Source: Larkinella rosea (lineage in GTDB: Bacteria; Bacteroidota; Bacteroidia; Cytophagales; Spirosomataceae). Taken from it: DNA of 64,000 bases. Made by a program: the position numbers and the translations under genes. The stretch's first letter is position 1. Each line of letters starts with the position of its first letter. Shown in pieces: positions 1 to 64,000 of this stretch. The notes beneath the pieces were generated by a model. It made no database searches. It worked only from the letters and a program-made list of their open reading frames with translations, and was not told the origin of the DNA. The stretch is from assembly GCF_003858635.1 (NCBI RefSeq), contig NZ_RQJO01000017.1, forward strand, positions 124,001-188,000, in the 5' to 3' direction.

Positions 1-3000
1 GGAAACGCATAATTGAGGTTGACATTCCGGATCCGGACGTACGAACCGTCGAACAAATACTTCGTGGTACCGGCGCTGAAACCGAACGCGTAGTCGTTCC
101 GGATGGCTCTCGAATAGTCACCTTTACCCGGATTGGCTTCCGACTTCCAGCGGTCGGCCATGATTCCCAACTGGTTTTGAACACCGGCGCCATTCAGTGA
201 AACTTCTCCTCCCTGAAAGTAAATTTCATTTCCCTGCGAACCGTTAATGCTGATATTCAGGGAGAATGATTTGTACGAAAACCGGTTGCCCATTCCCCAC
301 GTAAAATCCGGCCAGGGATTACCCACAATCGTGCGGTCGTTTTGGGTGATGGTTCCGTTTCCGTCGGCATCCTGATACTTATAGTCACCCGGCTGCACGC
401 GTGGATGCTGTTTCGGGCTGGCGTTCACTTCCTCCTGCGTCTGGAAAACGCCCAGAATGTTCAGCAAACGGAAGCTGGAAATCGGATAGCCAACCTGAGC
501 GACCTGGTAATCCGAGGTGGCGATGCGGGCCGTTGCGGAGTTAAGCGCCAGCACTTTGTTGCGGTTCCAGCTGATGTTAAAATCCGTATTCCACTGAAAA
601 CCGCCTTTGCGGATATTCTCCGAATTGATCGTCAGTTCAAGCCCTTTGTTTTCGACTTCGCCGATGTTCTGGAGCGAACTGCTGAAACCAGATGCTGCGG
701 GCAGAATCACATTCAGCAACAGGTCTTTTTTGTGGGTACGATACGCATCGACCGTAACGCTCAGGCGGTTCTGGAATAACGCCAGATCAATTCCGACATT
801 GGTTTGTACCGATTGCTCCCAGGTCAGCACGTTGTTGGCTAAACTACTGGGAACCACGCCCGAAACTACCTGCCCATTCGACACATTCCGCGAGATGCCC
901 AATAACCCCTGACTGGCGTAATTCGGAATCAGGTTGTTTCCGGAAATACCGTAGCTCGCCCGGATTTTCAGGTCGCTGATAAAGCTGACCGGTTTCATGA
1001 ACGACTCGTCGGTAAGCCGGTAAGCGGCTGAAAACGAGGGGAAGGTTCCCCAGCGGTTCTCGCGTCCAAACCGGGAACTGCCGTCTTGCCGGATGGTGGC
1101 TGTAAACAGATATTTGCCGGCCAGGGTGTAATTGACGCGGGCCAGCCACGACAGCATCGACCACTCACTTTTGAAATTGGTCCCGGACGTAACGGCTCCG
1201 GCGGCCAGGTAATGCACGTCGTCGGTCGGAAAATCGGAGGCTCCGGCCTGCACCACTTCGTCGGTATTTTTCTGGATTGTATAACCAATCAGGGCATCGA
1301 GATCGTGCTTTTCGCCAAATCGGTGCCGGTAATTCAGGGTGTTCTCGTTCAGCCAGTTCAGACTTTTGCCTTCCGTAACGCCCGCCGTGGCCGCGCCCGT
1401 CCGGCTGGTGGCCAGACCTACTTTTGAGGACTTCCACAGGCGGGTGATGTTGTTGGAATAGTTGACCCCAACCGACGTTTTGAAAACGAGTCCGTTTGCG
1501 ATTTCGTATTGTAAATAGTTGTTGGTGAACACGTTGGTGTTATTCCGTTTGTCCGAAAACTCGGCCGCAATAATCAGCGGGTGTTCGACCGGAATGCCCG
1601 TTGGGTCCGAAAATTCGGAGTAATAATTGCCGTTGGCATCGTAAATCGGAATGGTAGGATCGCTGGCCAAAGCCGCCGAAATCAATCCCCGGTATTGCAG
1701 GTGACCTTCGGCGCGGGCAAAATCACCGTACGAATGCGCCCCGGAGAACGATGCCCCCAGTTTCAGTCGCGGAGTCAGTTGAGCGTCGACGTTCGTACGG
1801 AGTGTGAACTTCTTGAAATTAGAGCCAATGATGATGCCTTTCTGGTCGAAAAAACCGCCCGAAACGTAGTAGCTGACGTCTTTGCTGGTGCCACTGGCGG
1901 CCAGTTGGTAGTTCTGAACAAAGCCCTGCTGGAAAATAACGTCCTGCCAGTCGGTGCCATAGCCGGAATTCGCAAACTGATCGGGTGTCCGAAAACCCGG
2001 TTTGACCTGCGTGGCCGTGCTGCGGAGGTTGTTCGGATCCGAAGCTTTTCCGCCCGCAAACACCCAGGCGTTATCGCGCCCTTCAGCCACGTATTCGGCA
2101 TACTCGCGGGGCGTCAGCAAGTCCAGTTTTTTCGCCAGTTGCTGAATACCACTCGAATGCTCAAAATTGAGGGTCGTTTTGCCCTGCTTGCCGCGTTTGG
2201 TCGTAATAATCACGACGCCATTCGCTCCGCGCGATCCGTAAATGGCGGTGGCCGACGCGTCTTTCAGTACCTGAATCGATTCGATGTCGGACGGATTGAT
2301 GGTGCTGAGCGGATTGACCCGGTTGGTCGAACTGCTGCTGGCAATGCCGCTGGCGGTGTATGAACTGGAACTGAACGTGCTCAAATCGGAGCCGCCACCA
2401 CCCGTTCCGATGGCGTAGCCATCGACCACATACAGGGGCGAGTTTCCGCCGGTTATTGAACTGATGCCGCGAATGACGACGTTGACGTTCCCGCCCGGTG
2501 CGCCCGACGTTTGGGTGATCTGCACCCCCGCGACTTTGCCCTGCATCATCTGATCGACACTCGTAGCCGATGGCACCGGTACCAGATCTTTGCTGGACAG
2601 GTTAACGATCGAACCCGTCAGATCCTTTTTGCGCTGGGTTCCGTAGCCGACCACCACCACGTCCTGTAATTGTTGCTGGTCGGTTTTCAGGGCGACATTG
2701 AGTACGGAGCGGTTTTTGATGGCGGTTTCAAAAGGCGAATACCCGATGAAACTGACGACGACGATGGCATTGGGAGCGATCGAAAGTTTGAAAGCGCCTT
2801 CGGCATCCGAGGTCGTTCCGTTGGTGGTTCCTTTTTCCGTAACGGTGGCGCCCACCAACGGCTGACCGTCTTCTTCGGCGGTTATTTTTCCGCTGATGGT
2901 CACTTTGGCGGTCGATTGCGCCCAGGCACCGTTACCGAGGGTGACGATTAACAGGCTGACGATCAGGAAGGATCGCAGACGATGGGTTAAGAAATAATTC

Positions 3001-3002
3001 AT
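1..3002 (-). CDS. SusC/RagA-type TonB-dependent outer-membrane receptor (C-terminus beyond window)
   Basis: Reading down from an ATG at 3002, the frame stays open to the window edge, giving about 1000 residues. It starts with a signal peptide (MNYFLTHRLRSF..., ending near WAQS). A CarboxypepD_reg-like domain follows (GKITAEEDGQPLVGATV), then the SusC signature VVVVGYGTQRKKDLTG, the plug (DASATAIYGSRGANGV) and a long barrel rich in aromatic alternation. The end visible at base 1 (YVRIRNVNLNYAFP) normally lies several dozen residues from a SusC C-terminus, so little is missing. There is no N-terminal STN domain and no sigma/FecR pair beside it, unlike the other two SusC genes here. It lies 36 bases downstream of the isomerase gene, so it is probably co-transcribed with the isomerase and transporter and should be followed by a susD outside the window. 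Ligand unknown; the neighbours suggest a sugar. Confidence 0.93.
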   Translation of the reverse strand, partial: MNYFLTHRLRSFLIVSLLIVTLGNGAWAQSTAKVTISGKITAEEDGQPLVGATVTEKGTTNGTTSDAEGAFKLSIAPNAIVVVSFIGYSPFETAIKNRSVLNVALKTDQQQLQDVVVVGYGTQRKKDLTGSIVNLSSKDLVPVPSATSVDQMMQGKVAGVQITQTSGAPGGNVNVVIRGISSITGGNSPLYVVDGYAIGTGGGGSDLSTFSSSSYTASGIASSSSTNRVNPLSTINPSDIESIQVLKDASATAIYGSRGANGVVIITTKRGKQGKTTLNFEHSSGIQQLAKKLDLLTPREYAEYVAEGRDNAWVFAGGKASDPNNLRSTATQVKPGFRTPDQFANSGYGTDWQDVIFQQGFVQNYQLAASGTSKDVSYYVSGGFFDQKGIIIGSNFKKFTLRTNVDAQLTPRLKLGASFSGAHSYGDFARAEGHLQYRGLISAALASDPTIPIYDANGNYYSEFSDPTGIPVEHPLIIAAEFSDKRNNTNVFTNNYLQYEIANGLVFKTSVGVNYSNNITRLWKSSKVGLATSRTGAATAGVTEGKSLNWLNENTLNYRHRFGEKHDLDALIGYTIQKNTDEVVQAGASDFPTDDVHYLAAGAVTSGTNFKSEWSMLSWLARVNYTLAGKYLFTATIRQDGSSRFGRENRWGTFPSFSAAYRLTDESFMKPVSFISDLKIRASYGISGNNLIPNYASQGLLGISRNVSNGQVVSGVVPSSLANNVLTWEQSVQTNVGIDLALFQNRLSVTVDAYRTHKKDLLLNVILPAASGFSSSLQNIGEVENKGLELTINSENIRKGGFQWNTDFNISWNRNKVLALNSATARIATSDYQVAQVGYPISSFRLLNILGVFQTQEEVNASPKQHPRVQPGDYKYQDADGNGTITQNDRTIVGNPWPDFTWGMGNRFSYKSFSLNISINGSQGNEIYFQGGEVSLNGAGVQNQLGIMADRWKSEANPGKGDYSRAIRNDYAFGFSAGTTKYLFDGSYVRIRNVNLNYAF

Positions 3003-3038
3003 AGGACAAGGATTTAGAAGTGGTCTACCCGGGTTTTA

Positions 3039-4532
3039 TCACTGAATAATGACGGATTCGATTTTCAGGTAATCGGCGATTTTTTGAATCGTTTCAGCGT
3101 GGTGGCCAACGCCCAGCGCGAAATGGTGGGTTGGGCCTTCTTTGATCCAGCGTTTCAGGAAGGTTCGCACGTCGGGTTTGAAAAAACCGCGCGTATTCGT
3201 GTTGCCCGTCGGCGGAATTGGCCCGGCCAGCGACTCGCCTTCGGCAATAATGAATTTCATCTTTCCCTCATACGTCGAACTGATACTCAGCATTGTAATC
3301 GGCCCCTGCTTGATCTTGAACTCGACGCCCGCGCCAAAACCGGGTTTGCCGTGGTATTTTTTTAGGCTTCGCAAAACCGGCTGGCCGTCGGCGATGGCGA
3401 TGTTGTGCGGCCCGTCGTGGCCCACCAGCACAAAATCTTCTTTGAAATCGACCGGGTGAAATTCGGCGAAGCTGCCGCCGATGCCCAGGCGTTCCATGAT
3501 CAGCATGGCGATGCAGGTTTTCAGATCCGATTCGCCACACATCGGAAAACCGGCACCCTGGAGCAGCGAGTTGCCCACAATCAGGTTCGACATCACCACG
3601 CGGGTGTCGCTGCCGTCCGGGCCATCGTAGTAGTACGCCAAACCGTCCAGTTTTTTGGCTTTGACAAACTTCTCCAACGCGACGGTTACCTGAGCGGCAA
3701 TGCGCAGATCCGAGTCGCGGAGTTTTTCGGAAATGGGGTCAGAAACCGGGTCGGGGGTATCGAAAAAAGCCAGAATCCGCTCCTGCACCAGCTGAATTTC
3801 TTCTTCCGTGGCCTGCTGATACTGCGAGACAATTTCGTGCGCTTCACACTGGACAATGTGGGCACCGAAATGGGCGGTCAGCATCGTCGAGTCGGAATGC
3901 ATGTCCAGCATGGCTTCGATGGGGTGACCAATATGACCGATTTTGGAAGTTTTGAGGTCGTGTAAAACCGTGGCAATCCGGCAATATTCTTCAATTTCGG
4001 CGTCGGCTGCGGGATCGTCATACAGCGTTCCAATGATCGTCTGGGGTACTTTTTTACCCATTCGGACGGCGACACCGGCAAATTCGGGCAGGGAGCAGAT
4101 GTCGTCGTTATAAAGTTGTAAGTAGGTTGACGCGCGACTGTAATCCATCGCTTTATCGGGTTGAAGAGCCACCAGGACAATGGGCGTATCAATGCTTTTG
4201 ATGACAATTCCAAACGTGCTCGAGGTCGCGTAAGTGAGCATGTCGCAGAAAATCAGGTCGAGGTTGGCAGCCTGGAGTTTCGGAACCAGTTCGTAGGCCT
4301 TGTTGACGTCGTCGACCAGGCCAAAGTCAATGATCTCCACCGAATTGAGCACTTCAATTTTTTCGATGAAAACCGCCTGCTTTTTCAGCATATCTTCGAG
4401 CAATCCGTCGAACTGGCTCCAGTATTTGAAATAGCCGACGCCAAATACACCAATTCGGGCGCGTGTTTTTTTTCGTTTGATAAAACCGGTCTGATCGACA
4501 GCGGTCGCGTGGTTCAGCGATTCGTTTTCCAT
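3039..4532 (-). CDS. L-arabinose/L-fucose isomerase family protein (AraA-type)
   Basis: A 497-residue cytoplasmic protein of the length of bacterial AraA. The four metal/catalytic positions of AraA appear conserved: E334 in GESDLKT, E357 in GGSFAEFHP, H372 in VGHDGPH, and the histidines at 469-470 in GPTHHFALG. An N-terminal Rossmann-like part (GVFGVGYFKYW) matches the family fold. These enzymes interconvert aldoses and ketoses using Mn2+; the real substrate cannot be read from sequence and could be a sugar other than arabinose. The gene sits between an MFS transporter and a SusC receptor on the same strand, consistent with uptake and first-step catabolism of one sugar. A 15-base motif at 4565-4579 upstream also occurs upstream of the transporter, suggesting common control. 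Confidence 0.8.
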   Translation of the reverse strand: MENESLNHATAVDQTGFIKRKKTRARIGVFGVGYFKYWSQFDGLLEDMLKKQAVFIEKIEVLNSVEIIDFGLVDDVNKAYELVPKLQAANLDLIFCDMLTYATSSTFGIVIKSIDTPIVLVALQPDKAMDYSRASTYLQLYNDDICSLPEFAGVAVRMGKKVPQTIIGTLYDDPAADAEIEEYCRIATVLHDLKTSKIGHIGHPIEAMLDMHSDSTMLTAHFGAHIVQCEAHEIVSQYQQATEEEIQLVQERILAFFDTPDPVSDPISEKLRDSDLRIAAQVTVALEKFVKAKKLDGLAYYYDGPDGSDTRVVMSNLIVGNSLLQGAGFPMCGESDLKTCIAMLIMERLGIGGSFAEFHPVDFKEDFVLVGHDGPHNIAIADGQPVLRSLKKYHGKPGFGAGVEFKIKQGPITMLSISSTYEGKMKFIIAEGESLAGPIPPTGNTNTRGFFKPDVRTFLKRWIKEGPTHHFALGVGHHAETIQKIADYLKIESVIIQ

Positions 4533-4564
4533 ATTTTGAAGGTTTATGTCTTTGTTTCGGTATG

Positions 4565-4579
4565 TTAACGCACTAAGTT
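4565..4579. promoter_or_regulatory. Operator-like motif upstream of isomerase gene
   Basis: TTAACGCACTAAGTT lies 33 bases upstream of the isomerase start codon. The identical 15-mer lies at 6024-6038 upstream of the MFS transporter, where it forms part of a long palindrome. An exact 15-base match in two promoter regions of one putative operon suggests a shared repressor or activator site. At this copy the flanks do not complete the palindrome, so it may be a weaker half-site. No regulator gene is seen in the window. Confidence 0.5.
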
Positions 4580-4672
4580 GATTGGAGCAAAATTTCTGGA
4601 ATACAGCGTTATAAATCAGAAAATCAGGTTATTGCAAACAGAAACCGGACCATTGGCGGATGACCTCATTCG

Positions 4673-5932
4673 TCAATCCGTCTGGACGCTTTTCGGAATG
4701 ATTTCTACCGGTTGCGAATTGCTGAATACGGGTATGATTTTAGGAATCAGCCCGATCAGTAGCAGGAAAGCCAGCGGATACAGCAAGCCTGACGCGATCC
4801 AAAGCGGGCGGTATGAATAGTTCTGAATCACTACACCCATCAGCGGATTGAGCAATAGACCCGAAACCGCTCCCGCTGTTCCCGACAAACCAACGACGGT
4901 GGAAGTGGCTTTCTGTCCGAACATATCGGAAATGGCAGTGATGTAATTGGTGATCCAGAAACCGTGGGCAAACATGAAGACCGCCATGAGTGCAATGGCC
5001 AGATTGACCGACGAAACCCACTCGATCAAAGGGGTTGAAAGCGTGAGCGCAGCTGCAATCCCCATCACGGTTTTTCGGGCTTTGTTCACCGAATAGCCAC
5101 GGGCAATCAACTGGCCGGAAAACCAGCCGCCGAGGATGTTGGCGATGCCCAGCGCCAGAAACGGAATCCAGAAAAGCCCTCCAATTTGCTCAAAGGACAC
5201 ATTTCGTACCGAACTGAGGTATTTTGGAATCCAGAACATCATGAAATAAAAAACCGGATCGAGCAGAAAGCGGATCAGGATGAATACCCAGGTCGGCTGC
5301 TTTTTGAACAATTCCAGAAACGGGATTTTAGTGGTTTTTTCGGAGTCGATGGGAGATTCTGTCACTAGCTGTTCTTTTTTCCAGGGAATACAAACCCACA
5401 CAATGACCCAGGCAATACCGATCAAACCGGGGATCAAAAAACCGCCCCTCCAGCCGTAATGGGTTGATAGCCAGATTGTCAACGGCGGAGCCACAACTGC
5501 CCCAATGGCCGAACCACCGATGGCAATGCCGTTGGCGAGCGCCCGTTCTTTTTTGTCGAACCAGCGGAAAACCGTCCAGGCAGCACCCGGAAAACAACCC
5601 CCTTCGCCCACACCGAGCAAAAACCGGAAGGTTAGCAATTGCGAAAAACTGCTCATTACCGCGTGCAAGCTGTTGGCAATCGACCAGACTCCAACTGAAA
5701 CCGCCAAGCCCATTCGGCCCCCAATCCGGTCGATGAGCCAGCCGCCCAGCGTAAACATGATGGCATAACTGATCAAAAAACTGGTATTGATCATGCCGTA
5801 TTGGACATCCGTAATGTGAAACTCCTCCTGAATCTTCAGAATGGCGATCGACAGGACCTGCCGGTCCAGAAAGCTCAGGCCGGTTGCGATGAAAAGCAGG
5901 AAGACGATCAGCCAGCGGATGTTTTTTTGCAT
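4673..5932 (-). CDS. MFS transporter, anion:cation symporter type (hexuronate/sugar-acid-like)
   Basis: A 419-residue membrane protein with about twelve hydrophobic helices in two halves. The N-terminal segment (FLDRQVLSIAILKIQEEF, then GGWLIDRIGGRMGL) matches the ACS family of the major facilitator superfamily, which includes ExuT-like hexuronate and GarP-like sugar-acid permeases. The loop between helices 2 and 3 carries the DRIGGR form of the MFS motif. It should sit in the inner membrane and take up the compound processed by the isomerase encoded 140 bases downstream. The start codon at 5932 is supported by the immediately hydrophobic N-terminus. A strong palindrome at 6016-6043 lies 84 bases upstream. 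Substrate inferred only from family and context. Confidence 0.85.
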   Translation of the reverse strand: MQKNIRWLIVFLLFIATGLSFLDRQVLSIAILKIQEEFHITDVQYGMINTSFLISYAIMFTLGGWLIDRIGGRMGLAVSVGVWSIANSLHAVMSSFSQLLTFRFLLGVGEGGCFPGAAWTVFRWFDKKERALANGIAIGGSAIGAVVAPPLTIWLSTHYGWRGGFLIPGLIGIAWVIVWVCIPWKKEQLVTESPIDSEKTTKIPFLELFKKQPTWVFILIRFLLDPVFYFMMFWIPKYLSSVRNVSFEQIGGLFWIPFLALGIANILGGWFSGQLIARGYSVNKARKTVMGIAAALTLSTPLIEWVSSVNLAIALMAVFMFAHGFWITNYITAISDMFGQKATSTVVGLSGTAGAVSGLLLNPLMGVVIQNYSYRPLWIASGLLYPLAFLLLIGLIPKIIPVFSNSQPVEIIPKSVQTD

Positions 5933-6015
5933 GGTTGGGAATAGGAATAGCGCGATTGAAAGTGAGACAGAGAGTAAACCCGTCTCGCTTCTCTGGTCTT
6001 AGCTCTTTTGTCTAC

Positions 6016-6046
6016 ACGCTAACTTAACGCACTAAGTTAGCGTTAA
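6016..6046. promoter_or_regulatory. Long palindromic operator upstream of MFS transporter
   Basis: Bases 6016-6026 and 6033-6043 are perfect reverse complements (11-base arms around a six-base centre ACGCAC). A second, overlapping inverted repeat pairs TTAACGC (6024-6030) with GCGTTAA (6040-6046). The centre contains the 15-mer repeated at 4565-4579. Nested dyads next to a sugar-transport promoter are typical of GntR- or LacI-type operators; the regulator is not identified. The distance to the start codon (about 75-110 bases) fits binding at or near a promoter. Confidence 0.6.
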
Positions 6047-6179
6047 CAAAGATAGAAGTGTGTTGAGGAGAAAATCAAGAGGTCCTGGTACTTTTTTTTA
6101 AATAAATTGCAGGAATCCAATCAGTAGGCCAGTTGGGTGAAATGGCAGAAACGAAGAACGGGCAGCGATGGTGAGTAAT

Positions 6180-8465
6180 TTACGGGACAATTTCGGTCGT
6201 TTGCTGGTACCATTTTTCAAACTTAGCCATGAGTTGCTCCAGTTTGATGGGTTTATTGATGATATCATCCATCCCGGCTTCCAGGCAACTTTGTTCCGTT
6301 CCTTCGACGGTATTGGCGGTCAGCGCCACAATAACCGGTTGTTTGATCGGGGATTGGCGAATTAGCCGGGTCGCTTCCAGCCCGTCCATGACCGGCATCT
6401 GCATATCCATCAGGATCATGCTATACGCTTTGTCACGGATCGCTTCCAGTGCTTCCTGTCCGTTACTGACCATATCGGCCTGATAGCCCAACCGCTGGAG
6501 AATGTGCATGATCACCCGCTGGTTCATCACATTGTCTTCCGCCACCAGCAGAACGAAGGGATATTTTTCACAAAAATCGGCCGACAGTTTTTTCTGCAAA
6601 ACCGGTTCCGGAGATTTCGGGATTTGCTGGTGAAGCGCATTCTGAACGTGTTTCATCAGGACGTGCTGTTTGATCGGTTTGTTCAGAACCGAAACAAAAA
6701 GCTGCCGCTGTTCATCTTTTAACTCCTCGCCAATGGAACTGAGCAGAATGAGGGGAATTTTGGGCAAACGGGTGCGGATCTGCCCGGCCAGCATCAGTCC
6801 ATCCATGCCCGGCATTTGCATATCCGTAATCACCAGATCAATTTCCGGCGTTTTCGACAGAATCTCCAGCGCTTCGTCTCCGCCCGTAGCCAAAACCGGT
6901 TGGAGCTTCCAGGTTTCAAACTGTCGCTTCAGAATCGTCAGGTTGGTCGCGTTGTCGTCTACCACCAGGACGCGTTTCCCCTCCAGATCGATCAGGTTGT
7001 ACCGGGTATAGGGAGTGAGCGTTTTTGTTCCGACGCGCGTCTGGATCGTAAAGGAAAACGTAGAGCCAATGCCCGGTTTGCTCAGCACGTCCATTGCTCC
7101 GTTCATCAACTGAACCAGTTTCAGCGAGATCGCCAGGCCCAGACCGGTACCGCCGTATTGGCGGGTGGTGGAGGCATCCACCTGCGAGAAGGACTTAAAG
7201 AGTCGCCCCAATTTATCGGCCGGAATACCAATACCGCTATCCTGGACATCGAACCGGATCGTCAGGGTGCCGTCCGCAGCGACGTGGTCCGGTTTTACAA
7301 ATACACAGACTTCACCCTTTTTGGTAAATTTCAGGGCATTGCCGACCAGGTTGGTTAAAATTTGCCGGAGCCGCAACTGATCGCCCACGATTTGAGCCGG
7401 TACGTTTTCGTCAAGTTCGTAAATGAGGTCAAGGCCGAGCTGAGTGGCCCGGGTTCCGAAAATATCCAGTGTGTCTTCAATGCACTGCCGGAGGTTGAAA
7501 TCCTCGTTTTCCAGCTCCAGGTTTCCCGATTCGATCTTGGAAAAATCTAAAATATCGTTAATCACGTTGAGCAGCGTATCTCCGCAACTGGCAATGGTTT
7601 CGGTGAACATTTGCTGCTCTTCCGTCAACGATGTTTCCTGCAAAAGAGCCACCATACCGATCACGCCGTTCATCGGGGTTCGGATTTCGTGACTCATCGT
7701 GGCCAGGAAGATGCTTTTGGCCTGATTCGCTTTTTCAGCCTCAATACGGGCTTTCTCCAGTTCCAGGTTGGAGGTGCTGAGTTGTTGGTTGATTTGTTTC
7801 AGTACTTCTTCGTTTCGTTTCCGTTCCAGCGAGAGTTGCGCTTCTTTTTGCAACTCCACCATTTCCATTGCCTGATGAAGCTGAATTTCGTTGTATTTCC
7901 GAAGCTGATAGGACCATAAACCGCTAATCAGAAAGATGACGGCTGCCAGCAGGATATGGATGACGAATGTCAATAGATCAAAGTAATCCAGCCGGGTGAA
8001 ATAAATTTCGTTGACACCGCTGTTTTGGAGGTAACCAAAAACCGCATGGTGAACCAGCACAACGACCATCATGGGAATCTGCAATTTCCATTTCTGATAC
8101 GTGATCAACACCGCGCTGCCAATAAAGGCAAAAAAATGCATTTCGAAGAGTCCGTGCATCTGGTAGATATACTGGGCCATAAACACCCCGTAAACCGCAC
8201 TCAGAACATACTGATAAAGGTCGGAAGCAGGCAGCAGGGTTTTGGCGGAGTAATAGGCGACCAACGAAAGCCCGCCAACCCCAAGCGCAATCAACCAGGT
8301 GTCGTAAAACAAAGCCAGGGCGAGTCCGATCAGGAAATAACCGCTCAGAAAATAATTCATTAAGCGGTCGGACCGCACCTGAACGCCCGAGAGAAAGTCG
8401 TGGGTTGGGTTAAGGGATACGGCGGGCGGATACGCCACACGGGGTTGTACCGGAGGTGAAGTCAT
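6180..8465 (-). CDS. Hybrid sensor histidine kinase with two receiver domains
   Basis: A 761-residue protein. Residues about 36-190 form six hydrophobic helices, with a histidine-rich pattern between them ([10 protein letters not shown] near 104-113, VHHAVFGYL near 138-146). A coiled coil at about 190-250 leads to HisKA with phospho-acceptor H259 ([10 protein letters not shown]), then HATPase with N376 (NLVGNALKF), DSGIGIP at 409-415 and GTGLGL at 439-444. Two receiver domains follow, with acceptors D548 ([11 protein letters not shown]) and D687 ([11 protein letters not shown]). There is no Hpt or DNA-binding domain, so output must go to separate partners, none of which is in the window. The last residues end at 6180. 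The start overlaps the stop of the upstream thioredoxin-like gene by four bases, so the two are translationally coupled. Signal unknown. Confidence 0.93.
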
Positions 8466-9061
8466 TTTTTACAGTAGGGCAGGCTACAGCCGTAAGACGT
8501 ATGGGCAAGTTGGTCGAACACACGACCGGATTCGTTCTGCAACAACCCAGCAAGGGCCATTTTTGCGTAGCTGGTTTTCTCATCTGTGCAGTAGCGGCTC
8601 CGGTTGTAATTTCCACGAAAATAGAGACGATGTTGTGCGTCCAGCAAAACCGCCTGGGGAGTGGAATAAACCCCACACGATTTGGCGATGGATGGATCAA
8701 ATAAAACCGGGATGTCCAGCCCTATTTTTTCCTGTATTTCCTGAACCGAGTACATTTTCGCACTCATCACAACGACGACGAAGTTTACTTTTTCCCCGAA
8801 TTGTTTCACCAGGGATCGAAAATGGGGTGTATTGAACCGGGAACAGGGGCAGTTCGGATTGAAAAAATGAAGCAAAACCGGTCGGTTAAATGGTAACGCA
8901 GCCAGTTCGTTTACGGGAATGACGGTTCCGTTAGCTACCGGTTTATAATTTTCAGGAACAGGTGTGGGCAGTTGGTACATCCAATCGTTGTACCAGAATA
9001 ATCCTCCCACGGCGGAAAGTAAAACGAGCAGCCACAGTAATACCAAACCTTTTTTTACCAT
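8462..9061 (-). CDS. Membrane-anchored thioredoxin-fold protein
   Basis: A 199-residue protein with an N-terminal anchor ([20 protein letters not shown]) and a periplasmic thioredoxin-like domain. The active-site region is [10 protein letters not shown], a CPC motif rather than the usual CxxC, and the cis-proline loop appears as [10 protein letters not shown]. Two further cysteine pairs occur (KSCGVYSTP and [10 protein letters not shown] at the C-terminus). It resembles AhpC/TSA-like or DUF6436-type proteins rather than a classical DsbA. Its stop overlaps the start of the hybrid kinase by four bases (8462-8465), so a redox or folding link with that sensor is possible but inferred. Start at 9061 chosen because the anchor follows immediately. 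Confidence 0.75.
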
Positions 9062-9136
9062 GAGTTGAGCGCTCTTTTTGCCGGGAATCGGGTCGATAGA
9101 TGGATGAAATCGGGGAATAATTCAATTTTATTCCTT

Positions 9137-9168
9137 CCGATTTTGATCTTATAAACGATCAAAATCGG
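9137..9168. repeat. Perfect 12-base inverted repeat
   Basis: CCGATTTTGATC (9137-9148) pairs exactly with bases 9157-9168 around an eight-base loop. It lies 76 bases upstream of the thioredoxin-like gene and about 170 bases beyond the end of folB. No T-run follows on either strand, which argues against an intrinsic terminator; an operator or mRNA hairpin is more likely. The rest of 9062-9336 shows nothing recognisable. Confidence 0.5.
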
Positions 9169-9336
9169 GCAATAACAGTGCCATTTTCGTTTCAAAAGTT
9201 ACCGTTTTTCCAGTATTGGTAATTTATAGGTGACAAATGGGGGCAGATACTGGGCTGATCCATCCGAAAAAAGCCGGAAAGCGATCCCAATTTCCAGACG
9301 TTCCAGACGAATTCTATTGGTAAGTTCTGGTGTGGA

Positions 9337-9687
9337 TTAGCCCCGCAACGTAATCTTCGCGCGGTGGCAGACACCCCCGATGGGTGGGTTGAATTTGGAG
9401 ACACTGACCTCAACGGTTTCGACGTTGGGGTAGCGTTTGCGGATTTCGGTGATGATGTTGTGAGAAATGTGTTCGAGCAGGCGGGCGGGGCGCTGCATGG
9501 CTTCGTGGGCGATGCGGTATAATTCGCCGTAGTTGACCGTCGTACTCAACTTGTCGACGCGGGCGGCTTCGGATAGGTCGGCAACCACCGTGATATCGAC
9601 GGAGTACTTGTTGCCGATTTTCTGTTCTTCGTCGTAGAAGCCGTGGTAAGCGAAAAATTCGAGACCTTCAAGCGAAATTGTTCCCAT
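9337..9687 (-). CDS. folB: Dihydroneopterin aldolase
   Basis: A 116-residue protein matching the full length of FolB, which converts 7,8-dihydroneopterin to 6-hydroxymethyl-dihydropterin in folate synthesis. Visible family features are LEGLEFFAYHGFYDEE at the start, KIGNKYSVDITV, the conserved tyrosine in VNYGELY, LLEHISHNI and a C-terminal PPIGGVCHRAKITLRG. The frame remains open upstream of 9687, but that extension is a basic, low-complexity stretch unlike any FolB, so the ATG at 9687 is preferred. The 100 bases between it and the DivIVA-domain gene are short enough for co-transcription, though the functions are unrelated. No other folate gene lies in the window. Confidence 0.9.
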   Translation of the reverse strand: MGTISLEGLEFFAYHGFYDEEQKIGNKYSVDITVVADLSEAARVDKLSTTVNYGELYRIAHEAMQRPARLLEHISHNIITEIRKRYPNVETVEVSVSKFNPPIGGVCHRAKITLRG

Positions 9688-9787
9688 ACATGAGGAGGCC
9701 GACGGATTTCGGCCCGCCCGGCCAACCGGTTTGATTTTCGCCCAAAAGTAGAAGAAAAAAAGCGGACTCGGTGCCCGCCTGGTGTGA

Positions 9788-10681
9788 TTAAATCTGATCG
9801 AAGAACGATCCGGCGCCTTTTTTCTTTTCGCCCGAATCCGATTCTTCGTGAACGGCCTGGGGTTCAGCGGTTTCGTCTTCTTCCGCTTCCTTTTCATCAA
9901 CCGGTTCCGTAACGGGCAATCCGGCTTCGGCGGGTTCTTCGCCTTGAGCAGCTACCGGGTCTTCAAGGGTTTCAGCAGTTGACGTTTCCGCTACTTCGGC
10001 GGTGTGTTCTACGGCGTCATCCGTGGTTTCGACGTGCAGGGTTTCGGGATCGACCAGTGCCGAATCGCCGTCAGCTGGGCTTGTCCCCTTGGCCGCTGCG
10101 GGTTCTTCTTCCTGGTGCTGCGCGGTCACTTCGTCGATTTTGGCCTGCAGCGATTGCTGGTTGAATTTTTTCTCAAACCGGTCGACGCTGTCGATGGCGT
10201 TGTTGGCCAGCGTCCGGATTTGCTTGATGAGTCCTTCCTTGTATTTTTCCATCGCCTTGAAGTCGTGTTCCATCGACTTCAGGTCGTTCAGAATATTTTC
10301 CTTGATAAACCGGGCCTGATTCTCCGCGTCCTGCACCATCAGCGTCGAGCGTTTGCGGGCGTCGGCCAGGATTTCATCGGCTTTTTGTTTCGACTCGCCC
10401 AGGTATTTTTCGGCGGCTTTGTTGGCCTGATCCGTAATCTGGGTGCTGGTATCGTCGGCGGTTTTCAGCGTCTTGAACAGCGTCATCTCGATGTCCTTGA
10501 ACTTGTTAAGTTCTTTCTCCGCCAGTTCAAGCTGCATCTTCAGCATTTTGCCTTCACTCGTCACGCGTTCCCATTCCTGCGAAAGAGACGCCAGAAAAGC
10601 ATCTACCTCATCGGGGCGGTAACCGCCGAATCCTTTCTTTTCAAATGTATGCTGCCGTATCTCGATGGGCGTAATTTTCAT
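9788..10681 (-). CDS. DivIVA-domain coiled-coil protein
   Basis: A 297-residue protein. The first 35 residues (MKITPIEIRQHTFEKK, then GYRPDEVDAFLASL) are the DivIVA N-terminal membrane-curvature domain, followed by a long charged coiled coil to about residue 185. A very acidic, low-complexity tail rich in E, A, P and T ends in GSFFDQI. In Gram-positives, DivIVA proteins mark poles and septa; in Bacteroidota the homologues are little studied, so a role in cell shape or division is only family inference. An in-frame ATG eight codons further upstream exists, but the family begins at MKITP. It is followed 100 bases later by folB. Confidence 0.85.
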   Translation of the reverse strand: MKITPIEIRQHTFEKKGFGGYRPDEVDAFLASLSQEWERVTSEGKMLKMQLELAEKELNKFKDIEMTLFKTLKTADDTSTQITDQANKAAEKYLGESKQKADEILADARKRSTLMVQDAENQARFIKENILNDLKSMEHDFKAMEKYKEGLIKQIRTLANNAIDSVDRFEKKFNQQSLQAKIDEVTAQHQEEEPAAAKGTSPADGDSALVDPETLHVETTDDAVEHTAEVAETSTAETLEDPVAAQGEEPAEAGLPVTEPVDEKEAEEDETAEPQAVHEESDSGEKKKGAGSFFDQI

Positions 10682-10804
10682 AACTGAAAGGGTTAATGGT
10701 GACAAATGGTCACTTGTCTGCTAAAAGTAAAGTTATCCGACCGAAAATATCAATTTTTTACGCTGAAATTTGCCAAAAATCCGAAAAGTAACCAAATCAT
10801 TTAC

Positions 10805-11707
10805 CTACCGGGTAATTTCCCACACCGAAATCAGCCGATCGTCGCTGGCCGAAATCAATTGCTGTTGGTACGGACTCCAGAGCAATTTATTCACCGATGT
10901 GCCGTGTCCGGCGTGTCGGGCCCGATCGATGACCTTCAGGAGCCGGAATGTGGCAGCATCCCACACCTTGATGGATTTGTCCATACTGCACGTAGCAAAT
11001 AACGCGCCATCCGGGCTGTAGCATATATGATTGATTGCGAATAAATGGGCGGCAATGTCATTTTGTTGACTGTACTTATCGTCGACAGCCCAGATTTTCA
11101 GGTGTGCATCGCGCCCCGCCGAGAGTAAAAACCGCCCGTCGGGCGAATACTGAACCGCAAAAATAGAATTGGTGTGCGCCGGAATGATTTTTTTTAGGGT
11201 GAGCAAATCGAGGTCGAAAATTCGGATCCCGTTATCGCTGTACCCAACGGCCACTTCCCGGCTGATGGGATTGATCGTGATGCTGCGGGCACTTTTATCG
11301 CTTACTTTCAGGTGTTTTTTGACGACAAACTCGGCCACATCCATCACCACAAGAACACCGTCGGACAAGGCCACCCAGGCCTGTCCTTCGAAGATTTTGA
11401 TGTCGAACAGAGCCGCCGACGTAATTTGCGCCGAACGAATTTCCTGCTTCTGAACCGGATCAATAATGTGAATCCCGTCGTAATTTTGACCCACCCAAAG
11501 CTGTTTCCGTTCCGGATCGAATGCCAGGGCGTAGACCGACGCCGGAATGCGGGCCAGCAATGAACCCAGATCCGGTTTGTCCAGTTGCCAGCGAACCACC
11601 AGTCCGTCGGCACCAGCCGAAAAAAACTCGGTTGGCGAAGCGCCCGCATCCAACGTGTAAACGCAGTCGCGGTGACCGGCAAAGGTGTCAATTTTATGAA
11701 CTTGCAT
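10805..11707 (-). CDS. WD40-repeat beta-propeller protein
   Basis: A 300-residue protein with no signal peptide, composed of about seven WD40-like blades. Clear repeats are FAGHRDCVYTLD near the start, AHTNSIFAVQYSPDGRFLL with DAHLKIWAVD in the middle, and HICYSPDGALFATCSMDKSI with KVWDAATF and SVWEITR at the end. Such propellers are cytoplasmic scaffolds for protein-protein contacts; no enzymatic motif is visible and the partner is unknown. It is divergent from the phosphopantetheinyl transferase gene, with a 175-base shared upstream region that contains an imperfect dyad and a GC-rich 17-mer. Confidence 0.85.
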   Translation of the reverse strand: MQVHKIDTFAGHRDCVYTLDAGASPTEFFSAGADGLVVRWQLDKPDLGSLLARIPASVYALAFDPERKQLWVGQNYDGIHIIDPVQKQEIRSAQITSAALFDIKIFEGQAWVALSDGVLVVMDVAEFVVKKHLKVSDKSARSITINPISREVAVGYSDNGIRIFDLDLLTLKKIIPAHTNSIFAVQYSPDGRFLLSAGRDAHLKIWAVDDKYSQQNDIAAHLFAINHICYSPDGALFATCSMDKSIKVWDAATFRLLKVIDRARHAGHGTSVNKLLWSPYQQQLISASDDRLISVWEITR

Positions 11708-11726
11708 ACCTGAAAAAGGCTGAAAA

Positions 11727-11820
11727 ATAGTGAATATCGAACCTTGGCGGGGCCGCCCGCGCGGTAACGAATATTGAAGAGGACTTCTACTTCCTTATTC
11801 GCTATTCATAATTCGCTATT
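11727..11820. repeat. Imperfect inverted/direct repeat with GC-rich insert
   Basis: AATAGTGAATA at 11727-11737 pairs, with one mismatch, with TATTCGCTATT at 11796-11806. ATTCGCTATT is directly repeated at 11797-11806 and 11811-11820. A GC-rich 17-mer (11748-11764) lies between the arms. The element occupies the space between the divergent WD40 and phosphopantetheinyl transferase genes. Confidence 0.45.
11748..11764. repeat. GC-rich 17-mer, copy 1
   Basis: CGGGGCCGCCCGCGCGG in an otherwise AT-rich intergenic region. Its exact reverse complement is at 51206-51222, and a version lacking one base is at 41598-41613. All three copies lie in or beside intergenic inverted repeats. Confidence 0.55.
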
Positions 11821-11827
11821 AAATAAG

Positions 11828-11855
11828 TTGCGCCTTCGGCTATTTTATAATTTCG
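11828..11855 (+). promoter_or_regulatory. Possible Bacteroidota-type promoter
   Basis: TTG at 11828-11830 and TAATTTCG at 11848-11855, separated by 17 bases, approximate the TTTG / TAnnTTTG consensus of Bacteroidota vegetative promoters. The element ends 27 bases before the phosphopantetheinyl transferase start. Only a partial match. Confidence 0.35.
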
Positions 11856-11882
11856 CAGTAAAACTAATTAGAAAACCGGGAT

Positions 11883-12512
11883 ATGTCCGTTTATCAAATC
11901 CATCGCCTTGGGGCCGACTGTACGGCGGTGTTGTGGGAAATCGAGGAAAGTGAGGAGGAGTTGCACGCGCAGGTAACGCTGACGGTTCCCGAACAGATGG
12001 AGTTGATCGAGATTACGCACCCGGCCCAGCGCGTCGAGTGGCTGGCGTGTCGGGCCGCTCTCCGGTCGCTGGTGCAGACCTACTGGTCGTATGCCGGTTT
12101 GTATAAAGATGAATTCGGAAAACCGCACCTGATTGGTCTGAAAGCGCATGTTTCCATTTCGCATACGTCAGGCTGGGCGGCTGCCGTCGTTCATCATTCC
12201 AAAGCCGTCGGGATTGATATCGAACCGTTTCGGGACCAGTTTGTGCGGGTGGTTCCGCGCGTTTTGTCCGACGAAGAAATCAGCCATGCCAACGGCGACC
12301 TGCATCGGCTGGCGGTGTACTGGTGCGCCAAAGAAGCGCTTTATAAATTGTATGGAAAACGCCAGCTCACGTTTCGCGAACACCTGCACGTCGAGCCTTT
12401 TGCCGATGGTGCCGGATTGCTGACGGGCCATGTTCGGTTACCGGACGATGTCCGCGAATTGAAAATTCACTATTTTGAAACCGGGCCGGGCATGCTGGCC
12501 ATTGCGTTTTAA
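11883..12512 (+). CDS. 4'-phosphopantetheinyl transferase (Sfp/AcpT-type)
   Basis: A 209-residue protein that should move the phosphopantetheine arm of CoA to a serine of an acyl or peptidyl carrier protein. The two Mg2+-binding signatures of the superfamily are present: VGIDIEP at 109-115 (D112, E114) and WCAKEALYK at 147-155 (E151). The N-terminal CoA-binding part also fits, with WLACRAALRSL at 53-63 and FGKPHL at 78-83. Length agrees with the monomeric Sfp/AcpT class rather than the short AcpS class. No carrier protein or synthase gene is near, so it is probably a general activator. It is convergent with the transglutaminase-like gene, with a REP-type element between them. Confidence 0.88.
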   Translation: MSVYQIHRLGADCTAVLWEIEESEEELHAQVTLTVPEQMELIEITHPAQRVEWLACRAALRSLVQTYWSYAGLYKDEFGKPHLIGLKAHVSISHTSGWAAAVVHHSKAVGIDIEPFRDQFVRVVPRVLSDEEISHANGDLHRLAVYWCAKEALYKLYGKRQLTFREHLHVEPFADGAGLLTGHVRLPDDVRELKIHYFETGPGMLAIAF

Positions 12513-12567
12513 CGTACCCACGGACAAATTGATTTAAGTTAAATAACCGACGAAATAACCACTTAAT

Positions 12568-12709
12568 AGCCCACTGCTTTAGCTGTGGGTAGGCGAAAAG
12601 TAACCGACTGGAACGGAACCGTTTTAACGGTTTTTTCGGATGCGAAACCGTTAAAACGGTTTTTAATTTGGTTGTCTTTTCTCTTTACCCACAGCTAAAG
12701 CAGTGGGCT
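12568..12709. repeat. REP-type nested inverted repeat (CCCAC...CTTTAG...GTGGG family)
   Basis: Bases 12568-12591 and 12686-12709 are 24-base perfect reverse complements. Each arm is itself a near-palindrome around CTTTAG/CTAAAG (CCCACTGCTTTAGC then TGTGGG). Inside lie two smaller palindromes, AACCGTTTTAACGGTT near 12617-12632 and its inverted partner near 12646-12663. The outline CCCAC-CTTTAG-GTGGG is shared with the elements at 27604-27691 and 49209-49289. It sits between two convergent genes and could stop transcription from both sides. Confidence 0.75.
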
Positions 12710-12733
12710 GATAAAAAGCCATTCGTAGGTACG

Positions 12734-13609
12734 CTATTTGTTCGTATAATCCGACAACGGCGGAGTCGCATCTTCGTCATACACCGCATTCAGTAATTGC
12801 TCGACCTCTTTCACCCGACCGGTATCGCCGATTTTCTCGAACGCCAGCATCAGATTCCGCAGGACGCGCCGGATGATATCCAGATTCGTGCAGGGCTGGT
12901 AGTAGGTGTCCGCCGGTTTCAGATTTAGCTGACCGATGTAATGGTCGATGTCCGACTTCGAGAACACCAGGCCGCGGTTGAACACATTGATGTAGAACTG
13001 CGTATGGTCTTTTTTATAGGTTAACACGAATAGGCTCGGCAGATTGACGCCGTAGATCGGCAGGTCGAGCTGCTGGGCAATCATCATGTAGATCACGCAG
13101 AGCGAAATGGGGTTGCCGCGCCGACTTTCCAGCACCACATTGATCATCGAATTGGACGGCGAATGAAAATGTTTGGTGTTGGCGGCAAATTTCAGTTTGT
13201 TAAAAAAGACGGTATTCAACGTTTTTACCTGATCGATCGGGTGCATTTCCGACTTGCCTTCCAGCCACACATCAAGGTAAAGTTGCTTGATTTCCTGCCG
13301 GATTTTATCGAGCGACAGATCCGGATATTGATAAGTTGCCACGATCCACAAGCCTTCCAGCAGGTCGATACCACCGGTTTCTTTCCAGATTGTTATTCGC
13401 TCCAGCACAGACTGGTATTGCAAATCATGGATCAATTCCTCAATTTTCTTCTGATGAATTGGATTAAAACTATCTTCCCATTCACTTTCCAGGTAGGGGA
13501 TCAACTGGCCGCCCAACTCACGGATTTTCTGTTCAACATGTTCGGTGATTTCCTGGTCTTCATCGTCCAGCAAAGAAATCAATGCTTTTATTTCGTTGTC
13601 GTTTATCAT
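12734..13609 (-). CDS. SirB1-type transglutaminase-like protein
   Basis: A 291-residue cytoplasmic protein with no signal peptide. The central segment (SMINVVLESRRGNPISLCV, then IYMMIAQQLDLPIYGVNLP) is the conserved core of the SirB1/transglutaminase-like family, including the cysteine in ISLCV. The first 60 residues are strongly acidic and helical. The final part (PCTNLDIIRRVLRNLMLAF) resembles the TPR-like tail of the same family. Biochemical function is not established for these proteins, and the transglutaminase fold does not imply that activity. The start at 13609 is the first ATG and gives a well-formed N-terminus. It is divergent from galE. Confidence 0.78.
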   Translation of the reverse strand: MINDNEIKALISLLDDEDQEITEHVEQKIRELGGQLIPYLESEWEDSFNPIHQKKIEELIHDLQYQSVLERITIWKETGGIDLLEGLWIVATYQYPDLSLDKIRQEIKQLYLDVWLEGKSEMHPIDQVKTLNTVFFNKLKFAANTKHFHSPSNSMINVVLESRRGNPISLCVIYMMIAQQLDLPIYGVNLPSLFVLTYKKDHTQFYINVFNRGLVFSKSDIDHYIGQLNLKPADTYYQPCTNLDIIRRVLRNLMLAFEKIGDTGRVKEVEQLLNAVYDEDATPPLSDYTNK

Positions 13610-13708
13610 GCCACTTCTGTGGGTTACGGTCCGACGTTTCGTTGGTTGAGTGCCAATAGGAACTTACCCGAAGATAAAAACTTATTTTTAGAAACCTACT
13701 GAATTTTA

Positions 13709-13716
13709 TACTTTTG
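13709..13716 (+). promoter_or_regulatory. Candidate -7 promoter element for galE operon
   Basis: TACTTTTG is an exact match to the Bacteroidota -7 consensus TAnnTTTG. It lies in the 275-base divergent region between the transglutaminase-like gene and galE, about 170 bases upstream of the galE start. No convincing -33 TTTG accompanies it. Confidence 0.35.
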
Positions 13717-13884
13717 CCCCGCAAGAAATGGGCTAAACCCAAATTCTAAACTTCACTTTTTGAAAAATGATTTTCTTCTCAACCGGTTTGGGGAGAGAAA
13801 TAATCCGGACATAACGGCAAGTTTTTTGCTTGATTCCGTCGTAAACTCAACGTTTGAACGAACTCCTTAAATGCCATCACTCAA

Positions 13885-14919
13885 ATGAAAATTCTAGTCA
13901 CTGGCGGAGCCGGATTTATTGGCTCGCATACGGTCGTTGAACTGCTGAATGCGGGCTACGAACCCGTTATTATTGATAATTTTTCCAACTCAAATCGCTC
14001 CGCTCTGGCTGGTCTCCGTCAGATTCTGGGCCACGATGTCCCCTTCTACGAAGCCGATATTAACGATCGGGAAGCCTTAAATGCCATCTTTGAAACCGAG
14101 AATTTTCAGGGCGTCATTCATTTCGCAGCCCACAAAGCCGTAGGAGAGTCGGTGGCAAAACCGTTGATGTATTACCGCAACAACCTGAATTCCACCATTC
14201 TGCTGCTCGACCTGATGCAGCAACACGGTGTTCCGAACCTGGTTTTTTCGTCGTCCTGCACGGTTTATGGGCAGCCCGACCAGCTTCCGGTAACTGAAGA
14301 AACGCCCCGGCTTCCGGCCCAGTCGCCCTACGGAAATACGAAAGCGATTTGCGAAGACATTATCCGCGACACGGTTCGGTCGGGAGCACCCATCAAATCC
14401 ATCGCGCTGCGGTATTTCAACCCGATGGGCGCTCATCCATCCGGACTGATTGGCGAGCTGCCGTTGGGCGTTCCGGGCAATCTGGTACCGTTTATTACCC
14501 AGACGGCGGCCGGTATTCGGGAAAAACTGACGGTGTATGGCGATGATTACGATACCGCCGATGGCACCTGCATCCGGGACTACATTCATGTAGTGGATCT
14601 GGCCAAGGCCCACGTTCAGGCCCTGCGATTGCTCGATTCGCACCCAGAAACCGGTTTTTACGATATTTTCAACGTCGGAACCGGTCAGGGCAATACCGTG
14701 CTGGAGATCATCCGGACGTTTGAGGAGGTAAACAACCTGAAATTGAATTATATCATTGGCCCGCGCCGTCCGGGTGACGTCGAGAAAATCTACGCTCAGG
14801 TCGACAAAGTGAATAACGTCATGGGCTGGCGCGCCGAAAAAACGCTGGCGGAAGGCTTGCAGGATGCGTGGCGTTGGGAGCAAAACTTACAATTGAAAAA
14901 CTCAATCGTTTCGGAGTAG
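13885..14919 (+). CDS. galE: UDP-glucose 4-epimerase
   Basis: A 344-residue extended short-chain dehydrogenase/reductase that interconverts UDP-glucose and UDP-galactose, using bound NAD+. Visible features are the Rossmann motif TGGAGFIGSHT at the start, HFAAHKAVGES, the catalytic serine region FSSSCTVYG, and SPYGNTK carrying the YxxxK pair. RYFNPMGAHPSG and a C-terminal RRPGDVEKIYA follow. Length is as expected for GalE. It is followed five bases later by the dTDP-glucose dehydratase gene and then by the thymidylyltransferase, forming a nucleotide-sugar operon for surface polysaccharide or glycoprotein. Confidence 0.95.
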   Translation: MKILVTGGAGFIGSHTVVELLNAGYEPVIIDNFSNSNRSALAGLRQILGHDVPFYEADINDREALNAIFETENFQGVIHFAAHKAVGESVAKPLMYYRNNLNSTILLLDLMQQHGVPNLVFSSSCTVYGQPDQLPVTEETPRLPAQSPYGNTKAICEDIIRDTVRSGAPIKSIALRYFNPMGAHPSGLIGELPLGVPGNLVPFITQTAAGIREKLTVYGDDYDTADGTCIRDYIHVVDLAKAHVQALRLLDSHPETGFYDIFNVGTGQGNTVLEIIRTFEEVNNLKLNYIIGPRRPGDVEKIYAQVDKVNNVMGWRAEKTLAEGLQDAWRWEQNLQLKNSIVSE

Positions 14920-14924
14920 AAATC

Positions 14925-15983
14925 ATGTCAAAAAAGATTCTGATCACCGGCGGGGCCGGATTTATTGGTTCACACGTTGTTCGGTTATTCGTGACGAAGT
15001 ATCCAGATTATCAGATTGTTAATCTCGATAAGCTCACCTATGCCGGAAACCTCGCCAACCTAACGGATATTGAAAATGCTCCCAATTATACCTTCGTAAA
15101 AGGCGATATTACGGATGCGTCGTTTCTGGATCAATTGTTTCGGGAACACAACTTCGATGGCGTGATTCACCTGGCCGCAGAATCCCACGTCGACCGCTCG
15201 ATCACGGACCCAATGGCCTTTGTGCTTACCAACGTGGTGGGGACGGTAAACCTGTTGAATGCGGCCAAAAACAGCTGGAAAGCGGATTTTTCCGGGAAGC
15301 GGTTTTACCACGTCTCCACCGACGAGGTGTACGGTTCGCTGCATAATCCGGAAGATTTCTTTCTGGAAACGACTTCGTACGATCCCCAATCGCCGTATTC
15401 AGCTTCCAAGGCAGCTTCCGACCATTTCGTGCGGGCTTACGGCAATACCTACAAATTGCCCATTGTGCTGTCAAACTGCTCGAACAACTACGGCCCGAAT
15501 CACTTTCCGGAAAAACTGATTCCGCTGATGATTCATAACATCCAGACCAATAAGCCGTTACCGGTTTACGGAAAAGGAGAAAACGTACGGGACTGGTTAT
15601 ACGTCATCGACCACGCGCGCGCCATTGATACGATCTACCACAACGGCAAAACCGGTGAGACCTACAACATCGGCGGTTTCAACGAGTGGAAAAACATCGA
15701 CCTCGTGCATTTGCTGTGCGGGATTATGGATCGGAAACTAGGTCGGGCCGAAGGTACTTCCGCTCAATTGATTACGTATGTAACCGACCGGGCAGGTCAT
15801 GACCTGCGTTACGCCATCGATGCCCACAAACTGATGAACGAACTCGGCTGGCAGCCTTCATTGCAATTCGAAGAAGGTCTCGAAAAAACCGTTGACTGGT
15901 TCCTGGCCAATCAGGAGTGGCTCGAAAACGTCACCTCCGGCGCCTATCAGAAGTATTACGACTCCATGTACGAAAATAGATAA
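14925..15983 (+). CDS. rfbB: dTDP-glucose 4,6-dehydratase
   Basis: A 352-residue SDR enzyme that turns dTDP-glucose into dTDP-4-keto-6-deoxyglucose, the second step of the dTDP-L-rhamnose route. It shows TGGAGFIGSHV near the start, HLAAESHVDRSI, the FYHVSTDEVYGSL active-site segment (T, D and E), and PYSASKAASDH carrying YxxxK. SNCSNNYGPNHFPEKLIP is also present. The open frame extends 19 codons upstream into the end of galE, but MSKKILITGG at 14925 is the natural start, five bases after the galE stop. The later enzymes of the route (rfbC, rfbD) are not in the window. Confidence 0.96.
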   Translation: MSKKILITGGAGFIGSHVVRLFVTKYPDYQIVNLDKLTYAGNLANLTDIENAPNYTFVKGDITDASFLDQLFREHNFDGVIHLAAESHVDRSITDPMAFVLTNVVGTVNLLNAAKNSWKADFSGKRFYHVSTDEVYGSLHNPEDFFLETTSYDPQSPYSASKAASDHFVRAYGNTYKLPIVLSNCSNNYGPNHFPEKLIPLMIHNIQTNKPLPVYGKGENVRDWLYVIDHARAIDTIYHNGKTGETYNIGGFNEWKNIDLVHLLCGIMDRKLGRAEGTSAQLITYVTDRAGHDLRYAIDAHKLMNELGWQPSLQFEEGLEKTVDWFLANQEWLENVTSGAYQKYYDSMYENR

Positions 15984-15989
15984 TTAATT

Positions 15990-16074
15990 GTGAATGATAG
16001 AATGAGTCAATAGATCGAAGATCACGCTACAAGGTAACGGACTGCGGTAGCTATTCACTCATTCTATCCTTCAC
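15990..16074. repeat. Long inverted repeat between rfbB and rfbA
   Basis: Bases 15990-16013 and 16051-16074 are reverse complements over 24 positions with two mismatches, around a 37-base loop. The right arm ends 10 bases before the rfbA start codon, so in an rfbB-rfbA transcript the hairpin would lie at the rfbA ribosome-entry region. Sequence differs from the two recurring repeat families in the window. Confidence 0.7.
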
Positions 16075-16084
16075 TCATTGAACT

Positions 16085-16945
<861 letters not shown>

Positions 16946-16961
16946 CAGACGCCAATTCGGA

Positions 16962-17004
16962 GGGTGTAAAGGAGGGCTAAATCGCTTCTTTACGCCCTTT
17001 TTTT
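16962..17004 (+). terminator. Intrinsic terminator after rfbA
   Basis: GGGTGTAAAGGAG (16962-16974) pairs with CTTCTTTACGCCC (16985-16997), allowing G-U pairs, around a 10-base loop. A run of seven T follows. It lies 17 bases after the rfbA stop. Confidence 0.75.
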
Positions 17005-17019
17005 GTGCTTTTCGTTAAA

Positions 17020-17049
17020 AAAAAAGCCTGGACAATGTCCTGGCCTTTT
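17020..17049. terminator. Second hairpin, possibly bidirectional terminator
   Basis: GGAC-AAT-GTCC (17030-17040) is extended outwards by GCC/GGC and A-run/T-run pairs with two mismatches. The left flank is A-rich and the right flank ends in TTTT. Confidence 0.4.
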
Positions 17050-17325
17050 CCAAACCTAACCTATGAGATGAGAAAATCGGCCCGTTTGGTCGATTGACCG
17101 GACTGACCAACTCTCTGCAAATGTGCAGGGAAGTTACTAAGAATGGCAGAGAAGAAATACTGAAATAGCCCAGAACCGATAATTTTTTTACCAAAAGGGT
17201 ATAGAATGCAATAAAATGCGGGATATTCCCTGATTGAGTACGTATTTATACCTGTTTTTCAGAGGACTACAACTATCCCACAGGAAATCAATTTAACTTG
17301 GTAAAGCAAAACAAACTGCTCTACC
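17050..17325. other. Intergenic stretch, no gene seen
   Basis: Together with the two hairpins this completes the 380-base space after rfbA. No open frame with coding character is visible. TAACTTGG at 17294-17301, 25 bases before the next start, is a one-base deviation from the TAnnTTTG promoter element. Confidence 0.5.
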
Positions 17326-17733
17326 ATGCACGAACCGCGTAAACCCTCCGACAAATTTCACGGGGATGTTGGCTCTTTTATCACCGCTGCCGACGCCAAA
17401 AACCGTACCCGCCAGCATCGCGCTTTTGAAGAAGGAAAACTGGGTCTGAAACCAGACGAAGTGACCAAGGCCGAGTTTTTTGGCATCAACCGCATTAGCA
17501 AATTGATGGGGCGTAAAGATTGCGTAGGCATCCGGATTTACTACGGCAAACGCTACGAAGACGCGGACGGCGACCCCACGACGCACGACAAAGGCGAGCT
17601 CAAACCCCGCTTGGTATTAGTAGGTGTCCGCGCCGACGGTTCCGATATTTTTGAAGATAAAGAAGGGTTGAAAGATCTGATGGGCGATGGCGATGCATTG
17701 GCCGATGGAATGCCTTGTCCGCAATCGTGTTAG
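17326..17733 (+). CDS. Small uncharacterised protein with C-terminal CPxxC (module copy 1)
   Basis: A 135-residue soluble protein without signal peptide; function not recognised. It is a paralogue of the product of 18674-19060: both have an N-terminal GxFI...A segment, an EFFG motif, CxGIRIYxxK in the middle, PRxVLVGVxxxGxxI, and a C-terminal LADGxxCPxxC. The three conserved cysteines (one internal, two in the tail) could bind a metal or form a disulfide. It ends 21 bases before a seven-helix membrane protein gene, an arrangement repeated exactly in copy 2, so each small protein is probably partner of the membrane protein that follows. Base composition is normal for the window. Confidence 0.8.
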   Translation: MHEPRKPSDKFHGDVGSFITAADAKNRTRQHRAFEEGKLGLKPDEVTKAEFFGINRISKLMGRKDCVGIRIYYGKRYEDADGDPTTHDKGELKPRLVLVGVRADGSDIFEDKEGLKDLMGDGDALADGMPCPQSC

Positions 17734-17754
17734 TCGTAGCATTCAACGAATGAA

Positions 17755-18426
17755 ATGTTAGAAAGATTCTTTCATTTATATTTAGAACATCCTTTAGAGT
17801 TAACCCATGATTTGGCAACTGTAATACCTATTGTTGTCGGATTATTTTATGCCAACCCAAAACGAAAGGAGATAAGATTCCTGTTAATATATTTCGTTTT
17901 CCTATTTTTCAGGAATCTTATTTCTAATATTTACGCTACCTATAGAATAAATAATATTTTTTTATATAATTTTTTTAATTTTATAGAGATAATTGGCTTC
18001 GGATTAACTTATTATTTTAATATCAATAAGTCTAATTTTAAGTTTTATATTCTTATTGGTAGTATATTAGTAATTATCATAAATGTTTTTTTCTGGGAAA
18101 CCAACGAATTTTCTGCTGGTATCCTTACTTTAACAAGAATCTTCGGTTTATCTATTGCGCTATTTTATTTTGTAGAATTATTGGCCGAGATGAAAGTGAA
18201 AAATATCCTGAAACATTCTTTGTTTTGGGTAAGTAGCGGAATAATCATTCATTCTACCGGTACAATCCTTATTTTCTTATTTTCAAAAATAATCCTATCA
18301 ACGCGAGCTGCACCAGATATTTTCTTTGCTTATTGGAATTTTATATTAATAATGTATATAGTATTTTGCCTGTTTGTCTCCGTGGGTTTTTGGGTTAGTA
18401 AATATGATGAAGATAATTATGCTTGA
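17755..18426 (+). CDS. Seven-helix membrane protein, AT-rich (module copy 1)
   Basis: A 223-residue integral membrane protein with about seven hydrophobic helices and short loops; family not recognised. It matches the product of 19079-19765 in layout and in the motifs N...YNFFNFIE and HSLFWVSSG followed by IHSTGTILIFLF. Codons are strikingly AT-rich: the 60-base lines from 17941 and 18001 contain only 7 and 10 G/C, while the line from 17521 in the preceding gene has about 37. That suggests separate origin or relaxed selection, although the frame is intact. It could be a membrane sensor feeding the kinase/regulator pair downstream (inference). Confidence 0.75.
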   Translation: MLERFFHLYLEHPLELTHDLATVIPIVVGLFYANPKRKEIRFLLIYFVFLFFRNLISNIYATYRINNIFLYNFFNFIEIIGFGLTYYFNINKSNFKFYILIGSILVIIINVFFWETNEFSAGILTLTRIFGLSIALFYFVELLAEMKVKNILKHSLFWVSSGIIIHSTGTILIFLFSKIILSTRAAPDIFFAYWNFILIMYIVFCLFVSVGFWVSKYDEDNYA

Positions 18427-18481
18427 TTTGGTATGTAATTATTTAGTTACTTTCTGAATGCAATATCTATTTAAATCAATT

Positions 18482-18504
18482 GGGATTAATCCCCGATTTA
18501 AATC
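18482..18504. repeat. Two small adjacent palindromes
   Basis: GGGATTAATCCC (18482-18493) and GATTTAAATC (18495-18504) are perfect palindromes in the 247-base gap between the two modules. A looser pair, GAAAACCGG (18506-18514) and CCGGTTTTC (18562-18570), follows. These could be regulatory sites for the second module; nothing else is seen in the gap. Confidence 0.35.
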
Positions 18505-18673
18505 AGAAAACCGGCCTGAATAATCAACAAAACAGGATCAGAAATGCATTGTAAACATAGCCCGGTTTTCCGTTTACTCAAAGGTTTCCGCGTTAATTGC
18601 ATTCCACACCAGGCTTGTGCAACTTTGGAAAACTATTTCAAACATCATTTTTACCGTATAACCTCTTTTTTCC

Positions 18674-19060
18674 ATGAGTTCAATTAATAGCGGTGCGGGA
18701 CGCTTCATTTCGAATGAAGAAGCCAATCAATTCAAAGGAGCCTATGAGAATCGCAAAAAACAGCAACTGATTCCGGAACAGGATACCGTTCGCTCCGAAT
18801 TCTTTGGCAGCACCAATCTGCAGCAGATACTCGATCAGCCGGGCTGCATCGGTATCCGGATTTATCACGCCAAGCGTCGGGAAAAGGTGAATGGGACCGA
18901 ACACCTGGTGCCCCGGGTGGTGCTGGTTGGTGTTGACAAAAACGGGAAAGAAATTCTGCAATTGACTGTTCCGACCGAAACCGGTATGAAAGATATGCCT
19001 GCTGGAAAAGAAGGACAATTGGCCGATGGTCCGATCTGTCCGCCGGAGTGTAACGGGTAA
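18674..19060 (+). CDS. Small uncharacterised protein with C-terminal CPxxC (module copy 2)
   Basis: A 128-residue soluble protein, paralogue of the product of 17326-17733. Conserved points are GRFISNEEAN, SEFFG, CIGIRIYHAKR, PRVVLVGVDKNGKEI and the tail LADGPICPPEC. The paralogues agree in order and spacing but differ widely elsewhere, so the duplication is old or came from separate acquisitions. It ends 18 bases before the copy-2 membrane protein gene. Function unknown; the conserved tail cysteines are the best candidates for a ligand or redox site. Confidence 0.8.
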   Translation: MSSINSGAGRFISNEEANQFKGAYENRKKQQLIPEQDTVRSEFFGSTNLQQILDQPGCIGIRIYHAKRREKVNGTEHLVPRVVLVGVDKNGKEILQLTVPTETGMKDMPAGKEGQLADGPICPPECNG

Positions 19061-19078
19061 CGCAAGGAGGGAAAGCCT

Positions 19079-19765
19079 ATGCTTGATCACCCCTATATAT
19101 CATTAATTCTGAAGTATCCGGATTCATTTTTACCAGATCTGTTCCTGCTTCTGGCAATCGGGGCAGGTCTGGTCAACTATTCTTTTCTGGATAGGCCCAG
19201 TCGGTGGTTATTCAGAATGCTGGTTCTCTCGTTGGTCATTAGCCTTATTCAACTTCATGATGCGGCCTACCGGCAGAATAACACGTATTTACACAATCTG
19301 AATTCACTGGTTGAAATGGGCTGTTTTGCCGCAGCTTATCGGATTGAATTAAAAGCCCGGAGTAATCAGGTAATTGTTTTTACGGGATTGGGGATATATT
19401 TATTGGTATTCCTGAATGATTTCAGCTGGACCCGCATTGCCGGTGTTACGCTCGGTGTGGAACGAATTGTCATGATTGTCTACGCCTTGTTGTATTTTCA
19501 TTACATTCTGGCTCGGATGCAGGTACAAAACCTATTGATTCATTCAATGTTCTGGGTGAGCGCCGGAGCCATTGTCCATGCAGCCGGAACGTTATTTGTC
19601 TTTCTGTTTGTCAAAGTGACACTGGGTGACCTTAGTTCAAACGGCAGTTACGCATTGTACATCACCATCGTACGAACCTTTTCGGCCTTTTTTTACATCA
19701 TTCTCGGCTTCAGCTTCTGCATTCGACGGCGCGAATTTCGGCTGGCTGAGCGGTTTACCGTTTAA
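19079..19765 (+). CDS. Seven-helix membrane protein (module copy 2)
   Basis: A 228-residue integral membrane protein with seven predicted helices, paralogue of the product of 17755-18426. Shared motifs are NNTYLHNLNSLVEMG (copy 1: NNIFLYNFFNFIEII) and HSMFWVSAGAIVHAAGTLF (copy 1: HSLFWVSSG...). Unlike copy 1 its base composition is typical of the window. It ends 111 bases before a histidine kinase that has a single membrane helix and no sensor domain of its own, so the pair may supply the sensing part (inference from context). Known seven-helix sensor families could not be assigned. Confidence 0.78.
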   Translation: MLDHPYISLILKYPDSFLPDLFLLLAIGAGLVNYSFLDRPSRWLFRMLVLSLVISLIQLHDAAYRQNNTYLHNLNSLVEMGCFAAAYRIELKARSNQVIVFTGLGIYLLVFLNDFSWTRIAGVTLGVERIVMIVYALLYFHYILARMQVQNLLIHSMFWVSAGAIVHAAGTLFVFLFVKVTLGDLSSNGSYALYITIVRTFSAFFYIILGFSFCIRRREFRLAERFTV

Positions 19766-19876
19766 TACATCGTTCTTGCGCAAATGACTCCAGAGTTTTA
19801 TATTTCGCAAATTGAAACTTAATCATTCCCCGTGTATGGGAACGCACTTCGCTTCTGGCCCGCTGTGAACGAGGAC

Positions 19877-20686
19877 ATGAAATTATATATTGCCGTTGGA
19901 ACGGCCGTTTTGCTGGTGATGGCTATTTTCATCATTGTATTTGTTGCCTATTACCAGCAAAAACAAATTCGTCAGCAACTGATTCTGAAAGAGTGGCAGG
20001 AGAAATACCGCAAAGGTCTTCTGGCCGCAACGCTTCAGGCGCAGGAACACGAACGTCGGCGGATCGCCCAGGATCTGCACGACGAAATTGGAACGATGCT
20101 GTCGGTTACAAAATTGAGCCTCAATCAGCTGGGTAGAACCGTTGAACACAACGACCCCGGCTCAACGGTTTTGGTTCAGAAAACCCGCTCACTCCTGGAC
20201 GAAACCATCGCCAACGTCCGGCGCATCAGCCGCGATCTGGTTCCTACTACCCTCGAACGGTTCGGCCTTGTTTCGGCGCTGGAAGAACTGGCCGAAAAAG
20301 CCAGCAATGGCGAAGTCCATGTCGAGTTGTCGTGTTCGGATAAAATGCCGACCTTGCTGCCGCAGCTGGATCTGACGCTGTTTCGGATTGCGCAGGAGTT
20401 GATCAACAACGCGATTAAACACGCCAATGCCGAGAATATCATCATCGATTTGCATTGTCAGCCCAACGGCGTCCTGCTGTCGGTGATCGACGACGGACGC
20501 GGTTTTGATCTGGACGAAATTCTGAAAGACAAAAAACGCGGGTTGGGACTGCGGAACATCGAAAGCCGGTTGAACGTCATCGACGGGCATGTAACGTTCG
20601 ATGTCGAAGAAGGCCGTGGCTCCCGGATTCACATCCAGGTGAAAAATTTAAAACCAGAAGTGGAGGTTGAAGTAGAAGCGGTATAA
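19877..20686 (+). CDS. NarL/DesK-type sensor histidine kinase
   Basis: A 269-residue kinase with one membrane helix (residues about 4-25), a short coiled coil, and a HisKA_3 domain with phospho-acceptor H68 in RRIAQDLHDEIG. HATPase_c shows ELINNAIKHA, DDGRGFD and GLGLRNIESR. There is no extracellular or PAS sensor domain, so an accessory protein probably detects the signal. An in-frame ATG at 19832 would add 15 residues, but MKLYIAVGTAVLL is the usual type of N-terminus for this class. The response regulator gene follows 22 bases later; the two make a complete two-component system. Confidence 0.9.
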   Translation: MKLYIAVGTAVLLVMAIFIIVFVAYYQQKQIRQQLILKEWQEKYRKGLLAATLQAQEHERRRIAQDLHDEIGTMLSVTKLSLNQLGRTVEHNDPGSTVLVQKTRSLLDETIANVRRISRDLVPTTLERFGLVSALEELAEKASNGEVHVELSCSDKMPTLLPQLDLTLFRIAQELINNAIKHANAENIIIDLHCQPNGVLLSVIDDGRGFDLDEILKDKKRGLGLRNIESRLNVIDGHVTFDVEEGRGSRIHIQVKNLKPEVEVEVEAV

Positions 20687-20708
20687 AATCAGCCATCTAA
20701 CCCTAACC

Positions 20709-21374
20709 ATGAAAAAGATCAAGATTGCTTTAGCCGACGATCATAATCTGTTCCGGAAGGGAATGGCTTCGGTGCTGAGTCAGGTGCCGGATTTTGAATT
20801 GGTGCTCGAAGCGAGCAACGGCCAGGAACTGATCGACAAACTGACCCGCCGAATGCCCGACGTGGTGTTACTGGACCTGGAAATGCCGGTCATGGACGGT
20901 ATTGCGACCACTGAATACATCCGCGAAAACCACCCCGACGTCAAAATCATCATGCTAACCATGCACGACGAAGACCGGTTTGTATTGCACTTACTCGAAA
21001 AGGGCGTCAGCGGGTACGTTCTGAAAGATGCCGACCTGGATGAAGTGGAAAAAGCCGTTCATCGGGTCATGGACGATGGCGTTTACCTGAACGATTTCGT
21101 CTCGAAGGTAATGCACCGGAAAATGGTCAACAAAACCACGGTTATCAAGCAATCCTCGACCACCACACTTTATAATAGTAAGGTATTGCTGTCGGAACGC
21201 GAGAAAGAAGTGCTTAAGCTGATCTGTGAAGGGTTATCGACCGCCGAAATCAGCGAGAAAATCTTCCTCAGCCCGCGCACCGTCGAAGGCCACCGTCTGC
21301 GGATTCTGGAAAAAACCGGTACCAAAAATACGGCAGGAATGGTGGCTTACGCATTCAAAAATAATCTGGTATAA
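20709..21374 (+). CDS. NarL/LuxR-family response regulator
   Basis: A 221-residue regulator. The receiver domain (residues 1-120) has the acidic pair DD at 10-11, acceptor D56 in LLDLEMPVMDG, and the conserved lysine in YVLKDAD. A linker leads to a LuxR-type helix-turn-helix (LSEREKEVLKLICEGLSTAE, then ISEKIFLSPRTVEGHRLRI). It is expected to bind DNA when phosphorylated by the kinase encoded just upstream. Targets are unknown; the duplicated membrane module before it is the nearest candidate. A 30-base inverted repeat follows its stop and separates it from sucA. Confidence 0.93.
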   Translation: MKKIKIALADDHNLFRKGMASVLSQVPDFELVLEASNGQELIDKLTRRMPDVVLLDLEMPVMDGIATTEYIRENHPDVKIIMLTMHDEDRFVLHLLEKGVSGYVLKDADLDEVEKAVHRVMDDGVYLNDFVSKVMHRKMVNKTTVIKQSSTTTLYNSKVLLSEREKEVLKLICEGLSTAEISEKIFLSPRTVEGHRLRILEKTGTKNTAGMVAYAFKNNLV

Positions 21375-21379
21375 AAAAC

Positions 21380-21461
21380 GGAAAAAAGGAGGAAGGGAAG
21401 GAAGGAGAAACGAGTGCCGTCAATGCACCTCTTCTCCTTTCTTCCCTTCCTCCTTTTTTCC
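21380..21461. repeat. Purine-rich 30-base inverted repeat
   Basis: Bases 21380-21409 (GGAAAAAAGGAGGAAGGGAA...) pair with 21432-21461 with one mismatch over 30 positions, around a 22-base loop. The arms are almost pure purine and pure pyrimidine. It starts six bases after the response regulator stop and precedes the sucA promoter region, so it may act as the terminator of the two-component operon. Confidence 0.7.
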
Positions 21462-21588
21462 ATTCAATCCGGCTTCCCTTCTCCCTTTTTTCAACTTATT
21501 TCCGATCGGTATTGTTACCAAAACAGAATCACTTCAGGTATTAATAAAGAATTGAAAAATAGTAGACAATCTTTCTATTTGAATCGTT

Positions 21589-21596
21589 TAACTTTG
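21589..21596 (+). promoter_or_regulatory. Candidate -7 promoter element for sucA
   Basis: TAACTTTG matches TAnnTTTG exactly and lies 27 bases before the sucA start, giving a very short leader. A well-spaced -33 TTTG is not evident. Confidence 0.4.
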
Positions 21597-21623
21597 CCAA
21601 CCGAACATGGGTGATTCCGAATT

Positions 21624-24386
21624 ATGGACAGATTCTCGTATATAGCTAACTCTGAAGCAGCGTACATCGACGACTTATACCGGGCTTACAAGCAGGACCC
21701 CGGCTCAGTGGATGGAAGCTGGCAAAAATTTTTTGAAGGTTTTGAATTTTCCCAGTCGTACGGCGAAAATGGCAACGGAACCAATGGCCATTCCGGTGCT
21801 GACCAAACGACTACAAAACCCGTTATTGACACCAAACACGCTGAAAAGGAAGTATCGGTCGCCAGTCTGATCAAAGCGTACCGCTCACGGGGTCACCTTT
21901 TAGCCAAAACCAATCCCATTCGCAGCCGGAAAAACCGCAATCCGCGGATTGGCCTCGAAGACTACGCCCTGACCGAAGCCGACCTCGACACGGTTTTTGA
22001 AGCCGGTAGCCTGTTGGGAATCGGGCCGAGTACGCTGCGAAAAATCATGGAGTCGCTGGAGAAAATTTACGCCGGAACCATCGGTTTCGAGTACATGTAC
22101 ATCCGCGAGATTGATGTCAAGAACTGGCTGCGGAATAAAATCGAGAAGGAAGCCCTTGTTTTCGATCCGACAATTGACGAGAAAAAGCGGATTCTGGAAA
22201 AGCTGAACGAAGCAACGGTTTTCGAGAACTTCCTGCATACCAAATACTTGGGCCAGAAGCGGTTTTCGCTCGAAGGCGGAGAAACCACCATTCCGGCGCT
22301 GGATGCCATCATTAATTACGCATCCGAACTGGGGGTGGAAGAAATGATGATCGGGATGGCCCACCGCGGTCGTCTGAACGTGCTGGTGAACATCCTGGGC
22401 AAATCATACGAAAGCGTTTTCAGCGGTTTTGAAGGCAATGTTCCCGACCAGGTCTTCGGCGACGGTGACGTGAAATACCACCTGGGCTATTCGAGTCTGA
22501 TCGAAACCAAGGCGGGCAAGCAAATGAGCCTGAAACTGGCGCCGAATCCGTCGCACCTGGAAGCGGTTAATCCGATTATCGAAGGATTTGTTCGCGCACA
22601 GGCCGACGAAGAATACGCCGGTAATTTCGACAAGATTCTGCCGATTCTGATCCACGGCGATGCAGCTGTGGCGGGGCAGGGGATTGTCTATGAGGTGACT
22701 CAAATGGCGAAACTGGCTGGTTATCAAACCGGTGGAACGCTCCACTTTGTAATCAATAACCAGATCGGTTTTACGACTGATTTTGAAGACGCCCGCTCGT
22801 CGATCTACTGCTCGGATGTTGCCAAAATCATCGATGCGCCGATTTTCCACGTCAACGGCGACGATCCGGAAGCGGTGGTTTTCTGCGCCAAACTGGCGGT
22901 CGAGTTTCGCGAAAAATTCAACCGGGACGTTTTCATTGACATGGTGTGTTACCGTCGCTACGGCCACAACGAGTCGGACGAACCGAAGTTTACGCAACCG
23001 GATTTGTACAATATCATTGAAAAACACGCCAATCCGCGCGAAATTTATAATAAAAGCCTGATCGATCGGGGCGAAGTCGATGCCGAACTGGCGACGAAAA
23101 TGGACGTTGCGTTCAAGAAGGAACTGCAGGATCGGCTCGACATGGTGAAGCAAAAGGCCGAAATTCCGTACAAACCGCTGCGTCTGGACCGCGAATGGGC
23201 TGAGTTGCGGGTAAGTACACCTGCTGATTTCGACCAGTCGCCCGAAACCGGTGTTCCGCTGGAAACACTGGAAAAAGTGGGCAATGCGCTCGTGACGATT
23301 CCGAACGGTTTCAAGCCGTTGAAGCAGATCGACAAACTGCTGAAAGATCGTCGGCAGATGCTGTTTGAAACGAAACAGGTCAACTGGGGGACGGCGGAAT
23401 TACTGGCCTATGGTTCAATTCTGAGCGAAAATAAAGTGGTTCGGCTGAGTGGCCAGGACGTGCAGCGGGGAACGTTCTCGCACCGCCATGCGGTTTTGCA
23501 CGATTCGGAAACCAACGAATCGTACAGTTCACTCGACCACATTGAGGGCAGTCCGCAGAAGATGCAGATTTACAACTCGTTGTTGTCGGAATACGGTGTT
23601 CTGGGCTTTGAGTTCGGCTATTCGATGGCGGCTCCGCATGCACTGGTGATCTGGGAAGCCCAGTTTGGGGACTTCTCGAACGGTGCGCAGGTCATTATCG
23701 ACCAGTTTGTGTCGTCCTGCGAGTCGAAATGGGGATTGATGAACGGTCTGGTGATGCTGTTGCCGCACGGCTACGAGGGTCAGGGGCCGGAACACTCCAA
23801 CGCCCGCCCGGAACGCTACCTGCAACTTTCGGCGGAGTATAACATGGTGGTTGCCAACGTAACAACCCCAGCCAACTTCTTTCACCTGTTGCGTCGCCAG
23901 TTGACATGGCCGTTCCGAAAACCGTTGGTGGTGATGTCACCAAAATCATTATTACGTCACCCACAAGTAGTTTCTCCGTTGGAGGACCTTACCAAAGGTA
24001 CTTTTAAAGAAGTATTGCCGGATGGTTATGCAACGGGCAAGAAAGTGAAGCGGATTTTGCTGTGTACGGGTAAAATCTATTACGAATTGCTCGAAAAACA
24101 ACAAGCCGATAAGCGTGAAGATGTTGCCATTGTTCGGTTGGAACAGTTACATCCTTTCCCGCAAAAACAACTGGATGCGATTTTAGCCGGATACGCTAAA
24201 AACGCTGAACTGATATGGGTGCAGGAAGAACCGTCGAACATGGGTGCCTGGACATACTTGCTGCGTTCAGCCCTGGATTTGAAATTGCGCGGGATTACCC
24301 GGAAAACGAGTGCGTCGCCCGCAACCGGTTATTCCAAAGTTCACAGCCAGGAACAAGCCGACATCATTCGCCGGGCATTTGAATAA
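21624..24386 (+). CDS. sucA: 2-oxoglutarate dehydrogenase E1 component
   Basis: A 920-residue thiamine-diphosphate enzyme that decarboxylates 2-oxoglutarate in the TCA cycle and passes the succinyl group to the lipoyl arm of E2. The N-terminus (FSYIANSEAAYIDDLYRAYK) is the E2-binding segment of E1o. The catalytic core shows GMAHRGRLNVLVNILGK, HGDAAVAGQGIVYE, INNQIGFTTD and RRYGHNESDEPKFTQP. The transketolase-like half contains EAQFGDFSNGAQVIIDQF and LPHGYEGQGPEHSNARPERY. Length agrees with bacterial SucA. The E2 and E3 genes follow on the same strand, so the whole complex is encoded here. Confidence 0.97.
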   Translation: MDRFSYIANSEAAYIDDLYRAYKQDPGSVDGSWQKFFEGFEFSQSYGENGNGTNGHSGADQTTTKPVIDTKHAEKEVSVASLIKAYRSRGHLLAKTNPIRSRKNRNPRIGLEDYALTEADLDTVFEAGSLLGIGPSTLRKIMESLEKIYAGTIGFEYMYIREIDVKNWLRNKIEKEALVFDPTIDEKKRILEKLNEATVFENFLHTKYLGQKRFSLEGGETTIPALDAIINYASELGVEEMMIGMAHRGRLNVLVNILGKSYESVFSGFEGNVPDQVFGDGDVKYHLGYSSLIETKAGKQMSLKLAPNPSHLEAVNPIIEGFVRAQADEEYAGNFDKILPILIHGDAAVAGQGIVYEVTQMAKLAGYQTGGTLHFVINNQIGFTTDFEDARSSIYCSDVAKIIDAPIFHVNGDDPEAVVFCAKLAVEFREKFNRDVFIDMVCYRRYGHNESDEPKFTQPDLYNIIEKHANPREIYNKSLIDRGEVDAELATKMDVAFKKELQDRLDMVKQKAEIPYKPLRLDREWAELRVSTPADFDQSPETGVPLETLEKVGNALVTIPNGFKPLKQIDKLLKDRRQMLFETKQVNWGTAELLAYGSILSENKVVRLSGQDVQRGTFSHRHAVLHDSETNESYSSLDHIEGSPQKMQIYNSLLSEYGVLGFEFGYSMAAPHALVIWEAQFGDFSNGAQVIIDQFVSSCESKWGLMNGLVMLLPHGYEGQGPEHSNARPERYLQLSAEYNMVVANVTTPANFFHLLRRQLTWPFRKPLVVMSPKSLLRHPQVVSPLEDLTKGTFKEVLPDGYATGKKVKRILLCTGKIYYELLEKQQADKREDVAIVRLEQLHPFPQKQLDAILAGYAKNAELIWVQEEPSNMGAWTYLLRSALDLKLRGITRKTSASPATGYSKVHSQEQADIIRRAFE

Positions 24387-24441
24387 GAGTTTACAGTTAC
24401 CACCAATCCTCTGGTAATTGACAACTGAAAACGAAGAAAAA

Positions 24442-26067
24442 ATGGCAATAGAAATGAAAGTACCCCCGGTTGGGGAATCGATTACGGAAGTGACCGTTGG
24501 CGCATGGCATAAGAAAGAGGGTGATTCGGTGAAGCGGGACGAAGTGTTGTGTGAACTGGAATCCGACAAAGCCTCGTTTGAATTTCCCGCCGAAGCGGAT
24601 GGCGTATTGCACATTCTGGCACAGGAAGGCGATGTATTGCCCATCGGTGCGGTTTTGTGTACCATCGAAGCCGCTGGTGCATCCAATGGCGCGGCTCCGG
24701 CACCGAAAGCTGAAGCTCCGGTCGAACCATCTAAACCCGTTGAACAACCGGCTCCCCAGCCCGTGGCGGTTAAACCGGAACCTGCACCGCAACCCGCAGC
24801 CCCTGAACCCGCTGCGGCTTCAACTGCAAAATCCATAGAAATGAAAGTGCCTCCTGTCGGTGAGTCGATCACGGAAGTGACGATTGCCTCCTGGAGTAAA
24901 AAAGACGGTGATCAGGTCGCCCTGGATGAGGTCCTCTGCGAACTCGAATCGGACAAAGCCACGTTTGAGCTGCCCTCCGAAGCCGCCGGAACACTCCGGA
25001 TTGTGGCCGAAGCGGGGTCAACGCTGGCGATTGGTGCCGTAATCTGCCGGATTGAAGTCGGTGCGGGGGCCGCACAACCGGTTGCACAACCAGCAGCCCC
25101 GGTGCAACAGCCAGCTGCTCAACCCGTTGCTGCTCAGGCTGATGGCTACGCGGCCAATCATCCGTCGCCGGTTGCGGCCAAAATTCTGGCCGAAAAAGGC
25201 ATCGATCCCAAAGAAGTGAACGGTACCGGAATTGGTGGCCGGATTATGAAGGAAGACGCCGTGAAGGCCGAAAAATCGGCGGCTCCGGCTCCACAACCAG
25301 CGGCAACTCCGGCTCCCAAACCGGCCCCTGCTCCGGTTGCTGCGGCTCCGGCAGTCGAAGGTGGCAATCGCGTTCAACGGCGCGAACGCCTAAGCTCGTT
25401 GCGGAAAACCATCGCCCGGCGGTTGGTGGCCGTGAAAAATGAAACCGCCATGCTGACGACCTTCAACGAGGTCGACATGAAGCCGATCATGGATTTGCGG
25501 GCCAAATACAAAGATAAATTCAAGGAAAAACACGCGGTTGGGCTGGGCTTTATGTCCTTCTTCGCCAAAGCCATTTGCATGGCATTGCAGGAATTCCCGG
25601 CGGTGAATGCCATGATCGACGGCGATTCGATTGTCTTCAACGACTATTGCGATATTTCGATTGCGGTTTCGACGGAACGCGGGCTGGTGGTGCCGGTTAT
25701 TCGCAACGCGGAAAGCATGAATTTCGCGGGCATCGAGAAGGAAATTATCCGGCTGGCGGGTCTGGCACGGGATAACAAACTGACCATCGAGCAAATGACC
25801 GGTGGTACGTTCACCATTACCAACGGTGGTACGTTCGGTTCCATGTTGTCGACGCCGATTATCAACGCTCCGCAATCGGCCATTCTGGGCATGCACAACA
25901 TCGTGGAACGCCCGGTGGTTGTCAACGGCGAAATCGTGATTCGCCCGGTTATGTACGTGGCGCTTTCGTACGATCACCGCATCATCGATGGCAAAGATTC
26001 CGTGAGCTTCCTCGTTCGGGTGAAGCAACTGTTGGAAGATCCGGCCCGGATTTTACTGGGTGTTTGA
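24442..26067 (+). CDS. sucB: Dihydrolipoyllysine succinyltransferase E2 with two lipoyl domains
   Basis: A 541-residue E2. Two lipoyl domains, near residues 1-77 and 134-210, both carry the lipoylated-lysine motif ([12 protein letters not shown] and [12 protein letters not shown]). Ala/Pro-rich linkers separate them from a peripheral-subunit-binding domain ([16 protein letters not shown]...[10 protein letters not shown]). The catalytic domain ends in [17 protein letters not shown] with the active-site histidine. Most E2o proteins have a single lipoyl domain, so this duplication is unusual; an E2 of a different 2-oxoacid dehydrogenase is the alternative, but the position between sucA and lpdA and the [14 protein letters not shown] start favour succinyltransferase. 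The ATG at 24442 is the true start; the frame begins slightly earlier at a TTG. Confidence 0.93.
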
Positions 26068-26074
26068 TAAATAA

Positions 26075-26150
26075 GTAGGACGGATTATAAAACCGGCTTT
26101 GCTGCGTGCCTTTTTGGGCTTGTTGGCAAAAACGGTATAATCCGTCCTAC
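26075..26150. repeat. 15-base perfect inverted repeat between sucB and lpdA
   Basis: GTAGGACGGATTATA (26075-26089) pairs exactly with 26136-26150; pairing continues inside with a small bulge (AACCG/CGGT). It begins seven bases after the sucB stop and ends 43 bases before the lpdA start, so it lies inside the presumed operon and might adjust E3 expression. Confidence 0.65.
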
Positions 26151-26193
26151 GTTTGTATATAAGATTATTTACCTGCAAAAAGATCTACTGTTT

Positions 26194-27594
26194 ATGCAAT
26201 ACGACGTCATCGTCATCGGCTCCGGGCCGGGCGGCTATGTGGCCGCGATTCGTTGCGCCCAGTTGGGTTTAAAAACGGCTATCGTGGAAAAATACAAGAC
26301 GTTAGGCGGAACCTGCCTCAACGTTGGTTGTATTCCGTCGAAAGCCCTGCTCGATTCTTCGGAGCATTTTTACAATGCCGCCCACACCTTCGCCGAACAC
26401 GGTATTAAACTGGCCGATTTGCAGGTCGATCTGCCGCAGATGATCAAACGGAAAACCGGTGTTGTCGACGCAAACGTAACCGGTATTGCGTTTCTGATGA
26501 AGAAAAACAAGATCACGGTTCACCAGGGGTTTGGTTCGTTTGTCGATGCCAATACGCTGAAAGTCAAGAAAGACGACGGCAGCGAAGAGCAGATTACGAC
26601 GAAGAATTTCATCATTGCCACGGGTTCCAAACCGTCGTCGTTTCCGTCGATGCCGATCGATAAAAAACGCGTCATCACCTCAACCGAAGCGCTGACGTTG
26701 CAGGAAGTACCGAAACACCTCATCGTGATTGGCGCGGGGGTTATTGGTGCCGAACTGGGGTCGGTTTATGCCCGCATCGGCTCCAGAGTGTCGTTCGTTG
26801 AATTTGCCGATTCGATGATTCCGACAATGGACAAAACGATGGGGAAAGAACTCCAGAAAGCCGTCAAGAAACTGGGTGCCGATTTCTATTTCAGCCATAA
26901 AGTAACCAGCGTCGAAAATACCGGCGAAGGTGTGGTCGTGAAAGCCGATGCCCCGAATGGCCAACAGATTACGCTGGAAGGAGATTACTGCCTGGTGTCG
27001 GTCGGTCGCCGTCCGTATACCGATGGCTTGAACCTCGAAGCCGCCGGTTTGGCTGCCGACAGCCGGGGACGGATTGAGGTGAATGATCATTTGCAAACCA
27101 AAGTTCCCAACATCTACGCCATTGGCGACGTGATCCGGGGGGCCATGTTGGCGCACAAAGCGGAAGAAGAGGGCGTTTTTGTGGCCGAAACCCTGGTCGG
27201 GCAAAAACCGCACATCAATTACCGCCTGATTCCCGGCGTGGTCTATACCTGGCCGGAAGTGGCCAGCGTGGGTTTCACCGAGGAGGAGTTGAAAGCAGAA
27301 AACCGGGCTTACAAAGTCGGTTCGTTTCCTTACAAAGCGCTGGGCCGCGCGCGGGCCTCAATGGACGTTGACGGTTTGGTGAAAGTGTTGGCCGACAAAC
27401 AAACCGACGAAATTCTGGGGATGCACATCATCGGTGCACGAGCCGCCGATATGATCGCTGAATGCGTCGTTGCCATGGAATACCGGGCTTCGGCCGAGGA
27501 CATCGCGCGCATTTCACACGCCCACCCGACCTACACGGAAGCCATCAAGGAAGCCTGTCTGGCTGCAACGGACAACCGGGCGATCCATATGTAG
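26194..27594 (+). CDS. lpdA: Dihydrolipoyl dehydrogenase (E3)
   Basis: A 466-residue FAD flavoprotein that reoxidises the dihydrolipoyl arm of 2-oxoacid dehydrogenase complexes and passes electrons to NAD+. Visible features are the FAD-binding GSGPGGYVAAIRCAQLG, the redox disulfide in GGTCLNVGCIPSKALL, and the NAD-binding GAGVIGAELGSVYARIG. AIGDVIRGAMLAHKAEEEG and the C-terminal catalytic HAHPTYTEAIKEA complete the family pattern. It closes the sucA-sucB-lpdA cluster and may also serve pyruvate dehydrogenase. A REP-type element and a terminator follow. Confidence 0.97.
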   Translation: MQYDVIVIGSGPGGYVAAIRCAQLGLKTAIVEKYKTLGGTCLNVGCIPSKALLDSSEHFYNAAHTFAEHGIKLADLQVDLPQMIKRKTGVVDANVTGIAFLMKKNKITVHQGFGSFVDANTLKVKKDDGSEEQITTKNFIIATGSKPSSFPSMPIDKKRVITSTEALTLQEVPKHLIVIGAGVIGAELGSVYARIGSRVSFVEFADSMIPTMDKTMGKELQKAVKKLGADFYFSHKVTSVENTGEGVVVKADAPNGQQITLEGDYCLVSVGRRPYTDGLNLEAAGLAADSRGRIEVNDHLQTKVPNIYAIGDVIRGAMLAHKAEEEGVFVAETLVGQKPHINYRLIPGVVYTWPEVASVGFTEEELKAENRAYKVGSFPYKALGRARASMDVDGLVKVLADKQTDEILGMHIIGARAADMIAECVVAMEYRASAEDIARISHAHPTYTEAIKEACLAATDNRAIHM

Positions 27595-27603
27595 TAGTCG
27601 TTT

Positions 27604-27691
27604 GTACCCACGGACTAAAGTCCGTGTGATTCTTGGTTAACTATTAGCTTTTAACATACCCAGGATTACACGGACTAAAGTCCGTGGGTAC
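27604..27691. repeat. REP-type inverted repeat (CACGGACT family)
   Basis: Two units, 27604-27630 and 27665-27691, face each other, and each contains the palindrome CACGGACTAAAGTCCGTG. The arms pair over 27 bases with three mismatches. The same core, in CTTTAG orientation, is at 49209-49289. The element begins nine bases after the lpdA stop. Confidence 0.8.
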
Positions 27692-27754
27692 GTCATATAC
27701 TGAACCCCAAATTGCAATCCACTGACAATCAATTGGATTTATTGCATAATTCTC

Positions 27755-27792
27755 AACCCGGCTTTGGAATTCAGGCCGGGTTTTTCTTTTTT
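27755..27792 (+). terminator. Intrinsic terminator upstream of M28 peptidase gene
   Basis: AACCCGGC (27755-27762) pairs with GCCGGGTT (27775-27782), followed by a T-rich run to 27792. It should end transcription coming from the sucA-sucB-lpdA cluster, 20 bases before the next start codon. Confidence 0.75.
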
Positions 27793-27812
27793 AGAAGATA
27801 CCCAATCCCGCG

Positions 27813-29177
27813 ATGAAAAAACTATTACTTGCCTTCTGTCTTTTCGCGACCGGCGCTCAGGCCCAATCATCCGCCGACTCCGTAACCATTCGCAAAATCT
27901 ACACCGAAATCCTGGCCAACAGTCCGTCTTATGAATGGCTACGCCAGTTAACCAAAGGCGTTGGTCCGCGATTGAGCGGTTCGACCGGGGCGCAGAAAGC
28001 CGTCGACTGGTCGAAACAACTGATGGAAAAGCAAGGGTTTGACCGGGTGTTCTTGCAGGAAGTAATGGTGCCGCATTGGGTGCGGGGCGCGAAGGAAGTG
28101 GCTTACATTCAGAATGGTAAACAGAAAATAACCGTGCCAATTGCGGCTCTGGGTGGTTCGATTGCCACGGCACCCAAAGGCGTTGAAGCGCCGGTGATTG
28201 AAGTGAAAAACTTTCAGGAATTGCGGGATTTGGGCGCGGAAAAGGTGAAAGGCAAGATTGTGTTTTTCAACCGCCCGATGGACCCCACCAGGTTGAGTAC
28301 CTTCGAAGCCTACGCCGGAGCCGTCGATCAGCGCGGCAATGGCGCGTCGGAAGCCGGAAAACTCGGAGCTGTGGGCGCCATTGTTCGTTCGATGACAACG
28401 GCAATGGACGATAATCCGCATACGGGGGGCATGCGCTATGCCACCGGAGTACCCCTGATTCCGACGGCCGCCATCAGCACCAACGGTGCCGAATTGCTCA
28501 GTAAGTCGCTGAAAGAGAACGCCAACCTGACGTTTTACTTCAAACAAAATTGCGAAATGCTGCCCGACGCCAAATCGTACAATGTCGTTGGTGAAATCAA
28601 GGGATCGGAAAAACCGGACGAGATCATTGTGGTGGGCGGCCACCTCGATTCGTGGGATCTGGGCGAAGGAGCACACGACGATGGCACTGGCTGTGTGCAG
28701 TCGATCGACGTATTGCGTACCTTCAAAGCCTTGGGTATCAAACCCAAACGCACGATTCGGGCCGTGATGTTTATGAATGAGGAAAATGGATTGCGGGGCG
28801 GTGTGGGCTACGCTGATTATGCGAAGAAGAACAACGAAAAACACATTGCCGCGGTCGAGTCAGACGAAGGCGGTTTTACACCCCGGGGCTTTGGAATTGT
28901 CGGCACGGCTGAACAGCGGGCAAAAGTGATGCCGTGGAAACCGCTGCTGGTTCCCTACGGATTGTACGACATCGGTGCCGGTCCGGGCGGAGCGGATATT
29001 GGACCGCTGGCGCAGTTCGGCACGGTTTTATTCGGTTTCAAACCGGATACGCAACGGTATTTCGACTTTCACCACACGGGCATCGACCGCTTCGAAGGCG
29101 TCAACAAGCGCGAACTCGAACTGGGAGCGGCTTCGATGACGGCCCTGGTGTATTTGCTGGATCAATATGGATTGTAA
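27813..29177 (+). CDS. Exported M28-family metallopeptidase with PA domain
   Basis: A 454-residue protein with a signal peptide (KKLLLAFCLFATGAQAQ). A protease-associated (PA) insert spans about residues 125-250. The M28 co-catalytic zinc ligands follow: VGGHLDSWD (H), GAHDDGTGC (bridging D), MFMNEENGLRGG (catalytic E and ligand E), VESDEGG (D) and FHHTGIDRF (H). These enzymes are periplasmic or surface aminopeptidases or carboxypeptidases with two zinc ions; the exact specificity cannot be read. The stem-loop terminator 20 bases upstream makes it a separate transcription unit. It converges on a Tat-exported glycosidase-like gene across a 40-base-arm inverted repeat. Confidence 0.9.
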   Translation: MKKLLLAFCLFATGAQAQSSADSVTIRKIYTEILANSPSYEWLRQLTKGVGPRLSGSTGAQKAVDWSKQLMEKQGFDRVFLQEVMVPHWVRGAKEVAYIQNGKQKITVPIAALGGSIATAPKGVEAPVIEVKNFQELRDLGAEKVKGKIVFFNRPMDPTRLSTFEAYAGAVDQRGNGASEAGKLGAVGAIVRSMTTAMDDNPHTGGMRYATGVPLIPTAAISTNGAELLSKSLKENANLTFYFKQNCEMLPDAKSYNVVGEIKGSEKPDEIIVVGGHLDSWDLGEGAHDDGTGCVQSIDVLRTFKALGIKPKRTIRAVMFMNEENGLRGGVGYADYAKKNNEKHIAAVESDEGGFTPRGFGIVGTAEQRAKVMPWKPLLVPYGLYDIGAGPGGADIGPLAQFGTVLFGFKPDTQRYFDFHHTGIDRFEGVNKRELELGAASMTALVYLLDQYGL

Positions 29178-29189
29178 GGAGAGTTAAGA

Positions 29190-29291
29190 AATTGTTTCGC
29201 GGAGTTAAGCGGAGAAAAGGGAGTTAAGCGAAGGTTTTAAAAGAAATCTCTGCTTAACTCCCTTTTCTCCGCTTAACTCCGCGAAACAATT
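29190..29291. repeat. GTTTCGCGGAG-family inverted repeat, copy A (perfect 40-base arms)
   Basis: Bases 29190-29229 and 29252-29291 are perfect reverse complements over 40 positions, with a 22-base AT-rich loop. The arms contain GTTTCGCGGAGTTAAGCGG. Related copies are at 31486-31590, 41588-41697 and 56247-56350. It fills the space between two convergent genes and abuts the stop codon of the minus-strand gene. Confidence 0.85.
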
Positions 29292-31457
29292 TCAACTTAA
29301 GTCCAAAGCCACAATCTCGTGGTCAAGGATTTTAGAAACTGTTACCAATACTTTACCATCCTTCAGCTCAAATTTAGGTTTGGTATCGCTCATCAGTAGC
29401 TTGACACCGGTCACTTTAGCCCCCGCCGGAACCGGTACGCTCACCTGTGCTTCGACCGGAATCAGCTCCCGGAAAGGCCCTTTCATCATCATCGGGTTCG
29501 TCAGATTCACCAAATGAACGGTCATGGATTTGGCCTGTCGCCAGACCGTTACGTCGATGACGCCCGGCCCCGATACAGTGGCAATCGGTTCTTCATCCAG
29601 CGCCCAGTGGATAACGTTGCTCAGCAGTTGCCCGTGATCGGTGTTCAGCAGTTGCCAGAATGACCGGTCCAGATCGCCGGGGATATAGGCTACCCGCCCT
29701 TTGCCCACCTGCCGCAGGTACAATTCCCGCGTGTCGGTTTCGGCCACGCGCGGATATACATCTTCCATCGGTAAGTCAGGATACGTCGGAATGAGCGTAA
29801 CCGGACTGGGAAAAGCCGCTGTCGGTTTGACGTTGACTTTATAAATCGAGTTGATGATGCGGGGCGTGTCGTCCAATCCCTGCAAAATCAACCGATTCTG
29901 GCTGTTTTTGGCATCGTGTCGTAATTGCAGGTAGCTATTCCGCAACGGGCCTTCCACGTTTTGACTGTAGGAAACGCCGAACAAACCGGCCAGCCCGAAA
30001 TCCGGTCGTTGTTGCCCTTCTTCGTTGTACAGCGAGGTTTCAAAAGTAGCTACCAGACTGCCACCGGAGTCGACAAACGCCTGTAACTGCCTGCACTGTG
30101 CGTCGGAAAGAGCCGCGATGTTGGGTAGAATGAGCAATTTAAACCGCTTCAAATCATCCGGCGACAGCAGCCGGTCGTTCACCATATCGAACGGAATACG
30201 GTTTTCTACGAGCGAATGGTATATGCCGTCGAGGTGGTCACCGGTTTTCTGCTGCCAGGGTTTACCTCCGTAATTTCGGTCGGTTTGTTCGGAATAAACC
30301 ACGCCAACCCGCGCCATCGGAGCCGTGTTGCGCAGGTATTTTTCGTTTTTATAATACCCTTCATAGAGTTTGGCGACGGCTTCCATCCACCGTTTGTCGT
30401 AAATGTCCCCACCAAACTTGACAAAACACGGACGCATTCCGTTGGCCGTTCCTTCGGCTACCCAGATTCGGATTTCGGCATCGCTCTGCACCGAATCTTT
30501 CCAGCGAAACTCTTCTTCGATGCCCACACTGAAAATCCCGATGAGCGGTTTTAAGCCGAGCGTCGAACGGAGTTCCTTCGCGCCTTTGCCGTTCGACCAG
30601 GGAGCCGTCAGACCGCGCCGGGCCTGTTGATCCGCAAAAAAAAGATCGGCTTCCCTGCCGGTGACGACTTTGTCCGGAAAACCGTTGGGAATGAAACGGG
30701 ACGTGGGCCGGTGTTTGCGGATTTCATCGTCCCAGACCGACCAGAGTTCCCGCAACCGCTTCATCCGCCAGTCCGTCCATTTCCGGTAGGTGAGATCCAG
30801 CTTATCAATCTTAGAAGGTAAGGCCAGACCGGAAGCGGTTTTAAAATTACGCTGGCAATGTTCGCAGTAACAAATGTCGTGACCCGCCCAACGGTTGGAG
30901 AAAATTCCTTCCGGCTGAAACCGCTGCATGATTTCGCCGGTCACCTGCTTCATGAACTCAAAATTGTACGGCCCCAGGGCGCAGGTGACCCACAAATCCG
31001 GGTTGGCCCAGTGACGGCGTTTTTGCCCGTCGGCGGTTACGGCGATCCAATCCGGGTGGGCGTCGTAAACGTTTTGTCGGGCGGCATGCGGGTCGGTGCG
31101 GAGCATAATTTTCATGCCTTGCTTTTTACACCCTTCCACCAGGTAACCGAGCGTGTCGGAATTCCCCAGAAAATCGCTCCGGTGGTGGAGCGGAATTTGC
31201 GTCGGGTAAAAAGCCACTACGCCACCCGCACTGAGCAACGCCCCGTCGGCGTGAATCCGCTTGAAGTAACTGAGCCAGAAATCAGGATCGTAATGACCGG
31301 GGTCGCGTTCCACAAAAGCCAGCTGCGCCCACCGCATCGGACCGTCGAGCCAGAACGTAGGCGTCTCGATGGACGGTTTGGCGAGCGTATCGGGACCGGA
31401 TAGGGCATAAGCCCCACCGATAAGGCCAGCGGTTTTAATAAAATCTCTTCGTTCCAT
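29292..31457 (-). CDS. Tat-exported glycoside-hydrolase-like protein (GH42/trimerisation-domain type)
   Basis: A 721-residue protein beginning with a twin-arginine signal (ERRDFIKTAGLIGG). Residues about 35-370 look like a TIM-barrel: HADGALLSAGGVVAFYPTQI, then KIMLRTDPHAARQNVYDAHP and FSNRWAGHDICYCEHC. Residues about 385-560 look like the class-I-glutaminase-like trimerisation domain of GH42 beta-galactosidases (ARVGVVYSEQTDRNYGG, LLILPNIAALSDAQCRQL, FVDSGGSLVATFETSLY). A beta-rich C-terminus follows. Catalytic acids could not be assigned, so activity is uncertain. Tat export fits a folded periplasmic enzyme acting near the SusCD systems, though it is not in an operon with them. Confidence 0.68.
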   Translation of the reverse strand: MERRDFIKTAGLIGGAYALSGPDTLAKPSIETPTFWLDGPMRWAQLAFVERDPGHYDPDFWLSYFKRIHADGALLSAGGVVAFYPTQIPLHHRSDFLGNSDTLGYLVEGCKKQGMKIMLRTDPHAARQNVYDAHPDWIAVTADGQKRRHWANPDLWVTCALGPYNFEFMKQVTGEIMQRFQPEGIFSNRWAGHDICYCEHCQRNFKTASGLALPSKIDKLDLTYRKWTDWRMKRLRELWSVWDDEIRKHRPTSRFIPNGFPDKVVTGREADLFFADQQARRGLTAPWSNGKGAKELRSTLGLKPLIGIFSVGIEEEFRWKDSVQSDAEIRIWVAEGTANGMRPCFVKFGGDIYDKRWMEAVAKLYEGYYKNEKYLRNTAPMARVGVVYSEQTDRNYGGKPWQQKTGDHLDGIYHSLVENRIPFDMVNDRLLSPDDLKRFKLLILPNIAALSDAQCRQLQAFVDSGGSLVATFETSLYNEEGQQRPDFGLAGLFGVSYSQNVEGPLRNSYLQLRHDAKNSQNRLILQGLDDTPRIINSIYKVNVKPTAAFPSPVTLIPTYPDLPMEDVYPRVAETDTRELYLRQVGKGRVAYIPGDLDRSFWQLLNTDHGQLLSNVIHWALDEEPIATVSGPGVIDVTVWRQAKSMTVHLVNLTNPMMMKGPFRELIPVEAQVSVPVPAGAKVTGVKLLMSDTKPKFELKDGKVLVTVSKILDHEIVALDLS

Positions 31458-31485
31458 AAGTGGGGTTTAGGTTTATGAAGAAGAG

Positions 31486-31590
31486 TTGTTTCGCGGAGTT
31501 AAGCGGAGGAAAGTAGAGTTAAGCAGAGAAAGACTTTTTAAATTAAACTCCGCTTAACTCTGCGCTTCTCCGCTCAACTCCGCGAAACAA
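31486..31590. repeat. GTTTCGCGGAG-family inverted repeat, copy B
   Basis: The arms start and end with TTGTTTCGCGGAGTT / its complement, but interior positions have diverged; roughly 43-base arms with several mismatches around an AT-rich loop. It sits between two minus-strand genes, ending three bases from the mazG-like stop. Confidence 0.75.
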
Positions 31591-31593
31591 TCC

Positions 31594-31920
31594 CTATTTC
31601 AATTTCTCATTTTCCAGATGCCGCGTCGCATCCCGCACGGTTTTCTTCTCCAGGTTTTTCTGAAAAGCCGCCGTCAGATCGACACCGGTTTGGTTGGCGA
31701 GGCAGATCAGCACCCAGAGGACATCGGCCATTTCGTCGCCCAGATCTTTGGCTTTATCCGATTCTTTTTCCGATTGTTCACCATACCGCCGGGCAATGAT
31801 ACGGGCCACTTCGCCGACTTCTTCGGTCAGCATGGCCAGGTTGGTCAATTCATTAAAATACCGTACGCCGATGGTTTTGATCCATTCATCGACGGTCGTC
31901 TGTGCTTCGCGTAACGTCAT
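31594..31920 (-). CDS. MazG-type nucleoside triphosphate pyrophosphohydrolase
   Basis: A 108-residue all-alpha NTP pyrophosphatase of the short MazG/dCTPase-like class, which hydrolyses non-canonical or excess (d)NTPs to monophosphates. The metal-binding EExxE motif is LTEEVGEVARII, and the downstream ExxD partner is LGDEMADVLWVLICLA. It is preceded by a divergent ECF sigma gene and followed by a dyad. Not the MazG of toxin-antitoxin systems: no mazE or mazF partner is present. The family, not the exact substrate, is certain. Confidence 0.85.
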   Translation of the reverse strand: MTLREAQTTVDEWIKTIGVRYFNELTNLAMLTEEVGEVARIIARRYGEQSEKESDKAKDLGDEMADVLWVLICLANQTGVDLTAAFQKNLEKKTVRDATRHLENEKLK

Positions 31921-31995
31921 TGTTTTAATTTCCGTGGTCTGAGTATATCAAAGCAAATTTATCAGTAAATAATACCAAATTTTGCGGGAATCGGT

Positions 31996-32003
31996 TAAGT
32001 TTG
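31996..32003 (+). promoter_or_regulatory. Candidate -7 promoter element for ECF sigma gene
   Basis: TAAGTTTG matches TAnnTTTG exactly and lies 40 bases before the sigma factor start, in the divergent region shared with the MazG-type gene. Confidence 0.35.
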
Positions 32004-32043
32004 TCAATCAGCGGCCTAAAATGGGTCCGTTGACCGAATACAA

Positions 32044-32652
32044 ATGAACGCCCGCCCAGACTCCACCAATGACCAGACGCACTGGAATGCTTTCCGGGAG
32101 GGAAGTGAGTCGGCATTTGCAGCTTTGTATTCGACGTATTACCGGTATTTGATGAACTACGGCCGGCGATTTGGCGCAACCGATGCCACCACCGAAGATG
32201 CGATCCACGACCTGTTTATCGAGTTGTGGAATTACCGGCAAACCCTCAGCCAGCCCCAGTCGGTTCAGGCTTATCTTCTCAAATCGTTTCGGAATCGGCT
32301 GGTGACCCAACTCGCCGAACGGCAACGGCGGTTTGCCGACGTGGATGTGGAAGAGCAATTCGGTTTATTGTCGCCCGAGCCCTCCGCCGAAGAACAGCTG
32401 GTTGCGGACGGATTGAATCGGGAACAGCACGAACAGGTACAGGGCGCGTTCACCACCTTATCGCCCCGCCAGCGGGAGGTACTGTACCTGCGTTATTTTA
32501 CCGATTTAAGTTACGACGAAATCTGCGCCGTTATGGGCATTACGTACCAAACCGCCCGCACGCAACTCTATCAGGCGCTGACCGCGCTCCGCAAACGTCT
32601 CCAAACAAACTGGCCGGTTTTGGTCCTGCTGTTCAGCCTGTTCGACAACTAG
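32044..32652 (+). CDS. ECF RNA polymerase sigma factor (FecI-like)
   Basis: A 202-residue sigma-70 family protein. Region 2 is visible as FAALYSTYYRYLMNYGRRFG followed by EDAIHDLFIELW. Region 4 is LSPRQREVLYLRYFTDLSYD followed by EICAVMGITYQTARTQLYQAL. A hydrophobic tail (WPVLVLLFSLF) ends the protein. The gene is the first of a sigma / FecR / SusC / SusD series, the Bacteroidota form of cell-surface signalling in which receptor occupancy releases the sigma factor through the membrane anti-sigma protein. It should direct transcription of the receptor genes downstream. Confidence 0.92.
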   Translation: MNARPDSTNDQTHWNAFREGSESAFAALYSTYYRYLMNYGRRFGATDATTEDAIHDLFIELWNYRQTLSQPQSVQAYLLKSFRNRLVTQLAERQRRFADVDVEEQFGLLSPEPSAEEQLVADGLNREQHEQVQGAFTTLSPRQREVLYLRYFTDLSYDEICAVMGITYQTARTQLYQALTALRKRLQTNWPVLVLLFSLFDN

Positions 32653-32741
32653 CTGAAACTTTTTTTTACAAATTTTTCTTCCGTTCCTACTACAAAAACC
32701 GCATTGTCTTCTCTTACGGATGATTGACCTCTCAACACGGC

Positions 32742-33755
32742 ATGAAACCGCTGGAATACTACGCCACTATCGATACCATTGAGCTTGCCCGCGATCCGGA
32801 TTTTCGGATGTGGATTCTTCAACCAACATCGGAACGAAACCGGTTTTGGGATTCGGTGAAAACGCTTTATCCGCACCAGCAAGGCACGATGGAACAGGCC
32901 CGTTTGCTGGTGGCCGGGCTGGAGGCAACCTGGCAGGAAATTCCCGAAACGGCGGTTATGGCTTCCTTTCAGCAACTTCAGAAAAAGCAGCTGGAACAGC
33001 AACCGGAACCCAGGCGGTTATTTTTCAGCCCCCGGTTTTTCCGGTATGCCGCTGCCGTAACATGCTTGCTGATGGCCGGATTGGCGGGATGGTTTTACCA
33101 GCGAACAGATTCCGTTCTCGAATATAAAACCGCTTACGGACAGATTCAGACGGTGAGCTTACCGGATGGTTCGGTAGTGACGCTGAACGCGAATTCGGTT
33201 TTGCAAATGGCGGGCGACTGGGAAACACAGGAACGCCGGGAGGTACGGCTGACGGGCGAGGCTTTTTTTGATGTCAGTAAAAAACCGCAGGGCCGTCGGA
33301 AACCGTTCGTGGTGCACACCGGCATGGGCGATGTGGTGGTGTTGGGAACGCGCTTTAACGTAAACACCCGTCATACGCACACGCAAGTGGTTTTGCAGGA
33401 AGGAAAAGTAAAAGTAGCGCTGCCGAAACACCCCGACGTGCTGATGCAACCGGGCGATCTGCTGGAAACCACGAACGGAAAAACCGCCATCCGCCGGGCG
33501 AAGGTGGATGCCAACCGCTACGTGGCCTGGCGCGAGAATCTGCTGGTGATGGAAGATGTACCACTCGGCGAAATTGTTGAGCGGTTGAACGACCAGTACG
33601 GTTTGACGGTGTTAATTACCAATAAAAAATTACTTACCGAATCATTTACCGGTTCGGCACCGGTTGATCAGCCTGAGTTGTTGCTGCGGCTGGTGGCTGC
33701 AACGTTCCGTTTAAAAATGAGTAAAAAAGAAAATCAGATCGTGTTATCCAACTAA
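32742..33755 (+). CDS. FecR-family anti-sigma / signal-transducing protein
   Basis: A 337-residue protein with a cytoplasmic N-terminal part (residues about 1-95) and one membrane helix (FFRYAAAVTCLLMAGLAGWFY). The periplasmic FecR domain shows TVSLPDGSVVTLNANSVLQ, EVRLTGEAFFDVSK and FVVHTGMGDVVVLGTRFNV. A DUF4974-like C-terminal part (LGEIVERLNDQYGLTVLI) should contact the STN domain of the receptor. The frame opens at an upstream TTG, but the ATG at 32742 is the natural start. The receptor gene begins four bases after the stop. Confidence 0.92.
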   Translation: MKPLEYYATIDTIELARDPDFRMWILQPTSERNRFWDSVKTLYPHQQGTMEQARLLVAGLEATWQEIPETAVMASFQQLQKKQLEQQPEPRRLFFSPRFFRYAAAVTCLLMAGLAGWFYQRTDSVLEYKTAYGQIQTVSLPDGSVVTLNANSVLQMAGDWETQERREVRLTGEAFFDVSKKPQGRRKPFVVHTGMGDVVVLGTRFNVNTRHTHTQVVLQEGKVKVALPKHPDVLMQPGDLLETTNGKTAIRRAKVDANRYVAWRENLLVMEDVPLGEIVERLNDQYGLTVLITNKKLLTESFTGSAPVDQPELLLRLVAATFRLKMSKKENQIVLSN

Positions 33756-33759
33756 ACCA

Positions 33760-36700
33760 ATGAATAAAACCGTACCAAATCTTATCCGACTGGCGATTTT
33801 GGGCGTGTGGAGTCTGTCAACCACCGCCAAAGCGCAGATGCTGGCGTCGAACACGCTGCGGCAGCCATCCCGATTGGCCCAGGACTATTCCCGGCCGGTC
33901 CGAAACGTCCGAACGTTGAGTGATGTATTGCGCGAACTGGAGCGCAAATTTGGGATCAAGTTTGCTTTTCAACGTAAAACCCTTCAGGATAAAACCGTTA
34001 GCCTGCCGTTGCCGTCGTCGGCCGATCGGGAAATGGTTTTGAAAGCGGTTTTGAAACCTAACAACCTGACGTTTAAGAAAGTCGATGACCATTATTACGT
34101 CATCATCGAAGCCGACGAAGCCACGAGCCGCGTCGCTCCGTTTCTAGCCCCGCTGGAAGAAAGCCAACTGTTGCAGACCCGCTCGAACCCGATGCCGGAC
34201 GACCGGATGAGTATGGTGGTGCCATCCTCGCTGCACATGCGTCAGCCGCTGGAAGTGATTGTTCAGGAGCGCCGGATTTCGGGCCGAGTATCGGCGGACG
34301 AAAACGCCGACGGTCTGCCGGGGGTGAGCGTGGCCTTGAAAAATTCGACGCGTGGCACTACAACCGACGGATCAGGAAACTATTCGGTGACGATCCCGAA
34401 CGAAGGTGGCACACTGGTGTTCAGCTTCATCGGGTATGTGACGCAGGAAGTGCCGGTTGGCAGCCAGTCTACCATCAATATTTCGCTGAAACAATCCGAT
34501 CAGACGCTGAACGAAGTAGTAGTAGTGGGTTACGGTACACAGCAAAAGCGCGACGTAACCGGTTCAATTGCGTCGATTAGTACCAAGAATATTAAAGACC
34601 AGCCGGTTCCGAACATCGTAGAAGGTCTGACGGGGCGGTTACCGGGGGTTTTGATCCAGCAAAATACGGGTGCACCGGGCAACAGTCCATCCATCAAAAT
34701 TCGGGGTTTGGGTTCCATCAGCGCCGGGAACGGACCGCTGGTCGTGATCGACGGGCAACCGCTGAACTCGGGTGACCTGGCTAACGGCGGAGGTCTGAAC
34801 CTGCTGAATCCGAACGACATCGACAAGATCGACATTCTGAAAGATGCGTCGGCAACCGCCATTTACGGTTCGCGGGGTGCCAATGGGGTTGTGGTTGTGA
34901 CGACGAAACGCGGGAAATCCGGGCAGGCACGTCTGACCTTCGATTATTACACCGGGGTGCAGCAGATCACCAAAAAAATGGACATGCTGAACGCCCAGCA
35001 GTTTGCCGAATTCTCGAAAGAAGCGTTCAACAATGCGTACCTGGAGCGGGTTCCCGGTTCCAAAATTGATGATCCGAACAGCGTTCGGGCGGCCGGGCAG
35101 CGGTACCGGTATCCGCGCGGTGAAATCGCGGGAGTGAGCTTCGACAATCCGGGTGCCCTGTCAAGTTACGATTACCAGGATATGATTTTTCAGAATGCGC
35201 CCATCAGCAGCTACCAGTTGAGCGCATCGGGTGGCAGTGATAAAATTCAATACATGGTTTCGGGTAACTACCTGAATCAGAAAGGGGTTGTGAAGCGTTC
35301 GGGTATCGACCGATACACCATTCGTACGAATATCGACGCTCAGATTACGTCTTTCCTGAAAATGGGGGTAAGCCTGAGTCCATCGTTCTCGGTCGAAAAC
35401 CGGGCCAATACGGACGGGCACTGGGCGAGCAACGGGGTGATCAATGCCGCGTTGAGTTTGCCGCCTTTCATTCCGATTTACCAGCCGAATACGACGGTTT
35501 ACAATTCGCAGGCTTTCTACGCAGCTCCGTACGACTGGCCGGGCATCACCAATCCGGTCGCCAATATTTACGAAATTGATAACCAGGTTCGGACCACGCG
35601 TCTGCTGGGCAATGCCTATGCCGAGGTGAAACTGCCGTTCGGAGTTCTGTACCGCGGAACGATCGGGGGCGATATCCGGCAATTGCGCCAGAATTATTAC
35701 CAGACGTCCGCGTTGCCCCTGAACCAGTTATTGCCGCCGACGGCCAACTCCGCCTACGCCGAAAATTCGCAGGAGCTGAACTGGGTAACCAATCATACGC
35801 TGACGTACAATAAAGAGATCGGACCCGATCACCGCTTTGAGGTGCTGGTGGGTCTGGAAAGCCAGAAAAACGATTTTGAGCGGACCCGGATCGATGCCAA
35901 TAACTTCCCGAACGACATTGTCCGGACAGTAAACGCGGGTACGATTGTCGGAACCAACTCTTCGCGGAATGTTCGGGATCAGTGGTCGCTGGCGTCGTAT
36001 TTTGGCCGGGTGTCCTATTCGTTCAAGGACCGGTATCTGGCCAATGCTTCCTTCCGGCGCGATGGTTCGTCGCGGTTTGGGGCCAATAACCGCTGGGGTA
36101 CATTCCCCTCGGCCTCGGTCGGCTGGCGGGTTTCGGAAGAATCCTTCCTGAAAAATAACCGCATTATCTCCGAATTGAAAATCAAAGCAAGCTATGGTCT
36201 TTCGGGCAATAACGCCTTCACCGGCAATTATCCGTCAATTGGTTTGTTAGGCCCGGATAACTACGTGCTGGGTAATGCGCTGGCCAACGGTCTGGCCGTC
36301 AACTCAATCGGAAACGATAACCTGACCTGGGAGAAAAGCCGGCAAACCGACATCGGTCTGGAACTCGGAATTCTGAGCAACCGGATTTTCCTGACCGCGG
36401 ATTACTACAAACGGATCACCACCGATTTGCTGCTGGCGGTTCAGGTGCCAACGCTGACCGGTTTTACATCCGCCGTGAAGAACATCGGGAAAGTAGAAAA
36501 CAAAGGGTTGGAACTGGCGCTGAACACACGTAACCTCACCGGTGCCTTTAGCTGGAATACCGATCTGAACTTCTCGTTCAACCGCAACAAGGTGCTGGCA
36601 CTCGGACCCACGGGCGACCCGATCCGGAGCGGAACCGGCGTTGGTGAAACGAACATTACCATGATTGGCGAACCGCTGGGCAGTTTTTATGGCTACCAGC

Positions 36701-37347
36701 AACTGGGCGTTTTCAAGAACCAGGCTGAACTCGATGCCTATCCGCATTTTGCCGATGCCCGGCCGGGTGATGTGAAGTTTGCGGATGTGAATGGCGACGG
36801 AAAAGTCGATGCCAACGACCGTACACTAATCGGTAACAACCAGCCGGATTTCATTTACGGGATGACCAACACCTTCACTTACAAGGGCATTGATCTGGGT
36901 ATTGTAATTCAGGGCGTTCAGGGATCAACGATTCTGAACCTGTCGCGCCGGTTTTACGAAAACCTGGAAGGGAACGCCAACGAGCTGACCACGGTGCTGA
37001 ACCGCTGGCGGTCGCCCGACCAGCCGGGTGATGGCAAAACGCCCCGCGCCAACACGCGGTCGACCGGTAACAACAACGCGGTTTCGTCGCGGTGGATCGA
37101 AGATGCCAGCTATTTCCGGATTCGGAACATCACGGTCGGCTATAACCTGCGGAAAACGCTGATTCAGAAGGTCAAACTGCAAAGTCTGCGGGTGTATGGC
37201 GGTGTTCAAAACGTGCTGACGGTTTCGAAATACCTGGGCTACAACCCGGAAGTCAGCGGGTATGAAGGTCCGCTGACCGGCGGAGTCGATTACGGCAGTT
37301 ACCCACTGGCTCGTACCTACACGATTGGCGTAAACATTGGTCTTTAA
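33760..37347 (+). CDS. SusC/RagA-type TonB-dependent receptor with STN domain
   Basis: A 1195-residue outer-membrane receptor. After a signal sequence, residues about 50-115 form an STN (secretin/TonB N-terminal) signalling domain (LSDVLRELERKFGIKFAF). A CarboxypepD_reg domain (GRVSADENADGLPGVSVAL) and the SusC signature VVVVGYGTQQKRDVTG follow. The plug contains DASATAIYGSRGANGVV and a large barrel ends in YTIGVNIGL. The STN domain links it to the FecR and sigma proteins encoded directly upstream; the SusD lipoprotein is encoded 12 bases downstream. Together they form a self-regulating uptake complex, probably for a glycan or peptide; ligand not deducible. Confidence 0.95.
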   Translation: MNKTVPNLIRLAILGVWSLSTTAKAQMLASNTLRQPSRLAQDYSRPVRNVRTLSDVLRELERKFGIKFAFQRKTLQDKTVSLPLPSSADREMVLKAVLKPNNLTFKKVDDHYYVIIEADEATSRVAPFLAPLEESQLLQTRSNPMPDDRMSMVVPSSLHMRQPLEVIVQERRISGRVSADENADGLPGVSVALKNSTRGTTTDGSGNYSVTIPNEGGTLVFSFIGYVTQEVPVGSQSTINISLKQSDQTLNEVVVVGYGTQQKRDVTGSIASISTKNIKDQPVPNIVEGLTGRLPGVLIQQNTGAPGNSPSIKIRGLGSISAGNGPLVVIDGQPLNSGDLANGGGLNLLNPNDIDKIDILKDASATAIYGSRGANGVVVVTTKRGKSGQARLTFDYYTGVQQITKKMDMLNAQQFAEFSKEAFNNAYLERVPGSKIDDPNSVRAAGQRYRYPRGEIAGVSFDNPGALSSYDYQDMIFQNAPISSYQLSASGGSDKIQYMVSGNYLNQKGVVKRSGIDRYTIRTNIDAQITSFLKMGVSLSPSFSVENRANTDGHWASNGVINAALSLPPFIPIYQPNTTVYNSQAFYAAPYDWPGITNPVANIYEIDNQVRTTRLLGNAYAEVKLPFGVLYRGTIGGDIRQLRQNYYQTSALPLNQLLPPTANSAYAENSQELNWVTNHTLTYNKEIGPDHRFEVLVGLESQKNDFERTRIDANNFPNDIVRTVNAGTIVGTNSSRNVRDQWSLASYFGRVSYSFKDRYLANASFRRDGSSRFGANNRWGTFPSASVGWRVSEESFLKNNRIISELKIKASYGLSGNNAFTGNYPSIGLLGPDNYVLGNALANGLAVNSIGNDNLTWEKSRQTDIGLELGILSNRIFLTADYYKRITTDLLLAVQVPTLTGFTSAVKNIGKVENKGLELALNTRNLTGAFSWNTDLNFSFNRNKVLALGPTGDPIRSGTGVGETNITMIGEPLGSFYGYQQLGVFKNQAELDAYPHFADARPGDVKFADVNGDGKVDANDRTLIGNNQPDFIYGMTNTFTYKGIDLGIVIQGVQGSTILNLSRRFYENLEGNANELTTVLNRWRSPDQPGDGKTPRANTRSTGNNNAVSSRWIEDASYFRIRNITVGYNLRKTLIQKVKLQSLRVYGGVQNVLTVSKYLGYNPEVSGYEGPLTGGVDYGSYPLARTYTIGVNIGL

Positions 37348-37359
37348 TTCTGAACATCC

Positions 37360-38802
37360 ATGAAACGAAAATATTTAGTTGTTGCCCTGCTGAGTCTCGC
37401 GTTGACGAGCTGTAAGGACGAGTTTCTGGCCTTGTCGCCAATTTCGCAGGCCAGTACGGCAACGTTTTACAAAACCAGTTCCGACATGCTGAATGCGCTG
37501 AACGGCGCTTACGGAGCCCTGCAACTGGCGGGTCAGTATGGCCAGTTTTACGTTGTTTCGGAAATCCCGTCCGACGACACCCGACCGGTTTTGTCCGGTT
37601 CGGTCACGGATCAGGATGAGTTCGATAAATTCTATATGCGGACGACCAATCCGTATACACTGGCTCGCTGGAGCGATGGTTACAAAGGTATTTACCGCTG
37701 CAACGCCATCATCGACCGGAGTGCCGGGGTGACGATGGACGAGACCCTGAAAAAACGGGTTGTCGGAGAAGCCAAATTCCTGCGGGCGCTGATGTATTTC
37801 AACCTCGTCCGGGTGTTTGGCGATGTGCCGCTGGTGGTGAAGGAAATCGTCGATCCACAGGATGGATACGAATACGCACGCGCTCCGGTGGCAGATGTCT
37901 ATACGCAGATTATCAAAGATTTAACGGATGCGGAAGCAGTTCTGGATGCAAGCTATACCGGCGCTAATATAGGTCGGGCCACGCGCGGAGCGGCCAAATC
38001 GTTGTTGGGAAAAGTATACCTGACGCAGAAGAAATACGCCGAAGCATCTGCGAAGTTGAAAGAGGTTATCGACGCCAATACGTATGATTTGCTGCCAACG
38101 TATGCAGCGGTTTTTCAGGCTTCGAACAAGAATCACAAAGAGTCGATTTTTGACGTTCAGTACAAAAAAGGCAGCATCGGGGAGGGCAGCGGTTTTGCGA
38201 ATGCCTACGCTCCCGAAAACTCGGGCAACGCGGTGATTCAGTTTGGTGGCGGTGGGAACAACCAGCCCACGGCGGACATGGTGGCGGCTTACGAAGCGGG
38301 TGATTTGCGCAAGGATGTGTCGCTGGCGACGAGCTACGTAAATGCCAGTGGGGTAAAAGTGGATTACAATTTCATTCGGAAATACAAAGATCCACCGATC
38401 GTCAATGGCGATTCGGAAGACAACTGGCCGGTTTTGCGGTATGCTGATGTGTTACTGATGTATGCCGAAACGCTGAACGAAACCGGTAAAACTGCCGATG
38501 CGCTGCCCTTCCTGAACCGCATTCGGACCCGGGCCGGACTGGCAGCCAAAACCGCTGCCGACGCCGGAACGCAAGCCGCCATGCGGTTGGCACTGGAACA
38601 GGAACGTCGGGTTGAGCTGGCCTTTGAAGGACACCGCTGGTTCGATCTGGTCCGGACGGGCCGGGCGTTGGACGTCATGAAAGCCAAGGCGACCGCGATC
38701 GGGATCAAAACCAATTTGACGGAAAACAACCTGATTTTTGCCATTCCGCAGAGCCAGATCGACATCAATTCCTCGAAAATCAAGCAAAATCCGGGGTATT
38801 GA
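37360..38802 (+). CDS. SusD/RagB-family surface lipoprotein
   Basis: A 480-residue outer-membrane lipoprotein; the lipobox is LALTSC at the end of a short signal. The TPR-like helical core shows AKFLRALMYFNLVRVFGDVP, the SusD hallmark. The C-terminal RagB/SusD domain has LRYADVLLMYAETLNE, RVELAFEGHRWFDLVRTGRA and a final KIKQNPGY. It should cap the SusC pore encoded immediately before it and bind the substrate. The operon appears to end here: a dyad and then a stem-loop with T-tail follow. Confidence 0.95.
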   Translation: MKRKYLVVALLSLALTSCKDEFLALSPISQASTATFYKTSSDMLNALNGAYGALQLAGQYGQFYVVSEIPSDDTRPVLSGSVTDQDEFDKFYMRTTNPYTLARWSDGYKGIYRCNAIIDRSAGVTMDETLKKRVVGEAKFLRALMYFNLVRVFGDVPLVVKEIVDPQDGYEYARAPVADVYTQIIKDLTDAEAVLDASYTGANIGRATRGAAKSLLGKVYLTQKKYAEASAKLKEVIDANTYDLLPTYAAVFQASNKNHKESIFDVQYKKGSIGEGSGFANAYAPENSGNAVIQFGGGGNNQPTADMVAAYEAGDLRKDVSLATSYVNASGVKVDYNFIRKYKDPPIVNGDSEDNWPVLRYADVLLMYAETLNETGKTADALPFLNRIRTRAGLAAKTAADAGTQAAMRLALEQERRVELAFEGHRWFDLVRTGRALDVMKAKATAIGIKTNLTENNLIFAIPQSQIDINSSKIKQNPGY

Positions 38803-38879
38803 TGGGAATAGAATAAAGAGATGAGACAAGAGATGTGAGAGTACGGTTTTGTCTCACGTCTCATCTCTTTATTCTCATC
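38801..38879. repeat. Inverted repeat after susD
   Basis: An 18-base perfect core (38810-38827 with 38858-38875, AGAATAAAGAGATGAGAC type) is extended on both sides with small bulges. It overlaps the last base pair of the susD-like stop region and precedes a separate terminator hairpin. Confidence 0.65.
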
Positions 38880-38897
38880 AGTAGATTATTGACAGTC

Positions 38898-38943
38898 AGC
38901 GGCTTTGGGTGTTTGAGAAATCAGCATCCAAAGCCGCTTTTTG
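38898..38943 (+). terminator. Terminator hairpin abutting the next start codon
   Basis: AGCGGCTTTGG (38898-38908) pairs perfectly with 38928-38938 around a 19-base loop. A run of five T (38938-38942) follows. The T-run ends just before the ATG at 38945. It either ends the SusCD transcript or attenuates read-through into the downstream gene. Confidence 0.75.
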
Positions 38944-38944
38944 T

Positions 38945-40234
38945 ATGAATCGACGCTATTTTCTGAAAACATCCGCCGTGGCCGGTTTGAGCGGACTGGC
39001 ATTTAGTCGGGCCGTTGGAAAACCGTTGGACGTTCCAATTCGGGCGTTGACGAAAGGTCCCGGTTTTCACTGGTTTGGGTATTACGACAAGCGGCAGTTC
39101 GATCCGACAAACCGCTACGTGTTGGGGATGCAGGTCAATTTCGAAGGTCGTTCGCCAACCGCCGACGATGTAATTAAAATCGGCCTGATCGATTTACAGA
39201 AGAACGATTCGTGGACGGAACTGGGTGAAAGCCGGGCGTGGGGCTGGCAGCAGGGGTGTATGTTGCAATGGATTCCGGGTTCCAAATCCGAGGTGATCTG
39301 GAACGACCGCGTTGGTAATCAGTACGTCAGCCACATCGTCGATGTATTTACCCGCAAAAAGCGGACGTTGCCGAAAGCCGTCTATGCCCTGAGTCCAGAC
39401 GGAAGCTGGGCAATCGGGACCGAGTTTAGCCGGATTCAGGATCTGCGACCCGGTTATGGCTACGCGGGCATTCGGGATCCGTATTACGATATCAAAGCGC
39501 CGAAGGAAATCGGCTTGTATCGGATGGATTTAAAAACCGGTACAACAAAATTACTTCTGTCACTGGAGGATGCGGCTGCGATCCCGCACAACGGTGCGTC
39601 GGTTGCGAATAATTTCCACTGGTTCAATCATTTACTGATTAACACAGACGGAACACGGTTGACGTTTCTGCACCGCTGGCGGGCCATGCGCGAAGACCGG
39701 CAGATCATGGCGCGGACCCATTTCGTCACCCGCATGTTCACGATGAATCCCGACGGCAGCGACCGGTTTATCATCGACCCGTCCGGCTTTACGTCCCACT
39801 TCATCTGGCGCGATCCGACGACAATTTGCGCCTACACCAAACCGGAAGGACAACCGCAAACCTTTTATATACTGGAGGATAAAACCGGTAAAACCGAGCG
39901 GATTGTGACGGAGAAAATGCCTGTCAATGGCCATCAGACGTACGTTCCTGAGCGAAATAATGCGTGGTTGATCAACGACAATTATGCCCAGAACGGAGGT
40001 TCGGGAGCCAAAGACCGGAATCAGACACCGTACCTCTATCACCTGCCCACCGACCGCCGGATTGACCTGGGCCATTTTCCGGCGGGAGAAAGTTACGTGG
40101 CCGAGTGGCGCTGCGACCTGCATCCCCGCACGAGCAACGACGGCAATTTCGTCTGCATCGACTCCACCCACGGCGGCAACGGACGGCAATTGTATTTACT
40201 GGATTTGCGGCCGGTGTGGCAGGGGGAATATTGA
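38945..40234 (+). CDS. Tat-exported beta-propeller protein of unknown activity
   Basis: A 429-residue protein whose signal (NRRYFLKTSAVAGLSGLAF) has the twin-arginine form. The mature part is rich in propeller-like blades, for example WFGYYDKRQFDPTNRYVLG, KIGLIDLQKNDSW, ALSPDGSWAIGTEFSRI, LTFLHRWRAM and a closing LYLLDLRPVW. The fold recalls oligogalacturonide-lyase-like and TolB-like propellers, but no catalytic residues could be matched, so I leave the activity open. A GTG 36 bases upstream is in frame, but it lies inside a terminator hairpin and the Tat motif fits the ATG at 38945. It may be an accessory of the SusCD locus upstream, though the hairpin between them argues for partial transcriptional separation. 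Confidence 0.72.
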   Translation: MNRRYFLKTSAVAGLSGLAFSRAVGKPLDVPIRALTKGPGFHWFGYYDKRQFDPTNRYVLGMQVNFEGRSPTADDVIKIGLIDLQKNDSWTELGESRAWGWQQGCMLQWIPGSKSEVIWNDRVGNQYVSHIVDVFTRKKRTLPKAVYALSPDGSWAIGTEFSRIQDLRPGYGYAGIRDPYYDIKAPKEIGLYRMDLKTGTTKLLLSLEDAAAIPHNGASVANNFHWFNHLLINTDGTRLTFLHRWRAMREDRQIMARTHFVTRMFTMNPDGSDRFIIDPSGFTSHFIWRDPTTICAYTKPEGQPQTFYILEDKTGKTERIVTEKMPVNGHQTYVPERNNAWLINDNYAQNGGSGAKDRNQTPYLYHLPTDRRIDLGHFPAGESYVAEWRCDLHPRTSNDGNFVCIDSTHGGNGRQLYLLDLRPVWQGEY

Positions 40235-40312
40235 CGATCGACCATTGACGGATGCCAATAGAGCGCTGACCATGGGCGATTAGCAATGGTCGGCTGTCAA
40301 TGGTCAATCGTC
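40233..40312. repeat. Inverted repeat between convergent genes
   Basis: Bases 40233-40251 (GACGATCGACCATTGACGG) pair with 40294-40312 with two mismatches. The motif CCATTGAC/GACCAT recurs inside as a second small stem (40268-40273 with 40286-40291). It starts at the stop of the propeller gene and ends 10 bases from the convergent DUF2237 gene. Confidence 0.65.
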
Positions 40313-40322
40313 TATCATCGTC

Positions 40323-40688
40323 TCACTCCTCAAAAGCCAGTTCCCGCAGCATGTCGATGGTGACGTAGTTGAGAACCTGCTGGTGGGTGCTGGCGAGCAA
40401 AACCGGGGGCGCAACGCCCGCTTCGTAGGCTTCGCGCCAGCGCAGGACGTGCAGACACCAGCGATTACCGGGTTTCAGACCGCGAAAGCGTAATTCGGGG
40501 CGGGGAGTGATCAGGTCGTTTCCCCGGCTGCGCGAAAACGCCAGAAATTGCTGGGTGATGATCGCGCAGACGAGGTGTTGACCCTGATTTTCGTCGTCGG
40601 TCCGGCAAAAACCGTCGCGGAAAAAACCGGTCATCGGGTTTGTGCAGCAGCTTTCCAGTGGATTGCCGTAGACGTTTAATTCAGCCAT
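40323..40688 (-). CDS. DUF2237-family protein
   Basis: A 121-residue protein. The N-terminus ELNVYGNPLESCCTNPMTGF is followed by RDGFCRTDDENQGQHLVCA and PGNRWCLHVLRWREAYEAGV, then PPVLLASTHQQVLNYV; this is the conserved pattern of DUF2237, a small family of unknown function with several conserved cysteines. An earlier ATG would add 10 residues that lie in the upstream gap and do not match the family. It is in the same direction as the upstream exonuclease-type gene, 31 bases away. No functional claim is made. Confidence 0.8.
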   Translation of the reverse strand: MAELNVYGNPLESCCTNPMTGFFRDGFCRTDDENQGQHLVCAIITQQFLAFSRSRGNDLITPRPELRFRGLKPGNRWCLHVLRWREAYEAGVAPPVLLASTHQQVLNYVTIDMLRELAFEE

Positions 40689-40719
40689 AAAAAGGGCGCA
40701 GGATGTTCGGACGCCCAAG

Positions 40720-41562
40720 TTAGCGGATAACGGCTTTGATCACAACCGGTTGGTGGTCCGACGGATACCGCTGTTCTTTGGCATCGGTCAAAACGCCGTA
40801 TTTCAGCACGTCGATGCCTTTTTTGACGAAAATATAATCGATGCGGTTTTTCATCGGCGCATCGAATTTAAAGCTGTTGAAAGTGCCTTCGGGACCGTAA
40901 ACCGGTGTTTTGGTTACCTCGTGCGAATCGCTCAGCAACGTCTGAATGGTTTTAATCTGCTCCGTTTCGGGCGTCGAATTGAAATCACCGACCAGCACGA
41001 CGGGTTCGTCCTTCGCGATTTCCTGAATTTTCTGCACCATCAGTTTCCCCGATTGCCGACGCGCTTCCACGCCCTGGTGATCGAAGTGAACGCTGAAAAA
41101 ATAGAACTTCTTTTTCGTCGTTTTATCCCGGAACTGCGCCCAGGAGCAGATGCGGTTGCAGCAGGTCGCGTCCCAGCCTTTGCCCGGTTTGTCGGGCGTT
41201 TCGCTGAGCCAGAAATCGCCGGATTTCAGGACTTCAAACCGGTCTTTTTTGTAGAAAATCGCCGAATGTTCCCCGGCCTGCTGCCCGTCGTCGCGGCCTT
41301 TCCCCAAAAACGCAAATTCGGTCAGTTCGGCGATGCCATCCAGTTGTTCCCGCAAGCCTTCCTGGGTGCCGAACAGGTCGAATTCGTGGAAGCGGATCAG
41401 GGCTTTGACATCTTCCTTGCGGTTGGGCCAGGCGTTGATGCCGTCGTTTTTGGTATTATAGCGGATGTTGTACGTGGCAATGGTAATCGGCGTGTCTTTC
41501 TGGGAAAAACCGTCCTGGGTAATCAGAATGCTAGCCAGCAGGATTAGGATCGTTAGTTTCAT
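40720..41562 (-). CDS. Exported endonuclease/exonuclease/phosphatase-family hydrolase
   Basis: A 280-residue protein with a signal peptide (KLTILILLASILITQDGFSQ). The EEP fold is clear: TIATYNIRYNTKNDG, the metal-binding glutamate in LFGTQEG, VHFDHQG, the VVLVGDFNSTP aspartate/asparagine and the terminal RYPSDHQPVV with the catalytic aspartate-histidine pair. Exported members of this family in Bacteroidota act on phosphodiesters such as nucleic acids, phosphoinositides or sphingomyelin; the substrate is unresolved. It lies between two SusCD loci but is separated from the upstream one by an inverted repeat. Confidence 0.87.
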   Translation of the reverse strand: MKLTILILLASILITQDGFSQKDTPITIATYNIRYNTKNDGINAWPNRKEDVKALIRFHEFDLFGTQEGLREQLDGIAELTEFAFLGKGRDDGQQAGEHSAIFYKKDRFEVLKSGDFWLSETPDKPGKGWDATCCNRICSWAQFRDKTTKKKFYFFSVHFDHQGVEARRQSGKLMVQKIQEIAKDEPVVLVGDFNSTPETEQIKTIQTLLSDSHEVTKTPVYGPEGTFNSFKFDAPMKNRIDYIFVKKGIDVLKYGVLTDAKEQRYPSDHQPVVIKAVIR

Positions 41563-41587
41563 CGTTTGACGTTAGGTTTAAATAATA

Positions 41588-41697
41588 GTTTCGCGGACGG
41601 GGCCGCCCGGCGGTTAAGCGGAGCAAAAAGGAGTTGAGCAGAGTAAAATAAAACTTCGCTTAACTCCCTTTTTCTCTGCTCAACTCCGCGAAATAAC
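41588..41697. repeat. GTTTCGCGGAG-family inverted repeat, copy C (with insert)
   Basis: The left arm reads AGTTTCGCGGA, then a 15-base GC-rich insert, then GTTAAGCGGAGCAAAAAGGAG. The right arm (41658-41697) matches the family without an insert (CTTAACTCCC...CAACTCCGCGAAATAACT). It lies between the EEP-family gene and a susD-type gene, both on the minus strand. Confidence 0.75.
41598..41613. repeat. GC-rich 16-mer, copy 2 (inserted in a repeat arm)
   Basis: CGGGGCCGCCCGGCGG is the 17-mer of 11748-11764 lacking one base. It interrupts an arm that is continuous in the three sister repeats, which indicates insertion rather than common ancestry. Confidence 0.6.
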
Positions 41698-41708
41698 TCT
41701 TTTACTCA

Positions 41709-43481
41709 TCACCACCCCGGATTCTGGCCGATTTCCGGGTTCAGCAGCCGGTCGTTTTCGGGGATGGGGTAGAGGTAATATTTTTCATCCCATTTTCTGG
41801 GGATATTGCTCAGCCACGTCAGTTCGCCGGAGGTGTCGTTCGACAACCGCTGCGGATTCGGCACGCCGTTGACGGTTTCGGCCACGTTGATGTACGTAAC
41901 TCCCGCCAGTTGCGTCGCCGGTTTCACTTTGTAGAACACCACGTCGTTTTTACCGTCTTCGTTCAAATCCATCGGTTTGTCGAGCGCCGGGACGTAAAAG
42001 CCGTTCCAGACCTGCTGCATCAGCTCCCCGCGTTTCCAGCGAATCAGGTCCGGGAACCGGAAGCCTTCCAGCGACAGTTCAATACCCCGCTCGCGCCGGA
42101 TTTCCAGCAGCGACGGGTCCGAAATACCGGGGAAATAATTGGCTTGCAGGTACGGATCGGCAACGGTCGGTTTGGCCGTCAAACCGCCCGTGATGCCCGC
42201 GCGTTTCCGCAAAGCGCCGATGGTTTTCACCCAGTCGGCATCGGTAAAGGTACCCAATTCGGCTTTGGCTTCCGCGTAGTTCAGCAGAATTTCGGCGTAG
42301 CGCATGGTCGATATGGAATTATCATTCCGGGTTCCGCCGTCGTAATACGTATCATCCAGCGACCATTTGATGGGCATGTAACCGGTATAGGTGTACGAAA
42401 AAACCGGTGGGCCGGGCTCCACAGTCCCGCCGTTGACGCGGGTGTAGCCCGGAGTCCGGATGGTTTGCATCAGGCGTTTGTCACGCCCTTTCACTTCCTC
42501 CGTAAAGGTCATGGTTTTATACGCCGGATTAGCCGTAAAAGGCGTGCCGTCGAGGTTCAGATACGTGTTGACAAACGTGCGGGTCAGGCTGACCCGGGCG
42601 CCGTACGTAGCGCTCGTCCACCACCAGTTGGCATCATTGAAAACACTCAGCGCGGGGTCTACGACTGCCGAGAGCATGATCTCGTTCGTCACCGGGGTTT
42701 TGTTGATAAACAGTTGGCGGTAGGATTTGTCGGTTCCACCGGCTTCGTTCAGCGAAAAACCGCCGTCTTTCATCACCGCATCCGCAGCGGCCACGGCTTC
42801 TGTCAGCCATTTTTCGGCAGTCGCTTCGAGCTTGTACGACGTCTGGTATTTGCGGAACGTGCCTTCAAACAGACAAACGCGCGATTTGAACCCCTGCGCC
42901 ACCGATTTGGTGATCAGCGTACGCGAATTGTCGGAGGTGGTGCGGATGTTTTGAGTGGCATAATTCAAATCTGCCAGCACCGAATCCATCACCATCGTAC
43001 GCGAATCGCGGCCTTTGAACAGATCCTTATCCGTTACGTCCATTGCCTTGTTGATCCAGGGCACATTGCCAAACCGCTTCACTTTATCGAAGTAGAACCA
43101 AGCTCTGAAAAACCGGGCCAAGCCGATGTAATGCCGCCGAACATCCAGCGGAATGGCCGGATTAGTCGTATTGGCAATGAAATAATTGATGTTCCGCAAA
43201 GCTGTCCAAGACCAGCCGGTGCTTTGCCGAGGTCCGTAAGCGCCATCCCGAATGAAATCAGGTACCTGCGTCCGGGCCGCAAAATCGGCCATTTCGTCGC
43301 TCCGGATGATGTCATTGGCAGTAGGTAAATTATCGTAAAACGAGTTGGCGTATAATTCCAGACCCTTTTCGCTACTGAAAACTGCGTTTTTTGATGCGGT
43401 GGATTCCGGTACCTGTTCCAGCTCGCTGCATCCGGCGAAAAGCAGACCGGCTAGAAAAAGACTGATATGTTGTAATTTCAT
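41709..43481 (-). CDS. SusD/RagB-family surface lipoprotein
   Basis: A 590-residue lipoprotein with lipobox LLFAGC after a short signal. SusD features are HYIGLARFFRAWFYFDKVKRF and GNVPWINKAMDVTDKD in the helical core. The RagB part shows STMRYAEILLNYAEAKAELG, LLEIRRERGIELSLEGFRFP and a terminal PEIGQNPGW. It is longer than the other SusD in the window, so it probably serves a different ligand. The partner SusC gene lies 19 bases upstream on the same strand. Confidence 0.95.
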   Translation of the reverse strand: MKLQHISLFLAGLLFAGCSELEQVPESTASKNAVFSSEKGLELYANSFYDNLPTANDIIRSDEMADFAARTQVPDFIRDGAYGPRQSTGWSWTALRNINYFIANTTNPAIPLDVRRHYIGLARFFRAWFYFDKVKRFGNVPWINKAMDVTDKDLFKGRDSRTMVMDSVLADLNYATQNIRTTSDNSRTLITKSVAQGFKSRVCLFEGTFRKYQTSYKLEATAEKWLTEAVAAADAVMKDGGFSLNEAGGTDKSYRQLFINKTPVTNEIMLSAVVDPALSVFNDANWWWTSATYGARVSLTRTFVNTYLNLDGTPFTANPAYKTMTFTEEVKGRDKRLMQTIRTPGYTRVNGGTVEPGPPVFSYTYTGYMPIKWSLDDTYYDGGTRNDNSISTMRYAEILLNYAEAKAELGTFTDADWVKTIGALRKRAGITGGLTAKPTVADPYLQANYFPGISDPSLLEIRRERGIELSLEGFRFPDLIRWKRGELMQQVWNGFYVPALDKPMDLNEDGKNDVVFYKVKPATQLAGVTYINVAETVNGVPNPQRLSNDTSGELTWLSNIPRKWDEKYYLYPIPENDRLLNPEIGQNPGW

Positions 43482-43500
43482 TGTGTTGCTGATTTTTAGG

Positions 43501-46500
43501 TTAGAAAGTAACGGACAAACCCATCGTGAAGCTCTTCAAAATCGGGTAATTATGCCCGTTTCCGCTGTTGCCATCCGTCAACACGCGGTCGGAAGCCGTG
43601 GCACTCTCCACATCCAGATCTTTCGTGCGTTTGTAGAGCGATGCCCACGTCAGGAAGTTTTCGGCCGATACAAAAACCCGGGCGTTCGTCATTCCCGCCT
43701 TGCTGATCAAGAGCTTGGGCAGATTATAGCCCAGTTGAATGTTTTTCAGCCGCAGATACGCCAGGCTCTGGAGGTATTTGGTTTGTTCCTGACGAAGTTC
43801 ACCGGCCGCATTTTGGGCCACATACCCGCGGTACCGGGGCAGGTACGCGTTCGGATTTTCGGGTGACCAGATGTTGTCCAGATGCCAGGTTGGCAGGCGG
43901 TTATAGGGGCGGTTATATTGTCCCCAGAACGTTCCGGCTTCCGCGCCCGGCCACCAATCCTGCTTGCCAACTCCCTGTAAAAAAGCCGAGAAGAAGAAGT
44001 TGTTCCAGTCGGCGCTCACCATAATCCCGTAGGTATAGCGGGGCGTTGAGTTACCAATCACGGTGCGGTCGCCGGGTTTGTCGACCGTATTGTCGCCCGG
44101 ATCGATCACGCCGTCGCCGTTCAGGTCGCGGAACTTGATGTCGCCCGGTAACAACTGGTTGGTGTTCGACGCCTTGAACAGCGTTTGCTTGGCGGAGTTC
44201 TTAATGTCATCGGCGGATGTAAAATAGCCTTCCGTCGTATACCCCCAGATTTCTCCGACGGTCTGACCGGCGTAGTAATCCGTCAAGCGCTTGTTCGGAT
44301 TGTTGAACTTGTCGATTCTGGCCGTGTAATCCGCCATCGTCAACCGGACTTCGTAGCCAAACGGTTTACCACCGACGCTGGCTTTGTCGCGCCAGGCCAA
44401 AACCGCTTCCCAGCCTTTGGTGGTCAGATCGGCGTAGTTTCCTTTCGGTACGTCGGTTCCAAAAACGGCGGGCAAGGTCATCCCGGTCGTAAACATATCC
44501 GTCGTTTTTCGGACGTACGCATCGGCCGTCAACGTCAGGCGGTTATTCAGCATGCCCAGATCCAGACCGAGATCCGAGGTTGTGGACGTTTCCCAGGTCA
44601 ATCCATCCGGTATTACACTCGGCTGACCGGTTTTCTGCGGCCGAACGCCGTTCAGAATCCGACCCGACTGGGAGATCGAGAATTTTTCCTGGAACGCGTA
44701 GGAAGCAATCGTCCCGTTGCCCAATGAACCATACGACCCTCTGATTTTCAGGTCCGAAATGAACTTCGGTGACACTTTCCAGAACGATTCGTTGATGACG
44801 CGCCAGCCCGCCGAAACCGAAGGGAAAAAGGCATACCGCTGACCCGCCGGGAACTTGGACGAACCATCGTACCGACCGTTCACTTCCAGCAGATACCGGT
44901 CTTTGTACGAATAATTCAAGCGGTAAAAACCACCCACAATGGCCCAGGTTTCGCGGCCACCGGCGGTTGTAATCGCCTGACCGAGAGCAAGGTTGATGTC
45001 ATCGGCATCTTCATAAATCAACCCGTTCCGAACGGCCTCCAGACGGCGGTAATTCGAGGTTTCGTAGTTGTACCCCGCCAGCACTTTCACGTAGTGGTTC
45101 GCGTTGATCTTGGGTTCATATTCGGCGTAGAGGTTGGTAGCCGTGTAGAGCGTTTCGCGGAAAATGTTCTGCAAGTCGTTGGTATTGGTTCCCACGTACT
45201 CGATTACGCCCGGTTTGCGGCTGTACGGCACCGGCACCCGCGTGCGGTATTCGTTATCGTCGGTATTCTGAAACGTAAAGTTTCCTTTTACCCGTAACTG
45301 GTCACTGAAAAAACTGGTAGCGAAATCGGCGGTGTTCCGAAACACGCGCTTGTCCATATCGATGCCATTCTTTCCGTACCAGAAATCGCCAACCGTGTAA
45401 GCCGCTGAATACGAAAGCGTTCCGTCGGGATTGAACATCGGCGACATGTTGTGGCCTTCGTCCGAAATGTTCCGCCAGATGCTGCCGCCTTCGCCGACGT
45501 TCAGTGGATTGTGGTATTTCATGGACGAATAATCGGCGTTGTTCGACACCTTCAGCCACGGAAACACCTGAACCGAGCCTTTGGCGCGCAAGCTGATGAT
45601 CTTGTAATCATCAGAGTTATAGCGGAACAACCCTTCCTGGTTGTAATAGCGGCCGGTTACGTAAAAATCAGCTTTTCCGCTGCTGCCCGAAACCGAAAGA
45701 TTGTGTTCCGTCGCGCTGTTCTGATTTTTGTATAACTCTTTGTACCAGTCGGTATTTTCGTAGTAGACATATTCACCGGTCGTTGGATCGACCACGGTTT
45801 TGGGTAAACTCGGGTCATTGTTTCTCCGCTCCAGTTCGGCCAGATAAGCGGGCGAAAACCGGACGGTTTTGTTGACGTTCTGCGGAGTCTGCGAATAATC
45901 ATTCCAGGCCGACCAGCCTTCGTTGAAATTCTTGGCAAAAATGTAGCCGTTCGTTACAAAATCCGGCACGCTCGTTGGGCTCTTGATCGAATGATTCAGC
46001 GAATAGGTGACACTGGTACGATCTTTCGTCGGGCTTTTTGTGGTGATCAAAACAACCCCAAATGCTCCTCTGGCGCCGTAAATGGCCGCCGAAGCCGCAT
46101 CTTTCAAAACGGAAACCGAGGCTACGTCGTTCGGATTCAACCGGCTTGGGTCACCTTCCACGCCATCGATCAGCACCAGGGCATTTCCGCCCTGACCAAT
46201 CGAGGTGGTTCCCCGAATGTTATACGACGGCGATTGAGTCGGTTTTCCGTCGCCCATTTTCAGGTTCAGGTTTGGAATCGTGCCCTGCAAACCCTGCGTC
46301 AGGTTCGGCAGCGACCGGTTATCCAGCACTTCGCTCGTGATTTGATCAACCGCGCCGGTTAGGTTCACTTTTTTCTGTGTTCCGTAACCCACAACGACGA
46401 CTTCATTCAGCGTTTTGGTATCCGGTTTCAGGGAAACATTCAGGCTGGTGCGGTTGCCGACCACAATTTCCTGAGATTCGTAGCCCACAAAACTGAACAC

Positions 46501-47142
46501 CAGCACCGCGTCAACTGTCGGTACGGCTAGCCGATACGTTCCATCGGCACTCGTCGTTGTGCCTTTTGTTGTTCCTTTCAGCACGACACTGACGCCCGGA
46601 ATGCCGTCCCCTTTCTCGCCATCCGATACGCGCCCTTCGATGGTGACATCAGCGGGAACCGCTTTTTCCATGGGCGAAAGAATCAGCGGTGTACTGGCTG
46701 TCGTCCGTTCGACGGAAAGATTTTGGGATTGGGTCGGCTGAATCAGCGACGACTCTTCCCGGCCGCGCGGAGTTTCTTTTTCTTCCCGTTCGCTGGTGAT
46801 GATAAACGTGTTTTCCCGGATTTTCTTGTACCGTAAACCACTGCCTTTTAGCAAGTTGTTCAGGTTTTTCTGCGCAGAAAGGTTTGAGTTCAGTGCATTC
46901 GCCGGAGCGGTTTTTCCGGTCATGAGTTTGTCTTCAAACACGATTTCGACGCGGTACTGCTGTTGCAGATCAAGTAGGGCATTTTTGAGTTGAACCGTCA
47001 TTTTCCGGTCAGACGGCTGTTCCTTCTGCCGGGCATAGGCGAGGGTCTGGCTGAAGCCTGAAACCAGGCAGCCGGTCAGCAAAACTGCCAGTAGACAGGC
47101 GTTTCGTACAGGGTTTTTCATAGAGATTTGGATAGAAAGCAT
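43501..47142 (-). CDS. SusC/RagA-type TonB-dependent receptor with STN domain
   Basis: A 1213-residue receptor. The N-terminus (KNPVRNACLLAVLLTGCLV) is an export signal. An STN domain occupies about residues 45-115 (MTVQLKNALLDLQQQYRVEI, KNLNNLLKGSGLRYKKI). CarboxypepD_reg (GRVSDGEKGDGIPGVSVVL), the signature NEVVVVGYGTQKKVNLTG, the plug (DAASAAIYGARGAFGVV) and a barrel ending SFTMGLSVTF follow. It starts eight bases after the FecR stop and is followed by its SusD partner, so sigma, FecR, SusC and SusD form one unit with feedback control. Confidence 0.95.
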   Translation of the reverse strand: MLSIQISMKNPVRNACLLAVLLTGCLVSGFSQTLAYARQKEQPSDRKMTVQLKNALLDLQQQYRVEIVFEDKLMTGKTAPANALNSNLSAQKNLNNLLKGSGLRYKKIRENTFIITSEREEKETPRGREESSLIQPTQSQNLSVERTTASTPLILSPMEKAVPADVTIEGRVSDGEKGDGIPGVSVVLKGTTKGTTTSADGTYRLAVPTVDAVLVFSFVGYESQEIVVGNRTSLNVSLKPDTKTLNEVVVVGYGTQKKVNLTGAVDQITSEVLDNRSLPNLTQGLQGTIPNLNLKMGDGKPTQSPSYNIRGTTSIGQGGNALVLIDGVEGDPSRLNPNDVASVSVLKDAASAAIYGARGAFGVVLITTKSPTKDRTSVTYSLNHSIKSPTSVPDFVTNGYIFAKNFNEGWSAWNDYSQTPQNVNKTVRFSPAYLAELERRNNDPSLPKTVVDPTTGEYVYYENTDWYKELYKNQNSATEHNLSVSGSSGKADFYVTGRYYNQEGLFRYNSDDYKIISLRAKGSVQVFPWLKVSNNADYSSMKYHNPLNVGEGGSIWRNISDEGHNMSPMFNPDGTLSYSAAYTVGDFWYGKNGIDMDKRVFRNTADFATSFFSDQLRVKGNFTFQNTDDNEYRTRVPVPYSRKPGVIEYVGTNTNDLQNIFRETLYTATNLYAEYEPKINANHYVKVLAGYNYETSNYRRLEAVRNGLIYEDADDINLALGQAITTAGGRETWAIVGGFYRLNYSYKDRYLLEVNGRYDGSSKFPAGQRYAFFPSVSAGWRVINESFWKVSPKFISDLKIRGSYGSLGNGTIASYAFQEKFSISQSGRILNGVRPQKTGQPSVIPDGLTWETSTTSDLGLDLGMLNNRLTLTADAYVRKTTDMFTTGMTLPAVFGTDVPKGNYADLTTKGWEAVLAWRDKASVGGKPFGYEVRLTMADYTARIDKFNNPNKRLTDYYAGQTVGEIWGYTTEGYFTSADDIKNSAKQTLFKASNTNQLLPGDIKFRDLNGDGVIDPGDNTVDKPGDRTVIGNSTPRYTYGIMVSADWNNFFFSAFLQGVGKQDWWPGAEAGTFWGQYNRPYNRLPTWHLDNIWSPENPNAYLPRYRGYVAQNAAGELRQEQTKYLQSLAYLRLKNIQLGYNLPKLLISKAGMTNARVFVSAENFLTWASLYKRTKDLDVESATASDRVLTDGNSGNGHNYPILKSFTMGLSVTF

Positions 47143-47149
47143 TTGTGAA

Positions 47150-48148
47150 TCAGTTTTTTAGTAAAATTACATCACCACTCGGTTCGGCTTTTAGGTTGAA
47201 TACTTCGGTTAAAATTTCGAGAAGTTCGTCGGCATTTTGCGCTTTGAAGTTGCCGGAAACCGTGCGTTGCGCCAAGACGCCGTCTGTGATGACGATTTTG
47301 ACGCCAAAATTTTCACGAATCAGGTAGCAGACCTCCCAAAGGGAGGTTTCGTTAAAGACAAACCGATGCTCTTTGGAGCGGGCCGGCGTTGTGGGCGGGG
47401 TCAACTGCCGGAGGTGGATTTTCCCCTGCTGATTGACCGTCAGCAACTCGCCCGGTTTCATCAGCACCTGGCGTTTCTGCGCTCCGTCGGCGTAATTGAT
47501 CCGGATTTTACCCCGGTTCAGTACCACATTTGTTCCACGCTTCCGGGCATAAACCGTAAACTCGGTTCCCAACACTTCTACCTGAAACTGATCGGAAGTC
47601 TTGACGATAAATGGCTGATGGTTAGGTTGGTGAGCGACATCAAAAGCGGCTTCACCGGTTAGTAAAACCTGTCGGGCGTTTCCCCAGAAACCAAAGCGCG
47701 GGATTTGCAACTGCGAGTTGGCATTTAGCGATACCCGGCTGCCGTCGTTCAGTGTAAGTGTTAGATTCTGAGCGGGCAAAGTCTGGTACGTGCGGTACAG
47801 GAATACGTTTTTTAGCGGGCTCAGCCCGATTCCCAGCACGATCAGGACCACAGCGGCCGCCAATAGACCAAACAGCGGATAGAGCGGTTTGGGGTTGGGC
47901 GCGGGTTCTTCTGCATCGGTGGGCAAGGACGTGCCGATTTGGGCAATGCGCTGGTTTAATTTTTCAAAAGCAGCTTCCGGGTCCGGGCCGTATTGCAACG
48001 ATTGCGTTTCCCATTCCAGCAGCCATTCGTGAAAAGTCGCGAGATTCGCCGGATTCTTCAGCCAGTCTTCCACCGTTTGCCGTTCGAGGGGATTTGCCTG
48101 CCCGGCCAGGTACATGAAGAGCGTCTGCTTCGTCAAGGAATGCTTCAT
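47150..48148 (-). CDS. FecR-family anti-sigma / signal-transducing protein
   Basis: A 332-residue protein. The cytoplasmic N-terminal part (TKQTLFMYLAGQANPLERQT, VEDWLKNPANLATFHEWLLE) should hold the sigma factor. One membrane helix (LYPLFGLLAAAVVLIVLGIG) and a periplasmic FecR domain (LTLNDGSRVSLNANSQLQI, RQVLLTGEAAFDVAH, VEVLGTEFTVYARK) follow. The C-terminal segment (ETSLWEVCYLIRENFGVKIV) is the receptor-contact domain. It lies 45 bases after the sigma gene and 7 bases before the SusC gene. Confidence 0.93.
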   Translation of the reverse strand: MKHSLTKQTLFMYLAGQANPLERQTVEDWLKNPANLATFHEWLLEWETQSLQYGPDPEAAFEKLNQRIAQIGTSLPTDAEEPAPNPKPLYPLFGLLAAAVVLIVLGIGLSPLKNVFLYRTYQTLPAQNLTLTLNDGSRVSLNANSQLQIPRFGFWGNARQVLLTGEAAFDVAHQPNHQPFIVKTSDQFQVEVLGTEFTVYARKRGTNVVLNRGKIRINYADGAQKRQVLMKPGELLTVNQQGKIHLRQLTPPTTPARSKEHRFVFNETSLWEVCYLIRENFGVKIVITDGVLAQRTVSGNFKAQNADELLEILTEVFNLKAEPSGDVILLKN

Positions 48149-48193
48149 CTTCGATAATTGTTGAGGATTAGACTCGGAGACAATCCGTTTCCC

Positions 48194-48865
48194 TTAGTTG
48201 GGCAGCAAAAAAGAGAGCAGTAAAACCGCCAGTTGCCACTCGCCCCGCAGCGAAAGCCGCAGGTGTTTGAGGGCTTTGGACATATGGACCTCGACCGTTC
48301 GGGCCGAAATTTGCAGTTCGTCGGCGATTTCTTCGTATTTCTTGTTCTCGAACCGACTTAACAGAAAAACCCGTCGGCATTGCGATGGCAACTGACCGAT
48401 GGCCTTGTTAACCGTTAAGAACAGGTTGTTAAAATGCACCTCTGCATCGGGTTGCAACTGCGGATTGGTCAGCAGGTGTTCGGTCGTAGTTTCAATGGAA
48501 TCCGTTTTGCCAAATTCCTTCCGTAAATACGTATACGCTTCGTTCCGAACCGCCGTAAAGAGATAACTGATGAAGGACGTGCGGATTTTGAGGTGCGCTT
48601 CGGTGCGGTAAAACTGGTAAAAGACTTCGCTGACGAGGTCTTCGGCAATTTGCCGGGAATACACAAACCGCACCGCGTGGCTGCACAGGGGCGCGTAATA
48701 ATGACGGAAAAGCAGTTCAAACCCTTTGCGCGGTTCGCTCTCGAACGTTTTTCGAAGGAACGTCTCACTGTCAAAAACCGGTACGGACGGATTCTCCTCC
48801 GGTTCGGATCGGAAGGGCAACGGGTCGGTTGAAGCGAGTGGATAGTGCAAGGTAGAGTTAATCAT
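48194..48865 (-). CDS. ECF RNA polymerase sigma factor (FecI-like)
   Basis: A 223-residue sigma-70 family protein with an unusually long N-terminal tail (about 40 residues) before region 2 (FELLFRHYYAPLCSHAVRFV, then QIAEDLVSEVFYQFY). Region 4 is LPSQCRRVFLLSRFENKKYE followed by EIADELQISARTVEVHMSKAL. A hydrophobic C-terminal end (WQLAVLLLSFLL) resembles that of the other ECF sigma here. The ATG at 48865 is preferred to one nine codons upstream, which gives an odd hydrophobic start. It heads the second sigma / FecR / SusC / SusD unit. Confidence 0.92.
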   Translation of the reverse strand: MINSTLHYPLASTDPLPFRSEPEENPSVPVFDSETFLRKTFESEPRKGFELLFRHYYAPLCSHAVRFVYSRQIAEDLVSEVFYQFYRTEAHLKIRTSFISYLFTAVRNEAYTYLRKEFGKTDSIETTTEHLLTNPQLQPDAEVHFNNLFLTVNKAIGQLPSQCRRVFLLSRFENKKYEEIADELQISARTVEVHMSKALKHLRLSLRGEWQLAVLLLSFLLPN

Positions 48866-49208
48866 TGCGTCGATGAAATTAAAACAAAACAAAGACTTTT
48901 TTTAACTATTTTACCCTTAGTCTTTTTTAAGGTTTTTTGTAAAAAAAGTTTAAACCGGTTTTATTGAGCTAATTACCGAGCTGATTTGGCAGATTTTGTT
49001 ATACAAGAAATAACTAAAACAATAGTTTTTTGCCGAAAAAGCCAGAAACGAAGGCGATGGAATGGCAATTGATCGCGTTTTTACCCCTATAATGGTATGG
49101 CATCAATTAGGCTGCGAAGAAAGGGGATAATTGGATTTTCCTTATGAAGGAGTGCGTTATGAAATTGTGATTTTGAACGACAGAATGATCAAAAAAGAAT
49201 AACGTAAA
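48866..49208. other. Intergenic stretch, no gene seen
   Basis: About 340 AT-rich bases upstream of the sigma factor gene, with several homopolymer runs (for example near 48895-48945) and no coding frame. It probably contains the promoter of the second SusCD locus, but no clear consensus match on the minus strand was found. It ends at a REP-type element. Confidence 0.5.
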
Positions 49209-49289
49209 ACGTACCCACGGACTTTAGTCCGTGTTTTCTTAGTACTCGAAAAGCTAGCTAAAAACACGGACTAAAGTCCGTGGGTACGT
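49209..49289. repeat. REP-type inverted repeat (CACGGACT family), perfect 29-base arms
   Basis: Bases 49209-49237 and 49261-49289 are perfect reverse complements over 29 positions around a 23-base loop. Each arm holds the palindrome CACGGACTTTAGTCCGTG (or its CTAAAG form). It is related to 27604-27691 and more distantly to 12568-12709. The outer end coincides with the dtd stop codon. Confidence 0.85.
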
Positions 49290-49741
49290 TAGATGCGGTT
49301 TTTGGAATCGATGACAATCGTGACTGGGCCGTCGTTAAGGAGAGCTACTTTCATATCTGCACCAAATTCGCCGGTTTCGATGGGTTTGCCCAGATCGGCG
49401 GAAAGTTGGTGAATCATTTGTTCGTAAAGTGGTATGGCAACCTCGGGCCGGGCCGCATCAATGAACGAGGGGCGGTTGCCTTTTTTCGTGCTGGCGTGCA
49501 ATGTAAACTGGCTGATGAGCAGGATAGAGCCGTCGACGGTTTTCAGATCCAGGTTCATTTTGCCGTCAGGATCACTGAAAATCCGCATGCCGACGATCTT
49601 TTTGCTCAGCCATTCGAGGTCTTCGCGGGTATCATCGTGGGTAATTCCCAATAAAATCAGAAAACCGGTCCCAATCCGGCCTTTTACCTGCCCGTCGATG
49701 GTAACGGAAGCTTCGGAAACACGTTGAATGACTGCAATCAT
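49289..49741 (-). CDS. dtd: D-aminoacyl-tRNA deacylase
   Basis: A 150-residue enzyme that removes D-amino acids (and glycine) mischarged on tRNA. The family hallmarks are visible: the start [26 protein letters not shown], the [17 protein letters not shown] motif and the cross-subunit [11 protein letters not shown] near the end, whose GP dipeptide enforces chiral proofreading. Length is standard. It lies between a REP-type repeat and mgtE on the same strand, with another dyad upstream. Confidence 0.95.
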
Positions 49742-49758
49742 AGGTAGATTGGTTTAGG

Positions 49759-49820
49759 GTTTACGGTGGCTGACGCGTTATACTTATCGCGCTAGCAAAC
49801 ACGCGTCAGCCACCGTAAAC
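49759..49820. repeat. 20-base perfect inverted repeat between mgtE and dtd
   Basis: GTTTACGGTGGCTGACGCGT (49759-49778) pairs exactly with 49801-49820 around a 22-base loop. It begins 17 bases before the dtd start (minus strand) and ends 15 bases from the mgtE stop. Confidence 0.75.
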
Positions 49821-49835
49821 TGAAAACCGTAAACT

Positions 49836-51188
49836 TTAAATGCTCAATAACAAACTGGCAATCAGGAAATAAACGCCAATGCCAAGCAGGTCATTGACGG
49901 TGGTAATGAACGGTCCGGATGCGATGGCGGGGTTGATGCCAAACCGATTGAGTGCAATAGGTGTGATGGTTCCCATAAACGATGCCAGCAATACCACGGT
50001 TAGCAGGGCGAGTGAAACTACCGGAACCAGTCGCGGTTCGCCGATGAGCAGACAATAGGAACCCGCTAAAGAACCGATTATCAGGCCGTTGATCAGCGCC
50101 ACCAGCACCATTTTGGCCAATCGCTGACCCACCGTGGCGCTCAACCCGGATTTTTCGGCCAGACTTTGCACAATCAGCGATGCAGTTTGAATACCAACGT
50201 TTCCGCCCGTCGATCCGATAATTGGAATAAAAGCCGCCAGAGCCGCGATTTTGGTCAGTTGTGAATTAAAGGTGTTGATGACCGTAGCCGCCATCAGACT
50301 GCCGACGGCCCCCGCAATCAGCCACGGCAAACGCGCGCCGACGAGTTTCCAGATCGTATCGTCTTCTTCTTCCACATCCCCCGTAATACCGGTAATCGCC
50401 TGAATATCCAGTTCAGCCTGTTCGGTAATGACGTCGACGACGTCGTCAATCGTTATCTGACCCAACAGTCGCCCCTGTACGTTTACGACCGGAACGGCGT
50501 CAAGGTCATACCGCTGCATCACTTCCGAAACTTCCTGTGCCGGGCGGTAGGTTTCGACAAAAATGACGTCCTCTTCGTAGATGTCGGCAATTTTGGCGTT
50601 TTTGCGCGCCAGCACGATTTTTTTCAGCGAAACCCGGCCGAGGAGTTTGTCGGCATCGTCAACGACGTAAACCGAGTAGACATTCTCCACATTTTCAGCC
50701 TGTTGCCGGATTTCTTCGATGCACTGATTCACCGTCAGGTTGATGTTGATCTTGATCAACTCTTTCTGCATCAACCCACCGGCCACGTCTTCGTCGTAAT
50801 GGAGCAAATCGAGAATAAACCGCGCCTGTTCGCGGTCGCTCAGTAGGGCAATGACTTCCTCGCGGGTCTGGATGGGCTGCTCGTTCAGCAAATCGACGGC
50901 ATCATCCGAATCCATTTCATCGACGTACTGCGCGAGGTCCGGCGACGTGAAGCTCTGTAAAAACTCCTGACGATCAATAACTTCCAGGTTGGCCAGAATT
51001 TCGGCCCCTACTTTCCGGTCGAGCAACGCCAGTAAATACCGGGCGGTTTCGGTATCGAGCTCGTAGAGAATGCCGGAAATATCAGCCGGGTACAGCTCTT
51101 CCATTTCGGCCCGGAGCGTGGTGTCGTCCTGGGCTTCGATAGCCGCCTGAATGTGCTCTACGTATTCTTTGGTAAGCTCGAAAGTCAT
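49836..51188 (-). CDS. mgtE: MgtE-type magnesium transporter
   Basis: A 450-residue inner-membrane Mg2+ channel. Residues about 25-125 form the cytoplasmic MgtE_N superhelix. Two CBS domains follow (TVNQCIEEIRQQAENVENVY, then VSEVMQRYDLDAVPVVNVQG), and then the five-helix pore from about residue 270 with GSTGGNVGIQTASLIV and NPAIASGPFITTVNDLLGIG, which carries the pore aspartate. Intracellular Mg2+ bound between the CBS and N domains gates the channel in this family. The frame extends 19 codons upstream, but MTFELTKEY at 51188 matches family starts, and the extension would include a GC-rich repeat. Confidence 0.94.
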   Translation of the reverse strand: MTFELTKEYVEHIQAAIEAQDDTTLRAEMEELYPADISGILYELDTETARYLLALLDRKVGAEILANLEVIDRQEFLQSFTSPDLAQYVDEMDSDDAVDLLNEQPIQTREEVIALLSDREQARFILDLLHYDEDVAGGLMQKELIKININLTVNQCIEEIRQQAENVENVYSVYVVDDADKLLGRVSLKKIVLARKNAKIADIYEEDVIFVETYRPAQEVSEVMQRYDLDAVPVVNVQGRLLGQITIDDVVDVITEQAELDIQAITGITGDVEEEDDTIWKLVGARLPWLIAGAVGSLMAATVINTFNSQLTKIAALAAFIPIIGSTGGNVGIQTASLIVQSLAEKSGLSATVGQRLAKMVLVALINGLIIGSLAGSYCLLIGEPRLVPVVSLALLTVVLLASFMGTITPIALNRFGINPAIASGPFITTVNDLLGIGVYFLIASLLLSI

Positions 51189-51205
51189 GGTTTTAAAAGA
51201 ATGAA

Positions 51206-51222
51206 CCGCGCGGGCGGCCCCG
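51206..51222. repeat. GC-rich 17-mer, copy 3
   Basis: Exact reverse complement of the 17-mer at 11748-11764, located 17 bases upstream of the mgtE start and directly beside an inverted repeat. Confidence 0.55.
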
Positions 51223-51309
51223 AATGAATAAGTAACGATGAACAATCAGAGGAAGCGGGCCGCCGATTCAATCAGCCGACTTTTCATTGTTCATTATTCA
51301 TTGTTCATT
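51223..51309. repeat. Imperfect inverted repeat overlapping the 3' end of rsmA
   Basis: Bases 51223-51246 pair with 51286-51309 at 19 of 24 positions. The right arm is built of a repeated ATTGTTCATT-like unit and contains the rsmA stop codon and its last four or five codons. Confidence 0.55.
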
Positions 51310-52139
51310 AACAACGTAAGTTGTACAAATTCTGCAACGCCCAACTGTTCCGCGCGTTTGTCCAGCAATGGGTGAGACAACATCGACTCCGGAGGGTTTA
51401 ATGGTTTCAGTGCGTTGCGCAACGTTTTCCGGCGGTTGTTAAAACCCTGTTTGACGACCTGAACAAATTTCTTTTCATCGCAGGGCAAGGCTACAACCGT
51501 GTTCCGGCGGAGTCGGATGACCCCCGACTGCACTTTGGGAGGTGGCGAAAAAACGCTGGCATCGACCGTGAATTCGTAGGTAATGTCGTAATAGGCCTGC
51601 AGCAAAACGCTCAGAATACCGTAATCCTTGTTGCCGGGTGGAGAGGCAATGCGCTGAGCCACTTCCTGTTGCAGCATACAAACTACTTCCTGCACCTGCT
51701 GGCGGTGGTCCAGTACTTTAAATAGAATTTGGGACGAAATGTTATAGGGGAAATTGCCAATGATGGCAATGGGCTCCTGAAACAGTGTCGATAAGTTTTT
51801 CCGGAGAAAATCGCCCTCCAGAATCCGTCCGCGCAGCATCGGAAAATGCGCAGTCAGGTAGGCGATGGATTCGGTATCGATTTCGATCACATGCGTTGTA
51901 AACGGCAGATCGCTGGCCAATAGATATTGTGTCAGAACGCCCATGCCGGGGCCGATTTCGAGTACGGTTTTGTAGCCATTATGGCTGGAAAGTAAACCGG
52001 CAATGCGTTCGGCAATGCTGAGGTCTTTCAGAAAATGCTGACCTAAATGTTTTTTGGCGCGGACCAAATCTTTCTGAACCGAATGTTCCCGGGGGGGCGC
52101 GGTTCGTTTTGAATTTTTTCCGTAGGAACGTTCAGACAT
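51294..52139 (-). CDS. rsmA: 16S rRNA dimethyladenosine transferase (KsgA)
   Basis: A 281-residue SAM-dependent methyltransferase that dimethylates two adjacent adenosines near the 3' end of 16S rRNA. Visible features are KKHLGQHFLKDLSIAERI, the SAM motif VLEIGPGMGVLTQYLL and the catalytic IIGNFPYNISSQILFKVL. A C-terminal helical domain ends in PLLDKRAEQLGVAEFVQLT. A second in-frame ATG lies eight codons upstream at 52163; MSERSYGK is chosen but both are possible. The final residues MNNE and the stop codon lie in an arm of an inverted repeat, so the natural tail may have been altered. Confidence 0.93.
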   Translation of the reverse strand: MSERSYGKNSKRTAPPREHSVQKDLVRAKKHLGQHFLKDLSIAERIAGLLSSHNGYKTVLEIGPGMGVLTQYLLASDLPFTTHVIEIDTESIAYLTAHFPMLRGRILEGDFLRKNLSTLFQEPIAIIGNFPYNISSQILFKVLDHRQQVQEVVCMLQQEVAQRIASPPGNKDYGILSVLLQAYYDITYEFTVDASVFSPPPKVQSGVIRLRRNTVVALPCDEKKFVQVVKQGFNNRRKTLRNALKPLNPPESMLSHPLLDKRAEQLGVAEFVQLTLLMNNE

Positions 52140-52261
52140 GCTCAATCGGTTTTGATACCGCAAAGGTACACCGATCCTGCTGATGGAACCGTATAAAATT
52201 CATGGCTTTCCTGGGAGATTTGGTTAATTTTACCGTTTTGTGAGTAACCAGTTATTTTTTC

Positions 52262-52876
52262 ATGCAGAGGGGCGTTATTCATTACGATGAGTTGACCGAA
52301 TGTGGCCTGTTCAAGGACGCCAGCGGCCATATCCATACTTTCCGAAAAGGCGATCCGGTTTTTCAACACGTCTGGACGTATGAAGTAGCTGAAAAACCGC
52401 CCGTTGCCGTTTCGGCCTCATCCCAGCGACCCCCGATCCCCCCCGCGATGGCCGTGGTAAAACCGCTGGTACCCACTTCCCGACCGGGTTCGACCAGTAG
52501 TTCTCCGACCAGTCGGTTGAGCATTTTGAACTGGGCCGGACTGGCGTTGTCCGGGTTGGCGTTGTTGTTACTGATCAACATTGGTGGGGAACCCCGAAAA
52601 GATGGTGTTGGTACCAATCCGAAACTGATCGACTCAATTTGGGCCGTTATCGCCGGCGTTTTGTTACTGATTCAACTAATTTATTTCAGTGTGGGCGCGG
52701 CCCGCTGGCGCATACGTACGAATTACTGGGGTATCGTCGTTTGTACAGTATTTGCCAGCGTGCTCATGAAAGGCTGCGATCATTACCAGGCCGACAAAGT
52801 AGCGGACGTTTACACGATTGTGTTAGCTATTTTACTGCTGGTGGTTTATCTGTTGCCAAAACAAAAAAACGGGTAA
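52262..52876 (+). CDS. Uncharacterised membrane protein, first gene of the tubulin/actin-like cluster
   Basis: A 204-residue protein with no family recognised. Residues 1-45 form a small polar domain (HYDELTECGLFKDASGHIHT, FRKGDPVFQHVWTYEV), followed by a proline/serine-rich linker. Three or four membrane helices follow: NWAGLALSGLALLLLINIGG, LIDSIWAVIAGVLLLIQLIY, YWGIVVCTVFASVLM and YTIVLAILLLVVYLLP. It is divergent from rsmA and lies 84 bases before the vWA-like lipoprotein gene, so it probably begins the operon, but membership is inferred from direction and spacing only. Confidence 0.65.
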   Translation: MQRGVIHYDELTECGLFKDASGHIHTFRKGDPVFQHVWTYEVAEKPPVAVSASSQRPPIPPAMAVVKPLVPTSRPGSTSSSPTSRLSILNWAGLALSGLALLLLINIGGEPRKDGVGTNPKLIDSIWAVIAGVLLLIQLIYFSVGAARWRIRTNYWGIVVCTVFASVLMKGCDHYQADKVADVYTIVLAILLLVVYLLPKQKNG

Positions 52877-52960
52877 TCGATTTATTCAGAGCTAGATGTG
52901 GGGAAATGGCCGGCCGGGAACCGGTTTCCAAACCAGATATAATACAACGTGCACAAACTA

Positions 52961-54232
52961 ATGAATCAATCACCCCTTCGGGCAACCAGCCTGGTGTTTC
53001 TTGCGCTCCTCCTGTTTTTCCAAAGCTGCGGCCGGAAAGAGAAAAAAACCGAGAAACAGCCCGAAGCCAAACCCGCCGGAATCAGCAATATCCTGTTTTT
53101 CATGGAGACTTCGGCCAGCATGGGCGGTTACCTGAAAGGCGAAACCAATTTTAAAGTGGCTGTTTCTGAGGTGGTTACCAAACTGAATCAGATTGCCCCC
53201 GTTGAAGTCTGGACGATTGCCGGAAAACCGCAACCGTTTGTGGAAGGCTACAACCAGTTTGTGGTCAACCTGGCGACAACGCCCCTGGCGATGGAACGGA
53301 GTTCGGAACTGCATCACATTTTCAAGGAAGTAGGCGAGAAAGCCAAAGGCAATACCGTCACATTGCTGGTGTCGGATTGCATTCTGTCGTTTCCGGATGC
53401 CGAAATCAAAAAGAACCCGGAAATCAATCGGCAGAATGCGGAAAGCGTGCTGAAAAGCCAGATTAACGATCAGTTTTCCAGTCTGAAAAAGAAGGGCATC
53501 AGCGCGACAGTTTTGGCCTACAGCTCCGGTTTCAACGGAACCTATTACGATTATCAGAATAAAAAGCACACCTTGTCCGGCGAATCTCGACCATTTTACA
53601 TTTGGGTTATCGGTAAACAGGAGCTCGTTGGCGACCTGAACCGGAAGCTGAACGAACTGATGATCACCAAACCGGCCAAGCAACTCGATTTTGGGGCCAG
53701 TGGGGCATTGAACCAATACGATCTGTTCTTTTCGCTGAATAAAAAAGGCGAGTGGCGTGTCGAAAAATCGGCTATTGCGGAGCTTTCCGCCAAACCGACA
53801 GCTCCGGCCGAGTTTGCGGTGGGCGTCAATCTGGGCGGTTTACCGGCCTACGCCCAGGCTGAAGAGTTTATTAAGAAAAACCTGGTGGTTACTGCACCGA
53901 GCGCTACGGTTAAGCTGGTGAATGTGCAGAAAAAAGAAAAGGTTTCGACCAATCGCCTGAAGGAACGGGAGTTGAAACTGCTCAACCAGAACACCCACGT
54001 GCTGACGTTCCGGGTTGAGAATCTGTATGACCAGAAAGCGGATGTTACCGCTAAACTGCCGGTCCGGTTCGACGACTGGTACGCGTCCGGCTGGTCGACG
54101 ATGGACGACCGAACGTCCGAAAACCGGTTTAACAAAACATTCGCGCTGGTTCATCTGATGAACGGCGTCAAAGAAGCCTACCAATCATCGACCAACGATT
54201 TTCTGGTCCTGAATTTTAAATTGGAAAAATAA
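52961..54232 (+). CDS. vWA-like lipoprotein of the tubulin/actin-like cluster
   Basis: A 423-residue protein with a lipoprotein signal (TSLVFLALLLFFQSC, Cys23). The domain after it begins NILFFMETSASMGGYL, which resembles the first MIDAS strand of a von Willebrand A domain with glutamate where DxSxS normally has aspartate. TVTLLVSDCILSFP could be the later MIDAS aspartate. The C-terminal 150 residues are beta-rich (HVLTFRVENLYDQKADVTAK) and end in LNFKLEK. It should be anchored to an envelope membrane. A GTG four codons upstream is in frame; the ATG gives the more typical signal. It is followed 11 bases later by a three-helix membrane protein gene. vWA assignment rests on motif reading and is moderate. 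Confidence 0.7.
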   Translation: MNQSPLRATSLVFLALLLFFQSCGRKEKKTEKQPEAKPAGISNILFFMETSASMGGYLKGETNFKVAVSEVVTKLNQIAPVEVWTIAGKPQPFVEGYNQFVVNLATTPLAMERSSELHHIFKEVGEKAKGNTVTLLVSDCILSFPDAEIKKNPEINRQNAESVLKSQINDQFSSLKKKGISATVLAYSSGFNGTYYDYQNKKHTLSGESRPFYIWVIGKQELVGDLNRKLNELMITKPAKQLDFGASGALNQYDLFFSLNKKGEWRVEKSAIAELSAKPTAPAEFAVGVNLGGLPAYAQAEEFIKKNLVVTAPSATVKLVNVQKKEKVSTNRLKERELKLLNQNTHVLTFRVENLYDQKADVTAKLPVRFDDWYASGWSTMDDRTSENRFNKTFALVHLMNGVKEAYQSSTNDFLVLNFKLEK

Positions 54233-54243
54233 AAAATATCCCC

Positions 54244-54618
54244 ATGTTTGTAACCCTGTATGAACTCTGGCTGGGCCAGAACAATGATCCTATCTACGCC
54301 GACGAAATTTTTACCCCCGTTGGTCTCATTACGCTCTTATTTTCAGCCGGTTTGGCGGCTTTGTTTTACCTGATTCTGGGTCGCTGGAAATCGGTTTTTT
54401 ACCGGACTTCCCATTGGATCATTACGCTGGTCGTTGCCGGTATTTTTGGCTTCGGTTACGCGCTCTGGTTTGCGCTGGATGCCACCGATGCCGAGAATAC
54501 CGACAGTTACATGCAGGGCTTTGGTGCCGTAAACTTATTGTACGCACTAATTTACTTCTTCATTTTTTCGTTACTCCTGAAGCGGTTTTCCATCTTTGCG
54601 AAACGAACTCCCTTTTAA
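54244..54618 (+). CDS. Three-helix membrane protein of the tubulin/actin-like cluster
   Basis: A 124-residue integral membrane protein, no family recognised. Helices are seen at GLITLLFSAGLAALFYLILG, HWIITLVVAGIFGFGYALWF and AVNLLYALIYFFIFSLLLK, with an acidic loop (DATDAENTDSY) between the second and third. It starts 11 bases after the vWA-like lipoprotein gene, so the two are almost certainly co-transcribed. A perfect 31-base-arm inverted repeat follows its stop. Confidence 0.75.
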   Translation: MFVTLYELWLGQNNDPIYADEIFTPVGLITLLFSAGLAALFYLILGRWKSVFYRTSHWIITLVVAGIFGFGYALWFALDATDAENTDSYMQGFGAVNLLYALIYFFIFSLLLKRFSIFAKRTPF

Positions 54619-54624
54619 TTCTTC

Positions 54625-54730
54625 TGAACTGGGATTACGCGGATTAAAGGATTAAGAGGAAATTCTTCGGATTTAAAAAGCAGGAATAGGTAATCCCAGT
54701 TAATCCTTTAATCCGCGTAATCCCAGTTCA
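54625..54730. repeat. Perfect 31-base inverted repeat inside the cluster
   Basis: Bases 54625-54655 and 54700-54730 are exact reverse complements (arm start TGAACTGGGATTACGCGG) around a 44-base loop that contains an additional TAATCCCAGT copy. It begins seven bases after the stop of the membrane protein gene and ends 16 bases before the tubulin-like start. Confidence 0.85.
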
Positions 54731-54746
54731 AGACGGCTTTTTGTCT

Positions 54747-56243
54747 ATGAAACTATTTCTTTTTGGTATCGGCGGCACGGGCGCCCGCGTTCTTCGGTCG
54801 CTGACCATGTTACTAGCTGCCGGGTCGAAAACACCTGCGGATCTGACCATCATCCCGATTCTGCTCGACATGGATATGCAGAACGGCGATACGGAACGGG
54901 CCTTACGGGAAGTTGAACTCTACCGCGCCATTCGCCGGACGGCGTATAAAGATACCGCGGCCAGTCAGGGAAGCCAGACGGAACGACGGACGTTTTTTGC
55001 GACTCCGTTGCAACCACTCGGGACACTTCAGGCCGAAAATGCGCAGGAGAAAATCGGCGACTCGGTGTTGCCCAAACTGACCGATCACGAAGGCACTTTC
55101 GAAGAGTTCCTGAGCGTCAGTAACATGGACGACATCGACCGGGAACTGCTGAAATTGCTGTATGACAACTCGGCCAAACCGACCAGTGCGGAGCTGAAAC
55201 TCAATCTGTCGGTTGGTTTCAAGGGCAATCCGAACATCGGTAGTGTGGTGTTCAATGCGCTGGAAGATTCGGCGGTTTATAAATATTTTACCGGCGCGTT
55301 CAACGACCAGACCGACCGGATTTTTGTGATCAGTTCCATTTTTGGCGGTACGGGCTCGGCCGGTTTTCCGCAACTGGTGAAACTGCTGCAGCATCCGAGT
55401 CAGAAAATCCAGATTCGCAATGCGAAGAAAGGAGCCGTGACGGTGATGCCGTATTTTGCATTGGAAGAAAACAACCAGAGTGCCATCGATCAAAACCGGT
55501 TTTTGTCAAAAACCAAGGCGGCTCTTTCCTATTACCAGACGCAGGTGAACCTGGATGCGCTCTATTACATCGGCGACCGGCCCGGCAGTAAGCTCTATCC
55601 CAACGTCGAAGGTGGTTCGAAGCAGACCAACAACGCCCACGTGGTCGAGATGCTGGCGGCTGCGGCTATTCTGGATTTTGCCAATAAACCCGATGCCGAA
55701 TTCGGTGATGCGAAGCGGTATTTTGAATACGGTTTGAAACGCAACGACCGCACGCTCGATCTGCCGCATTTTTACGACCAGACCTACAACGGTTTGCTCG
55801 AACCCCTCATCCGGTTTGCCTACGCAACGAAGTTTTTTACGGATTTTGTGCCCGCGAACCTGGGCGAGGCCTTTGCCAAAAACCTGGCGCTTTCCCAGAA
55901 CCTACGCACCAATACGTTTTACACTTCGCTGGAGAATTTCATGACGCACCATTTCAAAAACTGGCTGAACGAAATGGCGCAGAACGACCGGGCGTTCTTT
56001 CCGTTCGACCTGCCGAACGAGTTCAATGCGATGGTGCGCTCGAAACGAATTGAAACCAGTTTTTTCGATAAGGGCCTCAGCGACAAGTTTTTGCGGGATC
56101 AGGCCGGGAAGATTGAAAACACCCTGCAGACGCCCTTTCCCCAACCGGAAATGCGGTTTATGCAACTGCTGATTGATATTGCGGAAAAAGCCCGCGAAAA
56201 GCTCGGCCCGCTGAACCGGCAGCTTTCCGATGCTACAGTTTAA
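54747..56243 (+). CDS. Tubulin/FtsZ-like GTPase (Tubulin_2-type)
   Basis: A 498-residue soluble protein. It opens with MKLFLFGIGGTGARVLRSL, a nucleotide-binding loop like that of FtsZ/tubulin (GGxGxR). At residues 200-206 it has GGTGSAG preceded by a hydrophobic strand (IFVISSIF), matching the superfamily signature loop GGGTG(T/S)G. The rest is helical with no FtsZ C-terminal peptide, and it is longer than FtsZ; it resembles the FtsZ-like families described by Makarova and Koonin (2010), one of which is linked to vWA proteins. It is predicted to bind GTP and possibly polymerise. The frame opens at a TTG two codons earlier; the ATG is used. It lies between two long inverted repeats and before the actin-like ATPase gene. 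Confidence 0.78.
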   Translation: MKLFLFGIGGTGARVLRSLTMLLAAGSKTPADLTIIPILLDMDMQNGDTERALREVELYRAIRRTAYKDTAASQGSQTERRTFFATPLQPLGTLQAENAQEKIGDSVLPKLTDHEGTFEEFLSVSNMDDIDRELLKLLYDNSAKPTSAELKLNLSVGFKGNPNIGSVVFNALEDSAVYKYFTGAFNDQTDRIFVISSIFGGTGSAGFPQLVKLLQHPSQKIQIRNAKKGAVTVMPYFALEENNQSAIDQNRFLSKTKAALSYYQTQVNLDALYYIGDRPGSKLYPNVEGGSKQTNNAHVVEMLAAAAILDFANKPDAEFGDAKRYFEYGLKRNDRTLDLPHFYDQTYNGLLEPLIRFAYATKFFTDFVPANLGEAFAKNLALSQNLRTNTFYTSLENFMTHHFKNWLNEMAQNDRAFFPFDLPNEFNAMVRSKRIETSFFDKGLSDKFLRDQAGKIENTLQTPFPQPEMRFMQLLIDIAEKAREKLGPLNRQLSDATV

Positions 56244-56246
56244 AAA

Positions 56247-56350
56247 GTTGTTTCGCAGAGTTGAGCGGAGGAAAAGGGAGTTAAGCAGAGAAAAGAAAAA
56301 TAAAACCTCAGCGTAACTCCCTTTTCCTCCGCTCAACTCCGCGAAACAAC
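56247..56350. repeat. GTTTCGCGGAG-family inverted repeat, copy D
   Basis: Bases 56247-56286 and 56311-56350 pair over 40 positions with two mismatches around an AT-rich loop. It starts four bases after the tubulin-like stop codon and ends 25 bases before the actin-like gene. Confidence 0.85.
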
Positions 56351-56375
56351 CCTCTTTGACTCTTGAACTCAACTC

Positions 56376-59300
56376 ATGGCACATATTCTCAGAATTGATA
56401 ACGACCCCAACGTCAGCCAGCAGAACCACCAGGATTGGACGGGTTCGCACACCGGCTTGACGGGAAACCGCATTGAACACATTCCTGATACCCTTTCCGG
56501 CGCAGCTGGTGGGGCGGCCGGGGCTGCGGCCAAAGCCGGAACCTCGATTCCGTCGCCGTTTGCGCGGCTTTATCTGTTCGATACGGCGTTTCGGATGGTC
56601 AAAAACAACCAGCTTCCCCGCGAACTGTCGTTGTACCACGTGCTGGTTTCGCACGCGCTCGACATGCTCGAACTCCTGTTTCAGGCGGGTAACAGCGCGG
56701 ATTTGACCTACCGGGTCTGGAACCGGCAGGAACGGCTGGACGCGCTGCGTAAGAAAGCCAATCCATCAAGTACGGTTCGGCATGCGCACCAGATTCTGGC
56801 CAAAGCGCTGGAACTGGATTTCCGCAATGAACTCGGTACCATTCAGCAGTTTACGCTCATCTATTACAAGGGCGCATTGCTGGGCGGAACGTCGCCTTTG
56901 TCACTGGTTTTTACCTCGCCGAACTGGGAGCAGGAACGCCAGAATAAGTTTATCGACCCGCCGAAAAGCACGACGGGCCGGATGCTGTTCCAGAATGAAT
57001 ATGTGCCGCTGCACGAACGCGACACGGCTTTTGTAACCTATCTGCGAAGGCTTTACGACCAGTATAAAGATTATTTGTCGCCCAAAGGCGGTTTTTCGGA
57101 ATTCCTGTACAAAGCGTTTTTCGACAACGTCGTGCAACTGCCGGTGGAAGCCAACACAACGCTGGCGAATTTTGAGCCGATTCAGATTGGCGGAGAAGGC
57201 AATTCGACTTTGCAGGTGTTGCCGGGGCTAATGCTTTATAAAGTCCGCGAAAACGATGTGCTGGACGACATCGAAGAGAACAGCGATTTTGTCATGCAGC
57301 CCACGGTTTCGTATTACCAGCAGGAGTCCCGCAACGGGGCACCGACCAATGTGCGGAAACCACTGGCGCTGGCGTCGCGGATGGATGTGGCCGGGCGATA
57401 TGTGAAAAATACAAACTGGAATCCGCAAACCGTGATCATGCGTTCGCTGCTGAACAACCTCAGCGAGGGCGGTTTGCTGGCCGAACGGTATTTGCCGGGC
57501 GTCGATAACGTGCGGTATCCGTTTCTGACGACGGATGATTTTCTGGAGGATTTCCTAATTCAGGTTCCGTTCAAGATCAATAACAAGCGGTTTTTTACCG
57601 GAACGATTGGTGAATGCGAGTTTCTGCTGCCCATTCGGAAAGAGTATTTCAATTTCTTCCGGATTGAAGATGTGCAGAAACAGTTCGCTTTTTCGTCCGA
57701 ACACCGGGGAACGGACAAGATCATTACGGCCACGTTGCGGATTCCGATCCGGAATAACCGTACGATTGAGTTCCGGAAAGAATACAATCTGGCGCGCTCG
57801 GAAACGGTGATCGATTTCCGGGCCGGACTGGCGTTTTTCCCGTTCTACCGCGTAACGGTGCCGGATCTGCAACACCTGAACCAGTATCACGTCATGCTGG
57901 CCGACGTCAGCGATCCGAACATCGGTTTTCGAGCCACCAACTCGGTGCAGTTTTACGAACTGGCGAACATCATTGCCGGAAAACCGCTCAACGTACCGAC
58001 GCCCGAAGCGCGTTCGCCCAAAGTCGATCCGCTGCCCGCGTCGTATTTCTACAAAGTGCCGCAGGCGTTTGACGTGATGGAAATCCGGCTGGAGCGGGGC
58101 GGTATTCCGTACCGGGGGCTGGTGCTGCCGCAATTCACGCTGATTACGGAGAAAGGCTATAAGAATTTCACATTTGCCATCGACTTCGGGACGTCCAATA
58201 CGCACATCGCCTACACCGATGCCGCGCTGGGCGATGTGGAGCCGAAAGCCCTGACGGTGAGCGACCAGAATACGTCGCTCGACAAGGATGAACTGCAAAT
58301 GGTGCTGTTCAACAAACCGTATGAGGGCTACGAAGCGCAGACGATTTACGATAAATACGAAAAACGGGTTAGTTTCGGCGGCATGGTTCAGCTCGACCAA
58401 CTGGTTCGGCGCGAGTTTATTCCGGCCATCATCGGCAAAGAATTTGGCTCGCCGTTTGCCTTTCCGCTGCGGACGACGGTTTACGAAAAGAGCGGTTTTA
58501 CCGACAGCACGAACAACCTGTTTTCCAAAGTCAATCTGGGCTTTAACATCGACCTGGAAGAAGGCAGCACGGGCGTCAACCACTACGTCACGAACCTGAA
58601 ATGGTTGTTTGAAAACCAGCCGACGGATACGCTGAACCGCCCCCGCGTTCGGGCATTTTTTGAAACGTTGTTGCTACTCATTCGGAACAAAGTAATTCTG
58701 AATCAGGGGAATGTGCAGCAAACCGCCATTGCCTGGCTGGCTCCGTCGAGTATGCGGGCCGTTACGGAAGACAATCTGGTGCACGAGTGGGAGCAGGCGT
58801 TTCGGAATGTGTTTGGTTCAACGAATAACTTCCGTGCCAAACCGGTTCCGGAGTCGCTCGCGCCGTATTTTTACCTCGTTAAGAACGGTGTGAAATCGTT
58901 TGCCGATACCGTGAATGTGGACATTGGTGGTGGAACCGCTGATATTATGTTGTTTATGAAGCAACAGGGCCGGTATCTGAACACCTCGTTCCGGTTTGCC
59001 GGTTACGACATCTGGGGGGGCGGTCTGGACGAACAGGGGCACCCGTCGCACCGGAAAGACAACGGGTTTGTCAAAAATTACCTGGCCTACCGCCGGACGC
59101 TCAACCAGTCGCCCGCGCGGGAGGATTCCATTCTGGATACGTTCGTCAATAAACCGGAACTGACGGCGGAGGACATCGTCAGTCTGCTGTTCAAATACGA
59201 TAATCACTTCAAGTTTACGCAGTCGATTCAGGACGGAAAACCGGCCTTACGGATTGTGTTGTATCTGCATTATAGTGCCATTGTTTACCACCTGGTTCAA

Positions 59301-59957
59301 CTCCTGGAATCGCACAACCTGACCTTGCCGCGCTACCTGACGTTTACCGGTCGGGGCAGTCAGTATCTGGCCATGCTGGGGTCGCGTTCGCGGCTGATTC
59401 AGTTTACAAAAATGCTGTTCAAGGCCTATTCCAACCAGTCGATTCCACCGGATTTTGAGGTAATCCTGTCCGACAATCCGAAGGAAACAACGGCCAACGG
59501 AGCGGTTTTGTACGAAAATGCCGGTGGCGAAAAAGCCCAGTACGAAAACCGGGAAACTACCTGTTACTGGGGCAATGAACCCGAAACGCCGGAGGAAGGA
59601 CAGGAGCCAAAGCCTCAATTCGCCTTTGAATACCGGCGGACAAAAATCGGGGAAGTCAGCCCGCAGCGGGAGTTTCACCACTCGGTTTTGCACAACATGA
59701 AGCGGTTTCTGGAACAGACCCTGCTCGACCGCGACATTGCCTATTTCCTGAGCGAATACAACATTCAGACGCCCGAACGGTACGTCGAATACCTCGTCGG
59801 TTCGGATATTACGCGCGGAGGACGGCTCTACGATAGTTACATGCTGGCCCGAATGGGTTTTGAACAACGACCGAATGATGCATTGGGCGAAACCTATTTC
59901 TTTCTCCCTCTGAAACACGCTTTGTACGAGCTGTCAAAATACATTGCCGAATCGTAA
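56376..59957 (+). CDS. Large protein with actin/Hsp70-type ATPase domain
   Basis: A 1193-residue protein without signal or membrane helix. The first 600 residues match nothing I recognise and are mixed alpha/beta. From about residue 598 an actin/Hsp70/ParM-type ATPase domain appears: phosphate-1 motif FAIDFGTSNTHIAY (D603), phosphate-2 motif VNVDIGGGTADIMLF (D849) and an adenosine motif YLTFTGRGSQYLAM (near 986-999). The spacing, about 246 residues between phosphate motifs, is larger than in classical actins. SrfB-like virulence-associated ATPases share this arrangement and are a possible relative. The gene directly follows the tubulin-like GTPase and is followed 26 bases later by a bitopic membrane protein gene, suggesting an ATP- and GTP-using complex at the envelope. 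Function unknown. Confidence 0.78.
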   Translation: MAHILRIDNDPNVSQQNHQDWTGSHTGLTGNRIEHIPDTLSGAAGGAAGAAAKAGTSIPSPFARLYLFDTAFRMVKNNQLPRELSLYHVLVSHALDMLELLFQAGNSADLTYRVWNRQERLDALRKKANPSSTVRHAHQILAKALELDFRNELGTIQQFTLIYYKGALLGGTSPLSLVFTSPNWEQERQNKFIDPPKSTTGRMLFQNEYVPLHERDTAFVTYLRRLYDQYKDYLSPKGGFSEFLYKAFFDNVVQLPVEANTTLANFEPIQIGGEGNSTLQVLPGLMLYKVRENDVLDDIEENSDFVMQPTVSYYQQESRNGAPTNVRKPLALASRMDVAGRYVKNTNWNPQTVIMRSLLNNLSEGGLLAERYLPGVDNVRYPFLTTDDFLEDFLIQVPFKINNKRFFTGTIGECEFLLPIRKEYFNFFRIEDVQKQFAFSSEHRGTDKIITATLRIPIRNNRTIEFRKEYNLARSETVIDFRAGLAFFPFYRVTVPDLQHLNQYHVMLADVSDPNIGFRATNSVQFYELANIIAGKPLNVPTPEARSPKVDPLPASYFYKVPQAFDVMEIRLERGGIPYRGLVLPQFTLITEKGYKNFTFAIDFGTSNTHIAYTDAALGDVEPKALTVSDQNTSLDKDELQMVLFNKPYEGYEAQTIYDKYEKRVSFGGMVQLDQLVRREFIPAIIGKEFGSPFAFPLRTTVYEKSGFTDSTNNLFSKVNLGFNIDLEEGSTGVNHYVTNLKWLFENQPTDTLNRPRVRAFFETLLLLIRNKVILNQGNVQQTAIAWLAPSSMRAVTEDNLVHEWEQAFRNVFGSTNNFRAKPVPESLAPYFYLVKNGVKSFADTVNVDIGGGTADIMLFMKQQGRYLNTSFRFAGYDIWGGGLDEQGHPSHRKDNGFVKNYLAYRRTLNQSPAREDSILDTFVNKPELTAEDIVSLLFKYDNHFKFTQSIQDGKPALRIVLYLHYSAIVYHLVQLLESHNLTLPRYLTFTGRGSQYLAMLGSRSRLIQFTKMLFKAYSNQSIPPDFEVILSDNPKETTANGAVLYENAGGEKAQYENRETTCYWGNEPETPEEGQEPKPQFAFEYRRTKIGEVSPQREFHHSVLHNMKRFLEQTLLDRDIAYFLSEYNIQTPERYVEYLVGSDITRGGRLYDSYMLARMGFEQRPNDALGETYFFLPLKHALYELSKYIAES

Positions 59958-59983
59958 TGACCATCTAACCATCGACTCAACGG

Positions 59984-61252
59984 ATGATTTGTCAGACTGC
60001 CCGCTGGCTTTTGCTGTTTAGCGTTTTGCTGCTAACCAAACCGGCTTTTGCCCAACTGGACGCCGACTATCGAAAAAAACTCGATCAGGCTGCTTTTCAA
60101 ATGATTAAGGCCACGGCCGAGTTTCTGGCAACGGATAAACAAACGTTTCCGGAGGTTCAAACTGCTCAGTGTACTTGTGATGAGTATGCCGGTCTGAACG
60201 AATTTATTGCGAAAAATAAGCTTGTCGGGGCGGATAAACTGGTTGAAGATGCCCGTCGGCGAGCGGCTCAGAATTTTGCGCAAATCAATCAGCCGCGGAC
60301 GGCGCTGGATGAAATCAAGACGTATTTGGTTCAGAAAGTGGCTAGTGGTGATCGGGCAAGCCGTCAGCAATTACCGGGTTATAAAGCCTACGAAACCACT
60401 CTTACCGACCTCGTCAACGCAGCAGTAACGCCAGGCACAACCCCTACGGCAACCGTGCAACCGGCTGAAACCCCGGAGCCGACAACCCCGGCGGACACGG
60501 CCGAAAAAACGCCAACACCAACCACTTCAACTACGCAATCAAACGGAATTTCTATGGATAGTTTTGCACTAATTTTATCAATTCTAAGTCTGGCGGGAGT
60601 GGCCTTTCTGGCTTATGTCGTGCTAAAGGACCGGAAGCCGGAACAATCGGCCCGGGACGTACAGTTTGACTCACAATTGGCAAAACTGAATGATCGAATT
60701 AGTAAACTGGAGGTTCGAAAAAACCAGACAAACGAGACGTTTCATTTGAATTCGCAACTTGAAGCACTGGAGCGGGCGGTCCGGCAATTGGAACAAAACC
60801 GGGCAGAAAAATCGGGGGCTCCGGTGGCCAAAGTTCCGCTGGAAGTGATAGTGCCGATGCAGGAAGCCCCGGGCGAGGCTGAAGTTCCGACGCGACCGGC
60901 GAATCGGTTTCGTCCTACGCCCGTTTTGCCCACAAAGCCAACCGCTTTCTATGCCCGGACAGCGGATTTGGGCGACGGTTTTAGTGCGGGCGGTTTGTTG
61001 ACAACGCCCGAACGCGATACGGTTTTTGACATTAATCTGCAAAATGAAACGCAGGCTACGTATCAGGTTTCGGAAAACGCCGATGCCCAGCGGCTGGCGT
61101 TGAGCGACCCGTATTCCTACCTCAACGACGCCTGTGAATACCTGACACAACCAAACCCAAACAGCCGGATTCGTACGGAACAGCTCGGTCGGTTAACGCT
61201 TCAGGGGGACAAATGGAAGATTACGGAAAAAGCAAAAATTCGTTTTATTTAG
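59984..61252 (+). CDS. Bitopic envelope protein with coiled coil (cluster component)
   Basis: A 422-residue protein, family not recognised. Order of parts: signal peptide (LLLFSVLLLTKPAFAQ); an exported helical domain with a CTCDEYAGLNEF cysteine pair (residues about 20-140); a Thr/Pro-rich linker (145-185); one membrane helix (FALILSILSLAGVAFLAYVV); a coiled coil (LAKLNDRISKLEVRK, LNSQLEALERAVRQLEQN). A C-terminal domain (residues about 350-422, YSYLNDACEYLTQPN to KAKIRFI) should face the cytoplasm. This layout could connect the envelope lipoprotein to the cytoplasmic actin-like and tubulin-like proteins (inference). It lies 26 bases after the actin-like gene. Confidence 0.72.
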   Translation: MICQTARWLLLFSVLLLTKPAFAQLDADYRKKLDQAAFQMIKATAEFLATDKQTFPEVQTAQCTCDEYAGLNEFIAKNKLVGADKLVEDARRRAAQNFAQINQPRTALDEIKTYLVQKVASGDRASRQQLPGYKAYETTLTDLVNAAVTPGTTPTATVQPAETPEPTTPADTAEKTPTPTTSTTQSNGISMDSFALILSILSLAGVAFLAYVVLKDRKPEQSARDVQFDSQLAKLNDRISKLEVRKNQTNETFHLNSQLEALERAVRQLEQNRAEKSGAPVAKVPLEVIVPMQEAPGEAEVPTRPANRFRPTPVLPTKPTAFYARTADLGDGFSAGGLLTTPERDTVFDINLQNETQATYQVSENADAQRLALSDPYSYLNDACEYLTQPNPNSRIRTEQLGRLTLQGDKWKITEKAKIRFI

Positions 61253-61369
61253 TAAATTAATACCGGGTCCGGAGTATGTGGTATCAAGTCAATAGAAAAT
61301 AGAAATATTCTGATAATCCATTAAAGAGCAGCCGGTATTCGCTACACCAAATAGGTATTTACGGGCACA

Positions 61370-62779
61370 ATGACACTGGAAGAATTACGGGATCGTATTA
61401 AAAATGAGGTCGTTCTGTATGAGGGCGAACTAGCTGACTGGCAATGGCGCCAAAAGGGACTCGTGGCAGATGCCAGTGAGTTGGGAATCACCGACTTCAC
61501 CCGATTAGTGAATGACATCAGCCGTCAGGTAAACCGCGATTTTGGTAAAATTCTGGACCTGAAAAAGAAGATTGTAACCGTTGCGCTGCAACGGCAGAAT
61601 AAGTTGACGGAAGCCGATGTCAATCAGTTCGTTATCGAAGCCGAGCGCGTGCAGTTGTCGCGGACTTTTGTGACGGAACAATGGATACCGGCTATTCTGG
61701 AAGCCCTACCGGTTTCTTCGACTAATCGGTTCGAACCCCCTTCCGTTACGGCTGGGGCCAGCGCGGTTTCGGCAGAAACAAAACCGCCGACTCCCGTCAT
61801 TCCGGACCCACTTCTTGCCGTTGATAAGGTTGAATCGGTTCGGAAGAAAATCAAGAGTATTTTAGACGACTACGACAAGCATATTCAGGCCCAGAGCCTG
61901 AAATTTCTGTTTAAGGCCGTTGATTACGACGAAACCGCGCTGGCGGAGGAAATACGGCTTTATTTGTCGGAGAATTTTTACGCATCAGTCAACCCTCCCC
62001 GGGGCGCTACACTTAAGGAAAAATTGATTTCGACCGATTGGCGTCACCTGAGCTGGTGGGAAAAGGAGCAGCCCAAGCCAAATCCAGAACCGGCGGGTTA
62101 CGTTAAAACGCCAACGGGCTATGCGTCACCCGCTGCCGCTGCCAATAACGGGAACGGTCAGACCAGCCGAATGGCGGAGAGCGCATGGACACCGCCGGAT
62201 CGTCCGCAGCCTGTTCCACCTCAGCCGGTGAATTTGCCGGAGTCGTCCAAAAAAAGCAGTTTTTCGGATGCTGCGTTGATTGGCCTGGCCATTTTGTCAG
62301 CTCTGGTTTTGATCTGGGTGGTGCTGCGGATGACGCGTGGGGGAGATGCTGAACCCGAACCTGAACGGAAACGCCCCAAAACGCACACCAGCATTGAGCA
62401 GAAGAAGGGAAAGTCGGTTGAGTCGCAAAACCGCACTAAAAAGAAAAAATCTGCCAGGGAGAGTTACGCTCCTTCGGATGTGGGTGAAGACACGGAGTTC
62501 CGGCCTGCTGGTGAAAAAAAACAGTCGGGAAATACGGAGAAAACCGGATCGAAAAAAACGCAGCCATACGATCAGGTTGATGATGCCGTCGGTGAGTTTG
62601 GGTTGCGGGCGGCCCGGAAAGGGCGCTTCTGGGGGTATATCGACGATCGGAATAAATGGATAATCGAGCCCCAGTACGACCTGGTAACTTCCTTCAATAA
62701 CGGAAAAGCGAGCGTCGAACTGGATGGTATTCAATTTTTTATTGACCGATCTGGAAACCGGATTCGGGAGGATAACTAA
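61370..62779 (+). CDS. Bitopic protein with C-terminal WG repeat (cluster component)
   Basis: A 469-residue protein. Residues 1-110 are helical and unique to this protein. Residues about 153-226 form a helical domain (ESVRKKIKSILDDY, LFKAVDYDETALAEEIRLYL, LKEKLISTDWRH) that is repeated in the product of 63003-63872. After a Pro-rich linker, one membrane helix spans about 302-320 (LIGLAILSALVLIWVVLRM), followed by a basic disordered stretch and a single WG-type repeat at 405-469 (VGEFGLRAARKGRFWGYID, KWIIEPQYDLVTSFNNGKAS). WG repeats usually mediate binding. The domain order is unusual for this repeat, which normally occurs in tandem arrays. It follows the coiled-coil gene by 117 bases. Confidence 0.75.
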   Translation: MTLEELRDRIKNEVVLYEGELADWQWRQKGLVADASELGITDFTRLVNDISRQVNRDFGKILDLKKKIVTVALQRQNKLTEADVNQFVIEAERVQLSRTFVTEQWIPAILEALPVSSTNRFEPPSVTAGASAVSAETKPPTPVIPDPLLAVDKVESVRKKIKSILDDYDKHIQAQSLKFLFKAVDYDETALAEEIRLYLSENFYASVNPPRGATLKEKLISTDWRHLSWWEKEQPKPNPEPAGYVKTPTGYASPAAAANNGNGQTSRMAESAWTPPDRPQPVPPQPVNLPESSKKSSFSDAALIGLAILSALVLIWVVLRMTRGGDAEPEPERKRPKTHTSIEQKKGKSVESQNRTKKKKSARESYAPSDVGEDTEFRPAGEKKQSGNTEKTGSKKTQPYDQVDDAVGEFGLRAARKGRFWGYIDDRNKWIIEPQYDLVTSFNNGKASVELDGIQFFIDRSGNRIREDN

Positions 62780-63002
62780 TTCAGAACTAAACGAATAACC
62801 GTCAGGCATAAAAAATTGCTGAAAAAAAAGAGTAATTTGTCATTGCCGTATGATCAAATTAATAAACAGACAAAATGCTGTACGGTTCTTTACAGGACGA
62901 AGGCAACCGCTCACCTAATTAATTATGATGAGAATTTGACTTTTTGTACCTTTTGGAAGTCTAAAAAGAATGGGGTACTTCGTTTATTAAATTAAGCCTG
63001 AA

Positions 63003-63872
63003 ATGATCGATACCATTCGTCAAAAAATTGAAGAAGTTTTTGGGCCTGATAACCAGCACGTTCCAGCCGACGTGATCAATCGGTTATTTGTTGCCACGTC
63101 CTACGATGAAGTTGCCTTAACGCAGGAAATCATGGGTTACCTGCTCGAGCATAATTACGAAGCGTTAAAAACTCCCAAAGGTCAGTCGTTGCGGGAACAA
63201 CTTATTTCGACGGATTGGCGGCAAAAAGAGACCAAAAAATGGGCTTCTGAACCCTCTCAACCACATGCCATGCCGGCAACTTCCAGTGCGCCGGCCCATC
63301 CCATTCAAAACCGGCTGGATCAATCGAATCGGGTATTGATTGTATTTGTTCTTCTGATTGCCAGTGTGTTGTTATGGCTCTGGAACGGAAAACTGTCTGA
63401 AATTGACAACGGAGCTGGCCAGATTGACGCGACCGAGACGGAATCGGAATACAGCGGCTCCTCTGTTCAAACCAGAGAAACGCTGCAACGTCCGAATACC
63501 GGTACATCCCCGAAAAAAACGGCTCTTCCGCCTGCCTCTCAGAAGGCTCTTGAGAAAAATAACAATCATTTAATTTCAGCTGTTTCGACTGCGGAGCAGC
63601 TTCCGGTTGCCCCGGTTTTGGAGTCGCCCGTCGCGGTTACCGGTTCCAAAGTCAGCCCCTATGATTCAATCGATAACCACGTTGGTGACTTTGGTTTGCG
63701 AGCGGCCCGGAAGGGAGGGAAATGGGGGTATGTCAACCAGAAAGACCAGTGGCACATTGATCCGGTTTATGACGACGTGACGCCATTTTTAAATGGAAAA
63801 GCCACCGTGGTGCTGGATGGACAGCAAATTGTGATTGACCGGGATGGTGCCCGGATCCGGGATGAGAGCTAA
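63003..63872 (+). CDS. Bitopic protein with C-terminal WG repeat, paralogue (cluster component)
   Basis: A 289-residue shorter paralogue of the product of 61370-62779. It begins directly with the shared helical domain (DTIRQKIEEVFG, LFVATSYDEVALTQEIMGYL, LREQLISTDWRQ), then a membrane helix at about 111-127 (LIVFVLLIASVLLWLW), a disordered linker and the same WG repeat at about 220-289 (VGDFGLRAARKGGKWGYVN, WHIDPVYDDVTPFLNGKATV). The N-terminal 150 residues of the longer paralogue are absent. It lies 223 bases after it; that gap is AT-rich with a TACCTTTTG near 62947 that might be a promoter. It appears to be the last gene of the cluster. Confidence 0.75.
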   Translation: MIDTIRQKIEEVFGPDNQHVPADVINRLFVATSYDEVALTQEIMGYLLEHNYEALKTPKGQSLREQLISTDWRQKETKKWASEPSQPHAMPATSSAPAHPIQNRLDQSNRVLIVFVLLIASVLLWLWNGKLSEIDNGAGQIDATETESEYSGSSVQTRETLQRPNTGTSPKKTALPPASQKALEKNNNHLISAVSTAEQLPVAPVLESPVAVTGSKVSPYDSIDNHVGDFGLRAARKGGKWGYVNQKDQWHIDPVYDDVTPFLNGKATVVLDGQQIVIDRDGARIRDES

Positions 63873-63930
63873 CGGGAAGCGGCTCCGGAACTGATCATTA
63901 AATTTTGAAAAGTTGTTCCGTCAGTGGTTG

Positions 63931-64000
63931 TTACAAACCCGATTCCCGTTCCCTGATACTGTCGAAACTGGTACGGGCTTGTCGGTATTTCGCGTCCATT
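63931..64000 (-). CDS. Possible C-terminal end of a minus-strand gene
   Basis: A minus-strand frame enters from the window edge and ends at a TAA at 63931-63933. The visible residues read MDAKYRQARTSFDSIRERES followed by GL, a charged helical tail. It would be convergent with the last cluster gene. Only 22 codons are seen, so coding status is uncertain. Confidence 0.3.
   Translation of the reverse strand, partial: MDAKYRQARTSFDSIRERESGL

Follow-up and report, generated by a model that had tools for sequence, protein, structure and literature searches.

What supplies the input to a histidine kinase that carries no sensor domain of its own? The question is raised by six ORFs on the forward strand between positions 17326 and 21374 of a 64,000-nucleotide stretch of the Larkinella rosea genome ("the window" below), where the initial annotation had described a small CPxxC-ending protein and a seven-helix membrane (7TM) protein that occur twice in the same order, with 18–21 base spacing, and are directly followed by a one-helix kinase without a sensor domain and a LuxR-type regulator. 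All six ORFs are present at those positions. The small-1 gene (17326..17733) encodes a leaderless protein of 135 amino acids that ends in ADGMPCPQSC (tail GMPCPQSC); codons 17698..17733 (LADGMPCPQSC and the stop) specify the conserved C-terminal tail, our candidate ligand, in which four variable residues appear to track the class of the 7TM protein. After a gap of 21 nt comes 7TM-1 (17755..18426), a hypervariable protein of 223 amino acids and the proposed exchanged receptor. The second CPxxC-tail protein, small-2 (18674..19060; 128 amino acids), has the C-terminus ADGPICPPECNG and the tail GPICPPECNG, and its gene is separated by 18 nt from that of 7TM-2 (19079..19765; 228 amino acids), a less variable paralogue with a predicted N-out/C-in topology. 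The small proteins are 34% identical (E 6e-20) and the 7TM proteins 33% identical (E 5e-25), so that the two pairs are, judged by these alignments, true paralogues; repeated searches of the L. rosea genome turned up no further copy of either family. The duplication is not a recent event, since the tandem is also present in genus g26 (locus L085), where the second copies cluster with the Larkinella second copies; a two-pair tandem also occurs at L164, from elsewhere in the phylum. The module is flanked by genes for a transglutaminase-like protein, a sugar epimerase/dehydratase, a nucleotidyl transferase and 2-oxoglutarate dehydrogenase.

The kinase gene (19832..20686) starts with GTG, with an in-frame ATG at 19877, and HisKA_3 (E 9.6e-13) and HATPase_c (E 1.6e-13) are the only domains of its product above curated cut-offs. 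The regulator (20709..21374) has Response_reg and GerE domains, both above their cut-offs, and the two proteins form a NarL-type two-component system (HisKA_3 kinase, LuxR-type regulator). The best PADLOC match to the regulator has E 2.5e-06, and such matches are taken to reflect its receiver and DNA-binding parts. The window kinase has a single hydrophobic segment, close to the N-terminus, and the same is true of 55 of the 57 kinases in 60 further loci (43 when the threshold was relaxed), so that a multi-helix sensor fused to the kinase would not fit. Domain and hydrophobicity scans thus agree with the initial description of the kinase itself; the system as a whole, which that description called "sensor-less", is better seen as one that probably senses through the separately encoded 7TM protein.

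Those 60 loci (62 7TM ORFs) were chosen by 7TM score and not by context, and although they are a non-random sample (taken roughly in score order, with places already fetched and a few others skipped, by a profile built from earlier loci), a kinase lies downstream of 57 of the 62 7TM ORFs and a partner ORF upstream of 59, a small-family member in 50 cases and another ORF in nine more. The motif CP-x(1-3)-C occurs within the last 45 residues of 50 of the 59 partners, compared with 3/157 and 4/1024 control ORFs. By a simple signal-peptide rule 42 of the 59 partners are leaderless, and the other 17 have a lipoprotein-like or hydrophobic N-terminus. A small CPxxC protein, a 7TM protein, a one-helix HisKA_3 kinase and a LuxR-type regulator are therefore a recurring module. 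The pairs are regularly linked to NarL-type kinases in Bacteroidota; they are not scattered away from two-component genes, nor are small and 7TM genes unlinked, apart from some exceptions. These are 7TM loci without a nearby kinase by profile (L072, L074, L089, L102, L172, L185, L232, L234, L244 and L246–L248, some of them from the same genomes), a small gene without a 7TM gene (L066), and exported Hymenobacter versions of the small protein without a recognised 7TM protein (L259, L263 and L272). No convincing hidden short ORF was seen 5' of the partnerless 7TM genes in the orphan loci examined. Four of 13 upstream ORFs classed as "other" (L168, L183, L187 and L200) are plainly not partner genes.

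The initial annotation recognised neither core family, and searches of Pfam, NCBIfam, PADLOC and PDB sequences likewise gave no convincing match to the small or 7TM proteins. Matches of single members at E 0.0007–0.01 were taken as chance, among them HisK_sensor (E 0.0013) and BSAP5b (E 0.0007) for the small family and SDF (E 0.0009), HlyIII (E 0.0017), 7TMR-DISM (E 0.0088) and others for the 7TM family; the latter, searched as a 46-row profile, has no PDB sequence match at E ≤ 1. With the small protein as query, no fold match reached Foldseek E ≤ 0.001, and the highest second-look Z was 2.9. The 7TM-2 model has seven long helices (mean pLDDT 93.3), and the 50 best second-look PDB matches are all 7TM proteins, nearly all of them receptors or rhodopsins; the mGlu2-mGlu3 structure aligns with Z 13.2 (rmsd 4.7, 198 residues aligned) and rhodopsins with Z up to 12.8, although the best Foldseek E is 0.027 and a Z of about 13 may reflect only a common helical arrangement. 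The charge rule favours N-out/C-in for 185 of 198 7TM proteins.

Polymorphism supplies the strongest evidence for a ligand–receptor reading, and comparison among relatives indicates that the 7TM gene has been replaced in the window's family. The window 7TM-1 is only 35–46% identical to that of seven relatives whose kinases are 96–99% identical to its own; L. punicea and L. sp. C7 have identical kinases and regulators (100%) and very similar small-1 (96%) and 7TM-2 (94%), but their 7TM-1 proteins are only 39% identical and their small-1 tails read HPCPQHC and VPCPQHC, respectively. Conversely, L. punicea and G100 have a common 7TM-1 class (69%) and a common tail, yet their small-1 proteins are only 57% identical. 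Across Larkinella species with different tails the kinase is 96–100% identical (87–89% for L. soli). GC3 of 7TM-1 is 0.26, whereas the five remaining module genes and three genes that flank them range from 0.51 to 0.64.

Tails and receptors were compared in 126 Spirosomataceae pairs, from which six without a terminal CPxxC were dropped, leaving 120 rows and, after deduplication, 111. The partial correlation of tail with 7TM similarity, given the body of the small protein, is 0.66 for the 585 pairings with body identity above 0.6 and 0.40 over all 6105; within-cluster permutation gave at most 0.200 in 5000 trials against an observed 0.433. In discordant triples the tail went with the receptor 36 times and with the body never (two ties). 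The five residue windows that cover the variable tail positions have partial r 0.58–0.66, and all others −0.37 to 0.42. The four variable tail residues thus go with the receptor class and not with the body of the small protein. Among pairs whose receptors are of one class (7TM 0.6–0.85 identical, body above 0.5) they agree in 367 of 516 cases, compared with 1059 of 3552 where 7TM identity is below 0.5. The His of CPxHC is paired with Asp at 7TM position 16, at the outer end of TM1, in 38/49 cases versus 1/62 otherwise, a link that amounts to three independent contrasts on the 7TM tree (p 0.25) and six on the body tree (p 0.03); position 196, initially as strongly associated, is unsupported by contrasts (about 1.8 in the same and 0.6 in the opposite direction of 6). 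In three pair sets 19, 19 and 16 of the top 30 tail-associated 7TM positions are on the outer side, where about 13.4 are expected, with equally high counts in 11/210, 0/211 and 66/210 circular shifts, and the correlation of tail association with depth is matched by equally low values in 25/210, 6/211 and 24/210 shifts; with the two residues preceding the first Cys alone the depth correlation is absent (0.09). We read this as a modest lean of tail-associated positions to the outer side.

At the level of sequence, and within Spirosomataceae, signal and receptor thus look polymorphic as matched types. In four groups outside this family (56 of 64 loci usable; eight were dropped for want of a recognised kinase, 7TM or small ORF) partial correlations are lower (0.39, 0.09, 0.12 and 0.16), and a replaced receptor was found in none of 30 close pairs, which came from two of the four groups, the other two having no close pairs. 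Over the phylum the correlation of small and 7TM distances is low (r 0.196, permutation maximum 0.153; 150 pairs).

The module is probably a pherotype-like ligand–receptor two-component system in which tail and receptor are matched. The initial guess that the membrane protein is the receptor and the small protein its ligand gains support from the covariation of tail and 7TM class, which stands beside the gene linkage, the tail motif, the predicted topology and the receptor replacement as the observed basis of this reading. From these we infer binding and its site, activation of the kinase, and an extracellular encounter of ligand with receptor. The signal would be held in the last 8–12 residues of the small protein; the 7TM protein, its N-terminus outside, would bind this tail on the outer side and control the one-helix kinase within the membrane, and the kinase would phosphorylate the LuxR-type regulator. 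In the window's family tail and receptor would be replaced together as specificity types, like ComX/ComP pherotypes. More tentatively, this may be a polymorphic recognition system of Bacteroidota, in which a carrier presents the CPxxC peptide to a receptor of GPCR-like topology encoded by the adjacent gene, and species exchange tail–receptor cassettes that serve as labels of kin or pherotype, the kinase and regulator remaining constant.

The leaderless majority of small proteins counts against their reaching an outer receptor, and it would suit a cytoplasmic adaptor that uses its tail to bind the 7TM protein from the inside, in the manner of an arrestin or a G-protein tail, and links it to the kinase while the 7TM protein senses something else outside. 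The best conserved 7TM residues, F158, W159 and G163, are indeed at the predicted inner end of TM6. We nevertheless think such an adaptor unlikely, given the 17 partners in the same operon slot with lipoprotein-like or hydrophobic N-termini, the like orientation predicted for 7TM proteins with leaderless partners and those with the other kind (N-out in 122/131 and 32/34), and the modest outward lean of the tail-associated positions.

That most small proteins have no signal peptide would also make a dedicated exporter useful, and the covariation would suit enzyme–substrate specificity equally, if the 7TM protein processed or exported the small protein as AgrB does and the matured tail acted on another receptor, perhaps the kinase. 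This is quite improbable: no sensor domain is recognised in the one-helix kinase, its near-constancy despite different tails makes it hardly a specificity partner, and lipoprotein partners need no dedicated exporter. Part of the covariation may be linkage, because only some 20 nt separate the codons of the tail from the 7TM gene. In the extreme, phages or bacteriocins that use the 7TM protein would diversify its gene and recombination would drag the adjoining tail codons along; DNA identity does fall at the end of small-1 and recover close to the end of 7TM-1, and GC3 of the 7TM gene is 0.198 below that of its small gene in the 16 replaced-receptor loci and 0.018 below in the rest. We give linkage as the whole explanation little credence, since 158 of the 367 tail agreements within a receptor class are by different codons, and the nine residue windows that directly precede the tail show little relation to the receptor (partial r 0.05–0.20).

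The ligand–receptor reading has a parallel in the ComX system, where the mature peptide is the C-terminal part. ComQXPA, a quorum-sensing system of Bacillus, consists of four adjacent genes with a pre-peptide signal, a PF07730 (HisKA_3) kinase and ComA, which has a GerE/LuxR-type DNA-binding domain, and it shows polymorphism that yields pherotypes (PMC4008528). Common to both systems are the adjacent signal, HisKA_3 kinase and LuxR-type regulator genes and the polymorphic types. ComQXPA differs in having the isoprenyl transferase ComQ by the signal gene, which was not found among the six flanking genes examined on both sides of the window module and which neither the small nor the 7TM protein matches, and in having a kinase, ComP, that itself includes the multi-helix receptor domain, where the module has a separate 7TM protein as candidate receptor; the module tail is borne on a lipoprotein or on a carrier roughly 100 residues long, and the families are unrelated by the searches made. 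The Agr system (AgrBDCA) of Firmicutes likewise has a small signal protein with a Cys, a membrane protein, a kinase and a regulator in one operon, and specificity groups, features that the module resembles; unlike Agr, the module has a one-helix kinase and a LuxR-type, not LytTR, regulator, and no AgrB, AgrD or AgrC model is among the Pfam/NCBIfam matches (AgrB was looked for in 106 7TM members at E ≤ 0.01). GPCRs and microbial rhodopsins may be alike in fold to the modelled 7TM protein, with its seven helices and predicted N-out/C-in orientation, but no sequence similarity was found. Bacterial histidine kinases can also take input from a 7TM sensor module, such as 7TMR-DISM; here the 7TM protein is a separate gene product, and 7TMR-DISM_7TM, the only known receptor family matched in Pfam at E ≤ 0.01, hit one of the 106 members.

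If the proposal is true, peptide-type signalling through a stand-alone 7TM receptor exists in a form of Bacteroidota's own, and its signals, receptors and specificity groups are legible in the sequence; it would supply the sensor for many sensor-less NarL-type kinases and make cell–cell recognition in Bacteroidota directly testable. No paper title describing the module is among the matches listed from the open-licence literature. The 7TM family is widespread: of 296 genomes sampled from the class (Bacteroidia), 113 were found to have it, with up to nine copies in one genome. Traces of the module are also seen in MAGs labelled Gemmatimonadetes, Zixibacteria and Edwardsbacteria. Long ORFs had suggested a 7TM–kinase fusion in Gemmatimonadetes, which was rejected; there too the 7TM protein has an ORF to itself, and only one hydrophobic segment is present in the kinase ORF.

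The six genes of the module (small-1, 7TM-1, small-2, 7TM-2, kinase and LuxR-type regulator; window 17326-21374) lie where the initial annotation placed them, with gaps of 21 and 18 nt between the small genes and their 7TM genes. The tandem duplication it proposed is real, as small-1 and small-2 are 34% identical (E 6e-20) and 7TM-1 and 7TM-2 are 33% identical (E 5e-25); genome searches found no copies of either family in the window's genome beyond these two each. The kinase has HisKA_3 and HATPase_c domains and the regulator Response_reg and GerE domains. The neighbourhood is unremarkable, with genes for a sugar epimerase/dehydratase and a nucleotidyl transferase upstream and 2-oxoglutarate dehydrogenase genes downstream. 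At window 16960-17000, in the gap that separates small-1 from the gene before it (16085-16945), the sequence shows by eye an inverted repeat and then a run of T; this is a possible terminator and is missing from the computed hairpin list, whose loops are at most 8 bases.

The pair had also been said to adjoin a sensor-less two-component system, and this linkage proves regular. In a fresh set of 60 loci outside the first set, chosen by 7TM score with context ignored and containing 62 7TM ORFs, a kinase lies downstream of 57, another 7TM gene downstream of 2 and none of the four module genes downstream of 3; the upstream neighbours are small-family genes (50), other ORFs (9), 7TM genes (2) or nothing (1). 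The 142 7TM ORFs of the first set are preceded by a small-family ORF in 110 cases, by a 7TM in 13, by something other in 13 and by nothing in 6; as the closest labelled gene on the downstream side, 103 have a kinase, 13 a 7TM, 8 a small gene, 2 a regulator and 16 none. Most of the 57 fresh-locus kinases are 250-300 aa long, and just one hydrophobic segment is seen in 55 of them (in 43 when the threshold is loosened), so sensor-less kinases are the rule in these loci.

The best-shared feature of the small proteins, the proposed ligands, is their C-terminal end. A CP-x(1-3)-C motif is present in the last 45 residues of 42/50 small-family partners and 8/9 other partners in the fresh loci, against 3/157 of the remaining ORFs there with a length of 100 aa or more; the first loci gave 80/110, 1/13 and, for the control, 4/1024. 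Such tails also end several partners missed by the small-protein profile, for example FYDFSRPCPPTC (locus L304) and YFEFATPCPPLCN (locus L309), and since the motif is shared even by these, the tail looks like the functional part, borne on a variable body. The tails at loci L097 and L100 keep the prolines and have lost both cysteines (..VGTIPPGNR and ..SRVPPPPSDL), and the Cys pair therefore cannot be essential in every case. By simple rules, 42 of the 59 fresh partners are leaderless and 17 have lipoprotein-like or hydrophobic N-termini, and leaderless and exported kinds can coexist in one genome (L337 and L341 in G743). The small protein is modelled (mean pLDDT 81.5) as a small alpha/beta unit whose trailing tail is less certain, and PDB sequence and fold searches found no relative.

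The 7TM model is confident (pLDDT 93.3, pTM 0.89), and positive charges favour an N-out/C-in orientation in 185/198 members, similarly for those with leaderless (122/131) and exported (32/34) partners. No fitting Pfam or NCBIfam family was found. Receptors or rhodopsins make up nearly all of the top structural matches, which are 7TM proteins throughout, with Z up to 13.2, a level that may reflect no more than a shared arrangement of helices; the best Foldseek E is 0.027. For the modelled fold we claim resemblance to known receptors and rhodopsins, not kinship.

In the window's genus the 7TM-1 gene is the outlier of the module. L. punicea and L. sp. C7 are 100% identical in kinase and regulator, 96% in small-1, 95% in small-2 and 94% in 7TM-2, yet 39% in 7TM-1; between the window and L. 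terrae the values are kinase 99%, regulator 100%, small-1 95%, small-2 88% and 7TM-2 80%, against 45% for 7TM-1. Other Larkinella pairs share a 7TM-1 class (69-95% identical). DNA identity drops at the small-1 end and returns near the 7TM-1 end. GC3 of 7TM-1 is 0.26-0.29 in 8/9 genomes, where the remaining module genes have 0.45-0.71; the exception is L. soli (0.63, in a GC-rich locus). Across the family, GC3 of the 7TM gene lies below that of its own small gene by 0.198 in 16 replaced-type loci (those with a neighbour whose body is >85% but whose 7TM is <50% identical) and by 0.018 in the rest.

Small-1 tails in Larkinella sort by 7TM-1 class and not by species group: APCPQFC in L. terrae and L. 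knui, HPCPQHC in L. punicea and genome G100, VPCPQHC in C7, L. humicola and L. arboricola, MPCPQSC in the window alone and HLCPDRC in L. soli alone. When G100 is compared with L. arboricola, identity is 94% for small-1 and 99% for the kinase, yet 35% for 7TM-1, and the tails differ. Among 111 deduplicated small-7TM pairs of the window's family, scored at four variable tail positions, tail similarity follows 7TM identity at fixed body identity with partial r 0.66 (585 pairs, body > 0.6) or 0.40 (all 6105 pairs). Partial r is 0.58-0.66 in the five six-column windows that cover the variable tail residues and -0.37 to 0.42 in all others. When tails were shuffled within body clusters, the maximum contrast in 5000 permutations was 0.200, against 0.433 observed. 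In 38 triples where body and receptor disagree, the tail sides 36 times with the receptor and never with the body, and there are 2 ties; these triples are non-independent, having 12 focal loci, 11 with a receptor majority. Tail residues are identical in 367/516 comparisons within receptor classes, 158 of the 367 by different codons, and in 1059/3552 where the 7TMs are <50% identical; agreement within classes despite other codons argues, at the level of sequence, that the tail-receptor match is under selection and that there is more to it than linkage. For four further groups (56 of 64 loci usable) the partial correlation is 0.39, 0.09, 0.12 and 0.16. Receptors <50% identical occur in 0/30 pairs with kinases >85% identical there (6 + 24 from two groups, the other two giving none) versus 40/116 in Spirosomataceae, so exchange is documented for one family only. 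For 150 pairs from across the phylum, distances correlate weakly (r 0.196; permutations reached at most 0.153).

Among the 7TM columns, those with the strongest association with the tail once overall receptor and body similarity are allowed for lean outward (the top 30 include 19, 19 and 16 outer columns in three pair sets, about 13.4 expected), counts reached by 11/210, 0/211 and 66/210 circular shifts; for the depth correlation, shifts were as low in 25/210, 6/211 and 24/210. With body similarity in place of the tail, 10/30 top columns are outer. The depth correlation is -0.185 for the two residues inside CPxxC (shifts as low in 18/210) and absent (0.09) for the two before the first Cys taken alone. 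Where the tail has His at CPxHC, 38/49 pairs carry Asp at 7TM position 16, where TM1 ends on the outer side, versus 1/62 without His; the body tree yields 6 independent contrasts (p 0.03, with about 5.8 same and 0 opposite), the 7TM tree yields 3 (p 0.25), and contrasts gave no support for the tail association of 7TM position 196. These patterns are a lead, not proof, for tail binding on the outer side of the 7TM protein.

In layout and logic, the known system that comes closest is ComQXPA; PMC4008528 describes its pre-peptide signal, its kinase with HisKA_3, the GerE/LuxR-type domain of ComA and its pherotypes. Unlike ComQXPA, the window's module lacks a neighbouring ComQ, would sense through a 7TM protein encoded by a gene of its own, and would use the tail of a carrier protein as its ligand; it is thus not a ComQXPA member, though it may work like one. 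Passages of PMC8895600 describe modified oligopeptide autoinducers for Gram-positive bacteria and, for Bacteroidetes, parts or kinase-regulator pairs of known pathways.

The small protein is found in 132/200 and the 7TM protein in 148/200 genomes of the window's family, and in 34/345 and 69/345 of the phylum; a broader 7TM profile is positive in 113/296 genomes of the class, with up to 9 copies per genome. Relatives were seen in Larkinella, Spirosoma, Fibrisoma, Fibrella, Fibrivirga, Hymenobacter, Flavobacterium silvisoli and MAGs, five of the latter labelled Gemmatimonadetes, Zixibacteria or Edwardsbacteria. A profile-recognisable kinase is missing at L072, L074, L089, L102, L172, L185, L232, L234, L244 and L246-L248, some of which are from the same genomes. 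L072, L074, L232, L234, L244 and L246-L248 (Fibrella, Fibrivirga, Spirosoma) have small and/or 7TM genes with no recognised kinase or regulator close by, and the receptor there may signal to a distant kinase or be decaying. Hymenobacter elongatus (L259, 3979-4728 and 5489-6220) encodes two lipoprotein-like proteins, each seemingly with two copies of the small domain, with no recognised 7TM gene nearby. A genome of the window's genus (G016, L066, 5595-6008) has a third small-family copy without a recognised 7TM, the next downstream ORF (293 aa) being on the opposite strand, and in G015 (L078, 5376-5837) a copy with a lipoprotein-like N-terminus is divergent from an opposite-strand 7TM-kinase-regulator set. 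At L099 (G109, 5027-9634) one small gene precedes four tandem 7TM genes and then a kinase and regulator, an amplification of the receptor behind a single tail.
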